Source: an uncultured Duodenibacillus sp. (GTDB taxonomy: Bacteria > Pseudomonadota > Gammaproteobacteria > Burkholderiales > Burkholderiaceae_F). From it: a stretch of DNA of 64,000 bases. The translations under genes were made by a program, and so were the position numbers. Where the stretch lies: positions 1 to 64,000 of the forward strand of contig CALXQK010000007.1 of the NCBI GenBank assembly GCA_944390745.1, written 5' to 3'. The notes beneath the pieces were generated by a model. It did not search any database and had not been told where the DNA came from. It saw only the letters and a program-made list of their open reading frames with translations. Below, one piece after another: positions 1 to 64,000 of this stretch; position 1 is the first letter of the stretch, and the number at the start of each line of letters is the position of its first letter.

Positions 1-1
1 G

Positions 2-751
2 GGCTACATCGACGCCGGCGCCCAGGCCACGCAGGTCAACATCTGGCGCCTGAACTCCAACACCATCTACTACGTCTCGCCCGTGTTCGCGGGCTTCAAG
101 CTCGGCGTGCAGTACAGCCTCACCGGCACCAACGACAAGGAGGCCGAGAAGCAGGGCGACAACAACACCTTCACCAACGTCGCGCTGCGCTGGGACGGCG
201 CCACCGCCCGCGCGATGCTCGCCTTTGAAATGGAGACCTTCGGCGACAACGAGGCTTACGACGATGCCGGAAACAAGTTCACCGATCGCCGCGACAACGC
301 CTACAACGTGAAGTTCGCCGGCGCCTGGAATCCCAACGGCGGTCCCGCGACGCTCTATCTGGGCGCGAGCTGGTACAAGAACTACAACGTGTTCTCCGAC
401 TCGACCTACGATGACGACAGCTACGTCATCTACGACCAGAACAGCACCGAGCGCCTTGAGGGCTACGCCGTCTTCGTGGGCGGCAAGTACACGATCGGCG
501 CGGCCGACCTTCTGGCGATGTTCCAGTACCTCGACGGCGAGAACAACGGCTATCTCGAGGGCTCGGGCCAGGACAAGGACTACAAGCGCTATGTGGCCTC
601 CATCGGCTGCCACTACCACTTCTCCAAGCGCACGATGCTCTACGCCATCGCCTCCTACGCGGACGGCACCGGCACGTTTGACGACCTGCAGGCCGACGGC
701 GCGGCAACCAACCGCTGGATGGGCCACCTCGGCCTGACGCACTTCTTCTAA
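2..751 (+). CDS. Gram-negative porin, C-terminal part (5' end outside window)
   Basis: The reading frame is open from base 2, so the gene begins upstream of the window and about 249 C-terminal residues are visible. They alternate short amphipathic beta strands with Asp/Asn/Gly-rich turns and end in THFF. A terminal Phe is the recognition signature for the BAM complex in trimeric outer-membrane porins, which points to a Porin_4/OmpC-like betaproteobacterial general porin that lets small hydrophilic solutes across the outer membrane. The signal peptide and the constriction loop are not in view, so pore selectivity cannot be judged. A strong hairpin terminator follows 27 bases after the stop, consistent with an abundant, separately transcribed mRNA. 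Confidence 0.88.
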   Translation, partial: GYIDAGAQATQVNIWRLNSNTIYYVSPVFAGFKLGVQYSLTGTNDKEAEKQGDNNTFTNVALRWDGATARAMLAFEMETFGDNEAYDDAGNKFTDRRDNAYNVKFAGAWNPNGGPATLYLGASWYKNYNVFSDSTYDDDSYVIYDQNSTERLEGYAVFVGGKYTIGAADLLAMFQYLDGENNGYLEGSGQDKDYKRYVASIGCHYHFSKRTMLYAIASYADGTGTFDDLQADGAATNRWMGHLGLTHFF

Positions 752-778
752 CCGGGCCCCGGACCCGGCTAGTAGAAT

Positions 779-862
779 CCCGCACGGGAGCGGCGCTTCA
801 GGCTGGGGAGGATTCCCTTCCCCCCTCGAGCGCCGCAACGTCCCGTGCGGGTTGTCGTTTTT
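779..862 (+). terminator. Long hairpin terminator after the porin gene
   Basis: An 11-bp perfect outer stem (779-789 with 841-851) is continued by an 8-bp inner stem (790-797 with 829-836) with a 4-base bulge, and is followed within 7 bases by five T residues. It is larger than most intrinsic terminators and would also protect the 3' end of the porin mRNA. Confidence 0.8.
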
Positions 863-893
863 CTCTTGAGCCCGCGCACCGCGCCTTGACGCT

Positions 894-2126
894 ATGAGAA
901 AGAACGAATCCCTGAGTCCGCACCGAGCCTCCCCCGGAGTTCTGCACCTGGTTGCAGCCTGCGCCGCGGGCCCCTTTCTGGACGGCTACTCAACAGCCTC
1001 GGCGGCGTTTTTGATCGCGCTCATCGATGCGCTCTCCGTCTGGGAAACGGCGCTCTTTACGAGCCTTTATCTGACGGGCACCATCGTCGGCGCACTCGTC
1101 ACGGGAGCGGTCGCCGACCGCACGGGAAGACGCCGCCCCGCCCTGGCGGCCATGGCGCTCACGGCAATCGTTGCGGCGCTGGCGGCCGTCTCGCAGGCGC
1201 TGGCCGCGCTGCTGGTCATGCGCCTTGCCACCGGCTTTTTGCTGTGCGGAGACTACCCGGTCGGCCAGGCGCTCGTCGTGGAGCTTGCGCCCGAGCACAA
1301 GCGCCCGGGCGCGCTCTCGTCGCTGATGCTTGCCTGGTACTTCGGGGCGCTCTCGGCCGTGGCGCTTGCCGTTCCCGTCGTCGAGGGCGGCCTGCACTGG
1401 AGTCTCTTTCTCTGGGCCGAGGCGGCGGCAGCCGCCGCTGCGCTCATTCTGCGGCTGGGCATTCCCGAGTCGCCGCTGTGGCTCAAGAGCCGCCGCAGCG
1501 CCGCAGCCCGGGACGCCTCCGGCGGCGAGAGCTTCTCGCTGCGCGCGCTCACCTCGGCCATCTCCCGCAGCCGCAGCGCCTTTTTCTTTTGCTGCGCCTT
1601 CTGGCTGTGCCAGACGATTCCAGGCACGATCATGATGACCTACAGCCCGACCATCCTGCACAGCCTCACGGGCACGCAGGACGCCGTCGTGCAGATGGCG
1701 CTCATCTACGGGTGCTTTCTGATCGGCATCCTTCCCTCGGGAAGCCGCTGGTTTCGAAACCATCTCAAGACCGTGCTGCTGCTCACCTTCGTCATGATGG
1801 CCGCCGGCATTCTCGGCGTGCTGGTCTTCGGACGCACAAGCACGGCGCTCACCAACATCTCCTTTGTGGTCTTTGCGCTCAGCTACGGGCTGCAGTCGGC
1901 GCTGGACTTCGTCTACCCCAACCTGCTCTTCAAGGACGGGGCGCGCGCCTGGCTTGTCGGCGCCGTCACCGCCATCTCGCGCATCGGTGCGGCCGGCGCG
2001 GCCTTCCTCTATCCCCCGCTTGCCGAGATCCTTGACCTGACAACGCTCTTTTGCTGCGGGCTGCTCGTGCTTGCAGCGGGCTTTTTCATCGGCTGGCGCA
2101 TGGCGCCCGCCGACGCTGCGGCCTAG
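894..2126 (+). CDS. MFS transporter, metabolite:H+ symporter type
   Basis: This 410-residue protein is almost entirely hydrophobic with about 12 predicted membrane segments. The loop after the second segment carries the MFS motif A (DRTGRRRP), and the end of the N-terminal half carries PESPLWL, a signature shared by the sugar-porter and aromatic-acid/metabolite:H+ symporter families. It probably imports a small organic acid or sugar-like solute with protons across the inner membrane; the substrate cannot be read from the sequence. It is a single gene between the porin and rsmI. Its stop codon overlaps that of the convergent rsmI in a shared CTAG, so the two transcripts run into each other. 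Confidence 0.8.
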   Translation: MRKNESLSPHRASPGVLHLVAACAAGPFLDGYSTASAAFLIALIDALSVWETALFTSLYLTGTIVGALVTGAVADRTGRRRPALAAMALTAIVAALAAVSQALAALLVMRLATGFLLCGDYPVGQALVVELAPEHKRPGALSSLMLAWYFGALSAVALAVPVVEGGLHWSLFLWAEAAAAAAALILRLGIPESPLWLKSRRSAAARDASGGESFSLRALTSAISRSRSAFFFCCAFWLCQTIPGTIMMTYSPTILHSLTGTQDAVVQMALIYGCFLIGILPSGSRWFRNHLKTVLLLTFVMMAAGILGVLVFGRTSTALTNISFVVFALSYGLQSALDFVYPNLLFKDGARAWLVGAVTAISRIGAAGAAFLYPPLAEILDLTTLFCCGLLVLAAGFFIGWRMAPADAAA

Positions 2127-2983
2127 CGCCCGGCGCCTTCAATCAGCCGATAAATCGCGTCGCGCTTAAGCCCCGTGACGCGGGCGGCCAGGGCCGCCGC
2201 CCTTGAGGGCGGCAGCTCCCGGGCCACGGCGTCAAGCCAGGCGCGGTCGCGCTCGGAGAGCTCCGTTTCGGAGGTCTCGCGCATGTCCACGGCAATGACG
2301 TATTCGCCGCGCGGCTCATGCTGCGCGGCCCAGGCCGCAAGCGCAGCGGCCGGCATGCTCGAGAAGGTTTCAAAGCGCTTGGTGAGCTCACGGGCCACCA
2401 CCACGGTGCGCTCGGCCTCAAGGGCCGCCCCCAGGTCGGTGAGCAGCTCGCGGATGCGGTGCGGAGCCTCATAGAGCACGAAGGCATCCTCGCGTGCGGC
2501 AAGACTCTTGAGCGCCTCGCGGCGCGCCTTGCCGCCGGGCGGCACGAACCCGGCGAAGGTGAAGCGGTAGGACTGCAGGCCGCTTGCGCTCAGGGCGGCG
2601 ACGACAGCGCTTGCGCCCGGCACGGGCGAGACCGCAAACCCCGCCGCCCGCACCAGCTGCACGGCGCGGGCGCCCGGGTCGCTTACCGCCGGCGTGCCGG
2701 CGTCGGTCACAAGCGCCACGCGCTGTCCGGCGCGCAGCCGCTCGATGAGCCGCTCGGCCGCGGCATGCTCGTTGTGCTCGTGCACGCTCACCGTGGGCGT
2801 GCTGATGCCGTAGCGGTCAAGGAGCTTGCGCGTCTCGCGCGTGTCCTCGCAGGCGATGACGTCGCACAGGTCAAGAACCCAGAGCGCCCGGAGCGTGATG
2901 TCGGCCGCGTTGCCGATGGGAAGCCCTACAATATAGAGCGTTGATCCCCTGAACGACTGCTGCGCGAGCATGGCGCACTGCAT
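2123..2983 (-). CDS. rsmI: 16S rRNA (cytidine-1402-2'-O)-methyltransferase RsmI
   Basis: RsmI 2'-O-methylates C1402 in the decoding centre of 16S rRNA using SAM. The 286-residue product has the family N-terminus LYIVGLPIGN (normally TLYVVATPIGN), then ACEDTRETRKLLDRYGI and VTDAGTPAVSDPG, the tetrapyrrole-methylase fold motifs. Length matches the family (280-290 aa). An open frame continues upstream for another 180 codons, but that part is the antisense of the Ala/Pro-rich lppC 5' end, so the start is set at the ATG at 2983 (a second ATG lies 12 bases inside). Neither start has a clear Shine-Dalgarno. The gene is divergent from lppC, the arrangement commonly seen in proteobacteria. Confidence 0.93.
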   Translation of the reverse strand: MQCAMLAQQSFRGSTLYIVGLPIGNAADITLRALWVLDLCDVIACEDTRETRKLLDRYGISTPTVSVHEHNEHAAAERLIERLRAGQRVALVTDAGTPAVSDPGARAVQLVRAAGFAVSPVPGASAVVAALSASGLQSYRFTFAGFVPPGGKARREALKSLAAREDAFVLYEAPHRIRELLTDLGAALEAERTVVVARELTKRFETFSSMPAAALAAWAAQHEPRGEYVIAVDMRETSETELSERDRAWLDAVARELPPSRAAALAARVTGLKRDAIYRLIEGAGR

Positions 2984-3077
2984 CAGAGCGTTGTCGGAGA
3001 ACCGAACCCCGCCGTCATTGCCGGCTGCGGGCTCCAATGCCTCTGCCTCTCCCCGATTTTGACTAAAACTCGATCGC

Positions 3078-5147
3078 ATGTTCTCTCGTTGCCTTCTTGC
3101 TGGCCTGCTGCCGGCCCTTTTTGCCGGCGCGACCGCCTGTGCGCATGCCCAGGCGACAGCCGTTGAAACTCCGGGCGCCGCACCCGCAGCGGCCGCTGCG
3201 CCCGCCCCGGTTGTCCCCGAGGAATTCACCCTTTCAGCGCCGATGGCCGGGCCTTCCGTGCCCGTCATCACGGCGCCCGGGGCCGCGCCTGCCGCAGCCC
3301 CCTCAACGCAGCCGGCTGCAGTGCAGCCCGCCCCGGCGCAGCCCGCCGCAGCACAGCACTTTGAATCGTCGTCGATGCCCGCGCAGCCTGCAGCCGCCCC
3401 GGCCTCCTCGGCCGCCCCGGCCGCGCCCTCAGGCGCGGCAGAGCCGGCCGCCCCTGCGCAGGCGGCAGCCGCACCAACGTCAGCTGATCCGCTCGGCGCC
3501 CTCATCTCGGGTCTGGCCGCTCCGGTCAAGCTTGCCTTTTTGCTGCCCGAGGCCGACTCCCCCTTCGAGGGACCCTCGCAGGAGGTTCTGCAGGGCGTTC
3601 TCGCGGCAAATTATGCATCAGCCTCCCCGATTGAAGTGCTGCTCGTGCGCCCCAGGGCCGGCGAGTCCATAGCCGGCATGGTCCGGCGCGCGGCGATGGC
3701 AGGCGCCATGGCTGCAATCGGGCCGCTTGACCGAAGCAAGCTCGCCGAGCTTGCGGCGCTTGACTACCTGCCGCTTCCGGTTGTGGCGCTCAACCAGATC
3801 GATCTGGACACGGCCGTTGCGCTTTCGCCCGAGGAAATCGCGCAGAAGCGCCAGCAGCTTGAGGCGCGGCGCGCCTCCGAGCAGCACCTGCGCGACCTCA
3901 TCATCGCCGAGACCAACGAGGCGCTCGGCGAGAGCTCCGGGCAGCAGGACAAGTCGGGCGGCATCAAGACCCGCTCGACCGTGCCGGGGCTTGTGTTTGC
4001 CGAGGAGCTGGCGGTGAGCACCGTCCGCTATGAACCCGTCGCGTTCCCGCGCGGCCTTCTGATGCTGGGGCTTTCAATGGAGGATGACGCCGCACGCGTG
4101 GCGCGCCTCGGCCTGGCGGCGCTGCCGCCCACCACAAGCAAGGGCACCCGGCCCAAGGTTCTGCTTCTGGACTACGACAAGCCGCTCGAAAAGCGCGTTT
4201 CAGCGGCCTTTGAGCACACGCTCGTGGCCGCAGGCTACGCGCCCGACCGCCTCACCGTCGACCTGTCGCAGTTTCAGCGCGTGAGCAAGTTCTTCGACCT
4301 TGCAATCGAGCGGCTTGACGCCAGCGAGTTCAACGAGGCCCTGATCGACCAGGAGGCCGACCCCGTGGGCTGGCGCCAGCAGCAGATCCGGATCCGCCGC
4401 CTGAAGGCCGCCAAGCGCGCCCGGGCGGCGCTCGCCGAGCCCCCGTACCACGCGGTCTTTCTCGCCATGGATGCCAAGACCGCCTCCCTCATCCGGTCCC
4501 GCCTTCCGATGCGCAGCCGCATCTGGGGCGCGCCCATGATCAACCCGGGCGACCCCAGAAACGACCCCCAGGCCCAGGCCATGACCTACGACCTGCTGCA
4601 GGTGGCCTTTGTCGACAGCCCTCTGGTGCTTGACTTTGATGCAGAGGAGTTTGAAGACCTCTACAGGGTTCCGGCGCCGCAGACGACGGTCCAGAAGCGC
4701 CTGTTTGCGCTCGGGGCCGACGCCTTTGAGGCGGCGCTTTCCATCGCGCACGGCACAAGCTCGGCCTCCTTTGACGGTCTTCTCGGCACCATCGCCTACA
4801 ACCTCACGCTCTCGCCCAAGGCCGAGCGGCGCGGCCAGACGGCCATGATCTTCGGCGGCGAGCTGCGCGTGATGAATGAAAACGACGTGGTCGACTTCGA
4901 GAGCGTGAAGACCAACTCGCGGCGCATGCGCGCGCAGGCGCGCTCCTACGAGCGGCTACACCGCGAGGCGCAGCGCGCCGCGCGCGAGGCCGGCACGCTC
5001 ATCGACGAGAGCTCCGGGGCCGCCCCGGCCGAGTCCTTTGACAACTACAACTTCTCGGGCGGGGACGCCGCCTCCGACACGCAGGCCGGCGATTCTGCCG
5101 AGGCCGGCGCCGCGGCGCCGGAGGCCTCCGCAGCCGCGCTCCCATAG
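3078..5147 (+). CDS. lppC: LppC/LpoA-family penicillin-binding protein activator
   Basis: This 689-residue protein has a signal-peptide-like N-terminus (residues 1-25), an Ala/Pro-rich linker (about 25-135) and a C-terminal periplasmic-binding-protein-like domain starting near FLLPEADSPFEGPSQEVLQG. The later segments HAVFLAMDAKTASLIRS and IWGAPMINPGD are typical of LppC (PF04348). LpoA homologues activate peptidoglycan synthase PBP1A from the outer membrane. The usual lipobox is weak: GATAC ends the signal region but lacks the Leu at -3, so lipidation is uncertain. The N-terminal TPR domain of E. coli LpoA appears to be replaced by the disordered linker. A strong terminator follows. Confidence 0.82.
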   Translation: MFSRCLLAGLLPALFAGATACAHAQATAVETPGAAPAAAAAPAPVVPEEFTLSAPMAGPSVPVITAPGAAPAAAPSTQPAAVQPAPAQPAAAQHFESSSMPAQPAAAPASSAAPAAPSGAAEPAAPAQAAAAPTSADPLGALISGLAAPVKLAFLLPEADSPFEGPSQEVLQGVLAANYASASPIEVLLVRPRAGESIAGMVRRAAMAGAMAAIGPLDRSKLAELAALDYLPLPVVALNQIDLDTAVALSPEEIAQKRQQLEARRASEQHLRDLIIAETNEALGESSGQQDKSGGIKTRSTVPGLVFAEELAVSTVRYEPVAFPRGLLMLGLSMEDDAARVARLGLAALPPTTSKGTRPKVLLLDYDKPLEKRVSAAFEHTLVAAGYAPDRLTVDLSQFQRVSKFFDLAIERLDASEFNEALIDQEADPVGWRQQQIRIRRLKAAKRARAALAEPPYHAVFLAMDAKTASLIRSRLPMRSRIWGAPMINPGDPRNDPQAQAMTYDLLQVAFVDSPLVLDFDAEEFEDLYRVPAPQTTVQKRLFALGADAFEAALSIAHGTSSASFDGLLGTIAYNLTLSPKAERRGQTAMIFGGELRVMNENDVVDFESVKTNSRRMRAQARSYERLHREAQRAAREAGTLIDESSGAAPAESFDNYNFSGGDAASDTQAGDSAEAGAAAPEASAAALP

Positions 5148-5177
5148 AGCCCCCGCAGGCCCTTGCTCCTAAGGCAT

Positions 5178-5214
5178 CGGGGCGCAGGACGAAAGACCCT
5201 GCGCCCCGGTTTTT
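5178..5214 (+). terminator. Intrinsic terminator after lppC
   Basis: An 11-bp perfect GC-rich stem (5178-5188 with 5198-5208) is followed almost at once by five T residues. Confidence 0.88.
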
Positions 5215-5259
5215 GGCGCCAGGCCGCCTTGAGATCCACTTTTTGCGCCCGCTTCAATC

Positions 5260-7125
5260 ATGTCCATCATCACGCTTTCGGATGCCGAACTCGCCTGGGG
5301 CGATCTGCCGCTTCTCGACCATGCCGCCATGAGCCTTGAGGCCGGCGAGCGCGTCGGCCTCATCGGCCGCAACGGCACGGGAAAAAGTTCGCTGCTGCAG
5401 GTGATTGCCGGCGTCGAAAAGCTCGACGCCGGCGAGATTCGCCGCGCCGACGGGCTGCGGCGAATCTATGTCGAGCAGGAGCCCTTTCTGCCGCCGGCCC
5501 CGACGCTGCGCGACTCGCTTGTCGCCCGGGGGCGGCTCGAGGAGATCGCCGACGACCGCGACAAGTGGACGGCGCTCGCGCGGCTTGACGAGTATCTGCA
5601 AAAGCTCGGCGTCAGGGCGCATCTTGAGCCCGCCGCGGCCTCCGGAGGCGAAAAAAAGCGCGCGGCCCTGGCGCTTGCGCTCAGCATGAAGCCCGATCTG
5701 CTGCTGCTCGATGAGCCCACCAACCATCTTGACGTCGACACCATCCTCGCGCTTGAGGACATTCTCAAGAGCGAGTACCGCAACGGCCGCACGCTCATGG
5801 TGATCACGCACGACCGGGCGTTTCTCGACGACGTGGCCACGCGCATTCTGGAGCTTGACCGCGGCGTGCTGCGCAGCTACCCGGGAAACTTTGCAGCCTA
5901 TGAGGCGCGCAAGAACGACGAGCTTGCGGCCGAGGAGCTGCAGCGCGCCCGCTTCGACAAGTTCTGGGCGCAGGAGGAGGTGTGGATCCGCAAGGGAATC
6001 GAGGCGCGCCGCACGCGCAACGAAGGCCGCGTCCGCCGCCTTGAGGCCCTGCGGCGCGAACGCGCCGCAAGGCGCGAGCGGCTCGGCCAGATCAGCCTCT
6101 CGATCGACGCCGGGGAAAAGAGCGGCAGGATCGTGGCCGAGGCCGAGGGCCTCACCAAGTCCTTCGGCGACAGAACCATCGTCAGGGATCTCAACTTCAA
6201 GCTCATGCGCGGCGACAAGCTCGGTCTTGTCGGCCCCAACGGCGCAGGCAAGTCCACGCTCATCAAGCTGCTGCTCGGGACGCTCGCGCCCGATGCCGGG
6301 ACGGTCAGGCTCGGCACCAACCTGCGCATCGCCTACTTCGACCAGCTGCGCGAGCAGCTTGACCTCAGCAAGACCGTGGCCGAAACCATCAGTCCGGGCA
6401 GCGAGTGGGTGGAGATCGCCGGCGTCAGAAAGCACATCATGAGCTATCTCGGCGACTTTCTCTTTGCCCCGCACCGGGCGGATGTGCCCGTCTCAAACCT
6501 CTCGGGCGGCGAGAGAAACCGCCTGCTTCTGGCGCGGCTTTTTGCGCTTCCGGCCAACCTTCTCGTTCTGGACGAGCCCACCAACGATCTTGACATCGAC
6601 TCGCTCGAGCTGCTTGAGGAGACGCTGGAAAACTACCCCGGCACCATCATTCTCGTCAGTCACGACCGCCGCTTTCTCGACGACGTCGTCACGCAGGTGC
6701 TCGCGCCGGTGAACTATGCAAGCCCCGACGGCCGCTGGATGGAGTTTGTCGGCGGCTACGAGGACTGGGTGCGGCAGCGCCCGCCCCTGCCCCAGAGCAC
6801 GGCTCCCGCAGCCGCAGAGCGTGCGGCAAAACCGGCAAGACCCCGCCCGGCGCGCGAAGAAAAGCTGCGCATGAGCTTCAAGGAAGCCCGCGAGCTTGAG
6901 ATGCTTCCCGGCCAGATTGAAGCGCTTGAGGCCGAGCAGGAGGCGCTCATGCAGCGCATGAGCGCGGCCGATTACTTCAAGAGCGACATCGCCGCGCAGC
7001 AGGCCGACAAGGCGCGCGCCGAGGCGCTTCCAGCTCTCATTGAGGCGGCCTACGGCCGCTGGGAGGAGCTCGCGCAGAAGGCCGAGCGCTGCGCGCAGCA
7101 GGACTCCCGGCAGAAAACCGGATAA
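5260..7125 (+). CDS. uup: ABC-F ATPase, Uup subfamily
   Basis: The 621-residue soluble protein has two ABC ATPase domains: Walker A GRNGTGKSS near residue 37 and GPNGAGKST near 325, signatures SGGEKKR and SGGERNR, and Walker B LLLDEPTNHLD and LVLDEPTNDLD. A charged linker between the domains (about 210-285) and a C-terminal coiled-coil segment (about 530-615) separate it from transport ATPases. The C-terminal extension is characteristic of Uup, a ribosome- and DNA-associated ABC-F protein linked to precise excision of transposons and ribosome quality control. There is no membrane partner nearby. The start ATG lacks an obvious Shine-Dalgarno. Confidence 0.88.
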   Translation: MSIITLSDAELAWGDLPLLDHAAMSLEAGERVGLIGRNGTGKSSLLQVIAGVEKLDAGEIRRADGLRRIYVEQEPFLPPAPTLRDSLVARGRLEEIADDRDKWTALARLDEYLQKLGVRAHLEPAAASGGEKKRAALALALSMKPDLLLLDEPTNHLDVDTILALEDILKSEYRNGRTLMVITHDRAFLDDVATRILELDRGVLRSYPGNFAAYEARKNDELAAEELQRARFDKFWAQEEVWIRKGIEARRTRNEGRVRRLEALRRERAARRERLGQISLSIDAGEKSGRIVAEAEGLTKSFGDRTIVRDLNFKLMRGDKLGLVGPNGAGKSTLIKLLLGTLAPDAGTVRLGTNLRIAYFDQLREQLDLSKTVAETISPGSEWVEIAGVRKHIMSYLGDFLFAPHRADVPVSNLSGGERNRLLLARLFALPANLLVLDEPTNDLDIDSLELLEETLENYPGTIILVSHDRRFLDDVVTQVLAPVNYASPDGRWMEFVGGYEDWVRQRPPLPQSTAPAAAERAAKPARPRPAREEKLRMSFKEARELEMLPGQIEALEAEQEALMQRMSAADYFKSDIAAQQADKARAEALPALIEAAYGRWEELAQKAERCAQQDSRQKTG

Positions 7126-7245
7126 GACGGGCGGTCCCGGGGGCGGTTTGCACGCCGCACCATGCGGGCCTCCCGGCTTTTGCGTCAAAATGCCCCCTGG
7201 CGCCTCCGCACCGGGAGGCGCTGCTCAACCCTTCCGCCAAGGATC

Positions 7246-8736
7246 ATGCTCGAGAACCTTCTTGCAAGCGACAATCTCTGGATTGCAGCCGTCGGCGCCG
7301 GCGCCTTTGCGCTGCAGATCACGCTCGCGCTTCTGGTCATTCTGCGCGTCATCATGACGCGCCACCCGCCCGGAAGCGCGTTTGCCTGGATCATGCTCAC
7401 CGTGGCGCTGCCCTACGTCGGGTTCTTTCTGTACGTGCTGATCGGCGAGCGGCCGATCGGCCGCTGGCGCGCCTACAAGCTCAAGCACATCCTCAACGCC
7501 TGGGATCGCGTGCATGAAAAGGAGCGGCGCCGCCAGCTGCAGCAGGCAGCGGAATTTCCAGGCAGCCAGCGCCACCGCGGACTGGTGGCGCTGGCGCAGA
7601 AGCTCGGCGACCTGCCCATGACGCGCGGCTCGCGGCTTGAGCTGATCGGCGACTCGTTTCATGCCCTGGAGCGGATGCTCGAGGACGTGCGCCGCGCCCG
7701 CAGCTCAATTTCAATGGAGTTCTACATCTGGAGCCTCGGCGGCAGAAGCGACGAGATTGCGCAGGCCGTGATCGAGGCCGCCGAGCGCGGCGTCGTCTGC
7801 CGCATTCTGGTCGACGACGTCGGCAGCCGGCAGTTTCTCCGCTCGCCCTGGCCCGCAAAAATGCTTGCCGCGGGCGTGCACTTCAACCGCGCGCTTCCCA
7901 TTCACTTTCTCTCGCTCACCAAGGGGCGCGCCGATCTGCGGCTGCACCGAAAGACCGTGATCATCGACGACGCGGTCGGCTACACGGGCAGCCTCAACAT
8001 GATCGACCCGGACGTCTTCAACGTGAGCGAGGGCGTCGGGGAATGGATCGACGCCATGGTGCGCGTCGAGGGCACGGCGGTCGCGCACCTCAACGAGGTC
8101 TTTTTCTTTGACTGGGCGCTGCAGCCCGACGACGAGGGGCGCCCGCCCGTGTATGCCGGAGGCATCCGGCAGACGCCTGCCGCGGGATCAGCCGCGGTCA
8201 CCGTGGTGCCTTCGGGCCCCACGACGGTTGACGACGCCAACAAGCGCCTGATCATCGAGGCCATCAACTGCGCCCGCAGCCACGTGCTGCTCACCACGCC
8301 GTACTTCGTGCCCGACGAGTCGCTGGTGCTTGCCATCCAGAACGCCTCCCTGCGCGGCGTCGAGGTGCGGCTGTGCGTGCCCGAGCGCTGCGACTCGAAG
8401 TTCGTGAGCTGGGCAAGCCGCCGCTACTTCAGCGACCTCATGGACTGCGGCGTGAAGATTCTGCTATTCAGGGACGGCGTGCTGCACACCAAGGCGATCA
8501 CGGTCGACGACGACTTTGCGCTCTTTGGCACGGTTAACCTCGACAACCGCAGCCTGCACCTGAACTTCGAGATGATGCTGCTTGTCTTTGACAGAGACTT
8601 CGTGCACAGCCTCGCGCAGCTGCAGCGCGGCTACGAGCGGCGCGCCGCGCAGCTGCAGCCGATCCTGTGGCACAAGCGAAGCCGCCTGCAGCGCTTCCTC
8701 GAGGGGCTGTTCTACCTGTGCTCGCCGCTGCTCTAG
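7246..8736 (+). CDS. cls: Cardiolipin synthase (phospholipase D superfamily)
   Basis: This 496-residue inner-membrane enzyme would condense two phosphatidylglycerols (or PG and PE) into cardiolipin. Two N-terminal membrane segments (about residues 12-35 and 45-65) form the PLDc_N region. Two HKD catalytic motifs follow: LHRKTVIIDD near 230 and LHTKAITVDD near 413. The open frame extends 84 bases further upstream, but the ATG at 7246 is preceded by AAGGA at proper distance and begins a ClsA-like N-terminus, so it is preferred. Length agrees with ClsA (about 480-500 aa). Confidence 0.9.
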   Translation: MLENLLASDNLWIAAVGAGAFALQITLALLVILRVIMTRHPPGSAFAWIMLTVALPYVGFFLYVLIGERPIGRWRAYKLKHILNAWDRVHEKERRRQLQQAAEFPGSQRHRGLVALAQKLGDLPMTRGSRLELIGDSFHALERMLEDVRRARSSISMEFYIWSLGGRSDEIAQAVIEAAERGVVCRILVDDVGSRQFLRSPWPAKMLAAGVHFNRALPIHFLSLTKGRADLRLHRKTVIIDDAVGYTGSLNMIDPDVFNVSEGVGEWIDAMVRVEGTAVAHLNEVFFFDWALQPDDEGRPPVYAGGIRQTPAAGSAAVTVVPSGPTTVDDANKRLIIEAINCARSHVLLTTPYFVPDESLVLAIQNASLRGVEVRLCVPERCDSKFVSWASRRYFSDLMDCGVKILLFRDGVLHTKAITVDDDFALFGTVNLDNRSLHLNFEMMLLVFDRDFVHSLAQLQRGYERRAAQLQPILWHKRSRLQRFLEGLFYLCSPLL

Positions 8737-8750
8737 CCCGGCCGGGCCGT

Positions 8751-8768
8751 CGTGCGGCGCGCCGCACG
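8751..8768. repeat. 18-bp perfect palindrome between convergent cls and gpmI
   Basis: CGTGCGGCGC followed by its continuation GCCGCACG is self-complementary with no loop bases to spare. It lies in the 49-base gap between the two convergent stop codons. It has no T tract directly after it, so it is at best a weak bidirectional terminator. Confidence 0.5.
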
Positions 8769-8785
8769 GCGGCGGGCGTCCCTCT

Positions 8786-10345
8786 TTACTGGGACTTCCA
8801 GTCGATGAGGCTTCGGCCGGTCATTTCAGCCGGCGGCTCGACGCCCATCAGCGCCAGCACCGTGGGCGCCACGTCTGCCAGAACGCCGCTGCGCACCGCG
8901 GCCACGCGATCGGACACCACCACGATGGGAACGGGATTGAGCGAGTGGGCCGTGTTGGGCGAGCCGTCGGCATTGACGGCGTTGTCGGCGTTGCCGTGAT
9001 CGGCGATCTGCACCACCTCGTAGCCCGCCGCACGGGCGGCCTCAACGACCTTCGCCGCGCAGGCATCGACGGCTGACACGGCCTTCTCAATGGCCGCGTA
9101 CACGCCCGTGTGCCCCACCATGTCGCCGTTGGCAAAGTTCAGGCACACGAAGTTGTAGCGCCGCTCGGCGAGCGCCGCGGCAAGCTTGTCGGCCACCTCC
9201 GGGGCGCTCATCTCAGGCTGCAGGTCATAGGTGGCGACCTTCGGACTCGGCACCAGAATCCGGTCCTCGCCCTCAAAGGTCTCCTCACGGCCGCCGTTGA
9301 GAAAGAAGGTGACGTGCGCATACTTCTCGGTCTCGGCGATCCGCAGCTGCCGCAGTCCCTTTTTTGAGATCCACTCGCCGATGGTGTTTGAGACGTTTTC
9401 CTTGGGAAAGAGCACGTGCAGGCCCTGAAACTTCGCGTCGTAGGGCGTCATCGTCGCAAAGTAAAGCGGCATCGTCTGCATTCCGGCGCGATCCTCGCCC
9501 TCGGCCGCGGGCTGCGTGAGCGCTGCGGTCAGCTCCTTGGCGCGGTCGTTTCGGAAGTTGATGAATACGACGGCGTCGCCGGGCTTGATGCGGCCGACGG
9601 GTCTTCCCGCGTCGTCCACAAGGCAGACGGGCTTGACGAACTCATCGGTGACGCCCGCGGCGTAGGACGCCTGCAGCGCGGCGTACATGTCCCTGGCGGG
9701 CGTTCCCCGGCCCGAGCACAGCAGGTCGTAGGCCTCGCGCACGCGCTCCCAGCGCTTGTCGCGGTCCATGGCGTAGTAGCGGCCGATCATGCTTGCGAGC
9801 ACGCCGGCGCATTCGCCGTCCTGCATGCGCTGGGTCAGGCGGCGCACAAATCCCGCGCCGCTTCTCGGATCGGTGTCGCGCCCGTCCATGAAGGCGTGAA
9901 CGTAGGTCTTGTCCACCCCCTCCTCGCGCGCGAGCTCAAGGAAGCGCTCCAGGTGCTCGAGCGAGGCGTGCACGCCGCCGTCGGAAAAAAGCCCCATGAA
10001 GTGCAGCGCCGCCCCGCGGCTTTTGACGTAGGAAAACAGCGCCCGCACCTGCGGATTTTCAGCAAGCGCCTCGGGCGAGCCCGCCGGCGCGCGGCAGGCG
10101 CGGTTGATCTTGACGAGATCCTGGTAGACCACGCGGCCCGCGCCGATGTTGAGGTGCCCCACCTCCGAGTTGCCCATCTGCCCGGCGGGCAGGCCGACGT
10201 TTTCTCCGTCGGTGCGCAGCAGCGCATGCGGCCAGTCGTGCTCTAGCTGCGTGAGAAAGGCCGGGTGCGCGGCGGCAATCGCATCAGACCTTGAGCCGTC
10301 GCCGCGGCCCCATCCGTCAAGAATCATCAAAAGAACGTTGTGCAC
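8786..10345 (-). CDS. gpmI: 2,3-bisphosphoglycerate-independent phosphoglycerate mutase
   Basis: GpmI interconverts 3- and 2-phosphoglycerate in glycolysis/gluconeogenesis with two Mn ions. The 519-residue product starts [18 protein letters not shown], carries the phosphoserine motif [14 protein letters not shown] (Ser in GNSEVG) and ends with the metal-binding segments [12 protein letters not shown] and IADHGNADN, all diagnostic for the alkaline-phosphatase-superfamily iPGM. The start codon is GTG with GGAG eleven bases upstream. It is a single gene, convergent with cls. Confidence 0.95.
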
Positions 10346-10462
10346 GGTAGAAAAGCTCCGCTCAAAATGTGCTCTCTCTCAGGGAGGGCGCCTGCATCAT
10401 TTCAAAAAAGGCGCGCAGACGCCACTTTTTCGGGGCACGACAAACTGCCTCGCGCGCACGCG

Positions 10463-10714
10463 CGAAGCTTCACAGAAACGAGTTCCTGTTTCCAGCAGCG
10501 AGCCGACTTCCTGGTTTTCATGCAGGCGTCGGATCACTGCGGGCTTGTCCGCCATGCCCCCATCGAGTTCGGGCAGCGTCTTGGGCCGCTCATTCCCGAG
10601 TTCTCTTCGCCCGATGTTGACTGCACCGTTGATATCTGCCTTGATTCTACGTCCGTCTGCCGCTTTATACAGAGCTCCTTGAGTCTGTAGGGAGTTTTGC
10701 GTCTCGTGAGACAG
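10463..10714 (-). pseudogene. TnpB (IS200/IS605-type) C-terminal remnant
   Basis: A minus-strand frame contains ALYKAADGRRIKADINGAVN followed by IGRREL. This matches the end of TnpB/IS1341 proteins, where the last RuvC Asp sits in an (A/N)AD(I/V)N(G/A)A-N-I context. Only about 80 residues are recognisable; the OBD, most of RuvC and the zinc ribbon are missing and no start codon can be assigned. The remainder of the 10346-10927 gap holds nothing else I recognise, although a ncRNA tail might once have lain at the lower-coordinate side. It is a decayed transposon fragment, not a functional nuclease gene. Confidence 0.55.
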
Positions 10715-10927
10715 TCCTCGCCCCTCAACGGGCTCGCGCGCCATGACGCAAATGGCAACTGGCAAGGGGCGCAGACCTCGCAAAGCCGCAGCCGCCGGGA
10801 TGCCCAGAGAACGGGAGGGGGCCGGGAGGGCGCCGGGAGCCTCATGCAGATGGTCTGCAGGCGGTTCGTGGAGTCGGGCCCTCAAGGTGCGCTGCAGGCG
10901 AGCCGGCCGGCACCCGAAGGCAGGGCC

Positions 10928-12187
10928 TCAGCTCTGGGGCCGCGCCGCCTCGATGTGGTCTCCCGTGCTTGTCATGTAGTCGTTGTAGATCTGCTCGGCC
11001 GTGGGCAGATACCAGCTGCCGTCGGGGAGCTTCACGGTGGTTTCCTTCAGGCGGGAAACCGTGGCGCCGCACGTCCAGACCTTGTAGTTGCGCATGTGGG
11101 TGCACAGGCAGCACTTGGCGTGCTCGGGCATCGGCGCGCCACTTTCCCTGGCCTGTTTGCGTGCGAACCACTCCTTGATGTAGGAGCACTGCCCCTTGGA
11201 GAGCAGATAACCGTAGGTCTCGCAGTTGGGCTTGACGTCGCTTTCAATGGCGGGCGAGTACTTGAGCATGCGCATCGGGTAGCCCGTCGTCGAGAAGTGA
11301 TTCACCTCCACATCCTCGGGCTGGCTCGAGATGTAGCGCTGCTTGACCTCGTCGGGCAGGCCGCACTCCTGCGCGATGGTAAAGCGCGTGGCCACCTGCA
11401 CGCCCGAGGCGCCCGCCTCACGGATCATGCGCACCGCATCGCCGCCGGTAAAGACGCCGCCCGCGGCAAAGACCGGAATCTGCTGCAGGCCGTTGTCATC
11501 GAGGAACTTGCGCACGTCGCGCACGATGTCCTCAAGCCTGTACTCGGCCCAGTCGTCGCCAAAGCCCAGGTGCCCGCCCGCAAGCGGCCCCTCGACCACG
11601 ACGTAGTCGGGCATGCGCTCGACCTGGGCGGCGCGCTGGATGAAGACCTTGAGCGCGCGCACCGAGCTGACGATGATGCCCAGAAGCGCCTCGCGAAACC
11701 GGGGATTGTCCTTCATGAGGCGCAGGCTTGAGAGATGCAGCCCCGCGCCCATCGTGATGCCGTCGATGCCCGCGTCAAGCGCCGCGTTGAGACGCACGCG
11801 CAGCGTCTCGGAGGCGGCGTTCATGGTGAGCTTTTCCATGCAGTTCAGAAGCACCAGTCCCCGGCCCGTCTTCCGCCGCATGACATGCGTGATGTAGAGC
11901 TTGGTGGCCTCCTCGAGATCCTTGAGGTCGAAGGAGTCCTCGCTCTTGTCGGAGGAGTTGATGTACTGCTTGAGCCTGCGGGTCTTGGTCTGGCTGTAGT
12001 GCGTCCCGAGCTCGCGGTCGCAGACATCCATCAGAAGCGCGTCCGACAGGTGCGCAATGCCGCCGAGCTTCTCGACGGCGAGCACCAGCCGGGAGTTGGA
12101 AATATTGACGCCCATGCCGCCCACCATCAGGGGCTTGTACTGGCGGCCGCGAAGAGTGACCGAATAATCGCCGAGCTTTTCCTGCAT
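10928..12187 (-). CDS. Nitronate monooxygenase-family FMN enzyme with Cys-rich tail
   Basis: The 419-residue protein has an FMN-binding TIM barrel. PLMVGGMGVNISNSRLVLAV near the N-terminus and AGGVFTGGDAVRMIREAGAS followed by GVQVATRF near residue 240 are the phosphate-binding signatures of the 2-nitropropane dioxygenase/NMO superfamily. After the barrel, residues about 320-390 form an extension with clustered cysteines (CETYG, GQCSY, KCCLCTH, WTCG) that is not part of classical NMO and could hold a metal or iron-sulfur centre. The start is the ATG at 12187; the frame runs further upstream but that part does not resemble the family. The physiological substrate (nitronate, quinone or enoyl group) is unknown. 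It is divergent from the DtxR-like gene. Confidence 0.75.
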   Translation of the reverse strand: MQEKLGDYSVTLRGRQYKPLMVGGMGVNISNSRLVLAVEKLGGIAHLSDALLMDVCDRELGTHYSQTKTRRLKQYINSSDKSEDSFDLKDLEEATKLYITHVMRRKTGRGLVLLNCMEKLTMNAASETLRVRLNAALDAGIDGITMGAGLHLSSLRLMKDNPRFREALLGIIVSSVRALKVFIQRAAQVERMPDYVVVEGPLAGGHLGFGDDWAEYRLEDIVRDVRKFLDDNGLQQIPVFAAGGVFTGGDAVRMIREAGASGVQVATRFTIAQECGLPDEVKQRYISSQPEDVEVNHFSTTGYPMRMLKYSPAIESDVKPNCETYGYLLSKGQCSYIKEWFARKQARESGAPMPEHAKCCLCTHMRNYKVWTCGATVSRLKETTVKLPDGSWYLPTAEQIYNDYMTSTGDHIEAARPQS

Positions 12188-12498
12188 TTTTCTGACCGGA
12201 ACTCCAAACAAAGGGAATACAACAAAACGAACCTGTTTCCAGAGTCTGTTAAGTTTGCTCTGTGAATTTCCCAAAAGGCGCGGGGAAGATTTAGGGACAA
12301 ACCCGTATTTGGCACCTGTACAATACCTGTCGGACCCGCCTCTCTGCCATTCGGATGATGCAGAAAATGTCTTCGCATTCGACGCCGCGATGGCATCCGG
12401 TCGGCCGGGCGGCGCGCGCAGCGTGCGTCTGCACCATATAATGTTCGAATACACCAACTCAAACAAGCCTGCCCCGGCGCAGATTCCACCCGCTCAAC
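12188..12498. promoter_or_regulatory. Divergent promoter region, NMO-like / DtxR-like genes
   Basis: This 311-base gap separates two divergent genes. For the rightward gene a perfect -10 box TATAAT lies at 12437-12442, with no good -35 box at the proper distance, suggesting an activator or a weak promoter. For the leftward gene, TTGGGA and TAACAG separated by 17 bases on the minus strand are a possible promoter. Two direct copies of ACCTGT occur within 20 bases near 12314-12331 and could bind a regulator. No gene is seen here. Confidence 0.4.
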
Positions 12499-12948
12499 AT
12501 GTCTCCCAAAAACGCAAAAGACAAGCTTGTATTCATTGAACCCAACCTCACGGTGACGCAGATCGACTATCTCGCCACCATCGGCGAGGTTCTGCAGTCC
12601 GACGGCACGGCGCGCAGCTCCGACATTGCCCGCGCCATGGACGTCACCCGCTCGACGGTGAGCACGACGCTCAAGTCGCTTGCCGCCACAGGGTTCATTC
12701 ACGCCGAGTCCTACGGCCCGGTGACGCTCACCGAAAAGGGCGCGGCCATTTCCGAAAACGTCTGCGCCATGCGCAAGGCGCTTGAGGCCCTGCTCACCGA
12801 CGTCCTTGGACTGGACTCCGAGCAGGCCCGCGCCGCGGCGCGCGCCTACAAGGGAGTCGTGCATCCGGCTGTTCCCGAGCAGCTCGCGGTGCTTCGCCGC
12901 TTCATGCAGAAAAACAAGAAGAAGTGGCGCAAGAAGATGGACGACTAG
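12499..12948 (+). CDS. DtxR/MntR-fold transcriptional regulator, apparently without metal ligands
   Basis: The 149-residue protein has a winged helix (about residues 18-80: YLATIGEVLQ, SSDIARAMDVTRSTVSTTLK, GPVTLTEKG) and a dimerisation segment with LLTDVLGLD, as in DtxR-family iron/manganese repressors. Aligned by hand to DtxR around LLTD and GLD, the positions of His79, His98, Cys102, Glu105 and His106 carry Arg, Arg, Arg, Lys and Gly; only the equivalent of Glu83 remains. There is no SH3-like C-terminal domain; the protein ends in a Lys-rich tail. It may therefore bind DNA independently of metal or sense something else. A strong terminator follows. The likely target is the adjacent divergent promoter. 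Confidence 0.72.
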   Translation: MSPKNAKDKLVFIEPNLTVTQIDYLATIGEVLQSDGTARSSDIARAMDVTRSTVSTTLKSLAATGFIHAESYGPVTLTEKGAAISENVCAMRKALEALLTDVLGLDSEQARAAARAYKGVVHPAVPEQLAVLRRFMQKNKKKWRKKMDD

Positions 12949-13001
12949 ATCCTGCAGCCGCCGGCGTGCGCTGTGCGGACGCGCCGACCCTCTGCAGACA
13001 A

Positions 13002-13039
13002 ACGCCGCGCAAGCCCTCACGGCAGCCGCGGCGTTTTTT
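13002..13039 (+). terminator. Intrinsic terminator after the DtxR-like gene
   Basis: An 8-bp stem (13002-13009 with 13027-13034) is followed by six T residues. Its inverted form could also slow transcription arriving from the convergent cytochrome gene. Confidence 0.8.
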
Positions 13040-13062
13040 CATGCCTGACCCCAGGGGCCCGA

Positions 13063-13398
13063 TCAGGGCACCTTGAAGTTGAAGTTGTGGCACTGCGCGC
13101 AGAAGTTCTGCGACTCCTCGTGCATCATGTGGCAGTTCGTGCAGTCGAGCTGATCGGCATAGTGCGGCGAGGTATGGGGATTGGTGGGCTTGACGTCCTT
13201 GGTCTTGGCCACCAGATCCTTGGTGTTGTGGCACTTTGTGCAGGTCTCGATCGTCGGATACTCAGGATTCTTCATGTCGGGACCGTGGCAGACCTCGCAC
13301 TTGACGCCGGCCTTGACGTGCATGTCGCCGAGCTGGGCGCCGGCCTGGGCGCCGAACGAAAGCGCAAGCAGCGCGGCAAAAAGGGCGGCCTTCTTCAT
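13063..13398 (-). CDS. Small periplasmic tetraheme cytochrome c
   Basis: The 111-residue precursor has a Sec signal peptide (MKKAALFAALLALSFGAQA) and four CxxCH haem-binding motifs (CEVCH, CTKCH, CTNCH, CAQCH) in about 85 mature residues. That matches small tetraheme cytochromes and the N-terminal domain of Shewanella flavocytochrome c3. Additional His residues (HVKAG, NPHTSPHYADQ, MMHEE) could serve as distal ligands. The ATG at 13398 has a strong AAGGAG; the frame upstream is not coding. It lies 233 bases downstream of the Tat flavoprotein on the same strand and most likely delivers electrons to it from a membrane quinol dehydrogenase of the CymA/NapC type, which is not encoded in this window. 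Confidence 0.88.
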   Translation of the reverse strand: MKKAALFAALLALSFGAQAGAQLGDMHVKAGVKCEVCHGPDMKNPEYPTIETCTKCHNTKDLVAKTKDVKPTNPHTSPHYADQLDCTNCHMMHEESQNFCAQCHNFNFKVP

Positions 13399-13631
13399 CA
13401 ATTTCTCCTTTTTCTTTCGATGGGGTGATCGACAGGGCGTGCGCCGGCAGCCGTGCGCACCAAGTTCCTGCCGGGCAATGTCAGGATGCGCCCGTGACGG
13501 CGCGCAAGACCTCATGAAAAAGGGACGGCTCGGGAAAGCTCCCGGGGCGCCCCTTTCTCCTAGAACCGCCCGCAACGGACGGATGCGACCGACGTCAGCA
13601 TCCGGTCCGCCGCAGGCGTGTGCTCAGGCCA

Positions 13632-15155
13632 TCAGGCCGCCTTGGCGCACTTCTCGCCGGCCACACGGCCGTTGACAAGGCAGTCCAGAATGGCGCAGGA
13701 GCCCAGACGCACGGCGCCATGCACGCCGGACGTGGCCTCGCCCGCGGCATAAAGCCCGGGGATCGGCTTGTCGGTGGAGATGTCGATCACCTGCGCGTCG
13801 AGGTTCGTCACCAGGCCGCCCATGCAGTGATGCACCTTCGGGCTCATCTCGGCGGCGTACCACGGGCCGCTCGTCAGAGGCTTCTGCTCGTTGTTGATGT
13901 AGCGGCCGAACTCGGGATCCTTCTTGCTCTCAACAGCCTTGTTGAAGTCGGCAACCGTCTTCTTGAGGTTTTCAACGTTGATCTTGAAGGCGGCGGCAAC
14001 CTCCTCGAGGGTGTTGTACTTGCCGACGATCTTCTGTTCGACGAGCTTGGCGAGCGTGCCGGGACGGGCGACGTTGAGCGCCTTGACGTTCTCCTCCGTG
14101 CAGATGGCCACGGCGCGGCGGCCCTCGTTCTGCTCGGCCATGATGGCGTCGGCACGGACCTTGCGGTTGGCGAGCTCATCGACGAAGCGCTTGCCGTCGG
14201 TGTTCACCCACAGACCGTATTCCGCGGCGCCCGACTGCGCGAACGTCCAGCCCAGGCCCATGCCCTTTTCCTTGGGGTTGTTCCAGGGCGTGCACTGGAT
14301 CCAGTCGTTCTGCACCTGGGCGCAGCCGATGCGGCTCGTCTCACGCCAGAGTTCCGACGTGGCGCCGAGCTGGTTCGTGGAGTCAAGCGAGGCCACAAGC
14401 TTCGGATCCTGCATCGTGCGATAGGGCACGTCGCGCGAGAAGCCGCCGTAGCAGAGCACCACGCCCTTGTTGGCGCGGATGAACTTGGTCTTGCCGGAGT
14501 CGGCCTTCGGGAAGCGATAGCCGTCGAGCACCTCCAGACCGAGCACGCGGCCCTTGTCGTCACGGATGATGTGCTTCACATAGCAGCGCGTGCGGACGGG
14601 AACCTTGAATTCCTTGAGCTTGGCGAGTTCCTTGCTGACGATGGCCGAGCCCGAGCCGTTCTTCGTGAAGACATAACGCGGAACGCTGTGTCCGCCTTCC
14701 TGGCCGATGGAGTCCGGGTTGTATTCAACGCCGAGTTCCTTGACCGTCCACTCGTAGTTCGAGAGGGCGTGCTCGGCAAGGAACTTCACCTTGTCGGGGT
14801 TGTTCAGATAAAGACCCGCAACGAGCATGTCCTTGGCGAGCAGCTCGGGCGAATCCTTGATGCCGTGCTTCTTCTGCTGCGGGCAGCCGGTGGCCGTCAG
14901 AATGCCGCCGTTGATGATGGAGTTGCCGCCGGCGGTGGGCATCTTTTCAAGAACGATGGTCTTGGCACCGGCCTTGTGCGCCTCAATGGCGGCGGCCAGG
15001 CCGGCAAAGCCCGAACCCACGACGATCACATCGACCGTCTCATCCCACTTCGCGGGAACCTTTGCCGAGGCAGTCGCCGCAGCGCCGCCGAACAGACCGG
15101 CAACGCCCATGACAGCGGATCCCTTCAAAAGAGAGCGACGAGATAGTTCAGCCAT
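13632..15155 (-). CDS. Tat-exported FAD flavoprotein of the flavocytochrome c / fumarate reductase family
   Basis: The 507-residue precursor starts with a twin-arginine signal (LSRRSLLKGSAVMG), then the FAD dinucleotide motif VVGSGFAGLAAAIEA near residue 45 and ends with GEATSGVHGAVRLGS, as in periplasmic fumarate reductase FccA. Relative to FccA, an Arg in FVDELANRKVR fits the proton-donor Arg402 position, HHCMGG fits His504 and AVRLGS fits Arg544. The QAHPT and TE segments that hold fumarate (His365, Thr377/Glu378) are replaced by QCTPW and unrelated residues. It is therefore a respiratory reductase for a substrate other than fumarate. The start with AGGAG eight bases upstream (15155) is chosen over an ATG at 15161. 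Partner: the tetraheme cytochrome downstream. Confidence 0.87.
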   Translation of the reverse strand: MAELSRRSLLKGSAVMGVAGLFGGAAATASAKVPAKWDETVDVIVVGSGFAGLAAAIEAHKAGAKTIVLEKMPTAGGNSIINGGILTATGCPQQKKHGIKDSPELLAKDMLVAGLYLNNPDKVKFLAEHALSNYEWTVKELGVEYNPDSIGQEGGHSVPRYVFTKNGSGSAIVSKELAKLKEFKVPVRTRCYVKHIIRDDKGRVLGLEVLDGYRFPKADSGKTKFIRANKGVVLCYGGFSRDVPYRTMQDPKLVASLDSTNQLGATSELWRETSRIGCAQVQNDWIQCTPWNNPKEKGMGLGWTFAQSGAAEYGLWVNTDGKRFVDELANRKVRADAIMAEQNEGRRAVAICTEENVKALNVARPGTLAKLVEQKIVGKYNTLEEVAAAFKINVENLKKTVADFNKAVESKKDPEFGRYINNEQKPLTSGPWYAAEMSPKVHHCMGGLVTNLDAQVIDISTDKPIPGLYAAGEATSGVHGAVRLGSCAILDCLVNGRVAGEKCAKAA

Positions 15156-15648
15156 TTTCATTTCTCCTCTTGCAGCGGAACCCCCCGCACGACGATTCTC
15201 AGAAAGCCGTCGTTCCCGGGGCGCTCCGATGGTCAATTGCCCAGGGCTCTCCCTTCGGGCAAGCCCTGCCATACACGAGTGCGATTATTGACCCCTCCGG
15301 GCGGCAAATATTTGATCTGCGACACAAAACCTAAAATATGACAGGGTTTTACATTTGCCACATCGCGCAGACCCTGCAAGTAATCGAAAATTTCCATTTA
15401 TTTTCAATGTATTAGCTGAAACACGGCAGTCCTTCATCCGTGTTTTCCCCGCCTGAATCAGTCGTCTCCAAAACGGGCTCGGGATAAAGCCTACCTTCGC
15501 AGAAGTTTTTTCAGCCTTTGCGTCTCCCGGACAGCGAGTTCGGACATTGAAAGTTCGCCCTGAAGAGCGTCGAGGCCCGGCGCAGTCTCCCCGGCAGGCG
15601 GGCATTCCGGAGCGCTTCGATACACTTTGCGGTGATCTTTTTTTCGAG
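15156..15648. other. AT-richer intergenic region upstream of the flavoprotein gene
   Basis: About 490 bases without a gene. The part at 15285-15430 is markedly more AT-rich than its surroundings and probably holds the promoter of the leftward flavoprotein-cytochrome transcript. It contains a perfect 10-bp palindrome CAAATATTTG (15305-15314), but no convincing paired -35/-10 boxes and no full FNR site. Confidence 0.4.
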
Positions 15649-16311
15649 ATGCCTGTGATGGACCGACCAGACAAGGAAAAGCCCAGCGCGTGCCGGCAGG
15701 CCCCTGCCGGGCGCCGCCGCGGCGGACTGCGGCCCGGCGCCGGCCGCAGACCTCTGGCCGCAGCGCGCCTAGATGCGGTTCTGACGCTGCGCGTAAGCGC
15801 TGGCCAGAAGCGCGTGTTCCGCACGCTTGGAGGAAGCCGCTGGCTGCGGGCGCTGCTCGACGAGGCCGCAGCCGCGCACCCCGGGATGCCTGAGGCTCTC
15901 CCGCCGGTAGCTGTCCGGGGCGACTCTGCGCTGTTTCTGCGCGACGCCGACGCGCGTCTTGAGCCCGCAAGCTGGAGCGCGATTCTCAACCCAAAGCCCC
16001 TGGAGGCCGGCAAAGGCCCCGTTGCCCCTGAGGCGGGCGCTCCTGCCGGGGAGTTCCTTGCGCTGCGCTGCCGCGCGCAGGCGCTTGAGGACGCGCCCGC
16101 TCAAGACGGTGCCCCCAACGCGCACGAGGACTTCGCGCTTTTTCTGGTCGAGCCGCTCGGAGGGCAGCGCCCCCGGGAGGGCGAGCGGCTGCTCGCCCGC
16201 ACCGAGGGCGGATTTCTGATTGGCGGCGCACGCGCGCTTGCGCACGGGGCGCATGAGAGGCAGGTCGAGATTCTCGGGCGCGTGCGCGCCGTCGTCGCGC
16301 TGCAGCTTTAG
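15649..16311 (+). CDS. Hypothetical basic protein with a possible DNA-binding N-terminal segment
   Basis: The 220-residue product is not recognised as a whole. Residues about 20-85 contain an Arg/Gly/Pro-rich stretch followed by LDAVLTLRVSAGQKRVFRTL and GGSRWLRALLDEA, a pattern often seen in small phage- or plasmid-type DNA-binding proteins. The C-terminal 70 residues (FALFLVEPLGG, GERLLARTEGGFLIGGA, ILGRVRAVVAL) vaguely recall the beta-rich fold of LexA/S24 proteins, but no catalytic Ser-Lys pair is visible. The start is uncertain: ATGs at 15649 and 15658 both lack a Shine-Dalgarno, and the frame is open from 15547. The stop lies 6 bases from that of the convergent recQ. Confidence 0.5.
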   Translation: MPVMDRPDKEKPSACRQAPAGRRRGGLRPGAGRRPLAAARLDAVLTLRVSAGQKRVFRTLGGSRWLRALLDEAAAAHPGMPEALPPVAVRGDSALFLRDADARLEPASWSAILNPKPLEAGKGPVAPEAGAPAGEFLALRCRAQALEDAPAQDGAPNAHEDFALFLVEPLGGQRPREGERLLARTEGGFLIGGARALAHGAHERQVEILGRVRAVVALQL

Positions 16312-16317
16312 CGCCCC

Positions 16318-18153
16318 TTATCCGGAGACAAAGCGCCTGACGATGTCGAGCACCGCCTCTCCGTAGCACTCCAGCCTCTTTTCGCCCATGCCCTGCACCT
16401 GTGCGACGCACGCCATGTCCTGCGGACGGACGCGCGCGATTTCGCGCAGCGTGCTGTCCGGGAAGATGATGTAGGGCGGCACGCCCTGGCGCAGCGCCTC
16501 CTCGCGGCGCCAGCCGCGCAGCAGCTGAAACAGCGGACGGTCCCTCTCGGAGAGCTCGGCCTCGGCGCCCGTCGGGCGCCGGGTTCTGGCGGCGGCATGC
16601 TTGGGCTCCATGGCGACCTCGATGCGCTGTCCGCCCTTGAGAAGGGCCGCCGCCGGGGGCTCGATGGTGAGCGTGTTGTGATAGGCCGCGTCAACGCCCA
16701 CGTCGCCGCAGGCAATCAGCGCGCGCAGCACCCGGTGCCAGGTCGCCTCGTCAAGATCGCGCCCGATGCCGAAGGTGCTCAGCCTGTCATGGCCGCGCGC
16801 TGCGACGGCCTGCGTCTTCTCGCCGCGCAGCACATTGATGATGTGCGCGGCGCCGTAGCCGTGGCCGCTTGCCTTCGTGCAGCGCCACAGGCAGCTCACG
16901 AACTTCTGCGCGGCCTGCGTGGCGTCGATGACCTTCGGCGGATCAAGGCAGTTGTCGCAGTTGCCGCAGAAGTCCCCGGCCTCCTCGTCAAAGTAGCGCA
17001 AAATCGCCTGCCGGCGGCAGTGCGCGGTCTCGGCCAGAGCCACCATGGCGTTGAGCTTGCTGAGAAGCCGCGCCTTGTAGACCGGCTCGCCCGGACTTCT
17101 CTCGATGAAGTAGCGCTGGTTGATGATGTCGGAGGCGCCGTAGGCCATCCAGGCCTCGGCGGGCTCCCCGTCGCGGCCCGCGCGCCCCGTCTCCTGAAAG
17201 TAGTTCTCGATGCTTTTGGGCATGTCAAGGTGCGCCACAAAGCGCACGTCGGGCTTGTCAATGCCCATGCCGAAGGCGATCGTGGCCACCATCACAAGAC
17301 CGTCCTCGCGCAGAAAGCGCTCCTGGCGGCGGCGCCGCTCCTCGCTGTCGAGCCCGGCGTGGTAGGCAAGCGCCGATATTCCCCTTGCGCACAGCTTCTG
17401 CGCCGTGCGCTCGGTCGTCTCGCGCTTGATGCAGTAGACGATGCCCGCCTCGCCCGAATGCTCGGTCTTGATCAGACGCACAAGCGCATCGAGCGCCTCG
17501 GAGTTGCGCCGCTTGCTCACCACCGTATAGCGGATATTGGGACGATCAAAGCTTGCCACGAACATCCGGTGGTTCAAGAGAAGCCGCTCGCAGATCTCGC
17601 TTCGCGTGTTGCGGTCGGCCGTGGCCGTCAGCGCCACGCGCGGGACCTGCGGCCAGCGCTCGCGCAGGATGGAGAGCGCGCCGTACTCGGGGCGAAAGTC
17701 ATGCCCCCACATCGAGACGCAGTGCGCCTCGTCAATGGCAAAAAGCGCTATGTCGAGCCGCTCGAGCAGATCGAGCATCGAGGGCATCACAAGGCGCTCG
17801 GGCGCCACGTACAGCAGCTTGACGCGCCCCTGCCGCAGCGCCTGCCGCACGCTCTGACTCTCCTCGGACGTCTGGGTGGAGTTGAGATAGGCCGCGGCAA
17901 CGCCGAGCTGCCGCAGGGCGCTCACCTGATCGGCCATGAGCGCAATGAGCGGCGAAACCACCACGGCGACCCCGTCGCGCATCAGGGCTGGAATCTGGTA
18001 GCACAGGCTCTTTCCGCCGCCCGTGGGCATCAGCACGAGCGCATCGCGCCCGGATGCAACCGTCTCGATCACTTCCTTCTGGAATCCCCGGAAGGCGTGC
18101 AGGCCGAAGACGGTCTCAAGAATGTGCTGGGCTTTGTCGGCAGTCTCTGACAT
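16318..18153 (-). CDS. recQ: ATP-dependent DNA helicase RecQ
   Basis: RecQ is a 3'-5' superfamily 2 helicase used in RecF-pathway recombination and repair of stalled forks. The 611-residue product shows Walker A MPTGGGKSLCYQIPAL near residue 45, the DEAH box AIDEAHCVSMWGHDFRPEYG, motif VI GRAGRDGEP, the zinc-binding region with CGNCDNC, and a C-terminal HRDC domain. Length matches E. coli RecQ (609 aa). The frame is open another 38 codons upstream, but MSETADKAQHIL at 18153 matches the family start. It is a single gene; the sstT terminator lies just upstream. Confidence 0.95.
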   Translation of the reverse strand: MSETADKAQHILETVFGLHAFRGFQKEVIETVASGRDALVLMPTGGGKSLCYQIPALMRDGVAVVVSPLIALMADQVSALRQLGVAAAYLNSTQTSEESQSVRQALRQGRVKLLYVAPERLVMPSMLDLLERLDIALFAIDEAHCVSMWGHDFRPEYGALSILRERWPQVPRVALTATADRNTRSEICERLLLNHRMFVASFDRPNIRYTVVSKRRNSEALDALVRLIKTEHSGEAGIVYCIKRETTERTAQKLCARGISALAYHAGLDSEERRRRQERFLREDGLVMVATIAFGMGIDKPDVRFVAHLDMPKSIENYFQETGRAGRDGEPAEAWMAYGASDIINQRYFIERSPGEPVYKARLLSKLNAMVALAETAHCRRQAILRYFDEEAGDFCGNCDNCLDPPKVIDATQAAQKFVSCLWRCTKASGHGYGAAHIINVLRGEKTQAVAARGHDRLSTFGIGRDLDEATWHRVLRALIACGDVGVDAAYHNTLTIEPPAAALLKGGQRIEVAMEPKHAAARTRRPTGAEAELSERDRPLFQLLRGWRREEALRQGVPPYIIFPDSTLREIARVRPQDMACVAQVQGMGEKRLECYGEAVLDIVRRFVSG

Positions 18154-18264
18154 GGGCGAAAAGAGCGCGCACCGGCGGCAGGCCGGGCTGGCGGGAAAAA
18201 ACAACCGCGCCATTTTAGAGCACGGCCGCAGGCCTTCCTGCCGGGAAAGGACAGGGGCGTGATG

Positions 18265-18315
18265 CAAAACTCCCGGAGCACGCGGCGCTCGTTTTCAGGC
18301 CGCGTGCTCCGGGAG
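18265..18315 (-). terminator. Intrinsic terminator after sstT
   Basis: A 17-bp perfect stem (18270-18286 with 18299-18315) is followed on the minus strand by four T residues. A second GC-rich hairpin (18320-18327 with 18342-18349) stands just before it in the same transcript. Confidence 0.8.
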
Positions 18316-18369
18316 CGGGGCCCGGGGAGCGCGCGTGCGCGCCCCGGGCGATGGTGCATTGGTCCCTGG

Positions 18370-19638
18370 TCAGGACTTCTCGGCCATTTTGCGCGCGGCC
18401 TCCTCCTCAAGGCGCTGGGCGCGCATGCAGGCCGCGGCGGTAAAGAGCGCATCCGAGGAGCTGTTGAGGGCCGTTTCGGTCGAGTCCTGCAGCACGCCGA
18501 TGATGAAGCCCACGGCAACCACCTGCATGGCGGTCGAGTTGTCGATGCCGAAAAGCGAGCAGGCAAGCGGAATGAGCATGAGCGAGCCGCCCGGAACGCC
18601 GGCCGCGCCGCAGGCGCAGAGGCTTGCGACCACGCTCAGCAGGATTGCCGTCGGAATGTCCACCGTGATGCCGAGCGAGAAGGCCGCCGACAGCGACAGC
18701 ACGGTGATCGTGATCGCCGCACCGGCCATGTTGATGGTCGCGCCGAGCGGAATCGAGATGCTGTAGGTGCCTTCATCGAGGTTGAGCTTGCGGCAGATGT
18801 TAATGTTCACCGGAATGTTGGCCGCCGACGAACGCGTAAAGAAGGCCGTCACGCCCGACTCGCGCAGCATCATGAACACGAGCGGATAGGGATTGCGGCG
18901 GATGCAGAACCAGACGATGATGGGGTTGACCACGAGCGCCACGAAGAACATGCTGCCCAGAAGGAGCACCAGCAGCTGCACATAGCCCACCAGGGCGCTG
19001 AAGCCCTCGGTTGCAAACGTGTTGGCCACCAGGCCGAAGATGCCCACCGGGGCGCAGCGGATCACGGCGCGCACGATGAGCTCAACCCCGTCGGAGAGGT
19101 CGTTGATCACCTGGCGGGTGTGGTTGGAGGCCTTGCGAAGGGCAAACCCAAGGCCGATCGCCCAGGCAAGGATGCCGACGTAGTTGGCGTTGGCAAGCGC
19201 ATTGACGGGATTGTCCACCACGCTCACGAGCAGGTTGCGCAGCACCTCCACGATGCCGCCCGGGGTGCTCACCTGCTGGGCGCTCTGCGCAAACTCAATC
19301 TGCACGGGGAAGGCGAAGCTTGCCAGCACGGCGGTGCAGGCCGCCGCAAAGGTGCCGATCAGATAGATCAGCAGAATCGGGCGCATGTGCGTCTGCGTGC
19401 CGATGTTCTGGTTGGCGATGGCTGCAGACACGAGCACGAGCACGAGAACGGGCGCCACAGCCTTCAGGGCCGAGACGAAGATCGTCCCGAGAAAGCCGCA
19501 GATGACGGCAAACGAAGGCGAGGCGAGCGCCACGATGATGCCCAGAACCAGGCCGATGATGATTTGCTTGACGAGCGAACCGCCCAGAATGAAGGGCATG
19601 GCGCGGCGCAGCAGGGTGCGACGTTCATTTGCCGACAT
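18370..19638 (-). CDS. sstT: Na+/serine-threonine symporter SstT
   Basis: The 422-residue inner-membrane protein belongs to the dicarboxylate/amino acid:cation symporter family. [19 protein letters not shown] near the N-terminus, [14 protein letters not shown] and the re-entrant loop segments ([42 protein letters not shown]) closely resemble SstT. It imports serine and threonine with sodium, a plausible main carbon and nitrogen supply for an asaccharolytic bacterium. The ATG at 19638 has GGGAGAA five bases upstream. The 5' untranslated region carries a long hairpin, and a strong terminator follows, so it is a monocistronic gene. Confidence 0.92.
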
Positions 19639-19677
19639 AGACTTCTCCCTTTTCTTTTAGACCCGGCCGGCGACAAT

Positions 19678-19721
19678 CCCTTGCGAGCGGCATGCGCGCA
19701 CGCGCGCGCATGCGCCAAGGG
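19678..19721 (-). promoter_or_regulatory. Long hairpin in the sstT leader
   Basis: A 10-bp perfect inner stem (19690-19699 with 19704-19713, 4-base loop) is extended by a 6-bp outer stem (19678-19683 with 19716-19721). It starts 40 bases upstream of the sstT start codon and has no T tract on either strand, so it is not a simple terminator. It could be a leader-RNA structure or a cruciform; function unknown. Confidence 0.4.
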
Positions 19722-19832
19722 CGCCGACAATATTGCATCAGCCTACCTGTTTGTGATGCGGTCCGCAATTATCGCCTACCCGTCGGTCAACCAAACTAGG
19801 AGAATCTGCCTAAAGGCGTCCTGCGGCCCCTC

Positions 19833-20603
19833 CTAGGCCGCCTCCGCCGCCGGCTTTCGGGCGGTCACCACAAAGTCAAACACGAGCTTGTCCTGCGTTT
19901 CAGGATCGGTGATGAAGGTGCGCGGGCTGGTCTCGACGTCAACAGCGCCAAGCTCCATGAGCGCCTGCGCATCCCACTCGGGGCGCGCCATTCGTCCGAG
20001 CGGAAGATCGCGGGCGATGGCGTCGATGGTCGAGGTCGAGACGCCGAGCAGCACATGCCGGTCGGTTGCCACGGGCGTGCGCCGGGCGCGCGCATAGGCC
20101 GCGTCGAAATAGTGCCGGTAGTGGTTGCCGTCAAAGATCACAAGGCGCCCTCCGGGAACGAGCACGCGCAGCCACTCGGCAAGAGCCTCGCGCGGGTGCG
20201 CCAGGTTCCAGAGCACGTTGCGCGAGCACGCCAGGTCAAACGTCGCATCGGCAAAGGGCAGCTGCTCGCTGTCGGCAAGAACCGTCTCAACCTCAACGCC
20301 CTCGGCCCCGGCGCGCCGGCGCGTCTTCTCGAGCATGCCGCTGCTGATGTCAAGCGCCGTCACCCGCGCGCCGCGCCGGGCAAGGCTGCAGGCAAAAAAT
20401 CCCGGCCCGCAGCCGATGTCGAGCACGCGCCGGCCGACGGCATCCCCCAGGTACGGCGCGTAGCGCTCAAAGACGCCCTCGGCCTGTTCCTGCCGCACCT
20501 GCTCGTCGTAGCCCTCCGAGCGCAAGGTCCAGTAGTCGGAAACCGCCTCAAGCCGTGCGTCGCCTGCGGCAGTCGTCCTGTCATCATCCTTGCTGCTGTG
20601 CAC
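19833..20603 (-). CDS. Class I SAM-dependent methyltransferase
   Basis: The 256-residue soluble protein has the SAM-binding motif I VLDIGCGPGFFACSLA near residue 60, motif II ALDISSGMLEKTR, and LVPGGRLVIFDGNHY after the core, all of the Methyltransf_11/25 type. The N-terminal YWTLRSEGYDEQVRQEQ is typical of a group of small-molecule methyltransferases of unknown substrate. The start codon is GTG with GGAGG seven bases upstream. It lies 38 bases downstream of tamB in the same orientation and may be the last gene of the tamA-tamB transcript. Confidence 0.8.
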   Translation of the reverse strand: MHSSKDDDRTTAAGDARLEAVSDYWTLRSEGYDEQVRQEQAEGVFERYAPYLGDAVGRRVLDIGCGPGFFACSLARRGARVTALDISSGMLEKTRRRAGAEGVEVETVLADSEQLPFADATFDLACSRNVLWNLAHPREALAEWLRVLVPGGRLVIFDGNHYRHYFDAAYARARRTPVATDRHVLLGVSTSTIDAIARDLPLGRMARPEWDAQALMELGAVDVETSPRTFITDPETQDKLVFDFVVTARKPAAEAA

Positions 20604-20641
20604 GAAGAATCCTCCCTAAAAAAACAATTCCACCCCCGCGC

Positions 20642-23600
20642 TCAGAACTCAAAGGCATAAAGCAGGTCGAGCGCCTGGTCAACGCCGCTGACAGCCTCCA
20701 CGTACAGCCTCGGGATGACGCGGTAGCGCAGCGTCAGGGTGGCGAGTGAATCAAAGATCCCCACGCCGTACTTGACCTTCAGGCCCGGCAGCACGTAGCC
20801 GGAGACCACAAGCTGCGAGCTGTCGCCCACGCCCTCGGTGTCAAGCCCGAGACCGCTGATGCCCACGGCGTCGCCGAGCGACTCGAAGACCTGGCTGCCC
20901 TGGCTCAGGCCGAGATTGATGAGCGCCGAGGTGATCATCGTGTTGTCCGAGTCGCCCGAGGGATCAAGCCCCTCGCCGCGCAGCAGGTAGCTGAGCGCCT
21001 CGGTCTCGGACTTTTCCGGATCAGTAAAGATTGAGACCTGCGGGTAGTTTGCCGTGCCCTGCACCCGCACGCCCGCGACGACGTCGTCGGCCGTGCGCTC
21101 GGGATTGCGGACGGCCTCAAGGTCGAGCGTCGGATTGGCCGCCTCGCCCGTGAACTGGAACACGCCGCGGCGCACGATCAAATCCTGTCCGTAGGCCTTG
21201 AAGCGGCCGTTGGGCACCGAGATCTGCCCGGTCAGGCCGAGCGCGCCCTTGTCCTGGATGACGTGCAGCCGTCCCGTGAGACGCGCCTTGAGCCCCATGG
21301 CCTCCACGCGCACGTCGTCGCCGATGTTCACAAAAAGGTTGCTCTCCACCGGAATGGCGTTGGAGCGGTCCTTCTTTTTCGGCCTTGGACGATCGGTGCG
21401 CACCACGTCCGGGGAGACGTCCACGGCCGAGGCGGGCAGCTCGGTCACAGCCACCCGCGCCCAGGGCATCTCGATGACCCCGTCGAGCCGGATGAGCTGC
21501 GAGCTTGCCTCGCAGCGCACGTCCGTCGAGAGATCGATCTCAATTTCGGGCGGCATCACCAGACGCAGGTTCTTCGTTCTGGCGTTGATGACGGCGCGCC
21601 CCTCGCTGAGCGTGCGCCAGTCGGCCTCGCCGGAGAACTGCACCTCGCCCCTGGGCGTGCGCAGCTCGCCGGAAAGCGTCGAGCTGCTGCCCGAAAAGCG
21701 CACGTTCATGTCGCTTGCAAGCATCTCAAAGGGCATCTTGGTCGAGTCAAGCCTTGCACCCTCAATGCCCGCAGTCCCGTAGACAAGGGGCTCGTCCACA
21801 TTGCCCGCAAAGCGCAGGTCGCCGTAGAGCCTGCCCTCGGCCGCCTCGCCCGGGGACAGAAACGAGTTCACGATCGTCGCATCCAGCTCGCGCATCCTGA
21901 GGTTTCCGTCGAGCGCGCGCTCGCCGAAGATGTCGCGCACCTTGAGCGCCCCCTCAATGTCGCCGTTGTCGGCGATGTCGATTCTCCAGCCGGCCTCGAC
22001 CGCGTCGCTCGTGTTGCGCATCGTGACCGAGAGCGCATCAAACCCGAGCTTGAAGTCATCGAGCGCCATCCGGTAGGTGGTGCTGATGTTCTGCGCCGTC
22101 ACCTGGAGCGTCCCGCGGGGCAGGTCCGCCATTGCGGCCGGGACGGTGAAGTCCGCCCGGGCCTTGATGATGCCCTGCGCGTCAAGGTTTCCCGGGAAGT
22201 ACGTCTTGATGAAGGAAAGATCAAACTTTTCGAGCGTCACCGAAAGGGGCGTGTCCGAGGCCCCCGAAAGGTCGTAGCTGACGGCCTTTGCAAGGCACGC
22301 CCGGGCCTGCGGGTGCGTCAGGCACCCCGTGCCGACGGAAAGACGCCCGCTCTGCCCGGAGAGTTCGAGCCTGACGGGCTTTTCAAGCTTCACCGTTCCG
22401 TAGTTCGTGCGCACGCTCAAGGCGGCGAAGGACCCCGTCCAGTTGTTGAAGAGCCGCCGGTAGGCGCCCGTCATCCGCAGATCCACCGACGCGGGACTGC
22501 CCTCGGCCTTCACCGTGAGCTCATGGCGCCACTCCGAGCCCTTGAGCGTCACGGAGGCGTTCTTGATCTGCGCGCCCGTGGTCTGCAGGTCCGTGAGGGT
22601 GAGCTTCACCTCGCCCGAGACCGTGGCCTGCGAGCGCACGCGGCCGCTGATGCGGCCGCTTTTGAGCGTCGTTCCAAGGTAGCCGATGTCGCGGGCGGTG
22701 ATGTCGATGTTCATCACCGGCAGCTCGGTCGTGCCCGCGATGTCGAAGTGTCCGCGAATCGAGCCCTTGAGATTGGGATCGACGAGCGCAAAGTCAGGCG
22801 CGTCGATGTCGGCCTTGAGGCTGAGCTCCGGAATATCCGCGGCCACGTTGATGCGGCCTGCAACGTCAAAGGTGTTGCGTCCGACCGAGAAATTGAGCCC
22901 CGGGGTCTGGACCACGCCGTTGCCGCGGGTTTCAAAGCTGCCGGTGAGCGCCAGCAACTCGCCGCGCATTTCTCCCAGAATCGTCAGATCCTGCAGGCTG
23001 GCGTACCAGGCGCCGTTTTTCTGCACGCCCCAGGCCGCGAAGCTGCCCGAGGCCGTCAGGGGAGTCTCGGGCAGAATCTCGCGCGTGTGCACATCGCTCA
23101 GGGAGAGCATCGCGGAAAACCGCGGCTCGGCCGCCCAGTCGGCTCCGCCCGAGATGTCGATGCGCCCGGCGTTGGAGTCGATGAAAAGTTCGTTGACATG
23201 CGCCTTGACCTCGGTGCCGCGCCCCTTCATCGAGAACTGCGCCCGCAGCATGCGCCGCTCGCCCATCGCGCGATAGGCGTTTGCCGCGGCTGAAAACTGG
23301 TAGTCCACCGCGCGCCCCTGAAGGTCGAAGACGAAGTTCTTCAAAAGAACCCCCGAGGCGTACACCCAGGGCGCGCGCATCTTGACCTCCAGGGGAAGCC
23401 CCGTCTCGGCGGGCCTTGCTCGCAGCTCAAAGGAGGCCGTCTCAACGCCCGGAATGTTGTCCGTGGCGCCGCGAACGACGACGGTCTCGGCAAGCGCTCC
23501 CTCGGCCTGGACATTGAGCGCCACGATCACGGGCGGGCGCGGAATGGTTTTGACGAGCATGCCGCGGGCCATGTTGCGCCAGGCCTGCACGCGCTGCTTG

Positions 23601-25003
23601 AATCGCAACGCCGCCGCCTGACGGGCTTCAAGCCTGCGGCGGCGCTCCTGCGCGGCCTGCTCCTTTTTTTCGGCGGCGGTTCTGGCCGCACGCTCTGCCG
23701 CCGCACGCTGCGCCAGGGCCTGCGGCAGGGTGCCCGCAGCCTTTGCCGCCTCAATGCGCCGGGCGCGGCGCTCGGCCACGGCCTGGCGGCGCGCCTGCGT
23801 CGCCTCATTGAGGCGCTCGAAGAACTTGGCGCGCTCCTCGGACGAGGCCTCGACCTCAATGGGCTCGGGCGCATATCCCGTAGGAATCGCCTCGCGCGGC
23901 AGCTCGGCCGAGACGACGGCCGCAAGCCTGAGCTCGTGGCGCGCATCAAGCCCGACGCTCAGATCGCCCACGGCGGCAATGTTCATCATGCGCACGGAAA
24001 AGTCGTCAATCTTTGCCGTTCCGTCCTTGATGAGAAACGAAAAGGCCGCGTGATCGATCACCTGGTCGCCCGGGGCGTCCGACTTTTCTGCGGCTGCCGC
24101 CGCCCCGGCCGTCTGCGCCGGGCCTGCAGCCGGGACCGCCCCTGCGTCGCCGGCCGCCGTCTGAACCGCAGCAGCGGCTCTCACCGCGGGCGCGCCTGGC
24201 GCAGCGGCCCCGGATGATTCCGTCTTCTTCTCCCGCGCCTGCTGCGCGGCGTCCTTTTCCCCGGGCTCGCCCTTGATCGTGAAGCGATCGAGCTCAAAAC
24301 TCTTGAGCGTGACGTCCACGGGCATGCTGACGGCAGGAATGGCCGGGAGCACCGGCGCAGCGAACGTGCGCGTGAGCACGGCGCCGAGCGGCTCGCTCGA
24401 GGGCGCCGAGGGCGCGGGCTTGAAGCTGCTCTGCGAGAGCGTCATGCGCTCGACGGCCACCTGGTCCCGGCGCCAGAGCGCGTCGGTTGAGAAGCGGCCG
24501 ATGAAAATCTCATTGCCGTCAATGTCGGCCCTGACGTTGGCAAGCTCAAGCGCCTTGACTCGCACGGGAAGCGGAGCCCTGAGCCGCGAGGCGGCCCCTG
24601 CGCCGGCTGTCGTCGTCTCAGTCGCTGCAGACGGCGCTGACGGCGCCGCCTCGCCGCCGGCGGCCGGACTTGAACTTTGCACCGAGACCGCCGCGTCGCT
24701 CAGGCGCACGCTGTTGAGGGTGATGCGGCCGGACAGCAGCTCGGAAAAGCTCAGATCCCAGGCGAAGTCGCCCTTGAACGAAATGCCGGCGTCGGCATAC
24801 TCCACGCCGCGGGCGCGCAGGTGCAGCAGCGTGCCGGAAAATTCCTGCGCGCGAAACCCCGGGAGCGCGCGCTCGAGCCCGGCGTGCAGCGCCCTGATGC
24901 CGACCTCGGTTGCGGTGAAAAAGGCAAGCGCCCCGGCGACCAGGCAGAAGATGCCTGCAGCCGCGGCCGCGCCGATTTTCAAACCCTTCAATGCGCGCTT
25001 CAT
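20642..25003 (-). CDS. tamB: Translocation and assembly module inner-membrane protein TamB
   Basis: This is a 1453-residue AsmA-like giant protein that spans the periplasm from an N-terminal membrane anchor (residues about 9-30) to the outer-membrane partner TamA. It helps insert some outer-membrane proteins and moves phospholipid between membranes. The body is a long beta-helix-like repeat region; the C-terminal TamB domain includes YLLRGEGLDPSGDS, SALINLGLSQGSQVFESLGD and ends LDLLYAFEF with a terminal Phe. Two odd segments interrupt the N-terminal third: an Ala-rich stretch (about 254-313) and a highly charged Arg/Ala/Glu segment (about 389-486) that looks like a coiled coil. The start overlaps the tamA stop by 4 bases (ATGA), implying translational coupling. 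Confidence 0.92.
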   Translation of the reverse strand: MKRALKGLKIGAAAAAGIFCLVAGALAFFTATEVGIRALHAGLERALPGFRAQEFSGTLLHLRARGVEYADAGISFKGDFAWDLSFSELLSGRITLNSVRLSDAAVSVQSSSPAAGGEAAPSAPSAATETTTAGAGAASRLRAPLPVRVKALELANVRADIDGNEIFIGRFSTDALWRRDQVAVERMTLSQSSFKPAPSAPSSEPLGAVLTRTFAAPVLPAIPAVSMPVDVTLKSFELDRFTIKGEPGEKDAAQQAREKKTESSGAAAPGAPAVRAAAAVQTAAGDAGAVPAAGPAQTAGAAAAAEKSDAPGDQVIDHAAFSFLIKDGTAKIDDFSVRMMNIAAVGDLSVGLDARHELRLAAVVSAELPREAIPTGYAPEPIEVEASSEERAKFFERLNEATQARRQAVAERRARRIEAAKAAGTLPQALAQRAAAERAARTAAEKKEQAAQERRRRLEARQAAALRFKQRVQAWRNMARGMLVKTIPRPPVIVALNVQAEGALAETVVVRGATDNIPGVETASFELRARPAETGLPLEVKMRAPWVYASGVLLKNFVFDLQGRAVDYQFSAAANAYRAMGERRMLRAQFSMKGRGTEVKAHVNELFIDSNAGRIDISGGADWAAEPRFSAMLSLSDVHTREILPETPLTASGSFAAWGVQKNGAWYASLQDLTILGEMRGELLALTGSFETRGNGVVQTPGLNFSVGRNTFDVAGRINVAADIPELSLKADIDAPDFALVDPNLKGSIRGHFDIAGTTELPVMNIDITARDIGYLGTTLKSGRISGRVRSQATVSGEVKLTLTDLQTTGAQIKNASVTLKGSEWRHELTVKAEGSPASVDLRMTGAYRRLFNNWTGSFAALSVRTNYGTVKLEKPVRLELSGQSGRLSVGTGCLTHPQARACLAKAVSYDLSGASDTPLSVTLEKFDLSFIKTYFPGNLDAQGIIKARADFTVPAAMADLPRGTLQVTAQNISTTYRMALDDFKLGFDALSVTMRNTSDAVEAGWRIDIADNGDIEGALKVRDIFGERALDGNLRMRELDATIVNSFLSPGEAAEGRLYGDLRFAGNVDEPLVYGTAGIEGARLDSTKMPFEMLASDMNVRFSGSSSTLSGELRTPRGEVQFSGEADWRTLSEGRAVINARTKNLRLVMPPEIEIDLSTDVRCEASSQLIRLDGVIEMPWARVAVTELPASAVDVSPDVVRTDRPRPKKKDRSNAIPVESNLFVNIGDDVRVEAMGLKARLTGRLHVIQDKGALGLTGQISVPNGRFKAYGQDLIVRRGVFQFTGEAANPTLDLEAVRNPERTADDVVAGVRVQGTANYPQVSIFTDPEKSETEALSYLLRGEGLDPSGDSDNTMITSALINLGLSQGSQVFESLGDAVGISGLGLDTEGVGDSSQLVVSGYVLPGLKVKYGVGIFDSLATLTLRYRVIPRLYVEAVSGVDQALDLLYAFEF

Positions 25004-27042
25004 AGCTCAGGTCCCAGACCGATGTAAAACTGAGTGCCGTTTTCCCCGGAGTCCCCCACCGGACGAGCGATGTCAAGCTTCACGGGCCCCAGGGGCGACT
25101 CCCAGCGGATGCCCACGCCCGCGCCCTTCTTGAGGTCGGAAAACTCAAAGTTGTTCGCCGCCCGGCCGACGTCGAGAAAAACCGCCCCCCACCACTTGCC
25201 GGTCACGCGCAGCTGGTACTCGATGCTGCCCGTGATCATCTTCGTGGCGCCCGTGAGCTCTCCGTTTTCGTCGCGCGGGGAAATCGACTCGTAGTCGTAG
25301 CCGCGGATGCTTCGATCGCCGCCGGCGAAGTAGCGCAGATCCGGAGGCACCTCGTTGAAGTCCCCGGTCTCGATCCATCCCAGGTGCGAGCGCAGCACGA
25401 AGCGGTGCTTGCGCGCGTAGGTGCGGATGAGCACGTACTGCGCCTCAAGCATCAGCGCATCGATGTCCGAGCCCCACATCTGGTTGGCGTAGCCGATGGT
25501 GTAGCGCTGCGAGTCGCCCCAGCGCGGCATCAGGCCGCCGCGGCTGCGCGTGCGCGAGAGCGAAAACTCCGGGTAGATCATTATCGTGCGGTTGTTGACC
25601 GAGCCCTGCGTGTAGTCGTCGTAGCGCCACTTGAGGGCAATGCCCTTCTGCCAGCCCTCGTAGGGCTCCCACCGGCGCGACGCCTCAAAGGACATGGCGT
25701 CGGACTGCGTGTCGTTGAGATCCTCGTGCTTGTAGCCGGCGCGAAACAGCCAGAAGTGTTCGAGCGCGTTCTCCTCAAGCGGCAGCTTGTAGGTCGCATC
25801 GGCAAACTGCTCAAGCCTGGAGATGTCCGCATCGCCCTGCAGGCTGTGACCGGAGTCGTTGATCCAGGGCCGCTTCCAGACCAGTCGCCCGCGCGGCCCC
25901 ACGTCGGTCGAGTAGCCCAGACCCGTTTCAATTGAATTGCGGCTCTTGGGCGAGAGGCGCGCCTCGACCGGAAGCTGCTTGTCCTCGCTTTTTCTCGCCT
26001 TGAGAATGTCGGGGGTCACCACAATGGAGTTGAACCACCCGGTGGCCGAAAGCCGGCGGTTGAGTTCGGCAATGCCGTCTGAGGTGTAGGGCTCGCCCTT
26101 TTTAAAGGGCACGAGGTTTCTCAGAACCGGCTCGCGAATCTGGCTGCCCTTGAACTGCACGTCGCCGTAGCCGTAGCGCTCGCCCGGGGCGTAGACCACA
26201 AGCCAGCCGCCCTCGTTGGTGACGGCGTTGACCTGCAGCTCGCTTTCGGTGAACTCGCCGTCAAAGTAGCCGTAGCGCATGGCGGTGCGCTCAACCGAGG
26301 ACTTGAAGTCGCTGTAGGCGCCGTGGTTGAGCTGCGCCCCCTCGCGGGGGAGCTGCCGCTTCAGGCGCCTGAAGACCGAGCGCTTGCTGCGGTCGTCGAG
26401 ATCCTCGCCCTCGACGACGAAGACCACATCCTTGATGCGCGCCGGGTCGCCGGCCGTGACGCTGGCCACAAGCACCGCCTGGCGCGACGGATCGTCGGCG
26501 GCGCCGCCCGCGCGCCGGCTCAGGTCAAAGGCCGACAGACTCTGCCGCCCGAAGGCGCGCGTGAGGTCGTCAGAAAAACTCTCCCAGCGCTCCAGGGCGT
26601 TCTGGTCGCCCTGCGGCGCATGCGCCTTGAGCGGCAGCCCCGTGAGCGCGTCGGGCACCTCGATGTCGGGCGCCGCGGGATCCTGCGGGCGCAACGCCCC
26701 GTCCTCCTGAGGCGCCCCGTCAGCGGGCTTTTGCCCGGAGGGCTCCTCCCACTTGTAGTGAATTTCGTACCGATAGTAACCCAGCGCCTCCAGCCCCCGG
26801 CGGATGGCGTTGTCAACCTGGGCGCGCCAGGTCTGCCGCAGCAGGGTTTCCGTGCGGCCGCGCACGGGCGAGAGCATGGCCTCGACATTGTCGGCCGCCT
26901 CGCCCTCGAGCCCCTCGACGCGCACGCCGTAGGCCTGGGCGCCGCCTGCGGCAAGACAGGCCGCACAAGCAAGCAGCAGGGGCCGCACGGCCGCCTTGCG
27001 GCGGCCGTCGGTGCATCTCCAGCGCGCGTGCTCGGCCAACAT
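25000..27042 (-). CDS. tamA: Outer-membrane TamA, BamA/Omp85 family
   Basis: The 680-residue precursor has a signal peptide ending near AAGGAQA (about residue 37), three POTRA domains (residues about 40-330, with an insertion rich in Pro/Asp around 105-140), and a C-terminal 16-strand barrel. The barrel includes GLGYSTDVGPRGRLVWKRP, RYFAGGDRSIRGYDYESISP (the Omp85 lid-lock RGY motif) and GVGIRWESPLGPVKLDIARP. It works with TamB, encoded next. The protein ends GLGPEL rather than in an aromatic residue. The ATG has GGGAG six bases upstream. A minus-strand TAAAAT near 27172-27177 may be its -10 box. Confidence 0.93.
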   Translation of the reverse strand: MLAEHARWRCTDGRRKAAVRPLLLACAACLAAGGAQAYGVRVEGLEGEAADNVEAMLSPVRGRTETLLRQTWRAQVDNAIRRGLEALGYYRYEIHYKWEEPSGQKPADGAPQEDGALRPQDPAAPDIEVPDALTGLPLKAHAPQGDQNALERWESFSDDLTRAFGRQSLSAFDLSRRAGGAADDPSRQAVLVASVTAGDPARIKDVVFVVEGEDLDDRSKRSVFRRLKRQLPREGAQLNHGAYSDFKSSVERTAMRYGYFDGEFTESELQVNAVTNEGGWLVVYAPGERYGYGDVQFKGSQIREPVLRNLVPFKKGEPYTSDGIAELNRRLSATGWFNSIVVTPDILKARKSEDKQLPVEARLSPKSRNSIETGLGYSTDVGPRGRLVWKRPWINDSGHSLQGDADISRLEQFADATYKLPLEENALEHFWLFRAGYKHEDLNDTQSDAMSFEASRRWEPYEGWQKGIALKWRYDDYTQGSVNNRTIMIYPEFSLSRTRSRGGLMPRWGDSQRYTIGYANQMWGSDIDALMLEAQYVLIRTYARKHRFVLRSHLGWIETGDFNEVPPDLRYFAGGDRSIRGYDYESISPRDENGELTGATKMITGSIEYQLRVTGKWWGAVFLDVGRAANNFEFSDLKKGAGVGIRWESPLGPVKLDIARPVGDSGENGTQFYIGLGPEL

Positions 27043-27363
27043 CTCGCTCCCAGGGCAGACAGGCGGAGGCTGCGAAAAAAAAGCGCCCGCCGGTCGAAAG
27101 AAAAAAAGAAAAAACCTTGGTGGGGCTGGTCTGCCGGGCGTCTTGCGGCCTTCGGGCTCCAGCCTTTTCTGATTTTATCCAATGCGCCCGTGCGCAGACG
27201 GCTTTGCAGGCGCCGGAAAATCAAACTTTGCCATGCCTGCGGTTCTGTCGGCAGCCGGGTCCGCCACTTTGGGCGAAAAGCCTTTAGACTCGAATGCGCC
27301 TTGAATGCAGGAGGGCCTTCGCGACAGCGCGCCCCTCCGACTCCCGACAACGTCTTCGTCTTC
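27043..27363. other. Divergent intergenic region tamA / Tet-type MFS gene
   Basis: This 321-base gap separates two divergent genes. It contains an A-rich tract on the plus strand (27075-27115) and a minus-strand TAAAAT (27172-27177) that may belong to the tamA promoter. No coding signal and no clear operator were found. Confidence 0.35.
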
Positions 27364-28611
27364 ATGTCCCGCTTCCAACCGCGCCTTGGCTTTGTGCTTG
27401 CCTGCATCTTTCTTGATGCGCTCGGCATCGGCCTCATCGTGCCCGTACTGCCGCGACTGATCGGCACGCTCACCACCAGCCCCGATGCGCAGGCCTGGTG
27501 GTACGGCATGATCATGCTGAGCTACGGCGTGATGCAGTTTGTGAGCGCTCCGTTTCTCGGCGCGCTGTCGGATCGCTGCGGCAGGCGTCCGGTGCTGCTT
27601 GCGGGCATCTGCGGACTCGGGGTGATGTTTGCCGTTCCCGCCTTCATCGGGTCGCTGCCGGCGATTCTTGCCAGCCGCATCGTCGGCGGCATTCTCTCGG
27701 CCAACATGGCCGTGGCGCAGGCCTACGTGGCCGACATCACCGACGGCTTCGAGCGCTCGGCAGCCTTTGGAAAGATCGGCGCGGTCTTCGGCGCGGGCTT
27801 TGTCCTGGGGCCTGCCCTGGGCGGCGTGCTCGGGCAGAACGACCCCTCGATTCCCTTCGTGGCCGCCTCGGCCGTGACGCTCGTCAACTTTCTCTACGGC
27901 CTGTTCGCCCTGCCCGAGTCGCTTGTCAACAAAAATCCAACGCCGCTGACGCTTGCGGCCAACACGCCGTTTGCCTCGCTGGGCATCATGCTGCGCCACC
28001 CCAGGGCGAGGATCTTTCTGCTCACGCTTGCCTTCACGGGTCTTGCCAACGGCATCATGCAGTGCACCTGGGCGCTCTACACGGAGTTTCGCTACGGCTT
28101 CACGCCCCTGCAGATCGGCCTGTCGGTGTTTGCGCTCGGCATCAGCATCAGCCTCGTGCAGGGATTTCTGCTGCAGCGGCTTCTGGCGCGGCTTGACTCG
28201 CGCCTCATCGCGGTGCTTGCCATCGCCTGCGGCGTCGTCTGTCTGGGCGCCATCGGGTTTTCTGCAAGCGGCGCGCTGTCCGTCGTCTTCGTGTGCCTGT
28301 ATGCCTGCGCGGGCGCCGTCAGCCCGCTGCTGACGGCTGCCATCAGCCGCGAGACGCCGCTTGACGCCCAGGGCAAGGCCATCGGCTCGGTCAGTTCGCT
28401 CAATTCGCTCACAGGCGCCGTGGCGCCCGCGCTCGGCACGCCGCTTCTGATGGTGACGACGGGCAGCGCGCCGGACGCTCTTGCTGCGGGCACCCCCTAC
28501 TTTGCCTGCGCGCTGCTGTCGGCCTCGGCGCTCGTGCTCTTTATTCTCGGCACCCGCCGCAGCGACCGGGACGGACAGGACGACGACGATCTGACGGCGT
28601 TCGGCGAATAG
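27364..28611 (+). CDS. Tet-type (TCR/Tet family) MFS exporter
   Basis: The 415-residue protein has about 12 membrane segments, the drug:H+ antiporter signature LDALGIGLIVPVLPRLI in the first, motif A SDRCGRRPVLL, and AYVADITDGFERSAAFG with GPALGGVLG (motif C), a combination typical of the TetA/TCR group. Members expel tetracycline or related compounds in exchange for protons, but chromosomal relatives often have other substrates and no resistance should be assumed. No TetR-type regulator lies beside it. The open frame extends far upstream through tamA antisense; the ATG at 27364 starts the family-like sequence but has a poor Shine-Dalgarno. Confidence 0.8.
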   Translation: MSRFQPRLGFVLACIFLDALGIGLIVPVLPRLIGTLTTSPDAQAWWYGMIMLSYGVMQFVSAPFLGALSDRCGRRPVLLAGICGLGVMFAVPAFIGSLPAILASRIVGGILSANMAVAQAYVADITDGFERSAAFGKIGAVFGAGFVLGPALGGVLGQNDPSIPFVAASAVTLVNFLYGLFALPESLVNKNPTPLTLAANTPFASLGIMLRHPRARIFLLTLAFTGLANGIMQCTWALYTEFRYGFTPLQIGLSVFALGISISLVQGFLLQRLLARLDSRLIAVLAIACGVVCLGAIGFSASGALSVVFVCLYACAGAVSPLLTAAISRETPLDAQGKAIGSVSSLNSLTGAVAPALGTPLLMVTTGSAPDALAAGTPYFACALLSASALVLFILGTRRSDRDGQDDDDLTAFGE

Positions 28612-28624
28612 GCCGCCCCCAGGG

Positions 28625-29767
28625 CTAGATGCGCCTGGCAAAGTAGTGCCGCGCCAGCGGCAGCGAGGCCGCGGCCGCGGCCATGGCCGGCCACATCGTC
28701 AGAAGGATCTCGCCCCAGCCGGCATCGGCCAGATACGCGCGGCGCACCGCAAGCAGCGCAAACCGCAGGGGGTCGGCATAGGTGAGCAGCTGCAGCCACC
28801 GCGGCATGTTTTCAACCGGCGTAAAGAGCCCCCCGAGCAGCACCATCGGCACGAGCAGCACGAAGGCCGTCAGAAGCGCCTGCTGCATCGTGCGGCTGAA
28901 GGCCGAGATCGCCAGTCCCAGCCCCACGATCGAGATGATGAAGATCACAAGCACCGCATAGATCTTCAGGACGCTGCCCGCGAGCGGAATCTCAAACCAC
29001 CAGACGTCGATGGCAAAGATGAGCGTGCTTTGAAAGATGCCGATTGCCGCGGGCACGATCATCTTGCTGACCACCAGCTCGTTGACCGTAAAGGGCGCCA
29101 CAAGCAGCTGCTCGAAGGTCCCCTGCTCTCGCTCGCGGGCCACCGAAAGCGACGAGAGCACGATCACCTGCAGCATCGAGAGCATCACGATGAGGCCGGG
29201 CATGATGAACCACTGCGTGATGTTGTTGGGGTTGTACAGAAAGCGGATGACAACAAGGGGCGGCGCGGCCCCCGAGCGCGCCGCCGCATCCTGGGCCATG
29301 ACGGAGAGGTAGCCCGCCGCAAGCTGCGCGGTGGTCGAGTTTCGTCCGTCGATGATCACCTGCACGCGGCCCGGCCTGCCGTCAGCAAGGTCGCGCCCGA
29401 AATCCGCGTCGACAGCCACCACAACAAGCGAGCGGCCCTCCTCGACGGCGCGGGAAATATCCGCGGCGCTCGAGAGCGTCTCGACGCGCTCGAAGGCCGG
29501 ACTCTGGTCGATGCGGCGCACGAACTCGGCCGAGGCCTGCGTGCGCGACAGATCCAGAAGCGCATAGGGCACGTGGTTGAGGTTGAAGGTCGCGATGTAG
29601 CCGAAGAGAATCACGTAGAGGATGATGGGCGCCACGAGAATCATGCGGCTCGTGCGCTCCTTGAGCGTGGCGGCAAGCTCCTTGACGATGAGGGCGCGAA
29701 GCCGCGTGCCTGCGGCTGATGACCGTCCCCCGCGGTCCGCGCTGCGAATCTCCTCCCCGGTCTGCAT
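28625..29767 (-). CDS. ABC-2 type exporter permease (YhhJ-like), second copy
   Basis: The 380-residue protein has one N-terminal membrane segment (about 40-60), a large periplasmic domain and five membrane segments at the C-terminus (from about 205), the ABC2_membrane_3 layout. SLSVAREREQGTFEQLLVAP is the coupling-loop signature of the YhhJ/YbhR/YbhS group. It is the last gene of a four-gene exporter operon and pairs with the permease just upstream to form a heterodimer. The ATG at 29767 with GGGAG is chosen; it lies 10 bases after the upstream stop, whereas the open frame itself starts further 5' inside that gene. Confidence 0.85.
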   Translation of the reverse strand: MQTGEEIRSADRGGRSSAAGTRLRALIVKELAATLKERTSRMILVAPIILYVILFGYIATFNLNHVPYALLDLSRTQASAEFVRRIDQSPAFERVETLSSAADISRAVEEGRSLVVVAVDADFGRDLADGRPGRVQVIIDGRNSTTAQLAAGYLSVMAQDAAARSGAAPPLVVIRFLYNPNNITQWFIMPGLIVMLSMLQVIVLSSLSVAREREQGTFEQLLVAPFTVNELVVSKMIVPAAIGIFQSTLIFAIDVWWFEIPLAGSVLKIYAVLVIFIISIVGLGLAISAFSRTMQQALLTAFVLLVPMVLLGGLFTPVENMPRWLQLLTYADPLRFALLAVRRAYLADAGWGEILLTMWPAMAAAAASLPLARHYFARRI

Positions 29768-29777
29768 GCGCTGCTCC

Positions 29778-30881
29778 CTAGTCGGCCAGACGCTTGCGGC
29801 AGTGCCGCCAGGCCACGACAAAGCCCCCGAGGGCGAAGCCCGCGAGGATGATCAGGTCCCGCGCAACCGTCTCATGCATGCCGCCCGTGAGAAACCCGAT
29901 GCGCAGAAGCTCCATGAAGTACGCCGGCGGCAGCAGATAGGCAAAGGCCTCGGCCCAGGCAGGCGCCGTGCGCAGGTCAAAGATAAAGCCCGACAGCAGC
30001 ACCGCCGGCAGAAAGCTTGCGAGCACCGTGATCTGCGAGGCCAGAAACTGCGAGCGGGTGAGGCTTGAAATCACCAGGCCCAGGCCGAGCCCCATCAGCA
30101 GATAAAGGGCCGATGCGGCAAGAATCACCGTCAGGCTGCCGCGCAGGGGCACCTCGTAGAGCACGAGCGCCGCTGCCAGGCACAGCGCCCAGCCCGCCAT
30201 GCCGAGGATGAAGTAGGGCACGGTCTTTGAGATGAGAATCGCCAGCGGCGACACGGGCGTGGCCATGAGCGCCTCCATCGTGCCGCGCTCCCACTCGCGG
30301 GCGATGACTAGGCTTGTCATCATGCAGCCCGTGATGGTGAGCACCACCACAAAGAGCCCCGGCACCAGGTACCAGCGGCTCTGCACCGACTCGTTGAACC
30401 AGACGCGCGGCACGACCTCGATGCCCCGGACCGTCGCGCCGGCCTCGGTCTGCTGCCGCGACAAGACGGCGCCGAGCGCGCCGTTGACGGCGTTGCCGAC
30501 CATCGTGGCGCGCGAGGCCTCGATGCCGTCGAGAAGCAGCTGCGCGGCAAGCTGCCCCGAGCGCTCCTCAAAGATGAGAAGCGCCTCCACGTCAAAGCCG
30601 CGCAGCGCCTGCATGGCCGGACCCCGGGCCTCAAAGCGGCGCACGATGAAGGTGGGGTTGGCTTCAAGCGCAGCGACGGCGTGGCGCGTCTGCGCCGTCT
30701 CGAAGGCATGCACCACGCCGAGCCTGACGTTTTTCACGTCAAAGCTCAGCCCGTAGCCGAACAGAACAATGAGCACCGCGGGCAGCACGATGCCCAGAAG
30801 CAGCGCGCTCTTGTCGCGCGCGATCTGCCGGCACTCCTTGACCGAGAGCGCCCAGGCGTGGGTGAGAAGGCTTCCCTTCAT
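29778..30881 (-). CDS. ABC-2 type exporter permease (YhhJ-like), first copy
   Basis: This 367-residue permease has the same layout as its neighbour: ECRQIARDKSALLLGIVLPA leads into the first membrane segment, a periplasmic domain follows, and VIAREWERGTMEALMATPVS precedes the C-terminal membrane segments. The two copies are clearly related but diverged, as expected for the two halves of a heterodimeric exporter. It starts within the last 4 bases of the ATPase gene (ATGA overlap), so it is translationally coupled. Confidence 0.87.
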   Translation of the reverse strand: MKGSLLTHAWALSVKECRQIARDKSALLLGIVLPAVLIVLFGYGLSFDVKNVRLGVVHAFETAQTRHAVAALEANPTFIVRRFEARGPAMQALRGFDVEALLIFEERSGQLAAQLLLDGIEASRATMVGNAVNGALGAVLSRQQTEAGATVRGIEVVPRVWFNESVQSRWYLVPGLFVVVLTITGCMMTSLVIAREWERGTMEALMATPVSPLAILISKTVPYFILGMAGWALCLAAALVLYEVPLRGSLTVILAASALYLLMGLGLGLVISSLTRSQFLASQITVLASFLPAVLLSGFIFDLRTAPAWAEAFAYLLPPAYFMELLRIGFLTGGMHETVARDLIILAGFALGGFVVAWRHCRKRLAD

Positions 30882-32713
30882 GACGCCTCCCCCGGGGCCG
30901 CCGCCCGTCTTTTTCTTGCAGCCGTCACGATGCGCACGAAGGCCTCGTTCATGGTGGCGCTTTGTCCGCGCACCTCCTCGGGCGTGCCCAGCACCAGGGG
31001 CTCGCCCGCATCCTGAATGAGAATGCGGTCGCAGTAAAGGGCCTCCTCCATGAAGTGCGTCGTCACCACAATCGTCGTTCCGTCTGCGGCAAGCTGCGTC
31101 ATCCAGCGCCAGAACTGCCGGCGCGTCGGAATGTCGGCGCCGCTTGTGGGCTCGTCGAGAAAGAGGATGCGCGGACGGTTGATGAGCGCCACGGCCATTG
31201 CCAGCCGCTGCCGGTAGCCGCCCGAAAGCGCCCCCGCCTCGCGCCCCATGTCGCCGGCAATTCCGAAGGTTTGCGCGAGCGTCTCAATGCGCGCGCGGGC
31301 CTCTTCGCCTGAAAGGCCGTAGGCGCCGGCAAAGAATGCAAGGTTCTGCGCCACGGTGAGCCCGGCGTAGAGCGAAAACTTCTGCGACATGTAGCCCATT
31401 CGCTCGCGCGCGAGCGCACGCGAGCGCCGCAGGTCGACCCCCGCGACGGTCAGCTCGCCCTCGGTCACCTCGATCAGGCCGCAGAGCATCTTGAAGGTCG
31501 TGGTCTTGCCCGCGCCGTTGGGCCCGAGCAGTCCGAAGATCTCCCCCTCGTGCACGTCGAAGGTGGTCTTGTCGACGGCCGTAAAGGACCCGAAGCGCCG
31601 CACAAGACTGCGCGCGGCGATCACCGGCTGTCCGCCCGCCCGGCGCCCTGCGGCCCGCACGGGGGCCGCAGAGACTGCCGCACCCGCGGAAACGTCGGGG
31701 CGCCCGAGCAGGGCGCGGCGCCGCTCCAGATAGCCGTCCTCCAGAGACGGCGCGCGCGCGGCAATCTCCACGCCGGGAAACGCCCGCCCAAGGTCCCCGG
31801 GCTCGACGCCCGGCATCAGGACCACGCGCACGCCGCCTGCCTCGGGCACGGCGTCAAGGACAAGGTCGGCCCGGTCAAGCAGAGCCGCCTGCAGCAGCCG
31901 GGCGCCGCCTGCGGCGCGAACCGAGAAGGTGCGTGCGCGTGCAAACTGCGCAATCTCCTGCGGCGCTCCTGAAAGCCGCAGCTCGCCCTCCTCGAGCACG
32001 AGCACCGCGTCGCACAGCTGCGCCTCGTCCATGTAGGTGGTGGCGGCCACCACGCACATGTTCTCGCGCGCGGCGTTGCGCCGCAGAATCTCCCAGAGCT
32101 CCTTGCGCGAGAGCGGATCAACGCCCACGCTCGGCTCGTCAAGCAGCAGAATCCTCGGATGATTCAAAAGCGCGCAGGCAAGACCGAGCTTTTGCTTCAT
32201 TCCGCCCGAGAGCCTTCCGGCCTGGCGCTGCATGAAGTCGGTGAGCCCCGTCATTGCAAGCAGCTCGGCGATGCGCTCGCGCCGCACCTCTTCAGACAAA
32301 CCAAAGAGATCGGCGTAAAGCGCAAAGTTTTCCGCCACGCTCAGATCCTCATAAAGCCCGAAGCGCTGCGGCATGTAGCCGATGTTTGCCTGCAGCCGCC
32401 CGCAGTCGGCGTACAGGCTCTCGCCGAAGACGAGCACCTCGCCCGAGGTCGGCGGAAGGATTCCGGCCATGATGCGCATGAGCGTCGTCTTGCCCGCGCC
32501 GTCGGCGCCCACGATTGCGGTCATCCGTCCCGACTCGAACGCTGCCGAGATGCCGGAAAGGATTTTCCGGGCGCCAGGCGCGCCCGGCCTTCGGGCCGCA
32601 AGAAGCCCGCGCAGCAGCCTGCCTGGCGCAGCCTCGGGCTGCGTGCGGCAGATGCCGCGCAGGACCAGGGCGGCGGCGCCTTGGGAGGCGCTCTCAGAGA
32701 GCTGCTGCGTCAT
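30878..32713 (-). CDS. Tandem ABC ATPase of a multidrug-type exporter (RbbA/YhiH N-terminal type)
   Basis: The 611-residue cytoplasmic protein has two complete nucleotide-binding domains: Walker A GADGAGKTT and GPNGAGKTT, signatures LSGGMKQK and LSGGYRQR, Walker B ILLLDEPSVGVD and ILFLDEPTSGAD. In E. coli RbbA/YhiH a similar double ATPase is fused to a permease; here the permeases are separate downstream genes. With the membrane-fusion protein it would form a tripartite exporter using an outer-membrane channel encoded elsewhere. The 3' end of the upstream HlyD gene overlaps it by 20 bases. Confidence 0.87.
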   Translation of the reverse strand: MTQQLSESASQGAAALVLRGICRTQPEAAPGRLLRGLLAARRPGAPGARKILSGISAAFESGRMTAIVGADGAGKTTLMRIMAGILPPTSGEVLVFGESLYADCGRLQANIGYMPQRFGLYEDLSVAENFALYADLFGLSEEVRRERIAELLAMTGLTDFMQRQAGRLSGGMKQKLGLACALLNHPRILLLDEPSVGVDPLSRKELWEILRRNAARENMCVVAATTYMDEAQLCDAVLVLEEGELRLSGAPQEIAQFARARTFSVRAAGGARLLQAALLDRADLVLDAVPEAGGVRVVLMPGVEPGDLGRAFPGVEIAARAPSLEDGYLERRRALLGRPDVSAGAAVSAAPVRAAGRRAGGQPVIAARSLVRRFGSFTAVDKTTFDVHEGEIFGLLGPNGAGKTTTFKMLCGLIEVTEGELTVAGVDLRRSRALARERMGYMSQKFSLYAGLTVAQNLAFFAGAYGLSGEEARARIETLAQTFGIAGDMGREAGALSGGYRQRLAMAVALINRPRILFLDEPTSGADIPTRRQFWRWMTQLAADGTTIVVTTHFMEEALYCDRILIQDAGEPLVLGTPEEVRGQSATMNEAFVRIVTAARKRRAAAPGEAS

Positions 32714-33701
32714 CGGCCCCGGGCTCCGGGATTTCGACCGTCACAGGCATGCCGAGCCGCAGCAGTCCCTCGGGGTCGCGCACCGTGGCGCGCACCTCGT
32801 AGACGAGCGACGTGCGCAGATCCTCGGTCTGCACGGTCTTGGGCGTGAATTCAGCCACGGTCGAGACAAACCCCACGTGCGCCTCAAAGGTTTTCTGCGG
32901 ATAGCTGTCGACCCGCACGCGCACCTTCATGCCGGGGGCGATCCGCGAAAGATTGACCTCGTCAATCCAAGCGCGCACCCACATGGGCTCCATGAGCGCC
33001 ACCTCGTAGACGGGAACCGATGCGCCCACCATGTCGCCCTTTTCCTTGAGGCGGCTGCGCACGACGCCCGCCGCCGGCGCATAGAGCGTGCAGTTTGCAA
33101 GCGCGCGCTCGGCGTCGGCAAGCGCCGCGCGGGCAAGCCGCAGGTTGGCGCGCACCACGTCGATCTGCTCAATGCGCGTGCCCGCAAGCAGCAGCTCCAG
33201 CTCCTTTCGGGCGGCCTCGGCCTGCGCCAGCGACACCCGCGCCTGGGAGCAGGCCTCGTCGACGCGCATGCGCGTGGTGGCCATTCCAAGCCGCGACTCG
33301 CGCTCGCACGTGCGCCGGGCGAGCTCATGGGAGGCCTCGGCTGCGCGCAGCTGCGCGCGCGCCGCGTCGATTTCCTCCACGCGTGCGCCCGCAAGCTGAA
33401 GATCGAGCTCCTTTTGCGCCACATCGACCTGCGCGGCGGCGGTCTCGCGGGCGATCTCATAGCGGCTGCGCTCGAGCTGCGCGAGCCTGTCGCCAGCGGC
33501 CACGCGCATGCCCTCCTCGACGCGGACCTCGTCGATGCGCCCGCTCTCCTCAAAGGCAAGGTGCACCGTGCGCATGTCGATGCTGCCGTAGATGCGAAGC
33601 ACCCCGTCGCCGCGCCCATAGAAGTCGTAGGCCGCAAACCCCGCGGCGACGGCGGCAAGCGCGATGACGGCGGCGGCAAGAGCCTTTCTGGCGGCGGACA
33701 T
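32694..33701 (-). CDS. HlyD-family membrane fusion protein (YhiI-like)
   Basis: The 335-residue protein is anchored by one N-terminal membrane segment (about residues 7-25). It has a split lipoyl domain (VEEGMRVAAGDRLAQLERSR and the return strand YAPAAGVV) around a long Ala/Glu/Arg-rich coiled-coil hairpin (about 75-200) and a C-terminal beta-barrel region. It links the inner-membrane ABC exporter to an outer-membrane TolC-like channel. It is the first gene of the exporter operon; no TolC homologue or regulator is adjacent. Confidence 0.86.
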   Translation of the reverse strand: MSAARKALAAAVIALAAVAAGFAAYDFYGRGDGVLRIYGSIDMRTVHLAFEESGRIDEVRVEEGMRVAAGDRLAQLERSRYEIARETAAAQVDVAQKELDLQLAGARVEEIDAARAQLRAAEASHELARRTCERESRLGMATTRMRVDEACSQARVSLAQAEAARKELELLLAGTRIEQIDVVRANLRLARAALADAERALANCTLYAPAAGVVRSRLKEKGDMVGASVPVYEVALMEPMWVRAWIDEVNLSRIAPGMKVRVRVDSYPQKTFEAHVGFVSTVAEFTPKTVQTEDLRTSLVYEVRATVRDPEGLLRLGMPVTVEIPEPGADDAAAL

Positions 33702-33847
33702 GCTCTGGAGCGCTCCCTGAAAGAAAACCTCAAGACCCGCACCCCAACTTCCGGGGCGGGATTCAAAAATTCATTGTAACCGCCGGGAAAGGGCAAAAAA
33801 ACTGGTGAAAGACTGCTGGCGGCCCGCAGTCCCCCCAGGGGAAGCCT

Positions 33848-33890
33848 CAAAAAAAAACGCCGGCCCTTCCCCTTTCGGGAAAAGACCGGC
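33848..33890 (-). terminator. Intrinsic terminator after the 2-oxoacid oxidoreductase operon
   Basis: On the minus strand, a stem of about 12 bp with a one-base imperfection (arms 33859-33872 and 33877-33890) leads directly into a run of nine T residues (complement of 33849-33857). Confidence 0.8.
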
Positions 33891-33934
33891 GGCCTTGCCG
33901 GGGGCGCGCGGCGCGCGCACCCCGTTGCAGGCGG

Positions 33935-35566
33935 CTAGATGTCCTCGCTCACCATGTCGATGGCGCCGCAGGGGCACTCGTTGGCGCAGATGCCGCAGCC
34001 CTTGCAGTAGTCGTAGTTGAACTTGAACTTCATGCCGGGGCCGAGCTTGACGACCGCATTGTCCGGGCACACGCCGTAGCAGTTGTCGCACTCAAAGCAG
34101 TTGCCGCAGCTCATGCAGCGGCGGGCCTCAAAGAGCGCGTTCTCCTCGGTGAGACCGTGCTGCACCTCGTCGAACGTCGTCTGGCGGCGCACGATGTCGA
34201 GCATCGGACGGACGGTCTTGGGCGCATCGGCGTAGTACCAGGTGTGCAGCCGGTCATAGGTGGCCAGCGGCGCACGGGCGGGCTCGACATAGGTCTCGCC
34301 CTTGAGCCAGGCGTTGATGGCGCGGGCGGCCTTCTTGCCGTGGCCGATGGCCGCCGTCACGTTCTTGTCGCCCTTGATCATGTCGCCGCCCGCAAAGATG
34401 CCGGGCACCGAGGTCATCATGGCCGAGTCGACCACCACCTCGTCGTTTTCGATCTTTAGGTTCGGCAGGTTCGTCAGCAGCGACAGATCGGTCTGCTGGC
34501 CGAGCGCAAGCACCAGGCTGTCGGCGGCGATCGTCTCGAACTCGCCGGTGCTCTGCGGCTTGCCGTTTTCATCGAGCACCATCTTCTCGATCTTGATCTC
34601 GCCCTTTCCAGCCTCCTTGATGGTCGAGAGCCACTTCATCGAAACGCCTTCCTCGATGGCCTCGGAGATTTCCGAGGGGTGCGCCGGCGCACGCTCGCGC
34701 GTGCGGCGGTAGACCACCAGCGGTTCGGCGCCCATGCGGCGCATCGTGCGGGCCACGTCCATGGCGGTGTTGCCGCCGCCGTAGACCACCACGCGGCGGC
34801 CGAGCATGGGCTTCTCATCCTCGGCCACATCGCGCAGCAGGGTCACGGCGTCCATCACGCGGCTCGCGTCGCCGGCCGGGATGTAGGTGCGGCGCGCAAG
34901 GCTTGCGCCCACGCCGAGGAAGACGGCGTCATAGCCCCCCTCCTTCATTTCGCGGGCAAGGTCGCTCACGTTGTGTCCGCACTCGATCTCCACGCCCATG
35001 TCGGCGATGCGGCGAATCTCCGCATCGAGAACCTCGCGCGGCAGACGGTACTTCGGAATGCCGTAGCGCATCATGCCGCCCGCCTCCGGAGCGCTGTCGA
35101 CGACGCGCACGGAGTGCCCCATGCGGCGCAGGTGATAGGCTGCGGAAAGGCCCGCCGGGCCCGCGCCGACCACGAGCACCTTCTTGCCCGTCTCGGTCTT
35201 CGGAGCCTCAAACTTCCAGCCCTTGGCAAGGGCGTTGTCGCCGAGGAAGCGCTCCACCGAATTGATGCCCACGCACTCGTCGAGCTGGCCGCGGTTGCAG
35301 GCCGTCTCGCAGGTGTGGTAGCACACGCGGCCCATCACGGCCGGGAAGGGATTGTCCTCGGTGATGCGCTTCCAGGCGCCCTCATAGTCGCCCGACTCGG
35401 CGAAAAAGAGCCAGGCCTGGCACTGCTCGCCCGCCGGGCACTTGGCGTTGCAAGGCGGCAGACGATTGACATAAACGGGCTTGACGGTGCGCCAGGAACC
35501 GGTGCGGTTCGCAAGCGACGAGCCCACGTCCAACGTAATGGCAAAAGGAATGTTTTTCTGCGTCAT
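33935..35566 (-). CDS. GltD-like NAD(P)H flavoprotein fused to a 2[4Fe-4S] ferredoxin, 2-oxoacid oxidoreductase subunit
   Basis: The 543-residue protein has an N-terminal cysteine domain as in glutamate synthase small subunit (PPCNAKCPAGEQCQAW, CYHTCETACNRG), an FAD motif VVGAGPAGLSAAYHLRR near residue 132, an NAD(P) motif YGGGNTAMDVARTM near 270, and a C-terminal ferredoxin with CGNCFECDNCYGVCP and CKGCGICANECPCG. It is the last gene of the four-gene operon, where a PorD-like delta ferredoxin would normally be. The fusion implies that electrons from 2-oxoacid oxidation pass through the clusters and FAD to NAD(P)+, or in reverse, so the complex need not use free ferredoxin. NAD-linked phenylglyoxylate oxidoreductase of Azoarcus has a comparable extra flavoprotein. 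Confidence 0.85.
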   Translation of the reverse strand: MTQKNIPFAITLDVGSSLANRTGSWRTVKPVYVNRLPPCNAKCPAGEQCQAWLFFAESGDYEGAWKRITEDNPFPAVMGRVCYHTCETACNRGQLDECVGINSVERFLGDNALAKGWKFEAPKTETGKKVLVVGAGPAGLSAAYHLRRMGHSVRVVDSAPEAGGMMRYGIPKYRLPREVLDAEIRRIADMGVEIECGHNVSDLAREMKEGGYDAVFLGVGASLARRTYIPAGDASRVMDAVTLLRDVAEDEKPMLGRRVVVYGGGNTAMDVARTMRRMGAEPLVVYRRTRERAPAHPSEISEAIEEGVSMKWLSTIKEAGKGEIKIEKMVLDENGKPQSTGEFETIAADSLVLALGQQTDLSLLTNLPNLKIENDEVVVDSAMMTSVPGIFAGGDMIKGDKNVTAAIGHGKKAARAINAWLKGETYVEPARAPLATYDRLHTWYYADAPKTVRPMLDIVRRQTTFDEVQHGLTEENALFEARRCMSCGNCFECDNCYGVCPDNAVVKLGPGMKFKFNYDYCKGCGICANECPCGAIDMVSEDI

Positions 35567-35589
35567 TTTTCAACTGTCTCCCCTGCGCC

Positions 35590-36654
35590 TCAGATCAGAT
35601 GCTGGCGTTCGTCGCCCTGCTCGGGCACCGGCACGCCGCGGGGTTCGTCCTCGCTGCTCAGAAGACCGTACTTGGCGATGTTGCGGTCGGCGAGCGTCTG
35701 CAGACGCGCGATGATCTCCGGATCGCCCTTCTTGCCGAAGAGGTGCGCAAAGCGCTTCTGCAGCTTGAGGTACTCCTCGACCGGAAGCTGGCGGCGGATC
35801 TTGGAGACGTGCGTCACTTCACCGTATTCAGCCTCAAAGACCGGGAAGATGCCCGTGAGCTGCGCCAGGCGCGCAAGCTCGATCGTCTTCGAGGAGGCCG
35901 ATCCCCAGCCGAGCGGGCAGGGCACGAGCACGTGGATGTAGCGCGCGCCGTGCATGCTCATGGCGCGGCGGACCTTGTGCTCGAGATCGTGCAGGTCGGC
36001 CACCGTGGCCGTTGCCACGTACGGAATGCCGTGGGCCATGGCAATGGCCGGCACGTTCTTGCCCTGGCCGAAGGTGTTTCCGGGATGTCCGACCGTGGGC
36101 ATGGTCGTGGCCGTGCGCGCCGCCGGCGGCGTGGCCGACGAGCGCTGCACGCCGGTGTTCATGTAGGCCTCGTTGTCAAAGCACACGTAGAGCACGTCGT
36201 CGTTGCGCTCGAACATGCCCGACAGGCAGCCGAAGCCGATGTCGGTCGTGCCGCCGTCGCCGCCCATGGCGAGCACGCGGTCGGGCTCGCGGCCCTCGCG
36301 GCGGGCGCGCACCTTGGCCGCCGCGGCCATGCCGGTTGCCACGGCCGCCGTGTTTCCAAAGAGCGAGTGAAACCAGGGCATCTGCCAGGCCGACTCCGGA
36401 TACGGGGTGGAGAACACCTCCAGGCATCCCGTGGCGTTGGTGGCGATCAGACGGCCGCGGGAGGCGTCAAGCGCCGCGTCGACCACGTAGCGCGCGCCGA
36501 GCGCCTCGCCGCACCCCTGGCAGGCGCGGTGGCCGGAGTTGAGGGCGTTGAAGCGCTCCATCGACGACTGGACGGTGCGCTCGTCGGGATCGAGCAGACG
36601 ATTGCCGACGGTAAACGTCCCCGTCTGGTAAAAGCGAACTTTTGTTTCTTGCAT
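35590..36654 (-). CDS. 2-oxoacid:acceptor oxidoreductase beta subunit (TPP and [4Fe-4S] binding)
   Basis: The 354-residue protein has the thiamine diphosphate motif GGDGGTTDIGFGCL with FDNEAYMNTGVQRS completing the GDG...N pattern. Its cysteines (CQGCGEALGA, ATGCLEV, LVPCPLGW) match the four ligands of the proximal cluster in PorB-type subunits. It forms the catalytic centre with the alpha subunit. The PorB-like SSATPPAARTATTMP segment resembles pyruvate- and 2-ketoisovalerate-type enzymes, but the substrate cannot be settled by eye. The ATG has GGGAGGA about ten bases upstream. Confidence 0.88.
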   Translation of the reverse strand: MQETKVRFYQTGTFTVGNRLLDPDERTVQSSMERFNALNSGHRACQGCGEALGARYVVDAALDASRGRLIATNATGCLEVFSTPYPESAWQMPWFHSLFGNTAAVATGMAAAAKVRARREGREPDRVLAMGGDGGTTDIGFGCLSGMFERNDDVLYVCFDNEAYMNTGVQRSSATPPAARTATTMPTVGHPGNTFGQGKNVPAIAMAHGIPYVATATVADLHDLEHKVRRAMSMHGARYIHVLVPCPLGWGSASSKTIELARLAQLTGIFPVFEAEYGEVTHVSKIRRQLPVEEYLKLQKRFAHLFGKKGDPEIIARLQTLADRNIAKYGLLSSEDEPRGVPVPEQGDERQHLI

Positions 36655-36669
36655 CTTGTGCGTCCTCCC

Positions 36670-37911
36670 TTACTGGCGCATCGCCGCATCGCGCACCACC
36701 GCCTCGGGCAGCGGGCCGGATTTTCTCGTCGTGCGCTCGCGCTCGAGCTGGCGGCGGACGAGATCCTCATCGAGATCCATAAACGAGAAGGGCTTGAGCG
36801 TTCCGTCGGCAGCCCCCTTGAAGACCTCGCGCAGCGAGGCGCGGGTGATGGCGCGTCCGCCCAGACCGGCGATCACGCTGTAGATCTTCTTCGGGTCGTT
36901 GTGCAGCGCAAGCATCACGTCCTCGGTCAGAACGCCGCCGCAGCCCACCGAGAGCGCGCGGTCGAGCACGACCACGCGGCTGGCGCCGTCAAGCGCCTCG
37001 CGCAGCGCCTCATAGGGGAACGGGCGGTAGCACTTGATGCCCACGACGCCGATCTTCATGCCCTGCTCGCGCAGCTCGTCGACCGTGTCCTTGGCCGTGC
37101 CCAGAACCGAACCCATCGCGATGACGCGGATGTCGGCGTCCTCGCAGCGGTAGGCGTGCACCAGGCCGCCCGAGCGGCGGCCGAACTCCTGATAAAACTC
37201 CTCCTCAATGCGCGGGATGAGCTCCAGGGCCTGCTTGTGCTTGATGTGCGCAAGGCAGCGCACCTCGGTAAAGGCCTCGGGGCCGACCATGGCGCCGATC
37301 GAGACGGGATTGTCGGGATCGAGCTCCTGGCGCGGCTCATAGGGCGGCAGGAAGCGGTCGACCTGCTCCTGGTCGGGCACGTCGATGCGCTCGAAGGCGT
37401 GCGTGAGCACGAAGCCGTCCATGCAGACCATCACCGGCACCGAGAGCTCCTCGGCGATCTTGAAGGCCTGGATGTGCATGTCGGCGGCCTCCTGGTTGGT
37501 CTCGGCAAAAATCTGGATCCAGCCGCTGTCGCGCTGGCTCAGGGAGTCCGAATGGTCGTTCCAGATGTTGATCGGGGCGCCGATGGCGCGGTTGGCGACC
37601 GTCATCACGATGGGAAGCCCCAGGCCCGAGGCGTTGTAGACGGCCTCAACCATGTAGAGCAGACCCTGCGAGGCCGTGGCCGTGTAGGCGCGCGCGCCGC
37701 CGACGCTCGCGCCGATGGCCACGCTCATCGCGGCAAACTCGCTTTCAACGTTGATGTACTCGCAGTTGGGGATGAGCCCCTTGCGGGTCATCGTGCCGAG
37801 TTTTTCCACAATGTGCGTCTGCGGGGAAATGGGGTACGCACAGATGACGTCGGGGCGGCACAGGGCCACGGCCTCGGCCACGCCCTGGCTGCCTTCAATT
37901 TGCTTGAGCAT
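36670..37911 (-). CDS. 2-oxoacid:acceptor oxidoreductase alpha subunit
   Basis: The 413-residue protein has the pyrimidine-binding domain of PorA-type subunits: AYPISPQTHIVEKL near residue 30, TASQGLLYMVEAVYNASGLG with MTVANRAIG, and the C-terminal transketolase-like domain (GVVGIKCYRPFPYEALREAL). With beta it performs the CoA-dependent oxidative decarboxylation of a 2-oxoacid. The start ATG at 37911 has AGGAG eight bases upstream and overlaps the gamma stop as TGATG; codons TTG and CTG just before it are in frame but less likely. Confidence 0.88.
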   Translation of the reverse strand: MLKQIEGSQGVAEAVALCRPDVICAYPISPQTHIVEKLGTMTRKGLIPNCEYINVESEFAAMSVAIGASVGGARAYTATASQGLLYMVEAVYNASGLGLPIVMTVANRAIGAPINIWNDHSDSLSQRDSGWIQIFAETNQEAADMHIQAFKIAEELSVPVMVCMDGFVLTHAFERIDVPDQEQVDRFLPPYEPRQELDPDNPVSIGAMVGPEAFTEVRCLAHIKHKQALELIPRIEEEFYQEFGRRSGGLVHAYRCEDADIRVIAMGSVLGTAKDTVDELREQGMKIGVVGIKCYRPFPYEALREALDGASRVVVLDRALSVGCGGVLTEDVMLALHNDPKKIYSVIAGLGGRAITRASLREVFKGAADGTLKPFSFMDLDEDLVRRQLERERTTRKSGPLPEAVVRDAAMRQ

Positions 37912-38495
37912 CAGCAATTCTCCTTAAACTGCGCCAGCTGCTGCTGAATGTGTTGATAGGCCAGTTCGGCGACCGCGCCGTTGGCCTCGCCCACCTTGCC
38001 GGGATAGCGCGCCATGTACGCCTGCTGAATGCTCTCGAGCTTCAGGCCCCCGGTGATCGAGGCAAAGCCCGCGAGCATGGCCGCGCCCGGCAGGGGACGG
38101 CCGATCTTTTCGAGGGCAAAGCGCGTGGCCGGCACGGTCATGACGTGCCCCTTCGGAAGACGCTCGACGAGCTGCGAGAGCCCCATGTGCTCAGGGCTCT
38201 CCGAACTGTTGATGATGACGTAGCCGTCCTCGCGAAGGCCGCCGAAGACGTCCACCGACTCGAGCAGCGTCTTGTCCTGCACGAGCACCACGTCGGGCTC
38301 CTGAATGGGCTCGCGCAGCCGGATCTCCTGCGAGTCGATGCGGCAGAAGGCGACCACGGGCGCGCCGGTGCGCTCCGAGCCGAAGCTCGGGAAGGCCTGC
38401 GCCCAGTGTCCCTCCGTGAAGGCGGCCACGCTCAGCATTTCAGCAGCCGTGACGACGCCCTGGCCGCCGCGGCCGTGAAGTCGGATTTGATACAC
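37911..38495 (-). CDS. 2-oxoacid:acceptor oxidoreductase gamma subunit
   Basis: The 194-residue protein carries the PorC/gamma signature RLHGRGGQGVVTAAEMLSVA at its N-terminus, then FPSFGSERTGAPVVAFCRI and a CoA-contact region. It starts with GTG: AAAGGAG stands seven bases before it, while the only upstream ATG in frame would add 63 unrelated residues. It is the first gene of the gamma-alpha-beta-flavoprotein operon. The gamma subunit is thought to help bind CoA. Confidence 0.88.
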   Translation of the reverse strand: MYQIRLHGRGGQGVVTAAEMLSVAAFTEGHWAQAFPSFGSERTGAPVVAFCRIDSQEIRLREPIQEPDVVLVQDKTLLESVDVFGGLREDGYVIINSSESPEHMGLSQLVERLPKGHVMTVPATRFALEKIGRPLPGAAMLAGFASITGGLKLESIQQAYMARYPGKVGEANGAVAELAYQHIQQQLAQFKENC

Positions 38496-38881
38496 GATAG
38501 ATCTCCTTTTTTCTGAACACGCTCGCGGCGGCAAAAGGAGTCCGTCCGCGACGTCACGCAAGCGACGGTCCGATCGCATGCCAGACGTCGCTGATTCCGA
38601 GGAGGGAGCCGGTCTCTTTTGAACCCCGCTCCTCAACCTGTCAACTCTAGCAAAGATTCCACCTCGGCGCTGAGGGTTTTCCACTCTAAATCAATAACAG
38701 TTTCACAATATGAAAGAATGAAGCATCGCTTACATTGAATCCTTCATCTCGATTGTGCGCACTCGCCCAAAGCGTCCTCCACCGGATGCCGCCGCCCTAC
38801 AATTCCCGGTTCAGACGCGCCGGCCCGGTACGGCCGCGCGCCTCTCCGGCCCCTTTTTTCGCCCTTTTTTTGCGCCCGCTC
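38496..38881. other. Divergent intergenic region, 2-oxoacid oxidoreductase / DUF3455 lipoprotein genes
   Basis: This 386-base gap is notably AT-rich at 38640-38760, where the promoter for the leftward operon is likely. TTGTGA and TTGACA-like boxes occur on the minus strand but without well-placed -10 partners. No gene and no clear operator could be assigned. Confidence 0.35.
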
Positions 38882-39436
38882 ATGCCCATGTCCTCACCCA
38901 GCCGCCTTCGTTCCGCCCGCCCGGTTCTGCTTGTCCCGGCCATTGCCGCGCTGCTTGCCCTTGCCGGCTGCGCGCAGCTGCAAAGCCTCACCGGCAGCGG
39001 CCCCTCTGACCCGCTTGCGCCCGACGGCGGCAAGCTCGTGATGACGCTTCAGGGAAGCGGCACGCAGCAGTTTCAGTGCGCCTCCGACCAGAAGGGCCGC
39101 TGGTGGAAGTTCATCGCCCCCGACGTCAAGCTCGTCGACGGCACGGGACGCACGGTTGCGCACCAGGGGCCCGACTTCATCTTTCGCGCCGGGGACGGAT
39201 CGGTGGCAAGCGCGCGCATCGTCAACTGGGACAAAAAGCCTGAAAACCCCTCGAACCTGCGCGACGTTCTCTTTGCGCTGCGCGCCCAGGGCAAGACCGC
39301 CGGCGTGCTCACGGGCATTCGCTGGGTGAGCCGCACCGAGGGCCAGGGCGGCCAGCCCCTGACGCGCTGCTCGGCCTCGCAGATCGGCACCACCCTCAAG
39401 GTGCCCTTTACGGCAACCTACCGCCTGTACCGGTAG
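38882..39436 (+). CDS. DUF3455 domain lipoprotein
   Basis: The 184-residue precursor has a lipoprotein signal peptide with a good lipobox (LLALAGC, Cys near residue 31). The mature part matches the DUF3455 pattern: LVMTLQGSGTQQFQC, WKFIAPDVKLVDGTGRTVAH, HQGPDFIFRAGDGS, NLRDVLFALRAQGKTAGVL, IRWVSRTEGQGG. It is probably anchored in the outer membrane facing the periplasm; the function of the family is unknown. Two ATGs six bases apart (38882, 38888) are possible starts, neither with a Shine-Dalgarno. The open frame runs further upstream but lacks a signal peptide there. A clear terminator follows. Confidence 0.78.
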   Translation: MPMSSPSRLRSARPVLLVPAIAALLALAGCAQLQSLTGSGPSDPLAPDGGKLVMTLQGSGTQQFQCASDQKGRWWKFIAPDVKLVDGTGRTVAHQGPDFIFRAGDGSVASARIVNWDKKPENPSNLRDVLFALRAQGKTAGVLTGIRWVSRTEGQGGQPLTRCSASQIGTTLKVPFTATYRLYR

Positions 39437-39453
39437 AGGCCTGCGGCGCCCGC

Positions 39454-39477
39454 CGCCCGCTGCGGGCGTTTTTTTTT
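39454..39477 (+). terminator. Intrinsic terminator after the DUF3455 gene
   Basis: A short CGCCCG/CGGGCG stem (39454-39459 with 39463-39468) with a 3-base loop is followed by nine T residues. Confidence 0.85.
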
Positions 39478-39634
39478 CCCAAAAAAACCGGGTGTCCGCG
39501 CCCGGCCCGGATCTGACGTCCGGTCCGGGGCGCGGAGCACCCGTCACAAGGCGTCGGGCACCTCGAAGCCTGAAGGGCCGCAAGGTCCGCAAACGCTGCC
39601 TCAAGAGACGAATAAAAAGGGTGTCGAGGCGGCT

Positions 39635-40375
39635 CTACTTTCCTGCAAGCCCCTCGTGCGTGGCGAAGAAGTCCGCCAGGCCCGCAATCTCCTCATCGGT
39701 GAGCTCCTTGGCAAAGAAGCGCATCTCGCTCAGCATGTCGGAGGTTCGGGTGCCGTCGCGGTACTGCTTGAGGGCAATCTCAAGATAATTTCGTCCCTGG
39801 CCGTAGAGCACGGGCACGGCCTGGTTGGGATTGCCCCTGCCCGAGACGCCGTGGCAGGCCGCGCAGGGCGTGATGTTGCGCGACACGTCGCCCTTGGTCA
39901 CGAGCTTGAGCGCGGCGTCGCCTCCCTTGCCCGCCTCGCGGGGCGCGGGCAGCTTGCCCGCGGCGTAGATGGCCGCAAGGTTGGCAATCTGCTGGTCGGT
40001 CAGCGGCCTGGCCGCTGCCGCCATCAGGTCGGCCCGGGCGTCGCCCGAGCGGCGGCCGTCGCGATAGTCAAGCAGGGCCTTGATGATGACCTCGGCGGGC
40101 TGTCCGCCAAGGCTCGGATAGTGCTCCGAGTCGGCATTGCCCGCCTTGCCGTGGCAGCTGTTGCAAAAGAGCCCGGCATGGTCTGCGGCGCCTGCAATGA
40201 AGCTCCCCTCGGGCATGGCCTTGAGGGTTTTCGCCCAGGCCTCGGGCGTGAGCGTCTCGGGGGCGGTTTGCGGCGCATCACCGGCTGCGGCTGCCGCAGC
40301 CGCGGCAAGCGCGCAGGCCGCGGCGGCGAGCGTGCGCTTGATGGTGCGCTCAAAGTCAGGTGCAGTCATTTTCAT
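39635..40375 (-). CDS. Diheme cytochrome c, c4-like
   Basis: The 246-residue precursor has an Ala-rich signal peptide (to about residue 32) and two class I cytochrome c domains, each with one CxxCH (CNSCH near residue 71, CAACH near 173) and plausible distal Met ligands (DLMAAAARPLTD and SDMLSEMRFFAKELTD). This is the layout of periplasmic cytochrome c4, which shuttles electrons between membrane complexes and terminal enzymes. It lies 89 bases downstream of the FccB-like gene on the same strand and is probably the last gene of the five-gene electron-transfer operon. Confidence 0.85.
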   Translation of the reverse strand: MKMTAPDFERTIKRTLAAAACALAAAAAAAAGDAPQTAPETLTPEAWAKTLKAMPEGSFIAGAADHAGLFCNSCHGKAGNADSEHYPSLGGQPAEVIIKALLDYRDGRRSGDARADLMAAAARPLTDQQIANLAAIYAAGKLPAPREAGKGGDAALKLVTKGDVSRNITPCAACHGVSGRGNPNQAVPVLYGQGRNYLEIALKQYRDGTRTSDMLSEMRFFAKELTDEEIAGLADFFATHEGLAGK

Positions 40376-40464
40376 AAGCAGATTCCGGCGCGCGGGCGGC
40401 GCGCGCCCTTTCTAGTGGCATGCATGTGGATGCATCGGGTTCATCGGGGGCGCATCCGCGCGTC

Positions 40465-41901
40465 CTACACGAAGCTGTCGAGGGTGATGGTGCGAATCCA
40501 GCTGCGCAGGTAGCGCGCGGCCGCACGCCGCTCACCGTCGGTGGCCGTGTAGAACTGATAGCGGGCGCGGGTGTTGGTGCGGGCGATCTTTCCCTCCACG
40601 ATGCGGAAGGTGTCGGCCACAAAGATTCCCCAGGCGTCGCCCGCAAGCGCGTAGCAGGTGTTCGACCAGGCGGGCTCGGGCACCGGACGACCTGCAATCG
40701 TCTCGGTGATGGCGCGCGCCGTCACCTTGGCCTGCGTGTTGGCTGAAAAGCCGCTCTTGGGCATGGCGTCGGCAATCGAGGCGTCGCCGAGCACATACAC
40801 CCCGGGGTGCACCGTGGACTCGAACGTGCGCCGGTCGACCGGGCAGAACCCGGACTTGTCCGTGAGCCCCATCTGCGCAGCAATGCGGGCCGCGCGCATG
40901 GGCGGAATAAAGTTGATCACGTCGGCGCGGACCACCTCGCCCGAGGCCGTCGTCACGGTCATGGCGCCGGGATCGACGGCAACGGGCGCGCCGCCCTCGT
41001 CCTTGCGGCGCCAGAAAAGCGAGGTCGCTCCCCCGGGCTTCTTCAAGTAGTCCTTGAGCCGGGTGCGGTAGGGTTCGGGCGGCTCAAACTCATAGAGGTG
41101 GTTCCAGCCGATCAGCATCGTCTCATCGGTGACGAAGTCGTTCTTCGGGTCGAGCACGATCACCCGCGCGCCCTTCTTGTGCGTGCGCGTCCACTCGTAG
41201 ACAAGGGCCGCGCGCTCGTAGGGTCCGGGCGGGCAGCGGTACGGGTTGGGCGGCGCGGCCAGAACGAACGTTCCGTTTTCGGGCATGTCCAGAAGCTGCC
41301 GGCGCAGCAGCGCCGTCTGGCGTCCCGCGATCCACCCCGAGGGAATGCGCGTTTCGGCAACGGCCGTGCTGTAGCCCGGCACCGCGTCGTAGAGCAGCTC
41401 AATGCCCGGGGAGACCACGAGAAAGTCGTAGCCGAACCGCCCGCCCGAGGCGGTGCGCACCTCGCGCGCGTCGGGATCGAGCCCCACGACGTTTTCCTCA
41501 AGCACGCGGATGCCGCGCTGCCTGAGCCCCTCGTAGTCCACGCGCAGATCGTCCATCGAGACCGCGCCCGTGAGCACTTCAGAGGAGCCGTAGTGGCGCG
41601 TGAAGTACGGATTGCGCTCGAGAACCGTGATGTCGGCCCCGGGCGAGAACATCTTCATGTACTTGGCAAACGTCGCGCCGCCCACGCCTGCGCCCACCAC
41701 GAGGATGCGCGCGGGCGCTCCGCCCGCTGCGGCCGCCTGAGCGGCCTCGGCCCGGGAGGCAAGGGCCATCGGCCCGGCCCAGCCCGCGGTGAGCAGCGCG
41801 CTTGCAAAGCCCTTGAGCAGCAGTCTGCGGCTGGCCTCGGGAATGTCAGCGCGCGAGACATCCTGCACGGCCTTCAGAAAGAAGCGGTTCTTGTCCATCA
41901 C
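40465..41901 (-). CDS. FccB/SQR-like flavoprotein (flavocytochrome c sulfide dehydrogenase type)
   Basis: The 478-residue protein carries a Tat-like signal (EASRRLLLKGFASALL, residues 23-38), an FAD motif ILVVGAGVGGATFAKYM near 65, YDFLVVSPGIELLYD and a C-terminal NAYALAGD-like region (TCYALAGDAWGIFVAD), matching the FccB subunit of flavocytochrome c sulfide dehydrogenase. Both redox-active cysteines of the family appear to be kept (YRCPPGPYERA near 220, GFCPVD near 352). The Cys that covalently holds FAD in Allochromatium FccB is replaced (RNPYFTRHYGSSEV), so FAD is probably non-covalent. It would oxidise sulfide, or reduce a polysulfide or related compound, in the periplasm, exchanging electrons with the cytochrome encoded 4 bases upstream (ATGA overlap). 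Confidence 0.82.
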   Translation of the reverse strand: MMDKNRFFLKAVQDVSRADIPEASRRLLLKGFASALLTAGWAGPMALASRAEAAQAAAAGGAPARILVVGAGVGGATFAKYMKMFSPGADITVLERNPYFTRHYGSSEVLTGAVSMDDLRVDYEGLRQRGIRVLEENVVGLDPDAREVRTASGGRFGYDFLVVSPGIELLYDAVPGYSTAVAETRIPSGWIAGRQTALLRRQLLDMPENGTFVLAAPPNPYRCPPGPYERAALVYEWTRTHKKGARVIVLDPKNDFVTDETMLIGWNHLYEFEPPEPYRTRLKDYLKKPGGATSLFWRRKDEGGAPVAVDPGAMTVTTASGEVVRADVINFIPPMRAARIAAQMGLTDKSGFCPVDRRTFESTVHPGVYVLGDASIADAMPKSGFSANTQAKVTARAITETIAGRPVPEPAWSNTCYALAGDAWGIFVADTFRIVEGKIARTNTRARYQFYTATDGERRAAARYLRSWIRTITLDSFV

Positions 41902-42296
41902 TTGCCCTCCGCGGGAGTTTTTGAAAGGTTCTGCGCATGAAAGTTTCCAAGCTCTGCGTAGGGGATGGTCCCGTTGGGAGAGGGTTTGCGCGAGGAGAAC
42001 CAGTCGGCGATGCGGCCGATTTCCGCATCGCTGTAGCCGTTGGCGATGTGGCTCATGATCGAGCTCGGACGCTTGAGGTCCCGAAATTCAGTCATCAGGC
42101 GCACGATCGTCTCGCGCGGCATGCCCGCCAGCGGCACGAAGGCCTCGCCCTCGAGCTCGCCGTTGGTGCCGTGGCACGCCGCGCAGGTGTGCGCAAAGGT
42201 CTCGCCCGTGGGCTCGGCGGCCGCCGCGGGAAGCGCCGCGGCCAGCGAGCCGGCCGCGGCCAGCAGCAGCGCCGTGATGTTTGTGTTGAGTTTCAT
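41898..42296 (-). CDS. Monoheme cytochrome c, FccA-like subunit
   Basis: The 132-residue precursor has a Sec signal peptide cleaved near PAAAAEP and one haem site CAACHG, with SSIMSHIANGYSDAEIG offering the Met ligand; this is the class I cytochrome c_553/FccA pattern. The ATG at 42296 is favoured over the one at 42302 because GGAGG is then eight bases upstream. Its gene lies directly before the FccB-like gene with a 4-base overlap, the arrangement of fccA-fccB, so it is likely the haem subunit of that flavocytochrome. Confidence 0.83.
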   Translation of the reverse strand: MKLNTNITALLLAAAGSLAAALPAAAAEPTGETFAHTCAACHGTNGELEGEAFVPLAGMPRETIVRLMTEFRDLKRPSSIMSHIANGYSDAEIGRIADWFSSRKPSPNGTIPYAELGNFHAQNLSKTPAEGK

Positions 42297-42310
42297 GGTC
42301 ATGCCCTCCG

Positions 42311-43552
42311 CTAGCCCGCGCCCGTGATGGTTGCGATGCCGATGATGAAGTACCCCGCCACCCAGGCCAGCAGCAGCGCCACGGCGGCGGTGCCGAGCCG
42401 CTCGGTGCCGGCCGAGACGGTCATTGCGCCCTGCGGGCGGCCGGCCTGCCAGGCCAGGCGGATCATGTAGGCAAGCGCCACGCCGCCGATGAGCAGGAAG
42501 GTGACGAAGAAGATCACCGTCGAGGGCAGGTCAAAGTTCACCTTGTACTGCATGGCGTCGTAGCCCGCGGCCTGCAGCAGCGTGCCGTAGCGCAGCACCT
42601 CGCGCAGGGCGGCGAGCACGATCGTCATCACGATCGACATCAGGAACATGCCGTAGTTGCAGGGGATGCACAGGCGGCGCTTCTTCTGCAGCGCGGGCAG
42701 CGCCAGAAAGAAGATCACCGGCACAAGTCCCGCCCAGGGCCAGATGCTTGAGGCAAACCACTGCATCGACGCGGGCAGCGTGAGCATCCAGGCCGCGCCC
42801 GAGACGAGCAGCACGATGCCGCCGATGAAGGCCGTGCGCCGGCCGGTCATCTCCAGATAGTCGATGTAGCCGCCGTCGCGCTCCTGGCTGCCCAGAAGGT
42901 AGGCCCGCATGCCGAAGAGCCATGCGGCGGTGATCGGGAAGGCAAGGCCGAGGAAGAAGACCAGGCGCGGAATCGAGCTGTAGTGCAGCGCCCGGCCCGA
43001 GGGATCCACGCGGCCCTGCGGGGCGTACCACTGCATGAACTCCGAGGGCAGCAGCAGCTGCGTCGACAGCGAGTGGATCACCCAGCCGCCGGCAATGAAG
43101 ACAATCAGGCTCACGACCAGCCAGGACGCGCGGCGCAGTCCCGGTCCAGCGTTCTCGCCGCCCTCGTCATTGGCAAGGGCAAACACATAGAGCGCGAGGT
43201 AGCCCGCAAGCACGAGCACCAGGAAGGCAAGCGTCCAGCCCGCCGAGAGCATGCTCGAGGTGTACCAGAACGGGTCGTAGACCACCTGCACGAACAGAAG
43301 CGGCGCCACGCCGAGCACGATCACCATGCCGACGACGAACTTCGCGGTGAAGGCAGCCGGCCGCGCCAGGCGCTGCGCGTACGCGTCCCGGGAAAAGATC
43401 GCGCCGCGGATGGCAAGCACGAGCGTTCCGAGCAGCAGCGCCACGGCCGCGATGTGCAGGGCGAAGGTCACCACGCCGAGCACCAGGAAGATGAGCGGAT
43501 GGGCGGGCGCTCCGGCCGGATCCATCAGCGCCAGAAAGAGAGTCTCGTTCAT
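42311..43552 (-). CDS. CydA-like multi-pass membrane protein, second subunit of a bd-superfamily module
   Basis: The 413-residue protein has eight to nine membrane segments. The N-terminal segment HPLIFLVLGVVTFALHIAA aligns with the first helix of CydA and of its upstream partner, with a His in the position of the high-spin haem ligand. The paired Glu residues of the second CydA signature are not evident. LPALQKKRRLCIPCNYGMFL is a cytoplasmic loop with a CxxC. It looks like a diverged paralogue of the neighbouring CydA-like protein, similar in concept to CydA/CydA' pairs. The ATG at 43552 has AAGGAGG and overlaps the previous stop (ATGA); upstream extension of the frame is antisense noise. 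Confidence 0.72.
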   Translation of the reverse strand: MNETLFLALMDPAGAPAHPLIFLVLGVVTFALHIAAVALLLGTLVLAIRGAIFSRDAYAQRLARPAAFTAKFVVGMVIVLGVAPLLFVQVVYDPFWYTSSMLSAGWTLAFLVLVLAGYLALYVFALANDEGGENAGPGLRRASWLVVSLIVFIAGGWVIHSLSTQLLLPSEFMQWYAPQGRVDPSGRALHYSSIPRLVFFLGLAFPITAAWLFGMRAYLLGSQERDGGYIDYLEMTGRRTAFIGGIVLLVSGAAWMLTLPASMQWFASSIWPWAGLVPVIFFLALPALQKKRRLCIPCNYGMFLMSIVMTIVLAALREVLRYGTLLQAAGYDAMQYKVNFDLPSTVIFFVTFLLIGGVALAYMIRLAWQAGRPQGAMTVSAGTERLGTAAVALLLAWVAGYFIIGIATITGAG

Positions 43553-44949
43553 TTTGCAGCCTCCTTGGAAGCCGTCGTGGCGTCGCTGCCGGTGATCACC
43601 AGCGCGGCCGGATCGGGAGAGTTCAGGGCCTTGTGCAGGAACTCGGCCAGGGCCGAGCGCTCGTCGGCCGGCAGCGGCAGCGGCGGCATGTAGGCCGTGT
43701 GGCCGTGATACAGGCCCGCGCCGAGATAGGTCTCGATGTCCTTCTTCGAGGTCTGCGGCGCAAAGACCGTGTTCATTGGCCGGATGCCGGTGCGCGTGAG
43801 CGAATGGCACGAGGCGCACATTGAAAGCGCGATGAAGCGCCCGGCCTCAAGACGGTTTTCGGGCGTCACGCTGCGCAGCCCCTCGGGCGTGAAGGGATGC
43901 GTCGCAAGCAGTCCCTTCTGGGCAAGCAGCGGCAGCTCGCTCTTGATGCCGAGCCCCGGCACGTCGCGTCCGATCACCTGGTTGGAATAGACGAACTGTC
44001 CCGAGGTCCAGGGCTTGCGGATGATCTCGCGGGCGGTTTCCTCGGGCGCCAGGCCGAGCACGAGGATCACGACCGTCGCCACGGCCGCCACGGCCGAGGT
44101 GAGCAGCCTCGGCGCGGCCGCCATGAGAAGGAAGTACACCAGGCTCAGACCGACGGCCGTGGTCATCATGAGCGGGAAGGATTCGGGCAGGCGGGTCTCG
44201 GCCACGAGCGCCGCCTCCGCCGGAAGCGTGCCGAGGTACCAGTAAAAGCACGCCACGCCGCCCACCGAGCCCACAATGCCCACGATCGAGAGCGCGCGCG
44301 AGACGCTTGCCTTCTCGGCCGGGTCCTTGATGCGGCCGGCCACGATGCCGCCCACGACGCCCGTGATGGTGAGCATGAAGAACAGGCGGGTGAACATCTG
44401 GGCAAACGTGTTGGGCCCGAAGAAGGCCTGCATCACGCTTCCGGTCTCAAACCAGGACGGATTGCCCGGCCAGAGCATGAAGCTCAGCACGCCCACGATG
44501 ACCATGAGCGTGGCAAGCGACGAGAGCGCAAAGATGGCCGACAGCTTCATGTACGTGCGCGTCGAGACGCGCTGCGCGAGGTACACCAGCAGATACACGC
44601 CGACGATCTCGACGATGAAGAACACCCACTCCGTGGCCCAGAGCCAGACGAAGTTGTGAATCAGCGCCGAAAGCCCGCGCGGGTTGGCGAGCGTGGCGGA
44701 AAACCAGATTCCGGGGCCGGTCACCGAGCCCAGCACGTAGCTGAAGATCAGCAGGAACATGCCGTAGCGGCGGATGAAGGTCAGGTACTCGGGCTTGTTG
44801 TACTTCACCGCACGGCGCGCAAGCCATGCAAACAGAAGCGCACTGCCCACCGAGGCGTGGGAAAAGAGCACGTGGATGGTGGCGATGATGGCAATCACCC
44901 AGCCGCTGCCCACGCCCGGTTCAAACCAGGTTGGATACAGTCCCAGCAT
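43549..44949 (-). CDS. Cytochrome bd-like CydA homologue with C-terminal cytochrome c domain
   Basis: The 466-residue protein has about eight membrane segments, then a periplasmic class I cytochrome c domain with CASCH near residue 382 and a likely Met ligand in HTAYMPPLPL. The N-terminal half follows CydA: TIHVLFSHASVGSALL carries the His equivalent to His19 of E. coli CydA, SYVLGSVTGPGIWF matches the next helix, and ATEWVFFIVEIVG matches the helix with Glu99 and Glu107. The long quinol-binding Q loop of canonical CydA is not visible. It is the first gene of the operon with the second CydA-like gene, fccA/fccB-like genes and a c4-like cytochrome. It may reduce oxygen with electrons from cytochrome c, or connect the quinone pool to the periplasmic flavocytochrome. 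Confidence 0.78.
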   Translation of the reverse strand: MLGLYPTWFEPGVGSGWVIAIIATIHVLFSHASVGSALLFAWLARRAVKYNKPEYLTFIRRYGMFLLIFSYVLGSVTGPGIWFSATLANPRGLSALIHNFVWLWATEWVFFIVEIVGVYLLVYLAQRVSTRTYMKLSAIFALSSLATLMVIVGVLSFMLWPGNPSWFETGSVMQAFFGPNTFAQMFTRLFFMLTITGVVGGIVAGRIKDPAEKASVSRALSIVGIVGSVGGVACFYWYLGTLPAEAALVAETRLPESFPLMMTTAVGLSLVYFLLMAAAPRLLTSAVAAVATVVILVLGLAPEETAREIIRKPWTSGQFVYSNQVIGRDVPGLGIKSELPLLAQKGLLATHPFTPEGLRSVTPENRLEAGRFIALSMCASCHSLTRTGIRPMNTVFAPQTSKKDIETYLGAGLYHGHTAYMPPLPLPADERSALAEFLHKALNSPDPAALVITGSDATTASKEAAK

Positions 44950-45283
44950 TGGACGACTCCTCCAGGACGTTTGGGGTTGAAGGTCTCAGGGTGCTGCACC
45001 GTTCGGGATGCCGACTTGCGCAGAGGAGACTGCGGATCACGCGCGGCGGCGGGCTGCGCAGGCAGCCGCGCCCGCGCAAGGGAGGTGAAGCGAAACTGCC
45101 GCGTTCGCACTCCGGGCGAAAAGACTGCAGGCATGGCGCCTGCGTCCCGAACCAGTGCAGCCGGCTGTCTCCGGCAAGACGCATTCGCAAAAAAAGAAGC
45201 GTTCTCACTATCAACAGCTCAAGGCTCGTTCAGGAGCTTAACAAGACGGCCGCGGCGGGAAAATCAGCTTGTAGTAGTGCCGG

Positions 45284-45307
45284 CAATCCCACTTTGGTCG
45301 GGGATTG
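45284..45307 (+). repeat. Orphan hairpin resembling an IS200/IS605 right end or omega-RNA 3' stem
   Basis: A perfect 7-bp stem CAATCCC/GGGATTG encloses the loop ACTTTGGTCG and is followed by AAAGAGG. TnpB guide-RNA scaffolds and IS605-family right ends commonly finish in a stem of this kind. No tnpB or tnpA gene is beside it, so it is at most a remnant. A single copy of this motif was seen; no spacer or repeat array is present. Confidence 0.3.
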
Positions 45308-45560
45308 AAAGAGGGTTCGGGACGTCCTTCTAGCTCTTTGGTCGAACGAAGCAAATGCAAAGCTGATTCACTCACAAAAGACTGAGAATTCCCGAATCAA
45401 AAGGAAAAAACATTGAAAAACAAGGCGCCCGGAGGACCGTCTCGTTCTCACCCAAATGGATGAGAAGCATTTTCATCGACAAAAAACCTCAGGAGGCGCC
45501 TTCAGCCTGCAGCCCCGCAAAGCGTCGCCGCCGGCACCGGACCGGCTGCCGCGGGGGGAT

Positions 45561-45587
45561 AAAAAAACGCGCCCGCAGGCGCGTTTT
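45561..45587 (-). terminator. Intrinsic terminator after the UPF0114 gene
   Basis: A 7-bp stem (45567-45573 with 45578-45584) with a 4-base loop is followed on the minus strand by seven T residues; the plus strand also has four T residues, so it may act in both directions. Confidence 0.85.
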
Positions 45588-45606
45588 CCAGGCATGCCGC
45601 CCTGCA

Positions 45607-46104
45607 TCAGTGCGACTTCTTGGTGATGATGTCGATGCAGCACATGACGAAGGCCGAAAGCACGAACGTCAGGTGAATGAGGACGTACCACATCAGCTTG
45701 TCGTTTGTGATCGCCTCAAGATTCATGAAGATGCGCAGCAGGTGAATCGATGAGATGGCCACGATGCTTGCCGCGACCTTGTTCTTGAGCGAGCCCGAGT
45801 CCATCTTTCCAAGCCAGGCAAGCTTCTCGTTGCTTGCGCTGTCAAGGTCAAGCCGCGAGATGAAGTTCTCATAGCTCGAGTACATCACCATCACGATCAG
45901 GCCGCCCACAAGCCCCATGTCGATCATGGACAGCAGCGAGAGAATGAGGTCCGACTCGGAGAGCTCGAAGACGTGCGGCAGCACGTGCGCCACCTCCTGA
46001 AAGAACTTCAGGGCAAGCGCAATGAGGGCAAAGGAAAGCCCGAGAAAAACCGGTGCGATCAACCAGCGCGCGCTGTAGAAAAAGCGCTCAAAAATCTTTT
46101 CCAT
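45607..46104 (-). CDS. UPF0114 (YqhA) family inner-membrane protein
   Basis: The 165-residue protein begins [19 protein letters not shown] and contains [28 protein letters not shown] and [20 protein letters not shown], with [11 protein letters not shown] near the C-terminus; all are hallmarks of UPF0114/YqhA. Three to four membrane segments are predicted. The function of the family is not established. The ATG at 46104 is chosen on family alignment; no clear Shine-Dalgarno precedes it. It is a single gene with its own terminator. Confidence 0.88.
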
Positions 46105-46509
46105 GTCAGTGGGTCGTGCTGAAGGCAAAAATCATCCTGTCCCTCTGAAGAGCCGGCCGCGGGGCGCCGCCGACGCGCACGCGCCCGCCCCGCTTCCTTT
46201 TTCGCGAAAGACCGCCTCCCCGGAGGAGACGGAAATTTGCCACAAAACAGCACAAAAGAAAAGCCGCCGCGCGCTTCAAATGATGACGGTTTGCAACGCG
46301 CCGCGCACCGCAAACTCCCCTTCCCGAAACTGCCTTCCTCACCGGGGAGCGATGCTGCCAGTCGAGACAAACGCCAATGAAATCAAGGACCCTGCGGTAA
46401 GCCTAGTACAAACAGGGGCTTGGAAAGGCCCTTGCAAATCAGGTAAAATTGAGCGTTTTCGTCAGGAATTTGACGAGCCCGATTACGAAAGGTATATGTT
46501 GGAGGATTT
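46105..46509. other. Divergent intergenic region, UPF0114 / DUF1801 genes
   Basis: This 405-base gap contains the plus-strand promoter at 46420-46449. A short open frame crosses it but has no ribosome binding site or recognisable product. The rest (46105-46400) shows no clear signal; the leftward promoter for the UPF0114 gene could not be located. Confidence 0.4.
46420..46449 (+). promoter_or_regulatory. Sigma-70-type promoter for the DUF1801 gene
   Basis: TTGGAA (46420-46425) and TAAAAT (46444-46449) are separated by 18 bases, about 60 bases before the start codon at 46510. Confidence 0.6.
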
Positions 46510-47331
46510 ATGGTAGGTGCTACGGTTTTGGGCGTCTTCCTGCAGGGATTGCCACATGATCGTCGCGTTGCTATGGCCCGCGTTGCCAGTCTCATCCGGC
46601 GCGCCGCCCGCGGCGTGCGTGAAAGCAAGCGCTTCGGCCTTGTTTTCTACGAGCTCAACGGCGGTCCGCTCTTTGCCCTTGAGAGCCAGGAGAAGTCCCT
46701 GACGCTCTACATCGCCGAAAAGGATGTGGCCGCATCGATCGCCGGAAAGTTCCCGGGATTTGATGCCGAGCACAGTCTGATCCGCTTCAACGACTTGAAC
46801 CGTCTTCCTCTTCCCGACATTGAAAAAATCGTCCGCTCAAGCGTGCTGCAGCGACGCGAGCGGGGAACGGTTCCCGCCCAGTCTGAAATCCTCGAGCTCT
46901 GGGGCGTGAAGGAGGAGGAGGCCGCGGTGGCGCCGCCCGTGGTGCGCATCTCGATGCGCACGGCCGACGACGAGGCCGCCGAGGCCGCGGCAAAGGCCGA
47001 GGCCGAGCGCCTGGCCAACGAGAGCAAGAAGATTCTGCGTCCCACCAAGCCCGAAAAGAGCCTTGTGCAGAAGCGCCAGGCCGCGGCTGCCGCAGCGGCG
47101 GCCAAGAATGCCGAAAAGCCCGCGCGCAAGGCTTCCTCGAAAAGCGCCTCCAGGGCCGAGCCGGTGGTGACGATTGTTCCCGATGCGACCAAGCCCGCCA
47201 AGAGCACCTCGCGCACGCGCAAGACCTCCGTCAAGAGCGGCGCGGCCAAGAAGACCGAGACCGCCGCGGCCAAGGCGAGCGCGCCGCGCCGCAGCAAGGC
47301 GAAGTCCGAGACGGCCTCCGCCGCGCTCTAG
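46510..47331 (+). CDS. DUF1801 (YdhG-like) domain protein with a histone-H1-like Lys/Ala tail
   Basis: The 273-residue protein splits in two. Residues about 20-125 (FGLVFYELNGGPLFALESQE, LTLYIAEKDVAASIAGKFPG, IRFNDLNRLPLPDIEKIVRS) match the DUF1801 fold. Residues about 150-273 are low-complexity Ala/Lys/Ser/Arg with repeated KPA, RKAS and SKS motifs, as in bacterial histone-H1-like proteins. Such tails bind nucleic acid without sequence preference, so a nucleoid- or RNA-associated role is plausible but unproven. GGAGG stands five bases before the ATG. It is monocistronic, with a promoter and a terminator. Confidence 0.75.
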   Translation: MVGATVLGVFLQGLPHDRRVAMARVASLIRRAARGVRESKRFGLVFYELNGGPLFALESQEKSLTLYIAEKDVAASIAGKFPGFDAEHSLIRFNDLNRLPLPDIEKIVRSSVLQRRERGTVPAQSEILELWGVKEEEAAVAPPVVRISMRTADDEAAEAAAKAEAERLANESKKILRPTKPEKSLVQKRQAAAAAAAAKNAEKPARKASSKSASRAEPVVTIVPDATKPAKSTSRTRKTSVKSGAAKKTETAAAKASAPRRSKAKSETASAAL

Positions 47332-47410
47332 GCGGCCCCAACCCGTCCCCGGGGAGCATGCGGCGCCCGGCTGCCGGCCGCCGCACCCCCCGCCGGGGCG
47401 AATCGACCAA

Positions 47411-47445
47411 AGGCTTGAAATTCCCGCGGATTTCAGGCCTTTTTT
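47411..47445 (+). terminator. Intrinsic terminator after the DUF1801 gene
   Basis: An 11-bp stem with one G-T pair (47411-47421 with 47430-47440) is followed by six T residues. Confidence 0.85.
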
Positions 47446-47486
47446 GATGTTTTACGGCTGCACCGCAGCCCCTCTGGGAGCAACGC

Positions 47487-47747
47487 ATGACAAGGCGCAC
47501 CCCCGTCTCAGCCGATCCGCCGAAGGTCTGGTACGGCCCCGACGGCACCGTCGTCTCCTGCACTGAAAAGGTGAAGGTTCTCGAGGAAAACTGGCGCGAT
47601 CTGCGCGCCGCGCTGCAGGATGCCCTCGACGATGCCGTCCTGATGGGCTGTACCGCCGAGCAGTTCAAGCGCGAGTACAAGCGCCTTGTCGATGCGCTTG
47701 AGTGCGGCTACCGGGAGGTCCCGCCGGCCGCAGGCAGCGGCAGCTGA
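47487..47747 (+). CDS. Small conserved-type hypothetical protein, 86 aa
   Basis: A short acidic-basic soluble protein: VWYGPDGTVVSCTEKVKVLE, then an amphipathic helix (ENWRDLRAALQDALDDAVLM) and EQFKREYKRLVDALECGYRE. It has GGGAG six bases before the ATG and its own terminator, so it looks like a real gene. I do not recognise a family with certainty; proteins of this shape with a similar helix occur in betaproteobacteria as uncharacterised small proteins. Confidence 0.6.
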   Translation: MTRRTPVSADPPKVWYGPDGTVVSCTEKVKVLEENWRDLRAALQDALDDAVLMGCTAEQFKREYKRLVDALECGYREVPPAAGSGS

Positions 47748-47781
47748 CAGTCCGGGGGCGCGTCCCTGCCCTGCCGCAAGC

Positions 47782-47816
47782 CAGGCGAAACACTCCGGTT
47801 CCGCCTGACTCGTTTT
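47782..47816 (+). terminator. Probable terminator after the 86-aa gene
   Basis: A 9-bp stem with one mismatch (47782-47790 with 47799-47807) is followed a few bases later by four T residues. Confidence 0.6.
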
Positions 47817-47929
47817 ATCAGGCAAGGTCCCGGGGGACGAAGGCGGGCTGATTGTCAGAAGCGCGGCAGCGCGCACAATCCGCCGTCGCCCTCGTACGTC
47901 GCAATCGTCCGAATCCCGCCTTCAGGAGG

Positions 47930-48679
47930 TTACTGCGCGAACCACTTGTCGTGAATCTTCTTGTCGAGGCCCTCGGCGCGCACGGCGTCAAGCCCCTTGT
48001 TGAGCTTCTCAAGCAGCGCCGCATTGCCCTTTCGGACGGCAAAGCCGTACTGCTGCGAATCCTCAAGCACGGGCTGCAGCTTCATGTTTTTTGCCGCGCG
48101 CGGCTGCATCTTCATGAAGTAGGACAGCACCGGGCGGTCGTGAATGACGGCCGAGACATGTCCCACGGTGAGCGCCATGAACGCCTCGTTGGTGCCGTTG
48201 AAGGTCTGCACGCGCGCCCCGGGAATGCCGCGGGCCTTGTCCGCACCGGTGGTGCCGATCTGCACGCCGATGGGCTGGTTGGCAAGCGACTTGAAGTCGG
48301 GGAACCTCCCGGCGTCCTCCTTCTTGACGATCATCGACAGCCCCACCGTGTAGTAGGGCTTCGTGAAGTCCACGCGCTCGGCGCGCTCGGGGGTGATCGT
48401 CATGCCCGCGGCCACCACGTCGACCGAGCCGGCGGCAAGTCCCGGAATGAGCGCGTCAAAGCCCATGTTCACCACCTCGATGTCGTAGCCGGCCTTGTCG
48501 GCCACGGCGCGAATCAGGTCGATGTCGTAGCCCACGAACTCGCGCGTCTTCGTGTCCATGAATTCAAAGGGGGCGAAGGTGGGCTCGGTGCCCACGCGAA
48601 GCGTATCGCGGGCCTGGGCGGCTCCGCCGAGAAGGCTGGCTGCGGCGCAGCACGTGATCAGAATTTTCTTGATAAGCAT
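47930..48679 (-). CDS. Periplasmic amino-acid binding protein (SBP family 3)
   Basis: The 249-residue precursor has a Sec signal peptide (MLIKKILITCCAAASLLGGA AQA) and the family-3 solute-binding signature LRVGTEPTFAPFEFMD, VGYDIDLIRAVADKAGYDIE, PGLAAGSVDVVAAGMTITPE. Such proteins bind polar amino acids, often glutamine, for ABC importers. The permease and ATPase genes are not adjacent, so it is an orphan or serves a transporter encoded elsewhere. The start at 48679 fits the signal peptide but lacks a good Shine-Dalgarno; the frame upstream is Ala/Pro/Arg-rich and not coding-like. Confidence 0.88.
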   Translation of the reverse strand: MLIKKILITCCAAASLLGGAAQARDTLRVGTEPTFAPFEFMDTKTREFVGYDIDLIRAVADKAGYDIEVVNMGFDALIPGLAAGSVDVVAAGMTITPERAERVDFTKPYYTVGLSMIVKKEDAGRFPDFKSLANQPIGVQIGTTGADKARGIPGARVQTFNGTNEAFMALTVGHVSAVIHDRPVLSYFMKMQPRAAKNMKLQPVLEDSQQYGFAVRKGNAALLEKLNKGLDAVRAEGLDKKIHDKWFAQ

Positions 48680-49040
48680 GGCGACTGGCGCCGGCGCGCC
48701 TGCGGCACCCGGCGGCGTAAGCAAAGCCCCTGTGCGCGCGGGGCGCGGGAAAGGGCGGAAAAATAATCGGCGTCCTTCAGGCGCCCCCGCCCGGAGACGG
48801 GCGCGAGCGCTCAAAAAGGGGATGATACGCCGCCTTGCCGCACTCTTGCGCCGGCCGGGGCGCCCCCCGCAAAAGAACAGGATAGAGCACGTCTTTGCTC
48901 AAATTGTGCACGGCCCCGGCCGGGCTGCAGGATGATAATTTCTCGCGAAGATCCATTTTTGCGCGCCCCCGGACCCCGGCCCTTCCGGCCGGGAGACAAA
49001 GGATGCGGCGCCTGCATGCTTTTTTTTGGAGGAGTCCGAC
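48680..49040. other. Divergent intergenic region, binding protein / DUF362 genes
   Basis: This 361-base gap is mostly GC-rich. A plus-strand GATAAT-like box occurs near 48934, without a matching -35 box at normal spacing. A T-rich run just before the DUF362 ribosome binding site (49020-49027) is the only other feature. No gene was seen. Confidence 0.35.
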
Positions 49041-50117
49041 ATGGCCGACCACGTCTCGCAAAAGTCCGGGCACGCCTGCGGCCTGCAGCGCCGCACGCTT
49101 CTGGAGCTTGCCGCCGCCGGCGCACTGGCGGGCGCCGTCAACCCCGCCGCGGCTGCGGCCGCGGCTCTCACGAGGAATTCAGCGATGACCGAATCGTTCA
49201 AGCAAGCGCCGGTGGTGGGCTGCCGGCGCGTGCCCGCCGACGCCCCCGGCGCCAAGGCAAGGGTGTACTTCTCGCGCACCATCAGCGCCGAGAGCCTGCT
49301 CAAGCTCTACGCCCGGATCAATGAAGGCATCTACGGGCACACCGCCATCAAGCTTCACACCGGCGAGAGGCACGGCCCGAACATCCTGCCGCGCGACATG
49401 GTGCGCGCCTTCCAGGCCGCGGTTCCCGACAGCGCCATCGTGGAGACCAACACGCTCTACCAGGGCGACCGCTACACCACCGAGCAGCACCTCGAGACGC
49501 TCAAGATCAACGGCTGGACCTTCTGCCCGGTCGACATCATGGACGCCAACGGAACCGTCAACCTTCCCGTTCGCGGCGGCAGGCACTTCAAGGAGGTGTC
49601 CATGGGCGGCTCGATCGTGAACTACGACTCGATGATCGTGCTCACCCACTTCAAGGGACACGCCATGGGCGGCTTCGGCGGCTCGATGAAGAACATCGCC
49701 ATCGGCTGCGCCGACGGCCGCATCGGCAAGCAGCAGGTGCACGCCGTCAGCGACGTCAACCTCCCCTGGGACCAGTGGCCCGCCAAGGAACACCTGATGG
49801 AGACGATGAGCGAGTCGGCCAAGGCCGTGATCGACTTCTTCGGCAAGCACATCGTCTTCATCAACGTGCTGCGCCGCATGTCCGTGGACTGCGACTGCGC
49901 CGGAACCTCGGCAGCCGAGCCGACGATTCCCGACATCGGCATTCTTGCCTCGACCGACCTGCTTGCCGTTGACCAGGCCAGCTGCGACCTTGTCTACGCC
50001 AGCGCCGGCAACCACGATCTCGTCGAGCGCATCGAGTCGCGCCGCGGACTGCATCAGCTTGAATACATGCGCGAGCTCAAGATGGGAAGCGACCGCTACG
50101 CCCTAATCGAGATCTAG
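49041..50117 (+). CDS. Tat-exported DUF362 domain protein
   Basis: The 358-residue precursor begins with a long twin-arginine-type leader (LQRRTLLELAAAGALAGAV, Arg pair at about 18-19). The mature part matches DUF362 (PF04015): AIKLHTGERHGPNILPRDMV, NYDSMIVLTHFKGHAMGGFG, GSMKNIAIGCADGRIGK and TIPDIGILASTDLLAVDQAS. The classic family includes an added 2[4Fe-4S] ferredoxin; that part is absent here and only scattered cysteines remain (CADG, CDCAG). Its function is unknown; a Tat leader suggests a folded, possibly cofactor-bearing periplasmic protein. The ATG at 49041 has GGAGGAG at good distance. It is a single gene with a terminator. Confidence 0.82.
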   Translation: MADHVSQKSGHACGLQRRTLLELAAAGALAGAVNPAAAAAAALTRNSAMTESFKQAPVVGCRRVPADAPGAKARVYFSRTISAESLLKLYARINEGIYGHTAIKLHTGERHGPNILPRDMVRAFQAAVPDSAIVETNTLYQGDRYTTEQHLETLKINGWTFCPVDIMDANGTVNLPVRGGRHFKEVSMGGSIVNYDSMIVLTHFKGHAMGGFGGSMKNIAIGCADGRIGKQQVHAVSDVNLPWDQWPAKEHLMETMSESAKAVIDFFGKHIVFINVLRRMSVDCDCAGTSAAEPTIPDIGILASTDLLAVDQASCDLVYASAGNHDLVERIESRRGLHQLEYMRELKMGSDRYALIEI

Positions 50118-50180
50118 CGCAACACTCCGGCCGGGCCCCCTGCCGCGGCCTCATCACCTCCCTTCGCGCCGCGAGAAAAA

Positions 50181-50203
50181 CCAGCGTTGTGCTGGCGTTT
50201 TTT
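50181..50203 (+). terminator. Intrinsic terminator after the DUF362 gene
   Basis: A CCAGC/GCTGG stem (50181-50185 with 50191-50195) is followed two bases later by six T residues; A residues on the left side could make it work on the other strand as well. Confidence 0.7.
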
Positions 50204-50317
50204 CGCGGCCTTTTTTTCCCGCCTCCGGTCGGAGCGCCCGAGGCGTTCGCAGAGCGCCCCGCTACAATCTCTCTTCGATTGCCAGCAACGCTTTTTTTTC
50301 CACCAGCCGCACTCTCC

Positions 50318-53008
50318 ATGGAAGTCTCCCACTCGCTCAAATCCGCCTTCATCCCGCACGCCGTCGCCGTCGTCGGCGCCAGCGACCGGGAGGGAAGCCG
50401 GGGCACCTATGTCTGGAACGGCGTCATGAACGGGCGCCGTGCACTTGAGGCCTATCCGGTCAATCCCAAGTACAAGTACATCGGCGTGACGCCCTGCTGG
50501 GCCTCGCTCTCCGAGCTGCCTGCAAAGATTGACCTGGCGGTGATCACAACGCCGGCGCGCACGGTGACGGGACTTCTCAAGGAGTGCGGCAAGCTCGGCA
50601 TTGCCAACGTGCTGCTGTGCCCGGGCGACGACACCTTCACCCGCGACCGCATCTGGCGCCGGGACATCGCGCAGACTGCGGCGGAAAACGGCCTGCGCCT
50701 CATCGGCCCCTTCTCAATGGGCATCATGCGTCCCTCGATCGGACTCAACGTCAGCTACTGGCCGCAGCTTGCCGAAACCGGACCCGTGGCGCTCATCAGC
50801 CAGTCCGGGGCGCTCACCGCCTGCATCCTCGACACCGCCTCGCGCGGCACGGCCGGCTTTTCGAGCATCATCTCAAGCGGCCTGGAAAGCGACGTGTCGC
50901 TTGCCGAAATGATCGACTTCTTTGTCGAGGATCCGGAAACGGGCATCATCGCGCTTCAGATCGACACGCTCTACCACCCGCGCCCCTTTCTGTCAGCCGT
51001 GCGCGCGGCCTCGCGCAAGAAGCCCGTGGTGGTGCTCAAGGCCGGCCGCGGGCCGTCGGCCGAGCGGGTCACCGCCAGCCACCTGTGCTCCGTGCAGGGC
51101 AGCGACGAGGCCCTTGACGCGGCCCTTGCGCGTGCGGGCGCCGTGCGCTGCAGCCGCATCGAGGAGTTCTGCGCCACGCTCGAGGTGCTCGCCTGCGGCC
51201 GCGCTCCGCGCGCCGGGCGTCTGGCCGTGCTTGCCAACGGCATCGGTTTTGCGGCGCTCGCCGGCGACGCCTGCGACGCCGCAGGCGTGCGCCTGTCGGA
51301 ATTTTCCGGCGGCATGCAGCGCACGCTCAACAAGCTGCTCGGCCCGGCAAGTCCCATTCTCAATCCCCTGGCGCTCGGCTCGGACGCCACGCCTGAGGCC
51401 TTTGCCCGGGCGCTTGATCTGGCGCTTGCTGACGACGGCACCGATGCCGTTCTGGTCTCCGTGGCCCCCTCGGCGCTGATGAGTACGCCGCGCACGGCGC
51501 AGCTGCTGTCCGAATCCGCATCAAAAAGCTTCAAGCCCGTGCTTGTGAACTGGACCTCGGACGCTCCCGACGCCGAAATGCGGCTTGCCTTCAAGCGCTG
51601 CCGGCTGCCGTGCATCAGCACGCCGGATCTGGCCGCCCGCGCCTTTGCCAACCTGGTGCGCTGCGAGGAGCTCAAGCAAAAGCGCCTGGCCCCGCCGCCG
51701 GAGGGAAGCGACTACACCGAGGCCAAGCTTGACGTGGCGCGCGCCGTCATTGCAGACGCACGCGCGCGCTCGCAGCACATTCTCAACGATGAGCAGACCG
51801 TGCAGCTGCTGTCGGCCTTCGGCATCCGGTCGCTTCCGGCAAGCTTTGCCGACACGCCCGAGGCGGCCGTGGCGGCGGCAAGGCGCATCGGCTTTCCGGT
51901 GGCGCTCAAGATCTCGGCCGACGGCATCGGACACAAGACTGACGTGGGCGGCGTTTTGCTCAACGTGCTCACCGAGTCTGCCGTCGCCGAGGGGTTCCGG
52001 GACATCCGCGGGCAGCTCGCCCGGATGGCGCCGATGGCGCGCTTCAAGGGCGTGTTCGTGCAGAAGATGGCCGACATGCCGCACGCGCGCGAAATCTGCA
52101 TCGGCGCCGACACCGATCCGGTGTTCGGTCCCGTGATCTCGTTTTCGGCGGGCGGCCGCACCGGGGAAATCTTCTCCGAGCGCACGCTTGCCCTTGCGCC
52201 GCTGACCGAGCCGATGGCCCGGGACATGATCGCGCGCCACCCGATGTCGGCCTCGCTCGGGGCCTTTCGCGGCATGCCGCCCTGCTGCCGCGACGAGCTC
52301 GAGCGCGCTCTTTTGAAGCTCTCGGCGCTCATGAGCGAAATTCCGGCTGCGGCGCACGTGGCGATCAATCCCCTGCTCGTCGATGAAAACGGGCTTGTGG
52401 CGCTTGACGCATCGGTGTCGCTGTGCGCGCGCAAGGCCGCACCCGACGCGGACTACTCGCACATGCTGATCGCCCCCGCGCCCGTCTACGAGCGGCACGA
52501 CTTTAAGAGCAAGTCCGGCCTCATGCAGCTGCGCTGCATCAGGCCCGACGACTTTGCGGCCGAAAAGCGCCTGCTCGGGCGGCTCTCGGACAAGAGCGCG
52601 CGCATGCGCTTTCACAAGTCCGCCCACGAGGTGACCGACGACGAGATCGTGGACTTCACGCAGATCGACCAAGACCGGGAGGCGGCCTTCGTCATCGTCG
52701 ACAACAGCCGCGTTTCGCCTGAAATTCACGGCGCCGGACGCATTTTTGCCGTCCCGGGCTCGCAGAGCGCCGAGTTCGGCATCCTCATCGAGGACGTCTT
52801 TCAGCGCGCGGGTCTCGGATCCGTGCTCATGCAGGCCCTTGAGGACGAGGCGCGCCGCCGCGGCTGCAGGCGCATCCTGGGATACGTACTAAAGGGCAAT
52901 GACGCCATGGCCGGGTTCATGTCAAGCCGCGGCTACCGCGCCGCGGACTGCCCGGGCGATGCCAACTCGCTCATCTACGAGCTCGTACTCGACAAGCCGG
53001 GCTCTTGA
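50318..53008 (+). CDS. Pat-type protein: ADP-forming acyl-CoA synthetase domains plus GNAT acetyltransferase
   Basis: The 896-residue protein has a CoA-binding Rossmann domain (residues 10-135: AVAVVGASDREGSRGTYVWN), two succinyl-CoA-ligase-like domains (ALISQSGALTACILDTA; KPVVVLKAGRGPSAERVTAS, then HLCSVQGSDEAL), an ATP-grasp domain (about 490-700, FPVALKISADGIGHKTDVGG) and a C-terminal GNAT domain (about 740-885, FGILIEDVFQRAGLGSVLMQ). This order is that of Pat/PatZ lysine acetyltransferases, which acetylate acetyl-CoA synthetase and other proteins. The His of the phosphorylated loop in active ADP-forming ligases seems to be kept (TASHLCS), so ligase activity is not excluded. The frame is open to 50189 but MEVSHSLKSAF at 50318 matches the family start; no strong Shine-Dalgarno. 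Confidence 0.85.
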   Translation: MEVSHSLKSAFIPHAVAVVGASDREGSRGTYVWNGVMNGRRALEAYPVNPKYKYIGVTPCWASLSELPAKIDLAVITTPARTVTGLLKECGKLGIANVLLCPGDDTFTRDRIWRRDIAQTAAENGLRLIGPFSMGIMRPSIGLNVSYWPQLAETGPVALISQSGALTACILDTASRGTAGFSSIISSGLESDVSLAEMIDFFVEDPETGIIALQIDTLYHPRPFLSAVRAASRKKPVVVLKAGRGPSAERVTASHLCSVQGSDEALDAALARAGAVRCSRIEEFCATLEVLACGRAPRAGRLAVLANGIGFAALAGDACDAAGVRLSEFSGGMQRTLNKLLGPASPILNPLALGSDATPEAFARALDLALADDGTDAVLVSVAPSALMSTPRTAQLLSESASKSFKPVLVNWTSDAPDAEMRLAFKRCRLPCISTPDLAARAFANLVRCEELKQKRLAPPPEGSDYTEAKLDVARAVIADARARSQHILNDEQTVQLLSAFGIRSLPASFADTPEAAVAAARRIGFPVALKISADGIGHKTDVGGVLLNVLTESAVAEGFRDIRGQLARMAPMARFKGVFVQKMADMPHAREICIGADTDPVFGPVISFSAGGRTGEIFSERTLALAPLTEPMARDMIARHPMSASLGAFRGMPPCCRDELERALLKLSALMSEIPAAAHVAINPLLVDENGLVALDASVSLCARKAAPDADYSHMLIAPAPVYERHDFKSKSGLMQLRCIRPDDFAAEKRLLGRLSDKSARMRFHKSAHEVTDDEIVDFTQIDQDREAAFVIVDNSRVSPEIHGAGRIFAVPGSQSAEFGILIEDVFQRAGLGSVLMQALEDEARRRGCRRILGYVLKGNDAMAGFMSSRGYRAADCPGDANSLIYELVLDKPGS

Positions 53009-53049
53009 GATTGATCCATCAAACTTCTGACGACATCACAATACGCACC

Positions 53050-53799
53050 ATGCCTCTTCACGAAACACTGCACGAGCACGTTCTGACCCTTGAAATTTCG
53101 CACCCCGAGCGGCGCAACACGCTTGACGCGGCCATGCTCGAGGCTCTGGCCGGCGCCTTCGTCCGCGCCTCGCAAGACCCTGACGTGCGCGCCGTCCTTG
53201 TGCACGCGCAGCCGGGAATCTTCTCGGCCGGCTCAGACATCGCCCAGGAGATGGATGCCGGGTCCGGCTACGAGGAAAAGGGCCGGGAGCTGGTGCAGGC
53301 GATTGCCGCCTGCAGCAGGCCGGTCGTCGCCTGCGTCGAGGGTCCGGCCGTCGGCCTTGCCGTGACGATGCTCTACTACTGCGACCTTGTCTATGCCTCG
53401 CCGCAGGCGCTCTTCTCGCTTCCGGCAACGGCCCTCGGCCTTGTCCCGGGGCTCGGGGCAACCTATCTGGCGCTCTCGCAGGCGGGCTACCACAAGGCGG
53501 CCGAAAAGATTCTTCTCTCCGAGCCGATCACGGCCGAGGAGGCGCTTGCCATGCGGCTTGTCAGCGGGCTCTTTCCCAACGAGGAGGTCCGCGCGCAGGC
53601 GCAGGCCAGGGCCGAGCGCCTTGCCCGCCTGTCGCCAGCGGCCGTGCAGGCCGCCAAGGCGCTGCTGAGCGCCGCGCTTGAAGCGCCCCTGTCGACGAGC
53701 CGCGCCCTTGAGGAGGAGGCGCTCAGGACGCTTCGCGCAAGTCCCGAGGCCCGGGAGGCCTGCAGCGCCTTTCTCGAGGGCCGCAAGCCGAGGTTCTGA
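53050..53799 (+). CDS. Enoyl-CoA hydratase/isomerase family protein
   Basis: The 249-residue protein shows the crotonase fold: LTLEISHPERRNTLDAAMLE, GIFSAGSDIAQEM (oxyanion-hole region, usually FSAGxDL), VVACVEGPAVGLAVTMLYYC and LGLVPGLGATYLAL. The catalytic Glu of true hydratases (GxxPGxGxTxxL context) is not obvious: LVPGLGATYL has Leu/Val where Glu often precedes Pro, which fits isomerase-type or peroxisomal-ECI-like members. It lies 41 bases after the Pat-like gene and may be cotranscribed. The ATG at 53050 is preferred to a TTG at 53005; a Shine-Dalgarno is lacking. Confidence 0.8.
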   Translation: MPLHETLHEHVLTLEISHPERRNTLDAAMLEALAGAFVRASQDPDVRAVLVHAQPGIFSAGSDIAQEMDAGSGYEEKGRELVQAIAACSRPVVACVEGPAVGLAVTMLYYCDLVYASPQALFSLPATALGLVPGLGATYLALSQAGYHKAAEKILLSEPITAEEALAMRLVSGLFPNEEVRAQAQARAERLARLSPAAVQAAKALLSAALEAPLSTSRALEEEALRTLRASPEAREACSAFLEGRKPRF

Positions 53800-53848
53800 G
53801 CCCTTCTTCTGAAGCTTCCAATTTCCCTACGCAACCGGAGCACCCAAC

Positions 53849-54859
53849 ATGCGCGTCCTTCTGACGGGCGGCACGGGCTTCATCGGCTCACACACGGCCG
53901 TGGAGCTTCTTGCCGCAAACCACGACGTCTTCATCTGCGACAACCTCTGCAACAGCTCGCGGGAGACGCTCACGGCCATTGAGTCGATCACCGGCAGGCG
54001 CCCCGTCTTCTTTGAAAGCGACATTCGCGACGCAAGGGCCATGCGCGGCATTCTCGGCGACAACGGGATTGAGGCCGTGATTCACTTTGCGGGCCTCAAG
54101 GCCGTGGGCGAGAGCTGCGTCAAGCCCCTTGCCTACTACGACAACAACGTCTCGGGCACGGTGACGCTTCTTGAGGCGATGCAGGCGACGGGCTGCCGCA
54201 CGCTCATCTTCTCAAGCTCCTCGACCGTATACGGCACCCCGCAGAAACTGCCGCTCACCGAGGATCACCCCGTGGGCGGCGTCACCAACCCCTACGGGCG
54301 CACAAAGCTCATCATTGAGAAAATCCTGGCCGATCTCTGTGCGGCCGACGCCGAATTCTCTGCCGTGTGCCTGCGCTACTTCAACCCGATCGGTGCGCAC
54401 CCCTCCGGGCTGATCGGAGAAAATCCCAACGGCATTCCCAACAACCTTCTGCCCTACGTGGCGCGCGTGGCCGCGGGCGTGCTCAAGGAGGTCAACGTCT
54501 TCGGCGACGACTATCCGACGCCTGACGGCACGGGCGTGCGCGACTACATCCACGTCATGGATCTTGCACGCGGCCATGCCCTGGCGCTGCAGTATGCCGC
54601 CGGCCGCAGCGGCTGGGACGCCATCAACCTGGGCACCGGGAAGGGCTACAGCGTGCTCGAAATCATCCGCGCCTTTGAAAAGGCCTGCGGACATCCGGTT
54701 GCCTACCGCATTGCGCCGCGGCGTGCGGGCGACATCGCCGCCAACTGGGCTGATCCCTCCAAGGCGCAGCGGCTTCTGGGCTGGAGGGCCGAGCGCGGCC
54801 TTGAGGACATGTGCGCCACGGCCTGGAACTTCCAGCAGCGCCTTTTGAGCGGCAAATAA
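53849..54859 (+). CDS. galE: UDP-glucose 4-epimerase GalE
   Basis: GalE interconverts UDP-glucose and UDP-galactose using tightly bound NAD. The 336-residue protein begins with the Rossmann motif VLLTGGTGFIGSHTAVELL, has the catalytic Ser region FSSSSTVYGTP and the YxxxK motif (NPYGRTK), and later YFNPIGAHPSGLIGENPNGI with GDDYPTPDGTGVRDYIHVMD, all diagnostic of bacterial GalE. GGAG stands nine bases before the ATG. No other galactose or polysaccharide gene is adjacent. It supplies UDP-galactose for envelope glycans. Confidence 0.95.
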   Translation: MRVLLTGGTGFIGSHTAVELLAANHDVFICDNLCNSSRETLTAIESITGRRPVFFESDIRDARAMRGILGDNGIEAVIHFAGLKAVGESCVKPLAYYDNNVSGTVTLLEAMQATGCRTLIFSSSSTVYGTPQKLPLTEDHPVGGVTNPYGRTKLIIEKILADLCAADAEFSAVCLRYFNPIGAHPSGLIGENPNGIPNNLLPYVARVAAGVLKEVNVFGDDYPTPDGTGVRDYIHVMDLARGHALALQYAAGRSGWDAINLGTGKGYSVLEIIRAFEKACGHPVAYRIAPRRAGDIAANWADPSKAQRLLGWRAERGLEDMCATAWNFQQRLLSGK

Positions 54860-54910
54860 AAAATGCCGGCCGTCATGTTCGCCGCGAGGCGAAGCATGCA
54901 GCCGGCATTT
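54857..54910 (-). terminator. Terminator of the ribosomal cluster (after rplQ), shared with galE
   Basis: A 10-bp perfect outer stem (54861-54870 with 54901-54910) encloses a smaller hairpin. On the minus strand it ends in a T-rich tract (complement of 54857-54863), as expected for the end of the rplQ transcript. On the plus strand it follows galE directly but has only three T residues. Confidence 0.85.
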
Positions 54911-54954
54911 CAGGGCCCTGCGCCCGAGGATTCGGGCGCGTGCAGCGAGAGCAG

Positions 54955-55362
54955 TTACTCGGCCTTGGCCTCCGTCTTGGCTTCCTCAACAGCCTCGACT
55001 TCCTGAACGCGCTCGGTGAGCTCCATGTAGGCCATGGGAGCGTTGTCGCCCACGCGATAGCCCATCTTCAGGATGCGGGTGTAGCCGCCGTTGCGGTTGG
55101 CAAAGCGCGGGCCAAGCACGTTGAAGAGCTTGGTGACCATTTCGCGGTCGCGCAGACGGTTGAAGGCGAGACGGCGGTTGGCAACCGTGTCCGTCTTGCC
55201 CAGGGTGATCATGGGCTCAACCACGCGGCGCAGCTCCTTGGCCTTGGGAAGGGTGGTCTTGATGGCTTCGTGACGGATGAGCGAGTTCATCATGTTGCGA
55301 AGCATCGCGAGACGATGCGCAGAGGTGCGGTTGAGTTTGCGAAGACCAGAACGATGACGCAT
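54955..55362 (-). CDS. rplQ: 50S ribosomal protein L17
   Basis: The 135-residue protein starts [20 protein letters not shown] and has [20 protein letters not shown] and [20 protein letters not shown], the L17 signatures. It ends in an acidic Glu/Ala tail (from about residue 115). It is the last gene of the alpha operon, but 265 bases separate it from rpoA and a promoter-like sequence lies in that gap, so it may be partly independently transcribed. Confidence 0.97.
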
Positions 55363-55502
55363 TTTTAAAGTTTCCTATGAATGTCTTTGACCGGCTCGGC
55401 GGCCCCCGGAGGGACTTTTGAGCGGTCTCCCGACTCTTCGATCCGAGGGACGGCGCAATTGCCGTCCACGGCGGGCGGGTTGTGGTTTGTCGAAAGGTTT
55501 GA

Positions 55503-55530
55503 AGTGTACACCATTTTGACGACACTTCAA
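55503..55530 (-). promoter_or_regulatory. Possible promoter for rplQ
   Basis: On the minus strand TTGAAG (complement of 55525-55530) and TACACT (complement of 55503-55508) are 16 bases apart, about 140 bases before the rplQ start. Confidence 0.5.
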
Positions 55531-55561
55531 GAAAAAACAAAAGAAATCAATGCGCCCGCAC

Positions 55562-55588
55562 GCCGCCCGAAGCAAGACCCCGGGCGGC
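55562..55588 (-). terminator. Hairpin after rpoA, possible partial terminator
   Basis: An 8-bp perfect GC stem (55562-55569 with 55581-55588) is followed on the minus strand, after about 14 bases, by a T-rich tract. The distance makes full termination doubtful; it may reduce read-through from rpoA into rplQ. Confidence 0.4.
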
Positions 55589-55627
55589 GGCCGCTGCATG
55601 CGGCCGCAGGGGCGCGGTGCCGCTTGA

Positions 55628-56623
55628 CTAGTGCTCGAGACTGGCGGGCGGCCAGTTCTCGAGGCGCATGCCGAGCGTCAGGCCGTGGGCGGCAAGCACT
55701 TCCTTGATTTCGTTGAGCGACTTGCGGCCCAGATTCGGGGTCTTGAGCAGCTCGTTTTCCGTGCGCTGGATCAGATCGCCGATGTAGTAGATGTTCTCGG
55801 CCTTGAGGCAGTTGGCGCTGCGAACCGTCAGCTCGAGGTCGTCGACCGGGCGCATCAGGATCGGATCGAGCGGCGGCGGAACATCCTCCTGCTCCTGCTG
55901 GTCAACCTCGGCCTCGGTGCGGATCGAGCCGAAGATCGACAGCTGGTCCTGCAGGATGTGCACGGCCTGCTTGAGGGCGTCCTCGGGGCTGATGACGCCG
56001 TTGGTCTCAATCGTCATCTCGAGCTTGTCAAGGTCGGTGCGCTGCGCGACGCGGGCGGCGGACACCGAGTAGGCGACGCGGCGCACGGGCGAGAAGCTGG
56101 CATCCATGATGATGCGGCCGATCGTCTGCTTGCTGTAGTCGTCGCGGAAGGCGCGCATGTCGCCGGGCTGGTAGCCGCGGCCGCTTTCAACGCGCACCTG
56201 CATGTCGAGCTTGCCGCCGGAGAGGTTGGCGATGACATGGTCCGGATTGAGAACGGTCACGTCGTGCGGCAGCTCAAAGTCAGAGGCCTTCACGGGGCCG
56301 GTGCCGGACTTCGACAGGCGAAGCATGACGTCCTCGCGGCCGCCCTCGAGCTTGAAGATCACGCCCTTGAGATTGAGAAGGATGTCGACCACGTCCTCGA
56401 TGACGCCGTCGATCTGGGAGTACTCGTGAACCACGCCGACAATGGTGGCCTCCGTCGGGGCGTAGCCCACCATCGAGGCCAGCAGAATGCGGCGCAGCGC
56501 GTTGCCGAGCGTGTGGCCGTAGCCGCGCTCAAAGGGTTCGAGCGTGATGACGGCAAGGTTGGGGTTCTTTTCGTCGATGACGGCCTCAACCGTCGTCGGC
56601 TTCAAGAGCGTCGTGTTAGCCAT
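55628..56623 (-). CDS. rpoA: RNA polymerase alpha subunit
   Basis: The 331-residue protein has the N-terminal dimerisation domain ([35 protein letters not shown]) and the C-terminal domain ([36 protein letters not shown]), where the Arg in VRSANC contacts UP-element DNA. Length matches E. coli RpoA (329 aa). The ATG at 56623 is chosen on family alignment, with GAGGAAA upstream; the frame begins 7 codons earlier. It sits between rpsD and rplQ as usual. Confidence 0.98.
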
Positions 56624-56700
56624 GTGTGTGATTTCCTCTTTCAATACCCTCGGCTCGTTACACCGATAAGGCTGAATGGTTGGAAAAATTTCGGGGGTTT

Positions 56701-56743
56701 GAAAAATAGCGACGCGTCCGGCACCCCGAAAAGAGCCGGACGC
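56701..56743 (-). terminator. Hairpin between rpsD and rpoA, possible attenuator
   Basis: A 9-bp perfect stem (56714-56722 with 56735-56743) is followed on the minus strand, after seven bases, by five T residues. It lies inside the 192-base rpsD-rpoA gap and could partly terminate or stabilise the upstream mRNA end. Confidence 0.5.
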
Positions 56744-56815
56744 TGAGAATTCGTCGGGCCGTCCGGACCGGGCGCTGCACTACAGGGCCCGGCGCGAACG
56801 GCGCCGTCAACCAGA

Positions 56816-57442
56816 TTAACGCGAATAGTATTCGACGACGAGTGCCTCGTTGATGTCGCCCGTGATGTCCTCGCGGGCGGGCGCGTTCTTGAACGTGCCC
56901 TCCATCTTCTTGGCATCCACGCTCACCCAGGCCGGGAAGCCGTTCTGGCCGGCCAGATCAAGCGCTTCAATGATGCGGGTCTGCTTCTTGGCGGACTCGC
57001 GAACGGAGATGACGTCACCGGCCTTCACGCTGTAGGACGGGATGTTGCACTTCTTGCCGTTGACGAGGATCGCGCAGTGGCTCACGAGCTGGCGCGCTTC
57101 AGCACGCGTCGAGCCGAAGCCCATGCGATAGACGACGTTGTCAAGGCGGCTTTCGAGCAGGGCAAGCATGATTTCACCCGTGTTGCCGGTGCGGCGGCTT
57201 GCTTCTGCATAGTAGCGGCGGAACTGGCGCTCGAGGACGCCGTAGATACGCTTGATCTTCTGCTTTTCACGCAGCTGCGTACCGTAGTCCGAGAGACGCT
57301 GCCCGGAGGTCTTGCCGTGCTGGCCGGGCTTGACGCCGGAATCCTTGACCTTGGAGTCGAAGGAACGGCGGGCGCTCTTCAGATTGAGGTCGGAACCCTC
57401 GCGGCGCGAGAGCTTCAACTTGGGACCGAGATATCGTGCCAT
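56816..57442 (-). CDS. rpsD: 30S ribosomal protein S4
   Basis: The 208-residue protein begins [20 protein letters not shown] and includes [40 protein letters not shown] and the S4 RNA-binding region [20 protein letters not shown]. It lacks the N-terminal zinc cysteines, as in E. coli S4. S4 starts 16S rRNA assembly and in E. coli represses the alpha operon. The ATG at 57442 has GAGG upstream; the longer frame is not used. A TTGACA/TATCCT pair 15 bases apart in the gap before it is a possible minor promoter. Confidence 0.97.
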
Positions 57443-57545
57443 TTTATCTGTTACCTCTTCTATCCTGCGGATCAGACCGCATTGAGTTCGCGATTGACGA
57501 TATTTGCAACGCAAACGCAGGATACGAATTTCAATGTTTTGTCAA

Positions 57546-57944
57546 TTACACGCGACGACGCTTGGAGGGGCGAACACCGTTGTGAGGAATCGGCGTGACG
57601 TCCTGGATGCTGGTGACGCGAATGCCGAGGGCATTGAGCGCACGCACGCTGGACTCGCGGCCGGGGCCGGGCCCCATGATGCGGACTTCGACGTTCTTCA
57701 AACCGTATTCAAGAGCGATCTTGCCGGCGTGTTCGGCAGCCACCTGGGCGGCGAACGGCGTGGACTTGCGGGAGCCCTTGAAACCCTGGGCGCCGGCCGA
57801 CGAGGCGGCCACGGCATTGCCCTGGCGGTCGGTGATGGTGATGATGGTGTTGTTAAACGACGCATGCACGTGGGCGATGCCTTCGGTCACAACCTTCTTC
57901 ACCTTCTTGCGGGCGCGGGTGGCCTGCTGAGACTTGGGAGCCAT
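57546..57944 (-). CDS. rpsK: 30S ribosomal protein S11
   Basis: The 132-residue protein has [37 protein letters not shown] and the C-terminal [24 protein letters not shown], all diagnostic of S11, a platform protein near the 3' end of 16S rRNA. It follows rpsM by 19 bases. Confidence 0.97.
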
Positions 57945-57963
57945 AGTGTACCTTCAGGATGAG

Positions 57964-58329
57964 TTACTTCTTGAGCGCCACACCAGCCTTGCGCGGGCCC
58001 TTGCGGGTGCGGGCGTTGGTGCGGGTGCGCTGACCGCGGACCGGCAGGCCGCGGCGATGACGGAAGCCGCGATAGGTGCCGAGGTCGATCAAGCGCTTGA
58101 TCGAGAGCTGAACTTCGCGGCGCAGGTCACCTTCAACGGTGTACTTGCCGACCGCGTCGCGGATCTTTTCGAGTTCCGCGTCCGTCAGATCCTTGACCTT
58201 CTTGGAATATTCAATGCCGCAGGAGTCCAAAATCTCCTTGGCACGCGGGCGGCCGATGCCATAGATGGCAGTCAGGCCGATCACGGCGTGCTGATTCGGC
58301 GGAATGTTGATACCGGCGATACGAGCCAT
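57964..58329 (-). CDS. rpsM: 30S ribosomal protein S13
   Basis: The 121-residue protein starts [20 protein letters not shown] and has [17 protein letters not shown] and [20 protein letters not shown], the S13 signatures. S13 contacts the P-site tRNA and forms the subunit bridges B1a/B1b. It follows rpmJ by 14 bases. Confidence 0.97.
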
Positions 58330-58343
58330 TTGTATTTACCTCA

Positions 58344-58457
58344 TTAGCCTTGACGCTGCTTGTGACGCGGGTCCTCGCAGATCACGCGCACAACGCCTTT
58401 GCGCTTAATGATCTTGCACTTGCGGCACATTTTCTTGACCGAAGCGTTAACCTTCAT
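58344..58457 (-). CDS. rpmJ: 50S ribosomal protein L36
   Basis: A 37-residue protein ([20 protein letters not shown], ending HKQRQG) that carries the zinc-binding residues CxxC, Cys and His of the C+ form of L36. It was read directly from the minus strand: the start ATG lies at 58457 and the stop TAA at 58344. It starts the segment rpmJ-rpsM-rpsK-rpsD-rpoA-rplQ, preceded by a promoter-like sequence. Confidence 0.95.
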
Positions 58458-58770
58458 TGTTCATCTCCAGCCCCCGTCCTGTCCGGACGAGGACGTTCTA
58501 TAAAGAGTGCCAACACGGGGAAAGGACGGAATTTTATCCGTTTTTTCCAAAAAAACAAGCCTCTGCACTGTTGCGTTTGCACGAATGGGACGTAGTGCAT
58601 CCCCTCGCCGCCCCAGTGCTGGGGAGTTCGAAGGGTCGCGCACACAAGATCCTGTGCCGCAGCCCCTCGCCTTCTTTTTTCAGAACCGTCCCCGTGAAGC
58701 GGGCTGCACTCTGGTTGGGATGCAACCCCTCAGCGGCACCGGTTGTTGCGGCCACGGAGTCTCTGGAAAA
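58458..58770. other. secY-rpmJ gap without infA
   Basis: This 313-base gap interrupts the spc-alpha cluster. In several betaproteobacteria infA lies here, but no frame encodes an IF-1-like protein. It holds a small perfect hairpin on the minus strand (CCCCAG/CTGGGG near 58613-58626) and the promoter-like boxes at 58531-58558. Confidence 0.6.
58531..58558 (-). promoter_or_regulatory. Possible promoter for the rpmJ-rpsM segment
   Basis: On the minus strand TTGTTT (complement of 58553-58558) and TAAAAT (complement of 58531-58536) are 16 bases apart, about 75 bases before the rpmJ start. Confidence 0.5.
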
Positions 58771-60099
58771 TCAGAGTCCGGAGCCAAAGCCCTTGAAGTT
58801 GGTCTTCTTGAGCAGATTTTCATACTGGTGCGACATCATGTAGGCCTGGACCTGATTCATGAAGTCCATCGTCACGACCACCACAATCAGCAGCGAGGTG
58901 CCGCCGAAGTAGAACGGAACGTTGAAGCGCAGATTCAGGAATTCGGGCACAAGGCACACGAACGTCAGGTAGGCAGCGCCGCCGAGCGTCAGGCGCACAA
59001 GCACCTTGTCGATGTAGCGGGCCGTCTGCTCGCCCGGACGAATGCCCGGAACGAACGCACCACTCTTTTTCAAATTCTCCGCGGTCTCCTTCGGGTTGAA
59101 GACAAGCGCCGTGTAGAAGAACGCAAAGAAAATAATCAAAGCCGCGTAAAGAAGGGTGTACAGCGGCTGGCCGGGGCTCAGGGCCGCGGCCAGGTCGCGG
59201 ATCCAGCGCGTGGAGTCGCCGCTTGTAAACCACCCGGCGAGCGTGGCAGGAAACAGGATCAGCGACGAAGCAAAGATCGGGGGAATCACACCCGACATGT
59301 TCATCTTAAGCGGCAGGTACGAGGCCTGGCCGCCGTAGATCTTGTTGCCGATCTGCCGGCGCGCGTAGTTCACGGTGATGCGGCGCTGTCCGCGCTCGAT
59401 GAAGACCACGAAGGCCGTCACGAGCACGACGACGGCAATCACGAAGATCGCAGCCAGCGGCGAGATGGCGCCCGTGCTCACAAGCTGGAACAGTCCGCTT
59501 GCGGCGTTGGGCAGGCCCGCCACGATGCCTGCGAAGATGATGATCGAAATGCCGTTGCCGAGGCCGCGCTCGGTGATCTGCTCGCCGAGCCACATCAGGA
59601 ACATGGTGCCCGTCACGAGGCTCACCGCACACGTGAAGCGGAACATGTAGCCCGGATTGATCACCAGGCCGGCCTGGGTTTCCAGCGCAACCGCGATGCC
59701 GACAGCCTGAAAGAAGCCCAGCGCGAGCGTGCCGTAGCGCGTGTACTGGGTGATCTTGCGGCGGCCGGCATTGCCTTCCTTGCGCAACGCTTCAAGACTC
59801 GGCAGCACGTACGACAGCATCTGCATGATGATCGATGCAGAGATGTAGGGCATGATGCCGAGCGCAAAGACCGAGAAGCGCGACAGAGCGCCACCGGAGA
59901 ACATGTTGAACAGCCCGAGAATGCCGCCCTGCTGCTCGCTGAAGAGCTGGCGAAGCATGTCGGGATCGATGCCCGGCACCGGCACATGCGCACCGATGCG
60001 GTACACCACTAGAGCGAGCAGGAGGAAGATCAGGCGACCCTTGAGGTCGCCGTACTTCGCCCAACCCGTCGGTTTCGTCGTACTGGGGCTGGTCGCCAC
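58771..60099 (-). CDS. secY: Preprotein translocase subunit SecY
   Basis: The 442-residue protein has ten membrane segments and the SecY signatures [50 protein letters not shown] and [26 protein letters not shown]. It forms the channel of the Sec translocon in the inner membrane with SecE and SecG. It lies in the usual spc-operon position after rplO. A 313-base gap to rpmJ follows. Confidence 0.97.
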
Positions 60100-60134
60100 G
60101 TCTCTATCCTTAAAGCGTTGGTTGACCTAAAGAA

Positions 60135-60569
60135 TTAGGCTTCCACGGTGCCGCCGACAGCCTCGATGGCAGCCTTGGCACCCTTGGTGACGCCCAGACC
60201 GCGCACCGTCACCTTGCGGGTGATGGCGCCCGAGAGAATCACGCGGGCGTCCTGCGCGAGGATCGAGACGACGCCGGCCTGCTTGAGGGCGGCCAGGTCG
60301 ATCACATCCACGGGCATGGCTTCAAGTTCATTGAGACGCACGACTTCCACGAAGCGACGCGTCAGCGACGTAAAGCCGCGCTTGGGCAGGCGGCGATGCA
60401 GCGGCATCTGGCCGCCTTCAAAACCGACCTTGTGGAAGCCGCCGGCACGGGACTTCTGACCCTTGTGGCCGCGGCCGGCGGTCTTGCCCCAGCCGGAGCC
60501 GACGCCGCGGCCGATGCGATGCGCGGCCTTCTTGGCGCCTTCATTGGGCTTGATGGTATTCAAACGCAT
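60135..60569 (-). CDS. rplO: 50S ribosomal protein L15
   Basis: The 144-residue protein starts [20 protein letters not shown] and has [20 protein letters not shown] and [15 protein letters not shown], the L15 signatures. The open frame adds nine codons upstream, but the ATG at 60569 with GGAAGGA upstream matches the family start. Confidence 0.97.
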
Positions 60570-60588
60570 TTTCTTGTTCCTTCCTGGA

Positions 60589-60774
60589 TCATTCAACGCG
60601 CAGCAGGAACGCCACCTTGGTGATCATTCCGCGTACGGCAGGCGTGTCCTCGAGCTCACGCGTCTGGTGCAGCTTCTTGAGGCCCAGACCGAGCAGCGTG
60701 GCGCGATGCTTCTCGCCCGTGCCGATGGGGCTCTTGACGAGCGTGACCTTCACGGTCTTCTTGGTTTCGGACAT
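60589..60774 (-). CDS. rpmD: 50S ribosomal protein L30
   Basis: The 61-residue protein [20 protein letters not shown] with [20 protein letters not shown] is L30 of normal length, in its usual place between rpsE and rplO. Confidence 0.96.
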
Positions 60775-60792
60775 GGTGTCTTGTCTCCTCGA

Positions 60793-61311
60793 TTAAGCCG
60801 TGAGCTCCTCGACCGTCTTGCCGCGCTTGGCGGCGATGTCGGCCGGAGAGTGCAGGTTGCCGAGCGCGTTGAGCGTCGCACGAACCATGTTGTACGGGTT
60901 GGTGGAGCCGTAGGCCTTCGCAAGCACGTTGCGCACGCCGACGGCGTCGAGCACGGCGCGCATCGGGCCGCCGGCGATCACGCCGGTACCTTCAGCGGCG
61001 GGCATGAGCAGCACGCGGCTCGCACCGTGATGTCCCTCAACGGTGTGGAAGATGGTGCCGTTGTTGAGCGGAACCTTCTTCATGCTCTTGCGGGCGCGTT
61101 CCAAGGCCTTGCTCACGGCGGCCGGGACTTCGCGGCTCTTGCCGGTGCCCATGCCGATGGAGCCGTTGCCGTCGCCGGCAACCGTCAGAGCGGCGAAAGC
61201 CAGAATGCGGCCGCCCTTCACGACCTTGGTGACGCGGTTCACCGAGATCATCTTTTCGCGAATGCCGTCATCGATTTCTTCGACGGCGTTCTTCTTGTCA
61301 ACCTTAGCCAT
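60793..61311 (-). CDS. rpsE: 30S ribosomal protein S5
   Basis: The 172-residue protein has the double-stranded RNA-binding domain [20 protein letters not shown], followed by [20 protein letters not shown], and the C-terminal domain ([20 protein letters not shown]). S5 contributes to decoding accuracy and helicase activity at the mRNA entry. Confidence 0.97.
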
Positions 61312-61326
61312 AAGCCTCGATTCCTA

Positions 61327-61695
61327 TTAGAACTTGAGGCCGGCTTCGCGCGCGGCCTCGGCCAGCGCGGCAACGCGGCCGTGGTAACGATAACCAGAGC
61401 GGTCAAAGGCGCAGGATTCGATTCCAGCGGCCTTGGCCTTCTCAGCCAGACGTGCGCCAACGATCTTGGCGGCGGCGATGTTGCCGCCGTTCTTGCCTTC
61501 GGCGGCGAGCTTGGCGCGCACTTCGGCCTCAGCCGTGGAGGCGCTCACCAGGACGCGGTCACCGGAAGCCGAGATGATGCTGGCGTAGATATGAAGATTG
61601 GTGCGATGCACCGACAGACGATTGACCTTCTGCAGCTTGATGCGGGCGCGAGTAGCACCGGCGCGGCGCAGGCGGTTTTCCTTTTTGTTGATCAT
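61327..61695 (-). CDS. rplR: 50S ribosomal protein L18
   Basis: The 122-residue protein starts [20 protein letters not shown] and has [16 protein letters not shown] and [20 protein letters not shown], the L18 signatures; it binds 5S rRNA. Confidence 0.97.
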
Positions 61696-61712
61696 AATCT
61701 CACGACCCCGCT

Positions 61713-62246
61713 TTACTTCTTCTTGGTTTCCTTGATCACCACGCGTTCATCGGCGTAGCGGATGCCCTTGCCCTTGTAGGGTTCGGGAGCACGGTAGCTG
61801 CGGATCACGGCGGCCGTCTGACCGACCTTCTGCTTGTCGGCGCCCTTGACGACGATTTCCGTCTGGCTCGGGGTTTCGACCGTCACGCCCTCGGGCATGA
61901 CGTGCTCGATCGGGTGCGAGAAGCCGAGCTGCAGATTGAGCTTGTTGCCCTGGGCCTGGGCGCGATAGCCCACGCCGACGAGCGTGAGCTTCTTCTCAAA
62001 GCCCTTGCTGACGCCCTTGTTCATGTCCGCCACGAGCGCGCGCATCGTGCCGACATTGGCATTGGACTCGCGGGTCTGCTCGAGCTGGACGAACTTCAGA
62101 ACATTGCCTTCCTGCTCGATCGACACGCGCGGCAGGACATGCACCTTCACTTCACCCTTGGGGCCCTTCACCGTGATGAAGCCGTCGGCGATGGCCGCGG
62201 TCACGCCCTGGGCGAGCTCAACGGGATGCTTACCAATACGAGACAT
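61713..62246 (-). CDS. rplF: 50S ribosomal protein L6
   Basis: The 177-residue protein has the two L6 repeats: [20 protein letters not shown] with [12 protein letters not shown], and [20 protein letters not shown] with [20 protein letters not shown]. Confidence 0.97.
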
Positions 62247-62260
62247 ATTGCACCTCCCGA

Positions 62261-62656
62261 TTAAGCGACGTAGCAGAGCACTTCACCACCGATGCCGGCA
62301 GCGCGGGCCTTGCGGTCGGTCATCACGCCCTTCGGGGTCGAGACGATCGCAATGCCCAGGCCGTTCATCACCTGGGGAATGGACTCATGGTTTTTGTAAA
62401 TGCGCAGACCAGGGCGCGAAACGCGCTCGATGCGCTCGATCACGGGACGGCCCGCGTAATACTTCAAACCGATATGCAGTTCGGGCTTGCCTTCATTGGC
62501 AACGACGGTGAAGCCGTCAATGTAGCCCTCGTCCTTGAGAACCTGCGCGATGGCAACCTTGAGCTTGGAGCTCGGCATCACGACTTCGGCCTTGTCGACG
62601 ATCTGCCCGTTGCGGATACGGGTCAGCATATCGGCGATCGGATCACTCATACTCAT
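62261..62656 (-). CDS. rpsH: 30S ribosomal protein S8
   Basis: The 131-residue protein starts [20 protein letters not shown] like E. coli S8 and ends with [25 protein letters not shown] nine bases upstream supports the first of the two ATGs. In E. coli, S8 represses the spc operon by binding near rplE. Confidence 0.97.
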
Positions 62657-62673
62657 GTCAGTAATCTCCTCGC

Positions 62674-62979
62674 TTACCAGCTGGCCTTGATCAGGCCGGG
62701 AATGTCACCACGCATGGCCGCATCGCGGATCATGCCGCGGGCCAGGCCGAACTTGCGGAACGTGCCGCGCGGACGACCGGTCAGGCCGCAGCGGTTGCGC
62801 AGACGCACGGGGCTTGCATTGCGGGGCAGAGCCTGCAGCGCAAGACGGGCTTCGTAGCGTTCTTCCATCGAGCGGGAAGCGTCATTGATAATTGCCTTGA
62901 GGGCGGCGCGCTTGGCAGCGAACTTGGCAACGGTGGCTTCGCGCTTGTGTTCGCGGTTAATCAGAGATAACTTCGCCAT
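62674..62979 (-). CDS. rpsN: 30S ribosomal protein S14, zinc-independent form
   Basis: The 101-residue protein [20 protein letters not shown] ends [24 protein letters not shown] and more. It has one Cys only, so it is the long zinc-independent (C-) form of S14. Confidence 0.97.
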
Positions 62980-62995
62980 TTGTTTTGCACCTATC

Positions 62996-63535
62996 TCAAT
63001 TGCGGAACGGGAAGTTGAAACCGGCGAGAAGAGCCTTGGCCTCTTCGTCGGTCTTCGCCGTCGTCGTGATGGAAATGTTCAGACCACGGATCGCGTCGAT
63101 CTTGTCGTACTCGATTTCCGGGAAGATGATCTGCTCCTTGAGGCCGATGTTGTAATTGCCGCGGCCGTCGAATGCGCGTCCGGAAACACCACGGAAGTCG
63201 CGCACGCGCGGGAAGGCAATCGTCACCAGGCGGTCGAGGAAGTCATACATGCGCTCGCCGCGCAGGGTCACCATGCAGCCGATGGGCATGTTCTCGCGAA
63301 TCTTGAAGTTCGCGATAGCCTTGCGGGTGCGGGTGATGGCGGGCTTCTGGCCGGCGATCTTGGTCATGTCGGCAACGGCGTTGTCGATCATCTTCTTGTC
63401 GTTCACGGCTTCACCGACACCCATGTTGAGGGTGATCTTGGTGATGCGGGGAACCTGCATGAGCGTCGTGTAGCCGAACTTCTTGGAGAGCTCGGGAACA
63501 ATCTTCTCACGGTACAGAGTCTGGAAACGGCTCAT
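62996..63535 (-). CDS. rplE: 50S ribosomal protein L5
   Basis: The 179-residue protein contains [35 protein letters not shown] and [21 protein letters not shown]5 binds 5S rRNA and the P-site tRNA. Confidence 0.97.
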
Positions 63536-63547
63536 TGTCCTTACTCC

Positions 63548-63868
63548 TTAGGCCTTGGCGCCGACCACGGCGCCATTGCTCTTGAACACGCGGACCTTCT
63601 TGCCGTCGACTTCCTTGAAGCCGACGCGGTCGCCCTTGCCGGTGGCAGGGTTCAAGAGCATCACGTTGGACTGATCAATCGGGAGGGTCTTGTCGATGAT
63701 GCCGCCCTCGACACCCGCCATCGGGTTGGGACGAACACACTTCTTGACGACATTGACGCCTTCCACAATGATGTGGCGGTCGTCCACGCGGGCCGTCACA
63801 ATACCCTTGACGCCCTTATCCTTGCCGGCGATGACGATGACTTCGTCACCTTTACGGATGCGCTGCAT
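63548..63868 (-). CDS. rplX: 50S ribosomal protein L24
   Basis: The 106-residue protein begins [20 protein letters not shown] (KOW motif) and has [16 protein letters not shown] with the C-terminal [21 protein letters not shown]24 initiates 50S assembly. Confidence 0.97.
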
Positions 63869-63880
63869 CTGTCGGCCTCC

Positions 63881-64000
63881 TTAAATGACTTCGGGAGCAA
63901 GAGACACGATCTTCATGAACTTCTCGGTGCGCAGTTCACGCGTCACCGGTCCGAAGATACGGGTGCCCACAGGCTCCAACTTCGAGTTGAGCAGAACGAC
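63881..64000 (-). CDS. rplN: 50S ribosomal protein L14, C-terminal part (5' end outside window)
   Basis: The last 39 codons are visible: [20 protein letters not shown] and then [19 protein letters not shown], the C-terminus of L14, ending with TAA at 63881. The gene continues beyond the right edge. Confidence 0.95.

Follow-up and report, generated by a model that had tools for sequence, protein, structure and literature searches.

A conserved five-gene cluster predicted to link a flavocytochrome c to a bd-type oxidase in an uncultured Duodenibacillus

In the OR-C family of the cytochrome bd superfamily, CydA carries a C-terminal haem c domain, and Murali, Gennis and Hemp reportedly proposed cytochrome-c-linked bd families in 2021. 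The OR-C family is named in passages of three papers (PMC11707229, PMC10839748, and PMC13189123). Passages of a 2021 review describe two of the three bd families as non-quinol, lacking the quinol site and using cytochrome c or another donor (PMC8509429; see also PMC10839748), and describe all members biochemically characterised by then as quinol oxidases (PMC8509429). For the CydAA' or OR-N proteins of Nitrospinota and Nitrospira, part of PMC10839748 presents two CydA-type proteins as thought to be associated, with cytochrome c proposed as donor. A cytochrome-c-fed bd enzyme has been predicted by others, and its activity is apparently yet to be demonstrated. The first-pass annotation of the DNA analysed here had called the cluster described below a candidate undescribed system. 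That claim is right only in part: the enzyme type is predicted in print in passages of PMC8509429; of a linkage between a bd-like pair and FccAB we found no description in the literature searched (open-licence PMC papers).

The cluster lies in a 64,000-nucleotide stretch (the window) from an uncultured Duodenibacillus sp., a gut relative; the cluster is also present in many sulfur-oxidising bacteria. Five open reading frames, confirmed where the first-pass annotation had placed them, run in the order P1-P2-P3-P4-P5 from 44949 to 39635; all are on the minus strand, which that annotation had not given. P1 and P2 overlap by 4 bases, P2 and P3 are separated by 8, P3 and P4 overlap by 4, and 89 bases lie between P4 and P5, so that the earlier description of co-directional genes with 4-base overlaps is accurate and its "short gaps" slightly generous for P4/P5. 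No FNR-type box was found within 751 bases upstream of P1 in the window. Oxygen regulation through such a box was considered for the wider set and rejected, the boxes being too few (4 in 76 upstream regions; 1520 random stretches gave 3).

The gene order is conserved far above chance. In a survey of related genomes, in which P4 matches below 60 bits and minus-strand matches were set aside, all five genes were present in 59 of the 60 loci having more than 5 kb downstream of P1, and 53 of these 60 kept the exact 1-2-3-4-5 order. P1 and P2 were confined to the identical 3 of 398 genomes. The cluster nevertheless comes apart along one line, as expected of an oxidase with its carrier on one side and a flavocytochrome on the other: a 1-2-5 block and a 3-4 block are separable (loci L005, L044, L055, L058, and L078), and at L005 P5 remains beside P1-P2 with P3 and P4 absent. 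Gene content, homologies and residue conservation, like gene order, can be read directly from the sequences.

P4 (41901-40465; 478 aa) is predicted to be FccB, the FAD subunit of flavocytochrome c sulfide dehydrogenase. Pfam identifies FCSD_central (117 bits) and FCSD-flav_bind domains in it, and it matches PDB 1fcd_A with an E value of 1.1e-100; its closest solved relatives are sulfide dehydrogenases. The two redox cysteines, C223 and C416, are present in 70 of 71 sequences, and a twin-arginine (Tat) motif in 69 of 71. By homology to FccB, sulfide is its presumed substrate. P3 (42302-41898; 134 aa) and P5 (40375-39635; 246 aa) both match cytochrome c in Pfam. P3 has at least one CxxCH motif in all 73 sequences (one in 71, two in 2), and P5 has two in 69 of 71. 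Domains and PDB matches agree with the earlier assignment of a monohaem cytochrome, an FccB-like flavoprotein and a dihaem c4. P5 was considered as FccA and rejected, because its match to a cytochrome c4 (6q2u_A, E 4.9e-20) is far better than that to FccA (1fcd_C, E 1.6e-5) and it is P3 that travels with P4. P3 overlaps P4 or sits within 16 bases of it in all 60 standard loci, the two shift together where the order is 3-4-1-2-5, and the P3-P4 distance correlation is 0.85 (loci L045, L051, L015, and L065 were set aside from the distance correlations). With P5 c4-like and P3 moving with P4, we take P3 as the FccA partner, and it is probably the haem subunit of a flavocytochrome c. P5 is probably the electron carrier to P1/P2; the 6q2u_A sequence also occurs in 8smr and 8snh, entries with cbb3 oxidase subunits.

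One feature of P4 departs from classical FccB. At the position of the covalent-FAD cysteine, which we take to be Cys42 in Allochromatium FccB, the window protein has His103, and the 71 FccB sequences have Pro in 40, Cys in 22, His in 4, Gly in 3, Ala in 1, and Tyr in 1. A tree was built from module FccB scoring above 200 bits and the 29 best-scoring FccB among those matched in 91 other genomes. In it a single branch (SH-aLRT 99) parts the 70 module sequences from the 29, which come from genomes without a near-type P1; this split also counts towards the sulfide:O2 reading favoured below. Both the substitution of the cysteine, found in the window and in most carriers, and this separation from the other FccB tested would suit an FccB-like protein that used another donor (polysulfide, a thiol or an organic compound), or one at which electrons were reversed, with the bd-like pair still cytochrome-linked. 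The near-universal redox cysteine pair and the sulfide dehydrogenases that are its nearest solved relatives point the other way, and we regard a different donor or reversal at P4 as very unlikely.

P1 (44949-43549; 466 aa) is predicted to be a CydA-like membrane subunit with 8 hydrophobic segments. In a Pfam search PF01654 matched residues 17-233 at 27.4 bits, just above the cut-off of 26.2; at an E value of 1e-3 or better the model was matched by just 14 of 64 P1 relatives and missed by 50, and the distant P1 of genome G145 likewise fell short of the Pfam bd model at the thresholds applied. In profile comparisons the P1 core matched a CydA+CIO+OR-N-like profile at 95.7% (E 1e-8) and a CydA+CIO profile at 90.9%, each against 0.1% for the reversed control, and on this basis the core is homologous to the N-terminal four-helix core of CydA, placing P1 in the bd superfamily as first proposed. 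The successful comparisons are those of core profiles only; whole-length profiles of P1 and CydA gave 0.4%, and the outcome of a P1-CydA comparison depends on which of the two is used. A PDB profile search with the P1 alignment (64 of 80 sequences) hit only the haem c domain, apart from chance matches, leaving the membrane part unmatched. The C-terminal cytochrome c domain is borne out by a haem c motif at C378-H382, and one CxxCH is present in all 80 P1 sequences. We infer that this domain is periplasmic; the 8 segments and the C-terminal position agree with a periplasmic donor side.

H26, E107, E114, R188, E308, R311, C378/C381/H382, and M421 are invariant in all 64 aligned P1 sequences, as is P313. 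H26, E107 and E114 align in the columns of E. coli CydA His19, Glu99 and Glu107, which we take to be active-site haem residues, and the earlier statement that these positions are kept is borne out, with the two glutamates spaced 7 apart, not 8. P1 is the predicted O2-reducing subunit. By motif alone, E308/R311/P313 resemble what is presumably the b595-ligand motif of CydA (Glu445 and Arg448 within GRQPW); the pattern E..R.P[WY] occurs in 73 of the 80 ORFs for P1 and in 5 of 907 others, and a profile of the tail did no better than its reversed control. Two features of quinol oxidases are gone. The stretch between hydrophobic segments 6 and 7 is only 21 residues long, a deletion in the alignment, so that the reported lack of a recognisable Q loop stands. 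The column of CydA His186, which we take to be the haem b558 ligand, lacks a His in every sequence aligned (8 P1, 2 distant); the window protein has Thr187 there and the others Met, Ile or Phe, next to invariant Arg188. A placement of Arg188 itself in that column was ruled out by a column check, and the loss of the His stands.

These losses could also be read as the loss of oxidase features, with P1/P2 acting as a cytochrome c:quinone oxidoreductase, or the reverse, that passes FccAB electrons through the quinone pool to canonical CydAB or another reductase; part of PMC3578206 suggests a quinone-linked role for a related Nitrospina bd-like protein, and the host's canonical CydA could use the quinol. 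We consider this reading unlikely, if with some real chance, since the O2-site residues are invariant yet the loop of the quinol site has been lost. Passing electrons from a c4-level cytochrome to quinone is moreover uphill by known potentials. A distant type of P1/P2, in which both subunits carry haem c domains, likewise favours a c-type donor.

P2 (43552-42311; 413 aa) is predicted to have 10 hydrophobic segments; it has neither a haem c motif nor a confident Pfam match. It is distantly homologous to P1 (92.7%, E 4e-7; reversed control 1.8%), as its earlier description as a second CydA-like protein implies, and H33, H160, E318, and R321 are invariant in the 59 sequences of its alignment (59 of 75). 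Comparison with CydA and CIO gave 0.4%, and with CydA+CIO+OR-N-like 66% (reversed 0.1%), suggesting a P1-like and, weakly, a CydA-like protein, a candidate A'-type partner. A PDB profile search with the P2 alignment found no solved structure. An identity as CydB was rejected, the profile comparison giving no match (0.3%).

The respiratory content of the host bears on where the electrons go. Pfam searches of its own genome (99.83% complete) gave no match to COX1, cytochrome c1 or CCP_MauG, which leaves P1/P2 as the best candidate acceptor of FccB electrons. P1 occurs in 7 of 61 genomes searched and COX1 in none of the 7; genomes of the same genus without P1 likewise lack COX1 above the cut-off, and its absence characterises the gut clade. 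The host genome also encodes a canonical CydA (L081) with a CydB-like ORF adjoining, so that P1 would not be alone in reducing O2. Since bd enzymes handle NO and peroxide, and since the host, probably a gut bacterium, already has a canonical CydA, P1/P2 might serve to reduce a substrate other than O2 (NO, peroxide or a sulfur compound, for example) with FccAB electrons, mainly for detoxification. The retained glutamate pair, equivalent to E99/E107 in the path by which protons reach the O2 site of CydA, and the many carriers in lineages known for aerobic sulfur oxidation make this decidedly improbable.

We favour, with moderate confidence, a compact sulfide:O2 chain in which P1/P2 is a cytochrome-c-fed bd-type oxidase. 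P4 and P3 would form a flavocytochrome c, with sulfide oxidised at the Cys223-Cys416 disulfide and FAD, and electrons would pass through dihaem P5, or directly, to the C-terminal haem c domain of P1. P1 and P2, both bd-superfamily subunits, would pair as a heterodimer; P1 would carry the haem pair that reduces O2, at H26 and close to E107/E114, and P2 would serve as a structural or electron-transfer partner. Such a chain would span the periplasm and inner membrane and need no quinol, bc1 complex or haem-copper oxidase. A sulfide-linked flavocytochrome/bd-like chain had been proposed with its direction undecided; it fits the linkage, the FccB cysteines, the O2-site residues, the loss of the b558 His and Q loop, and the host's oxidase content, and the direction from sulfide to O2 is favoured. 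That all five proteins make up such a chain, free of those three components, and that it is the gut lineage's only c-type electron route to O2, we suggest tentatively, at slightly less than even chances. In this operon a candidate oxidase stands beside its candidate physiological donor and carrier, which makes the existence of a cytochrome-c-fed bd oxidase directly testable. If the reading is right, sulfide oxidation would have a route bypassing the quinone pool, located in gut bacteria in which Pfam finds no haem-copper oxidase.

Among known systems, canonical CydAB (L081) shares with P1 the four-helix core and the H19/E99/E107 equivalents, but P1 has neither Q loop nor b558 His and carries haem c, and P2 is P1-like where CydAB has CydB. 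The OR-N/CydAA' "bd-like oxidase" resembles P1/P2 in having two CydA-type proteins and a proposed cytochrome c donor. However, the L120 and L121 proteins, which we take to be OR-N-like, retain His in the b558 column, have no equivalent of Glu99, and end in a multi-helix C-terminal region with no fused haem c. FccAB (PDB 1fcd, 3vrd, and 5n1t) shares the FccB domains, redox disulfide and adjoining cytochrome, whereas the module has a monohaem P3 and a separate c4, retains the covalent-FAD cysteine in a minority of sequences, and is linked to a bd-like pair. P1 resembles OR-C in having a CydA-type core, no quinol-site loop, a C-terminal haem c and a probable cytochrome c donor; FccAB and c4 partners, which the P1/P2 operon holds, were not found with OR-C in the open-licence PMC papers searched.

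The five-gene module lies on the minus strand of the window from 44949 to 39635 and encodes, in order, a CydA-like membrane protein with a C-terminal haem c domain (P1), a second CydA-like membrane protein (P2), a monohaem cytochrome c (P3), an FccB flavoprotein (P4) and a dihaem cytochrome c4 (P5). P1 and P2 overlap by 4 bases, as do P3 and P4, and gaps of 8 and 89 bases separate P2 from P3 and P4 from P5. In Pfam searches, P1 residues 17-233 matched Cyt_bd_oxida_I (27.4 bits, cut-off 26.2), P4 carried FCSD domains (117 and 50 bits), and P3 and P5 carried cytochrome c domains. The C-terminal domain of P1 contains CxxCH and scores below the cytochrome c cut-offs; a C-terminal haem c is a feature of the OR-C family of the bd superfamily. 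P2 matched no Pfam family with confidence, a DUF2231 match at E<=0.01 appearing in 10 of 59 relatives. Upstream lies a UPF0114 membrane protein gene (45607-46128, minus strand), and downstream a convergent DUF3455 protein gene (38735-39436, plus strand), beyond which are 2-oxoacid:ferredoxin oxidoreductase subunits (36670-38684, minus strand).

The first-pass annotation had called P1 a CydA homologue, and profile comparison bears this out. A P1 core profile (residues 1-345 plus two distant relatives) matched the core of CydA and CIO at 90.9% (reversed control, 0.1%), two OR-N-like proteins alone at 70.9%, and all three together at 95.7% (E 1e-8; reversed control, 0.1%); whole-length profiles of P1 and CydA gave just 0.4%. 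The P1 and P2 profiles matched each other at 92.7% (E 4e-7; reversed control, 1.8%). Consistent with the same annotation, P1 H26 aligns in the E. coli CydA His19 column and E107 and E114 in the Glu99 and Glu107 columns, with a Glu-Glu spacing one residue shorter than in CydA, and all three are invariant in 64 of 64 relatives. The column of His186, a b558 ligand in E. coli CydA, holds His in 12 CydA, 5 CIO and 2 OR-N-like rows, Thr187 in the window P1, and Met, Ile or Phe in seven other P1 and two distant rows; the neighboring Arg188 of P1 is invariant. The Q loop, which had gone unrecognized on first reading, is indeed absent from P1, in which 21 residues separate the sixth and seventh of eight hydrophobic segments. 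Where the last segment ends, E308..R311.P313 resembles the CydA E445..R448.P motif, and the pattern E..R.P[WY] occurs in 73 of 80 P1 ORFs versus 5 of 907 other long ORFs. Profile comparison of the P1 tail region with CydA was no better than its reversed control, so that correspondence between the two motifs stays a suggestion. P2 has 10 hydrophobic segments, and all 59 P2 sequences aligned share its H33 (aligned with P1 H26), H160, E318 and R321; P2 has no counterpart of the P1 Glu pair, and H160 is absent from the distant P2 compared.

A P1 scan across 84,980 species, each represented by a single genome, matched 374 stretches, 345 of them encoding a relative, and the best 80 relatives, as 79 loci, formed the locus set. 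The closest loci belong to gut Sutterellaceae (Duodenibacillus and 'Sutterella'); other record titles among the best 80 name Hydrogenophaga, Tepidimonas, Rhodoferax, Thiomonas, Thiobacillus, Halothiobacillus, Thiomicrorhabdus, Hydrogenovibrio, Thiothrix and Thiocapsa, many of which are known sulfur oxidizers. The survey of five-gene co-occurrence proposed in the first-pass annotation showed that gene order is kept: 60 of the 79 loci extend downstream of P1 by over 5 kb, and of these, 59 contain all five genes and 53 have the exact order P1 to P5. The sole exception, L079, contains P1-P2 with just 476 bases upstream. Where less room was available, 8 of 19 loci hold a complete module. In Thiomicrorhabdus heinhorstiae the module is duplicated in tandem (L051:3936-13330), the second copy leaving the locus inside FccB, and a Hydrogenophilus MAG has an extra P3-P4-P5-like cluster (L045:2118-4519), with an FccB from a different tree branch, about 3.5 kb upstream of a complete module.

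In an even background sample of 398 Pseudomonadota genomes, P1 including its membrane part was found in three, the window's own genome and two (G145 and G247) with a distant type, and P2 was found in the identical three; 11 others matched the P1 profile by the haem c end alone. FccB-like proteins were present in 92 at E<=1e-40. FccB-like proteins are thus common without the pair, and the window-like P1/P2 pair is nearly always accompanied by FccB. In the distant pair of G145 (L139:2120-4864) and G247 (L140:176-2927), each of the two proteins has a haem c domain at its C terminus. The FccB profile had no match on the contigs carrying the pair (10.9 kb and 3.8 kb, respectively), and each genome has an FccB-like gene on a different contig, indicating that the pair can exist without adjoining FccAB. 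At E<=0.01 the G145 P1 gave no match to the bd model of Pfam; downstream of the G145 pair is a gene for a Crp-type regulator.

Within the module, two blocks can be discerned. P3 and P4 overlap or lie within 16 bases of each other in 60 of 60 standard loci, and four loci (L044, L055, L058 and L078) have the order P3-P4-P1-P2-P5. In a Duodenibacillus MAG (E25 bin48), a second P1-P2 copy (L005:7992-11460) is followed by P5 with no P3 or P4 nearby, and the same genome also has a complete module, L004. Pairwise distances across 62 loci, the pairs being non-independent, correlated at 0.94 between P1 and P2 and 0.85 between P3 and P4, while P5 reached 0.84 with P1 and 0.86 with P2; correlations between the P1/P2 and P3/P4 blocks were 0.67 to 0.77, and P5 with P3 and P4 reached 0.79, slightly below its values with P1 and P2. 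Block order and distance correlations suggest that P3 and P4 form a flavocytochrome c and that P5 is a carrier belonging to the oxidase. In agreement with a carrier role, the best solved match of P5 is a cytochrome c4, the same sequence occurring with cbb3 oxidase subunits in 8smr and 8snh.

P4 aligned over its length with Allochromatium FccB (1fcd_A; E 1.1e-100). Both redox cysteines are present in 70 of 71 module P4 sequences, the other (L065_2767) being a 30-bit match and not FccB, and 69 of 71 have a Tat motif. The covalent FAD of Allochromatium FccB sits on a Cys at the position aligned with P4 residue 103 (window 41593-41595). This position is Cys in just 22 of 71 sequences, against 40 with Pro and 4 with His, these four all being gut Sutterellaceae proteins and including that of the window; the FAD of most module proteins is therefore probably non-covalent or linked otherwise, and the His might permit a histidyl-FAD link. 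In a quick, unrooted tree, one branch (SH-aLRT 99) divides the 70 module FccB from 29 FccB of genomes without window-like P1, and in a midpoint drawing the half that holds the 29 also takes in 21 module rows. The tree allows a single origin of module FccB but does not establish it. One record labelled as lying outside Pseudomonadota, L070 (contig title Deltaproteobacteria, shown as Myxococcota), also carries the module; its FccB groups among Burkholderiales, pointing to transfer or a mis-binned contig.

The host genome (2.22 Mb, 99.83% complete) encodes one canonical CydA with an adjoining CydB-like ORF, recognized by eye. Pfam searches for COX1, cytochrome c1 and CCP_MauG, positive in 8, 1 and 2 of 14 control genomes, respectively, found none of these in the host, leaving P1/P2 as the only candidate oxidase, among the families searched, for FccAB electrons given to cytochrome c. 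P1 was found in 7 of 61 genomes and COX1 in none of the seven; same-genus genomes without P1 likewise have no COX1 above the cut-off, making its absence a trait of the clade and not of the module.

We infer a chain in which sulfide would be oxidized at P4, electrons would pass to P3, P5 would shuttle them to the haem c domain of P1, and P1, with P2 as partner in a putative haem-bearing heterodimer, would reduce O2. The direction from sulfide to O2 is favored by retention of the O2-site residues, loss of the quinol site and the redox potentials.

A classification of bd superfamily families was reportedly made by Murali, Gennis and Hemp (ISME J 2021; doi 10.1038/s41396-021-01019-4). Papers that cite it describe the qOR, OR-C and OR-N families (PMC13189123; PMC11707229), and two bd families without a quinol site, whose donor would be cytochrome c or possibly another, every bd enzyme characterized so far being a quinol oxidase (PMC8509429). 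The Nitrospinota OR-N CydAA' is described as putatively cytochrome c oxidizing, with experimental confirmation lacking (PMC10839748), and quinone-linked working has also been proposed for the Nitrospina bd-like protein (PMC3578206). In the titles and abstract starts searched we found no description of an FccAB-bd operon, although Murali 2021 may mention one. A cytochrome-c-linked bd enzyme type is already predicted in the papers cited here.
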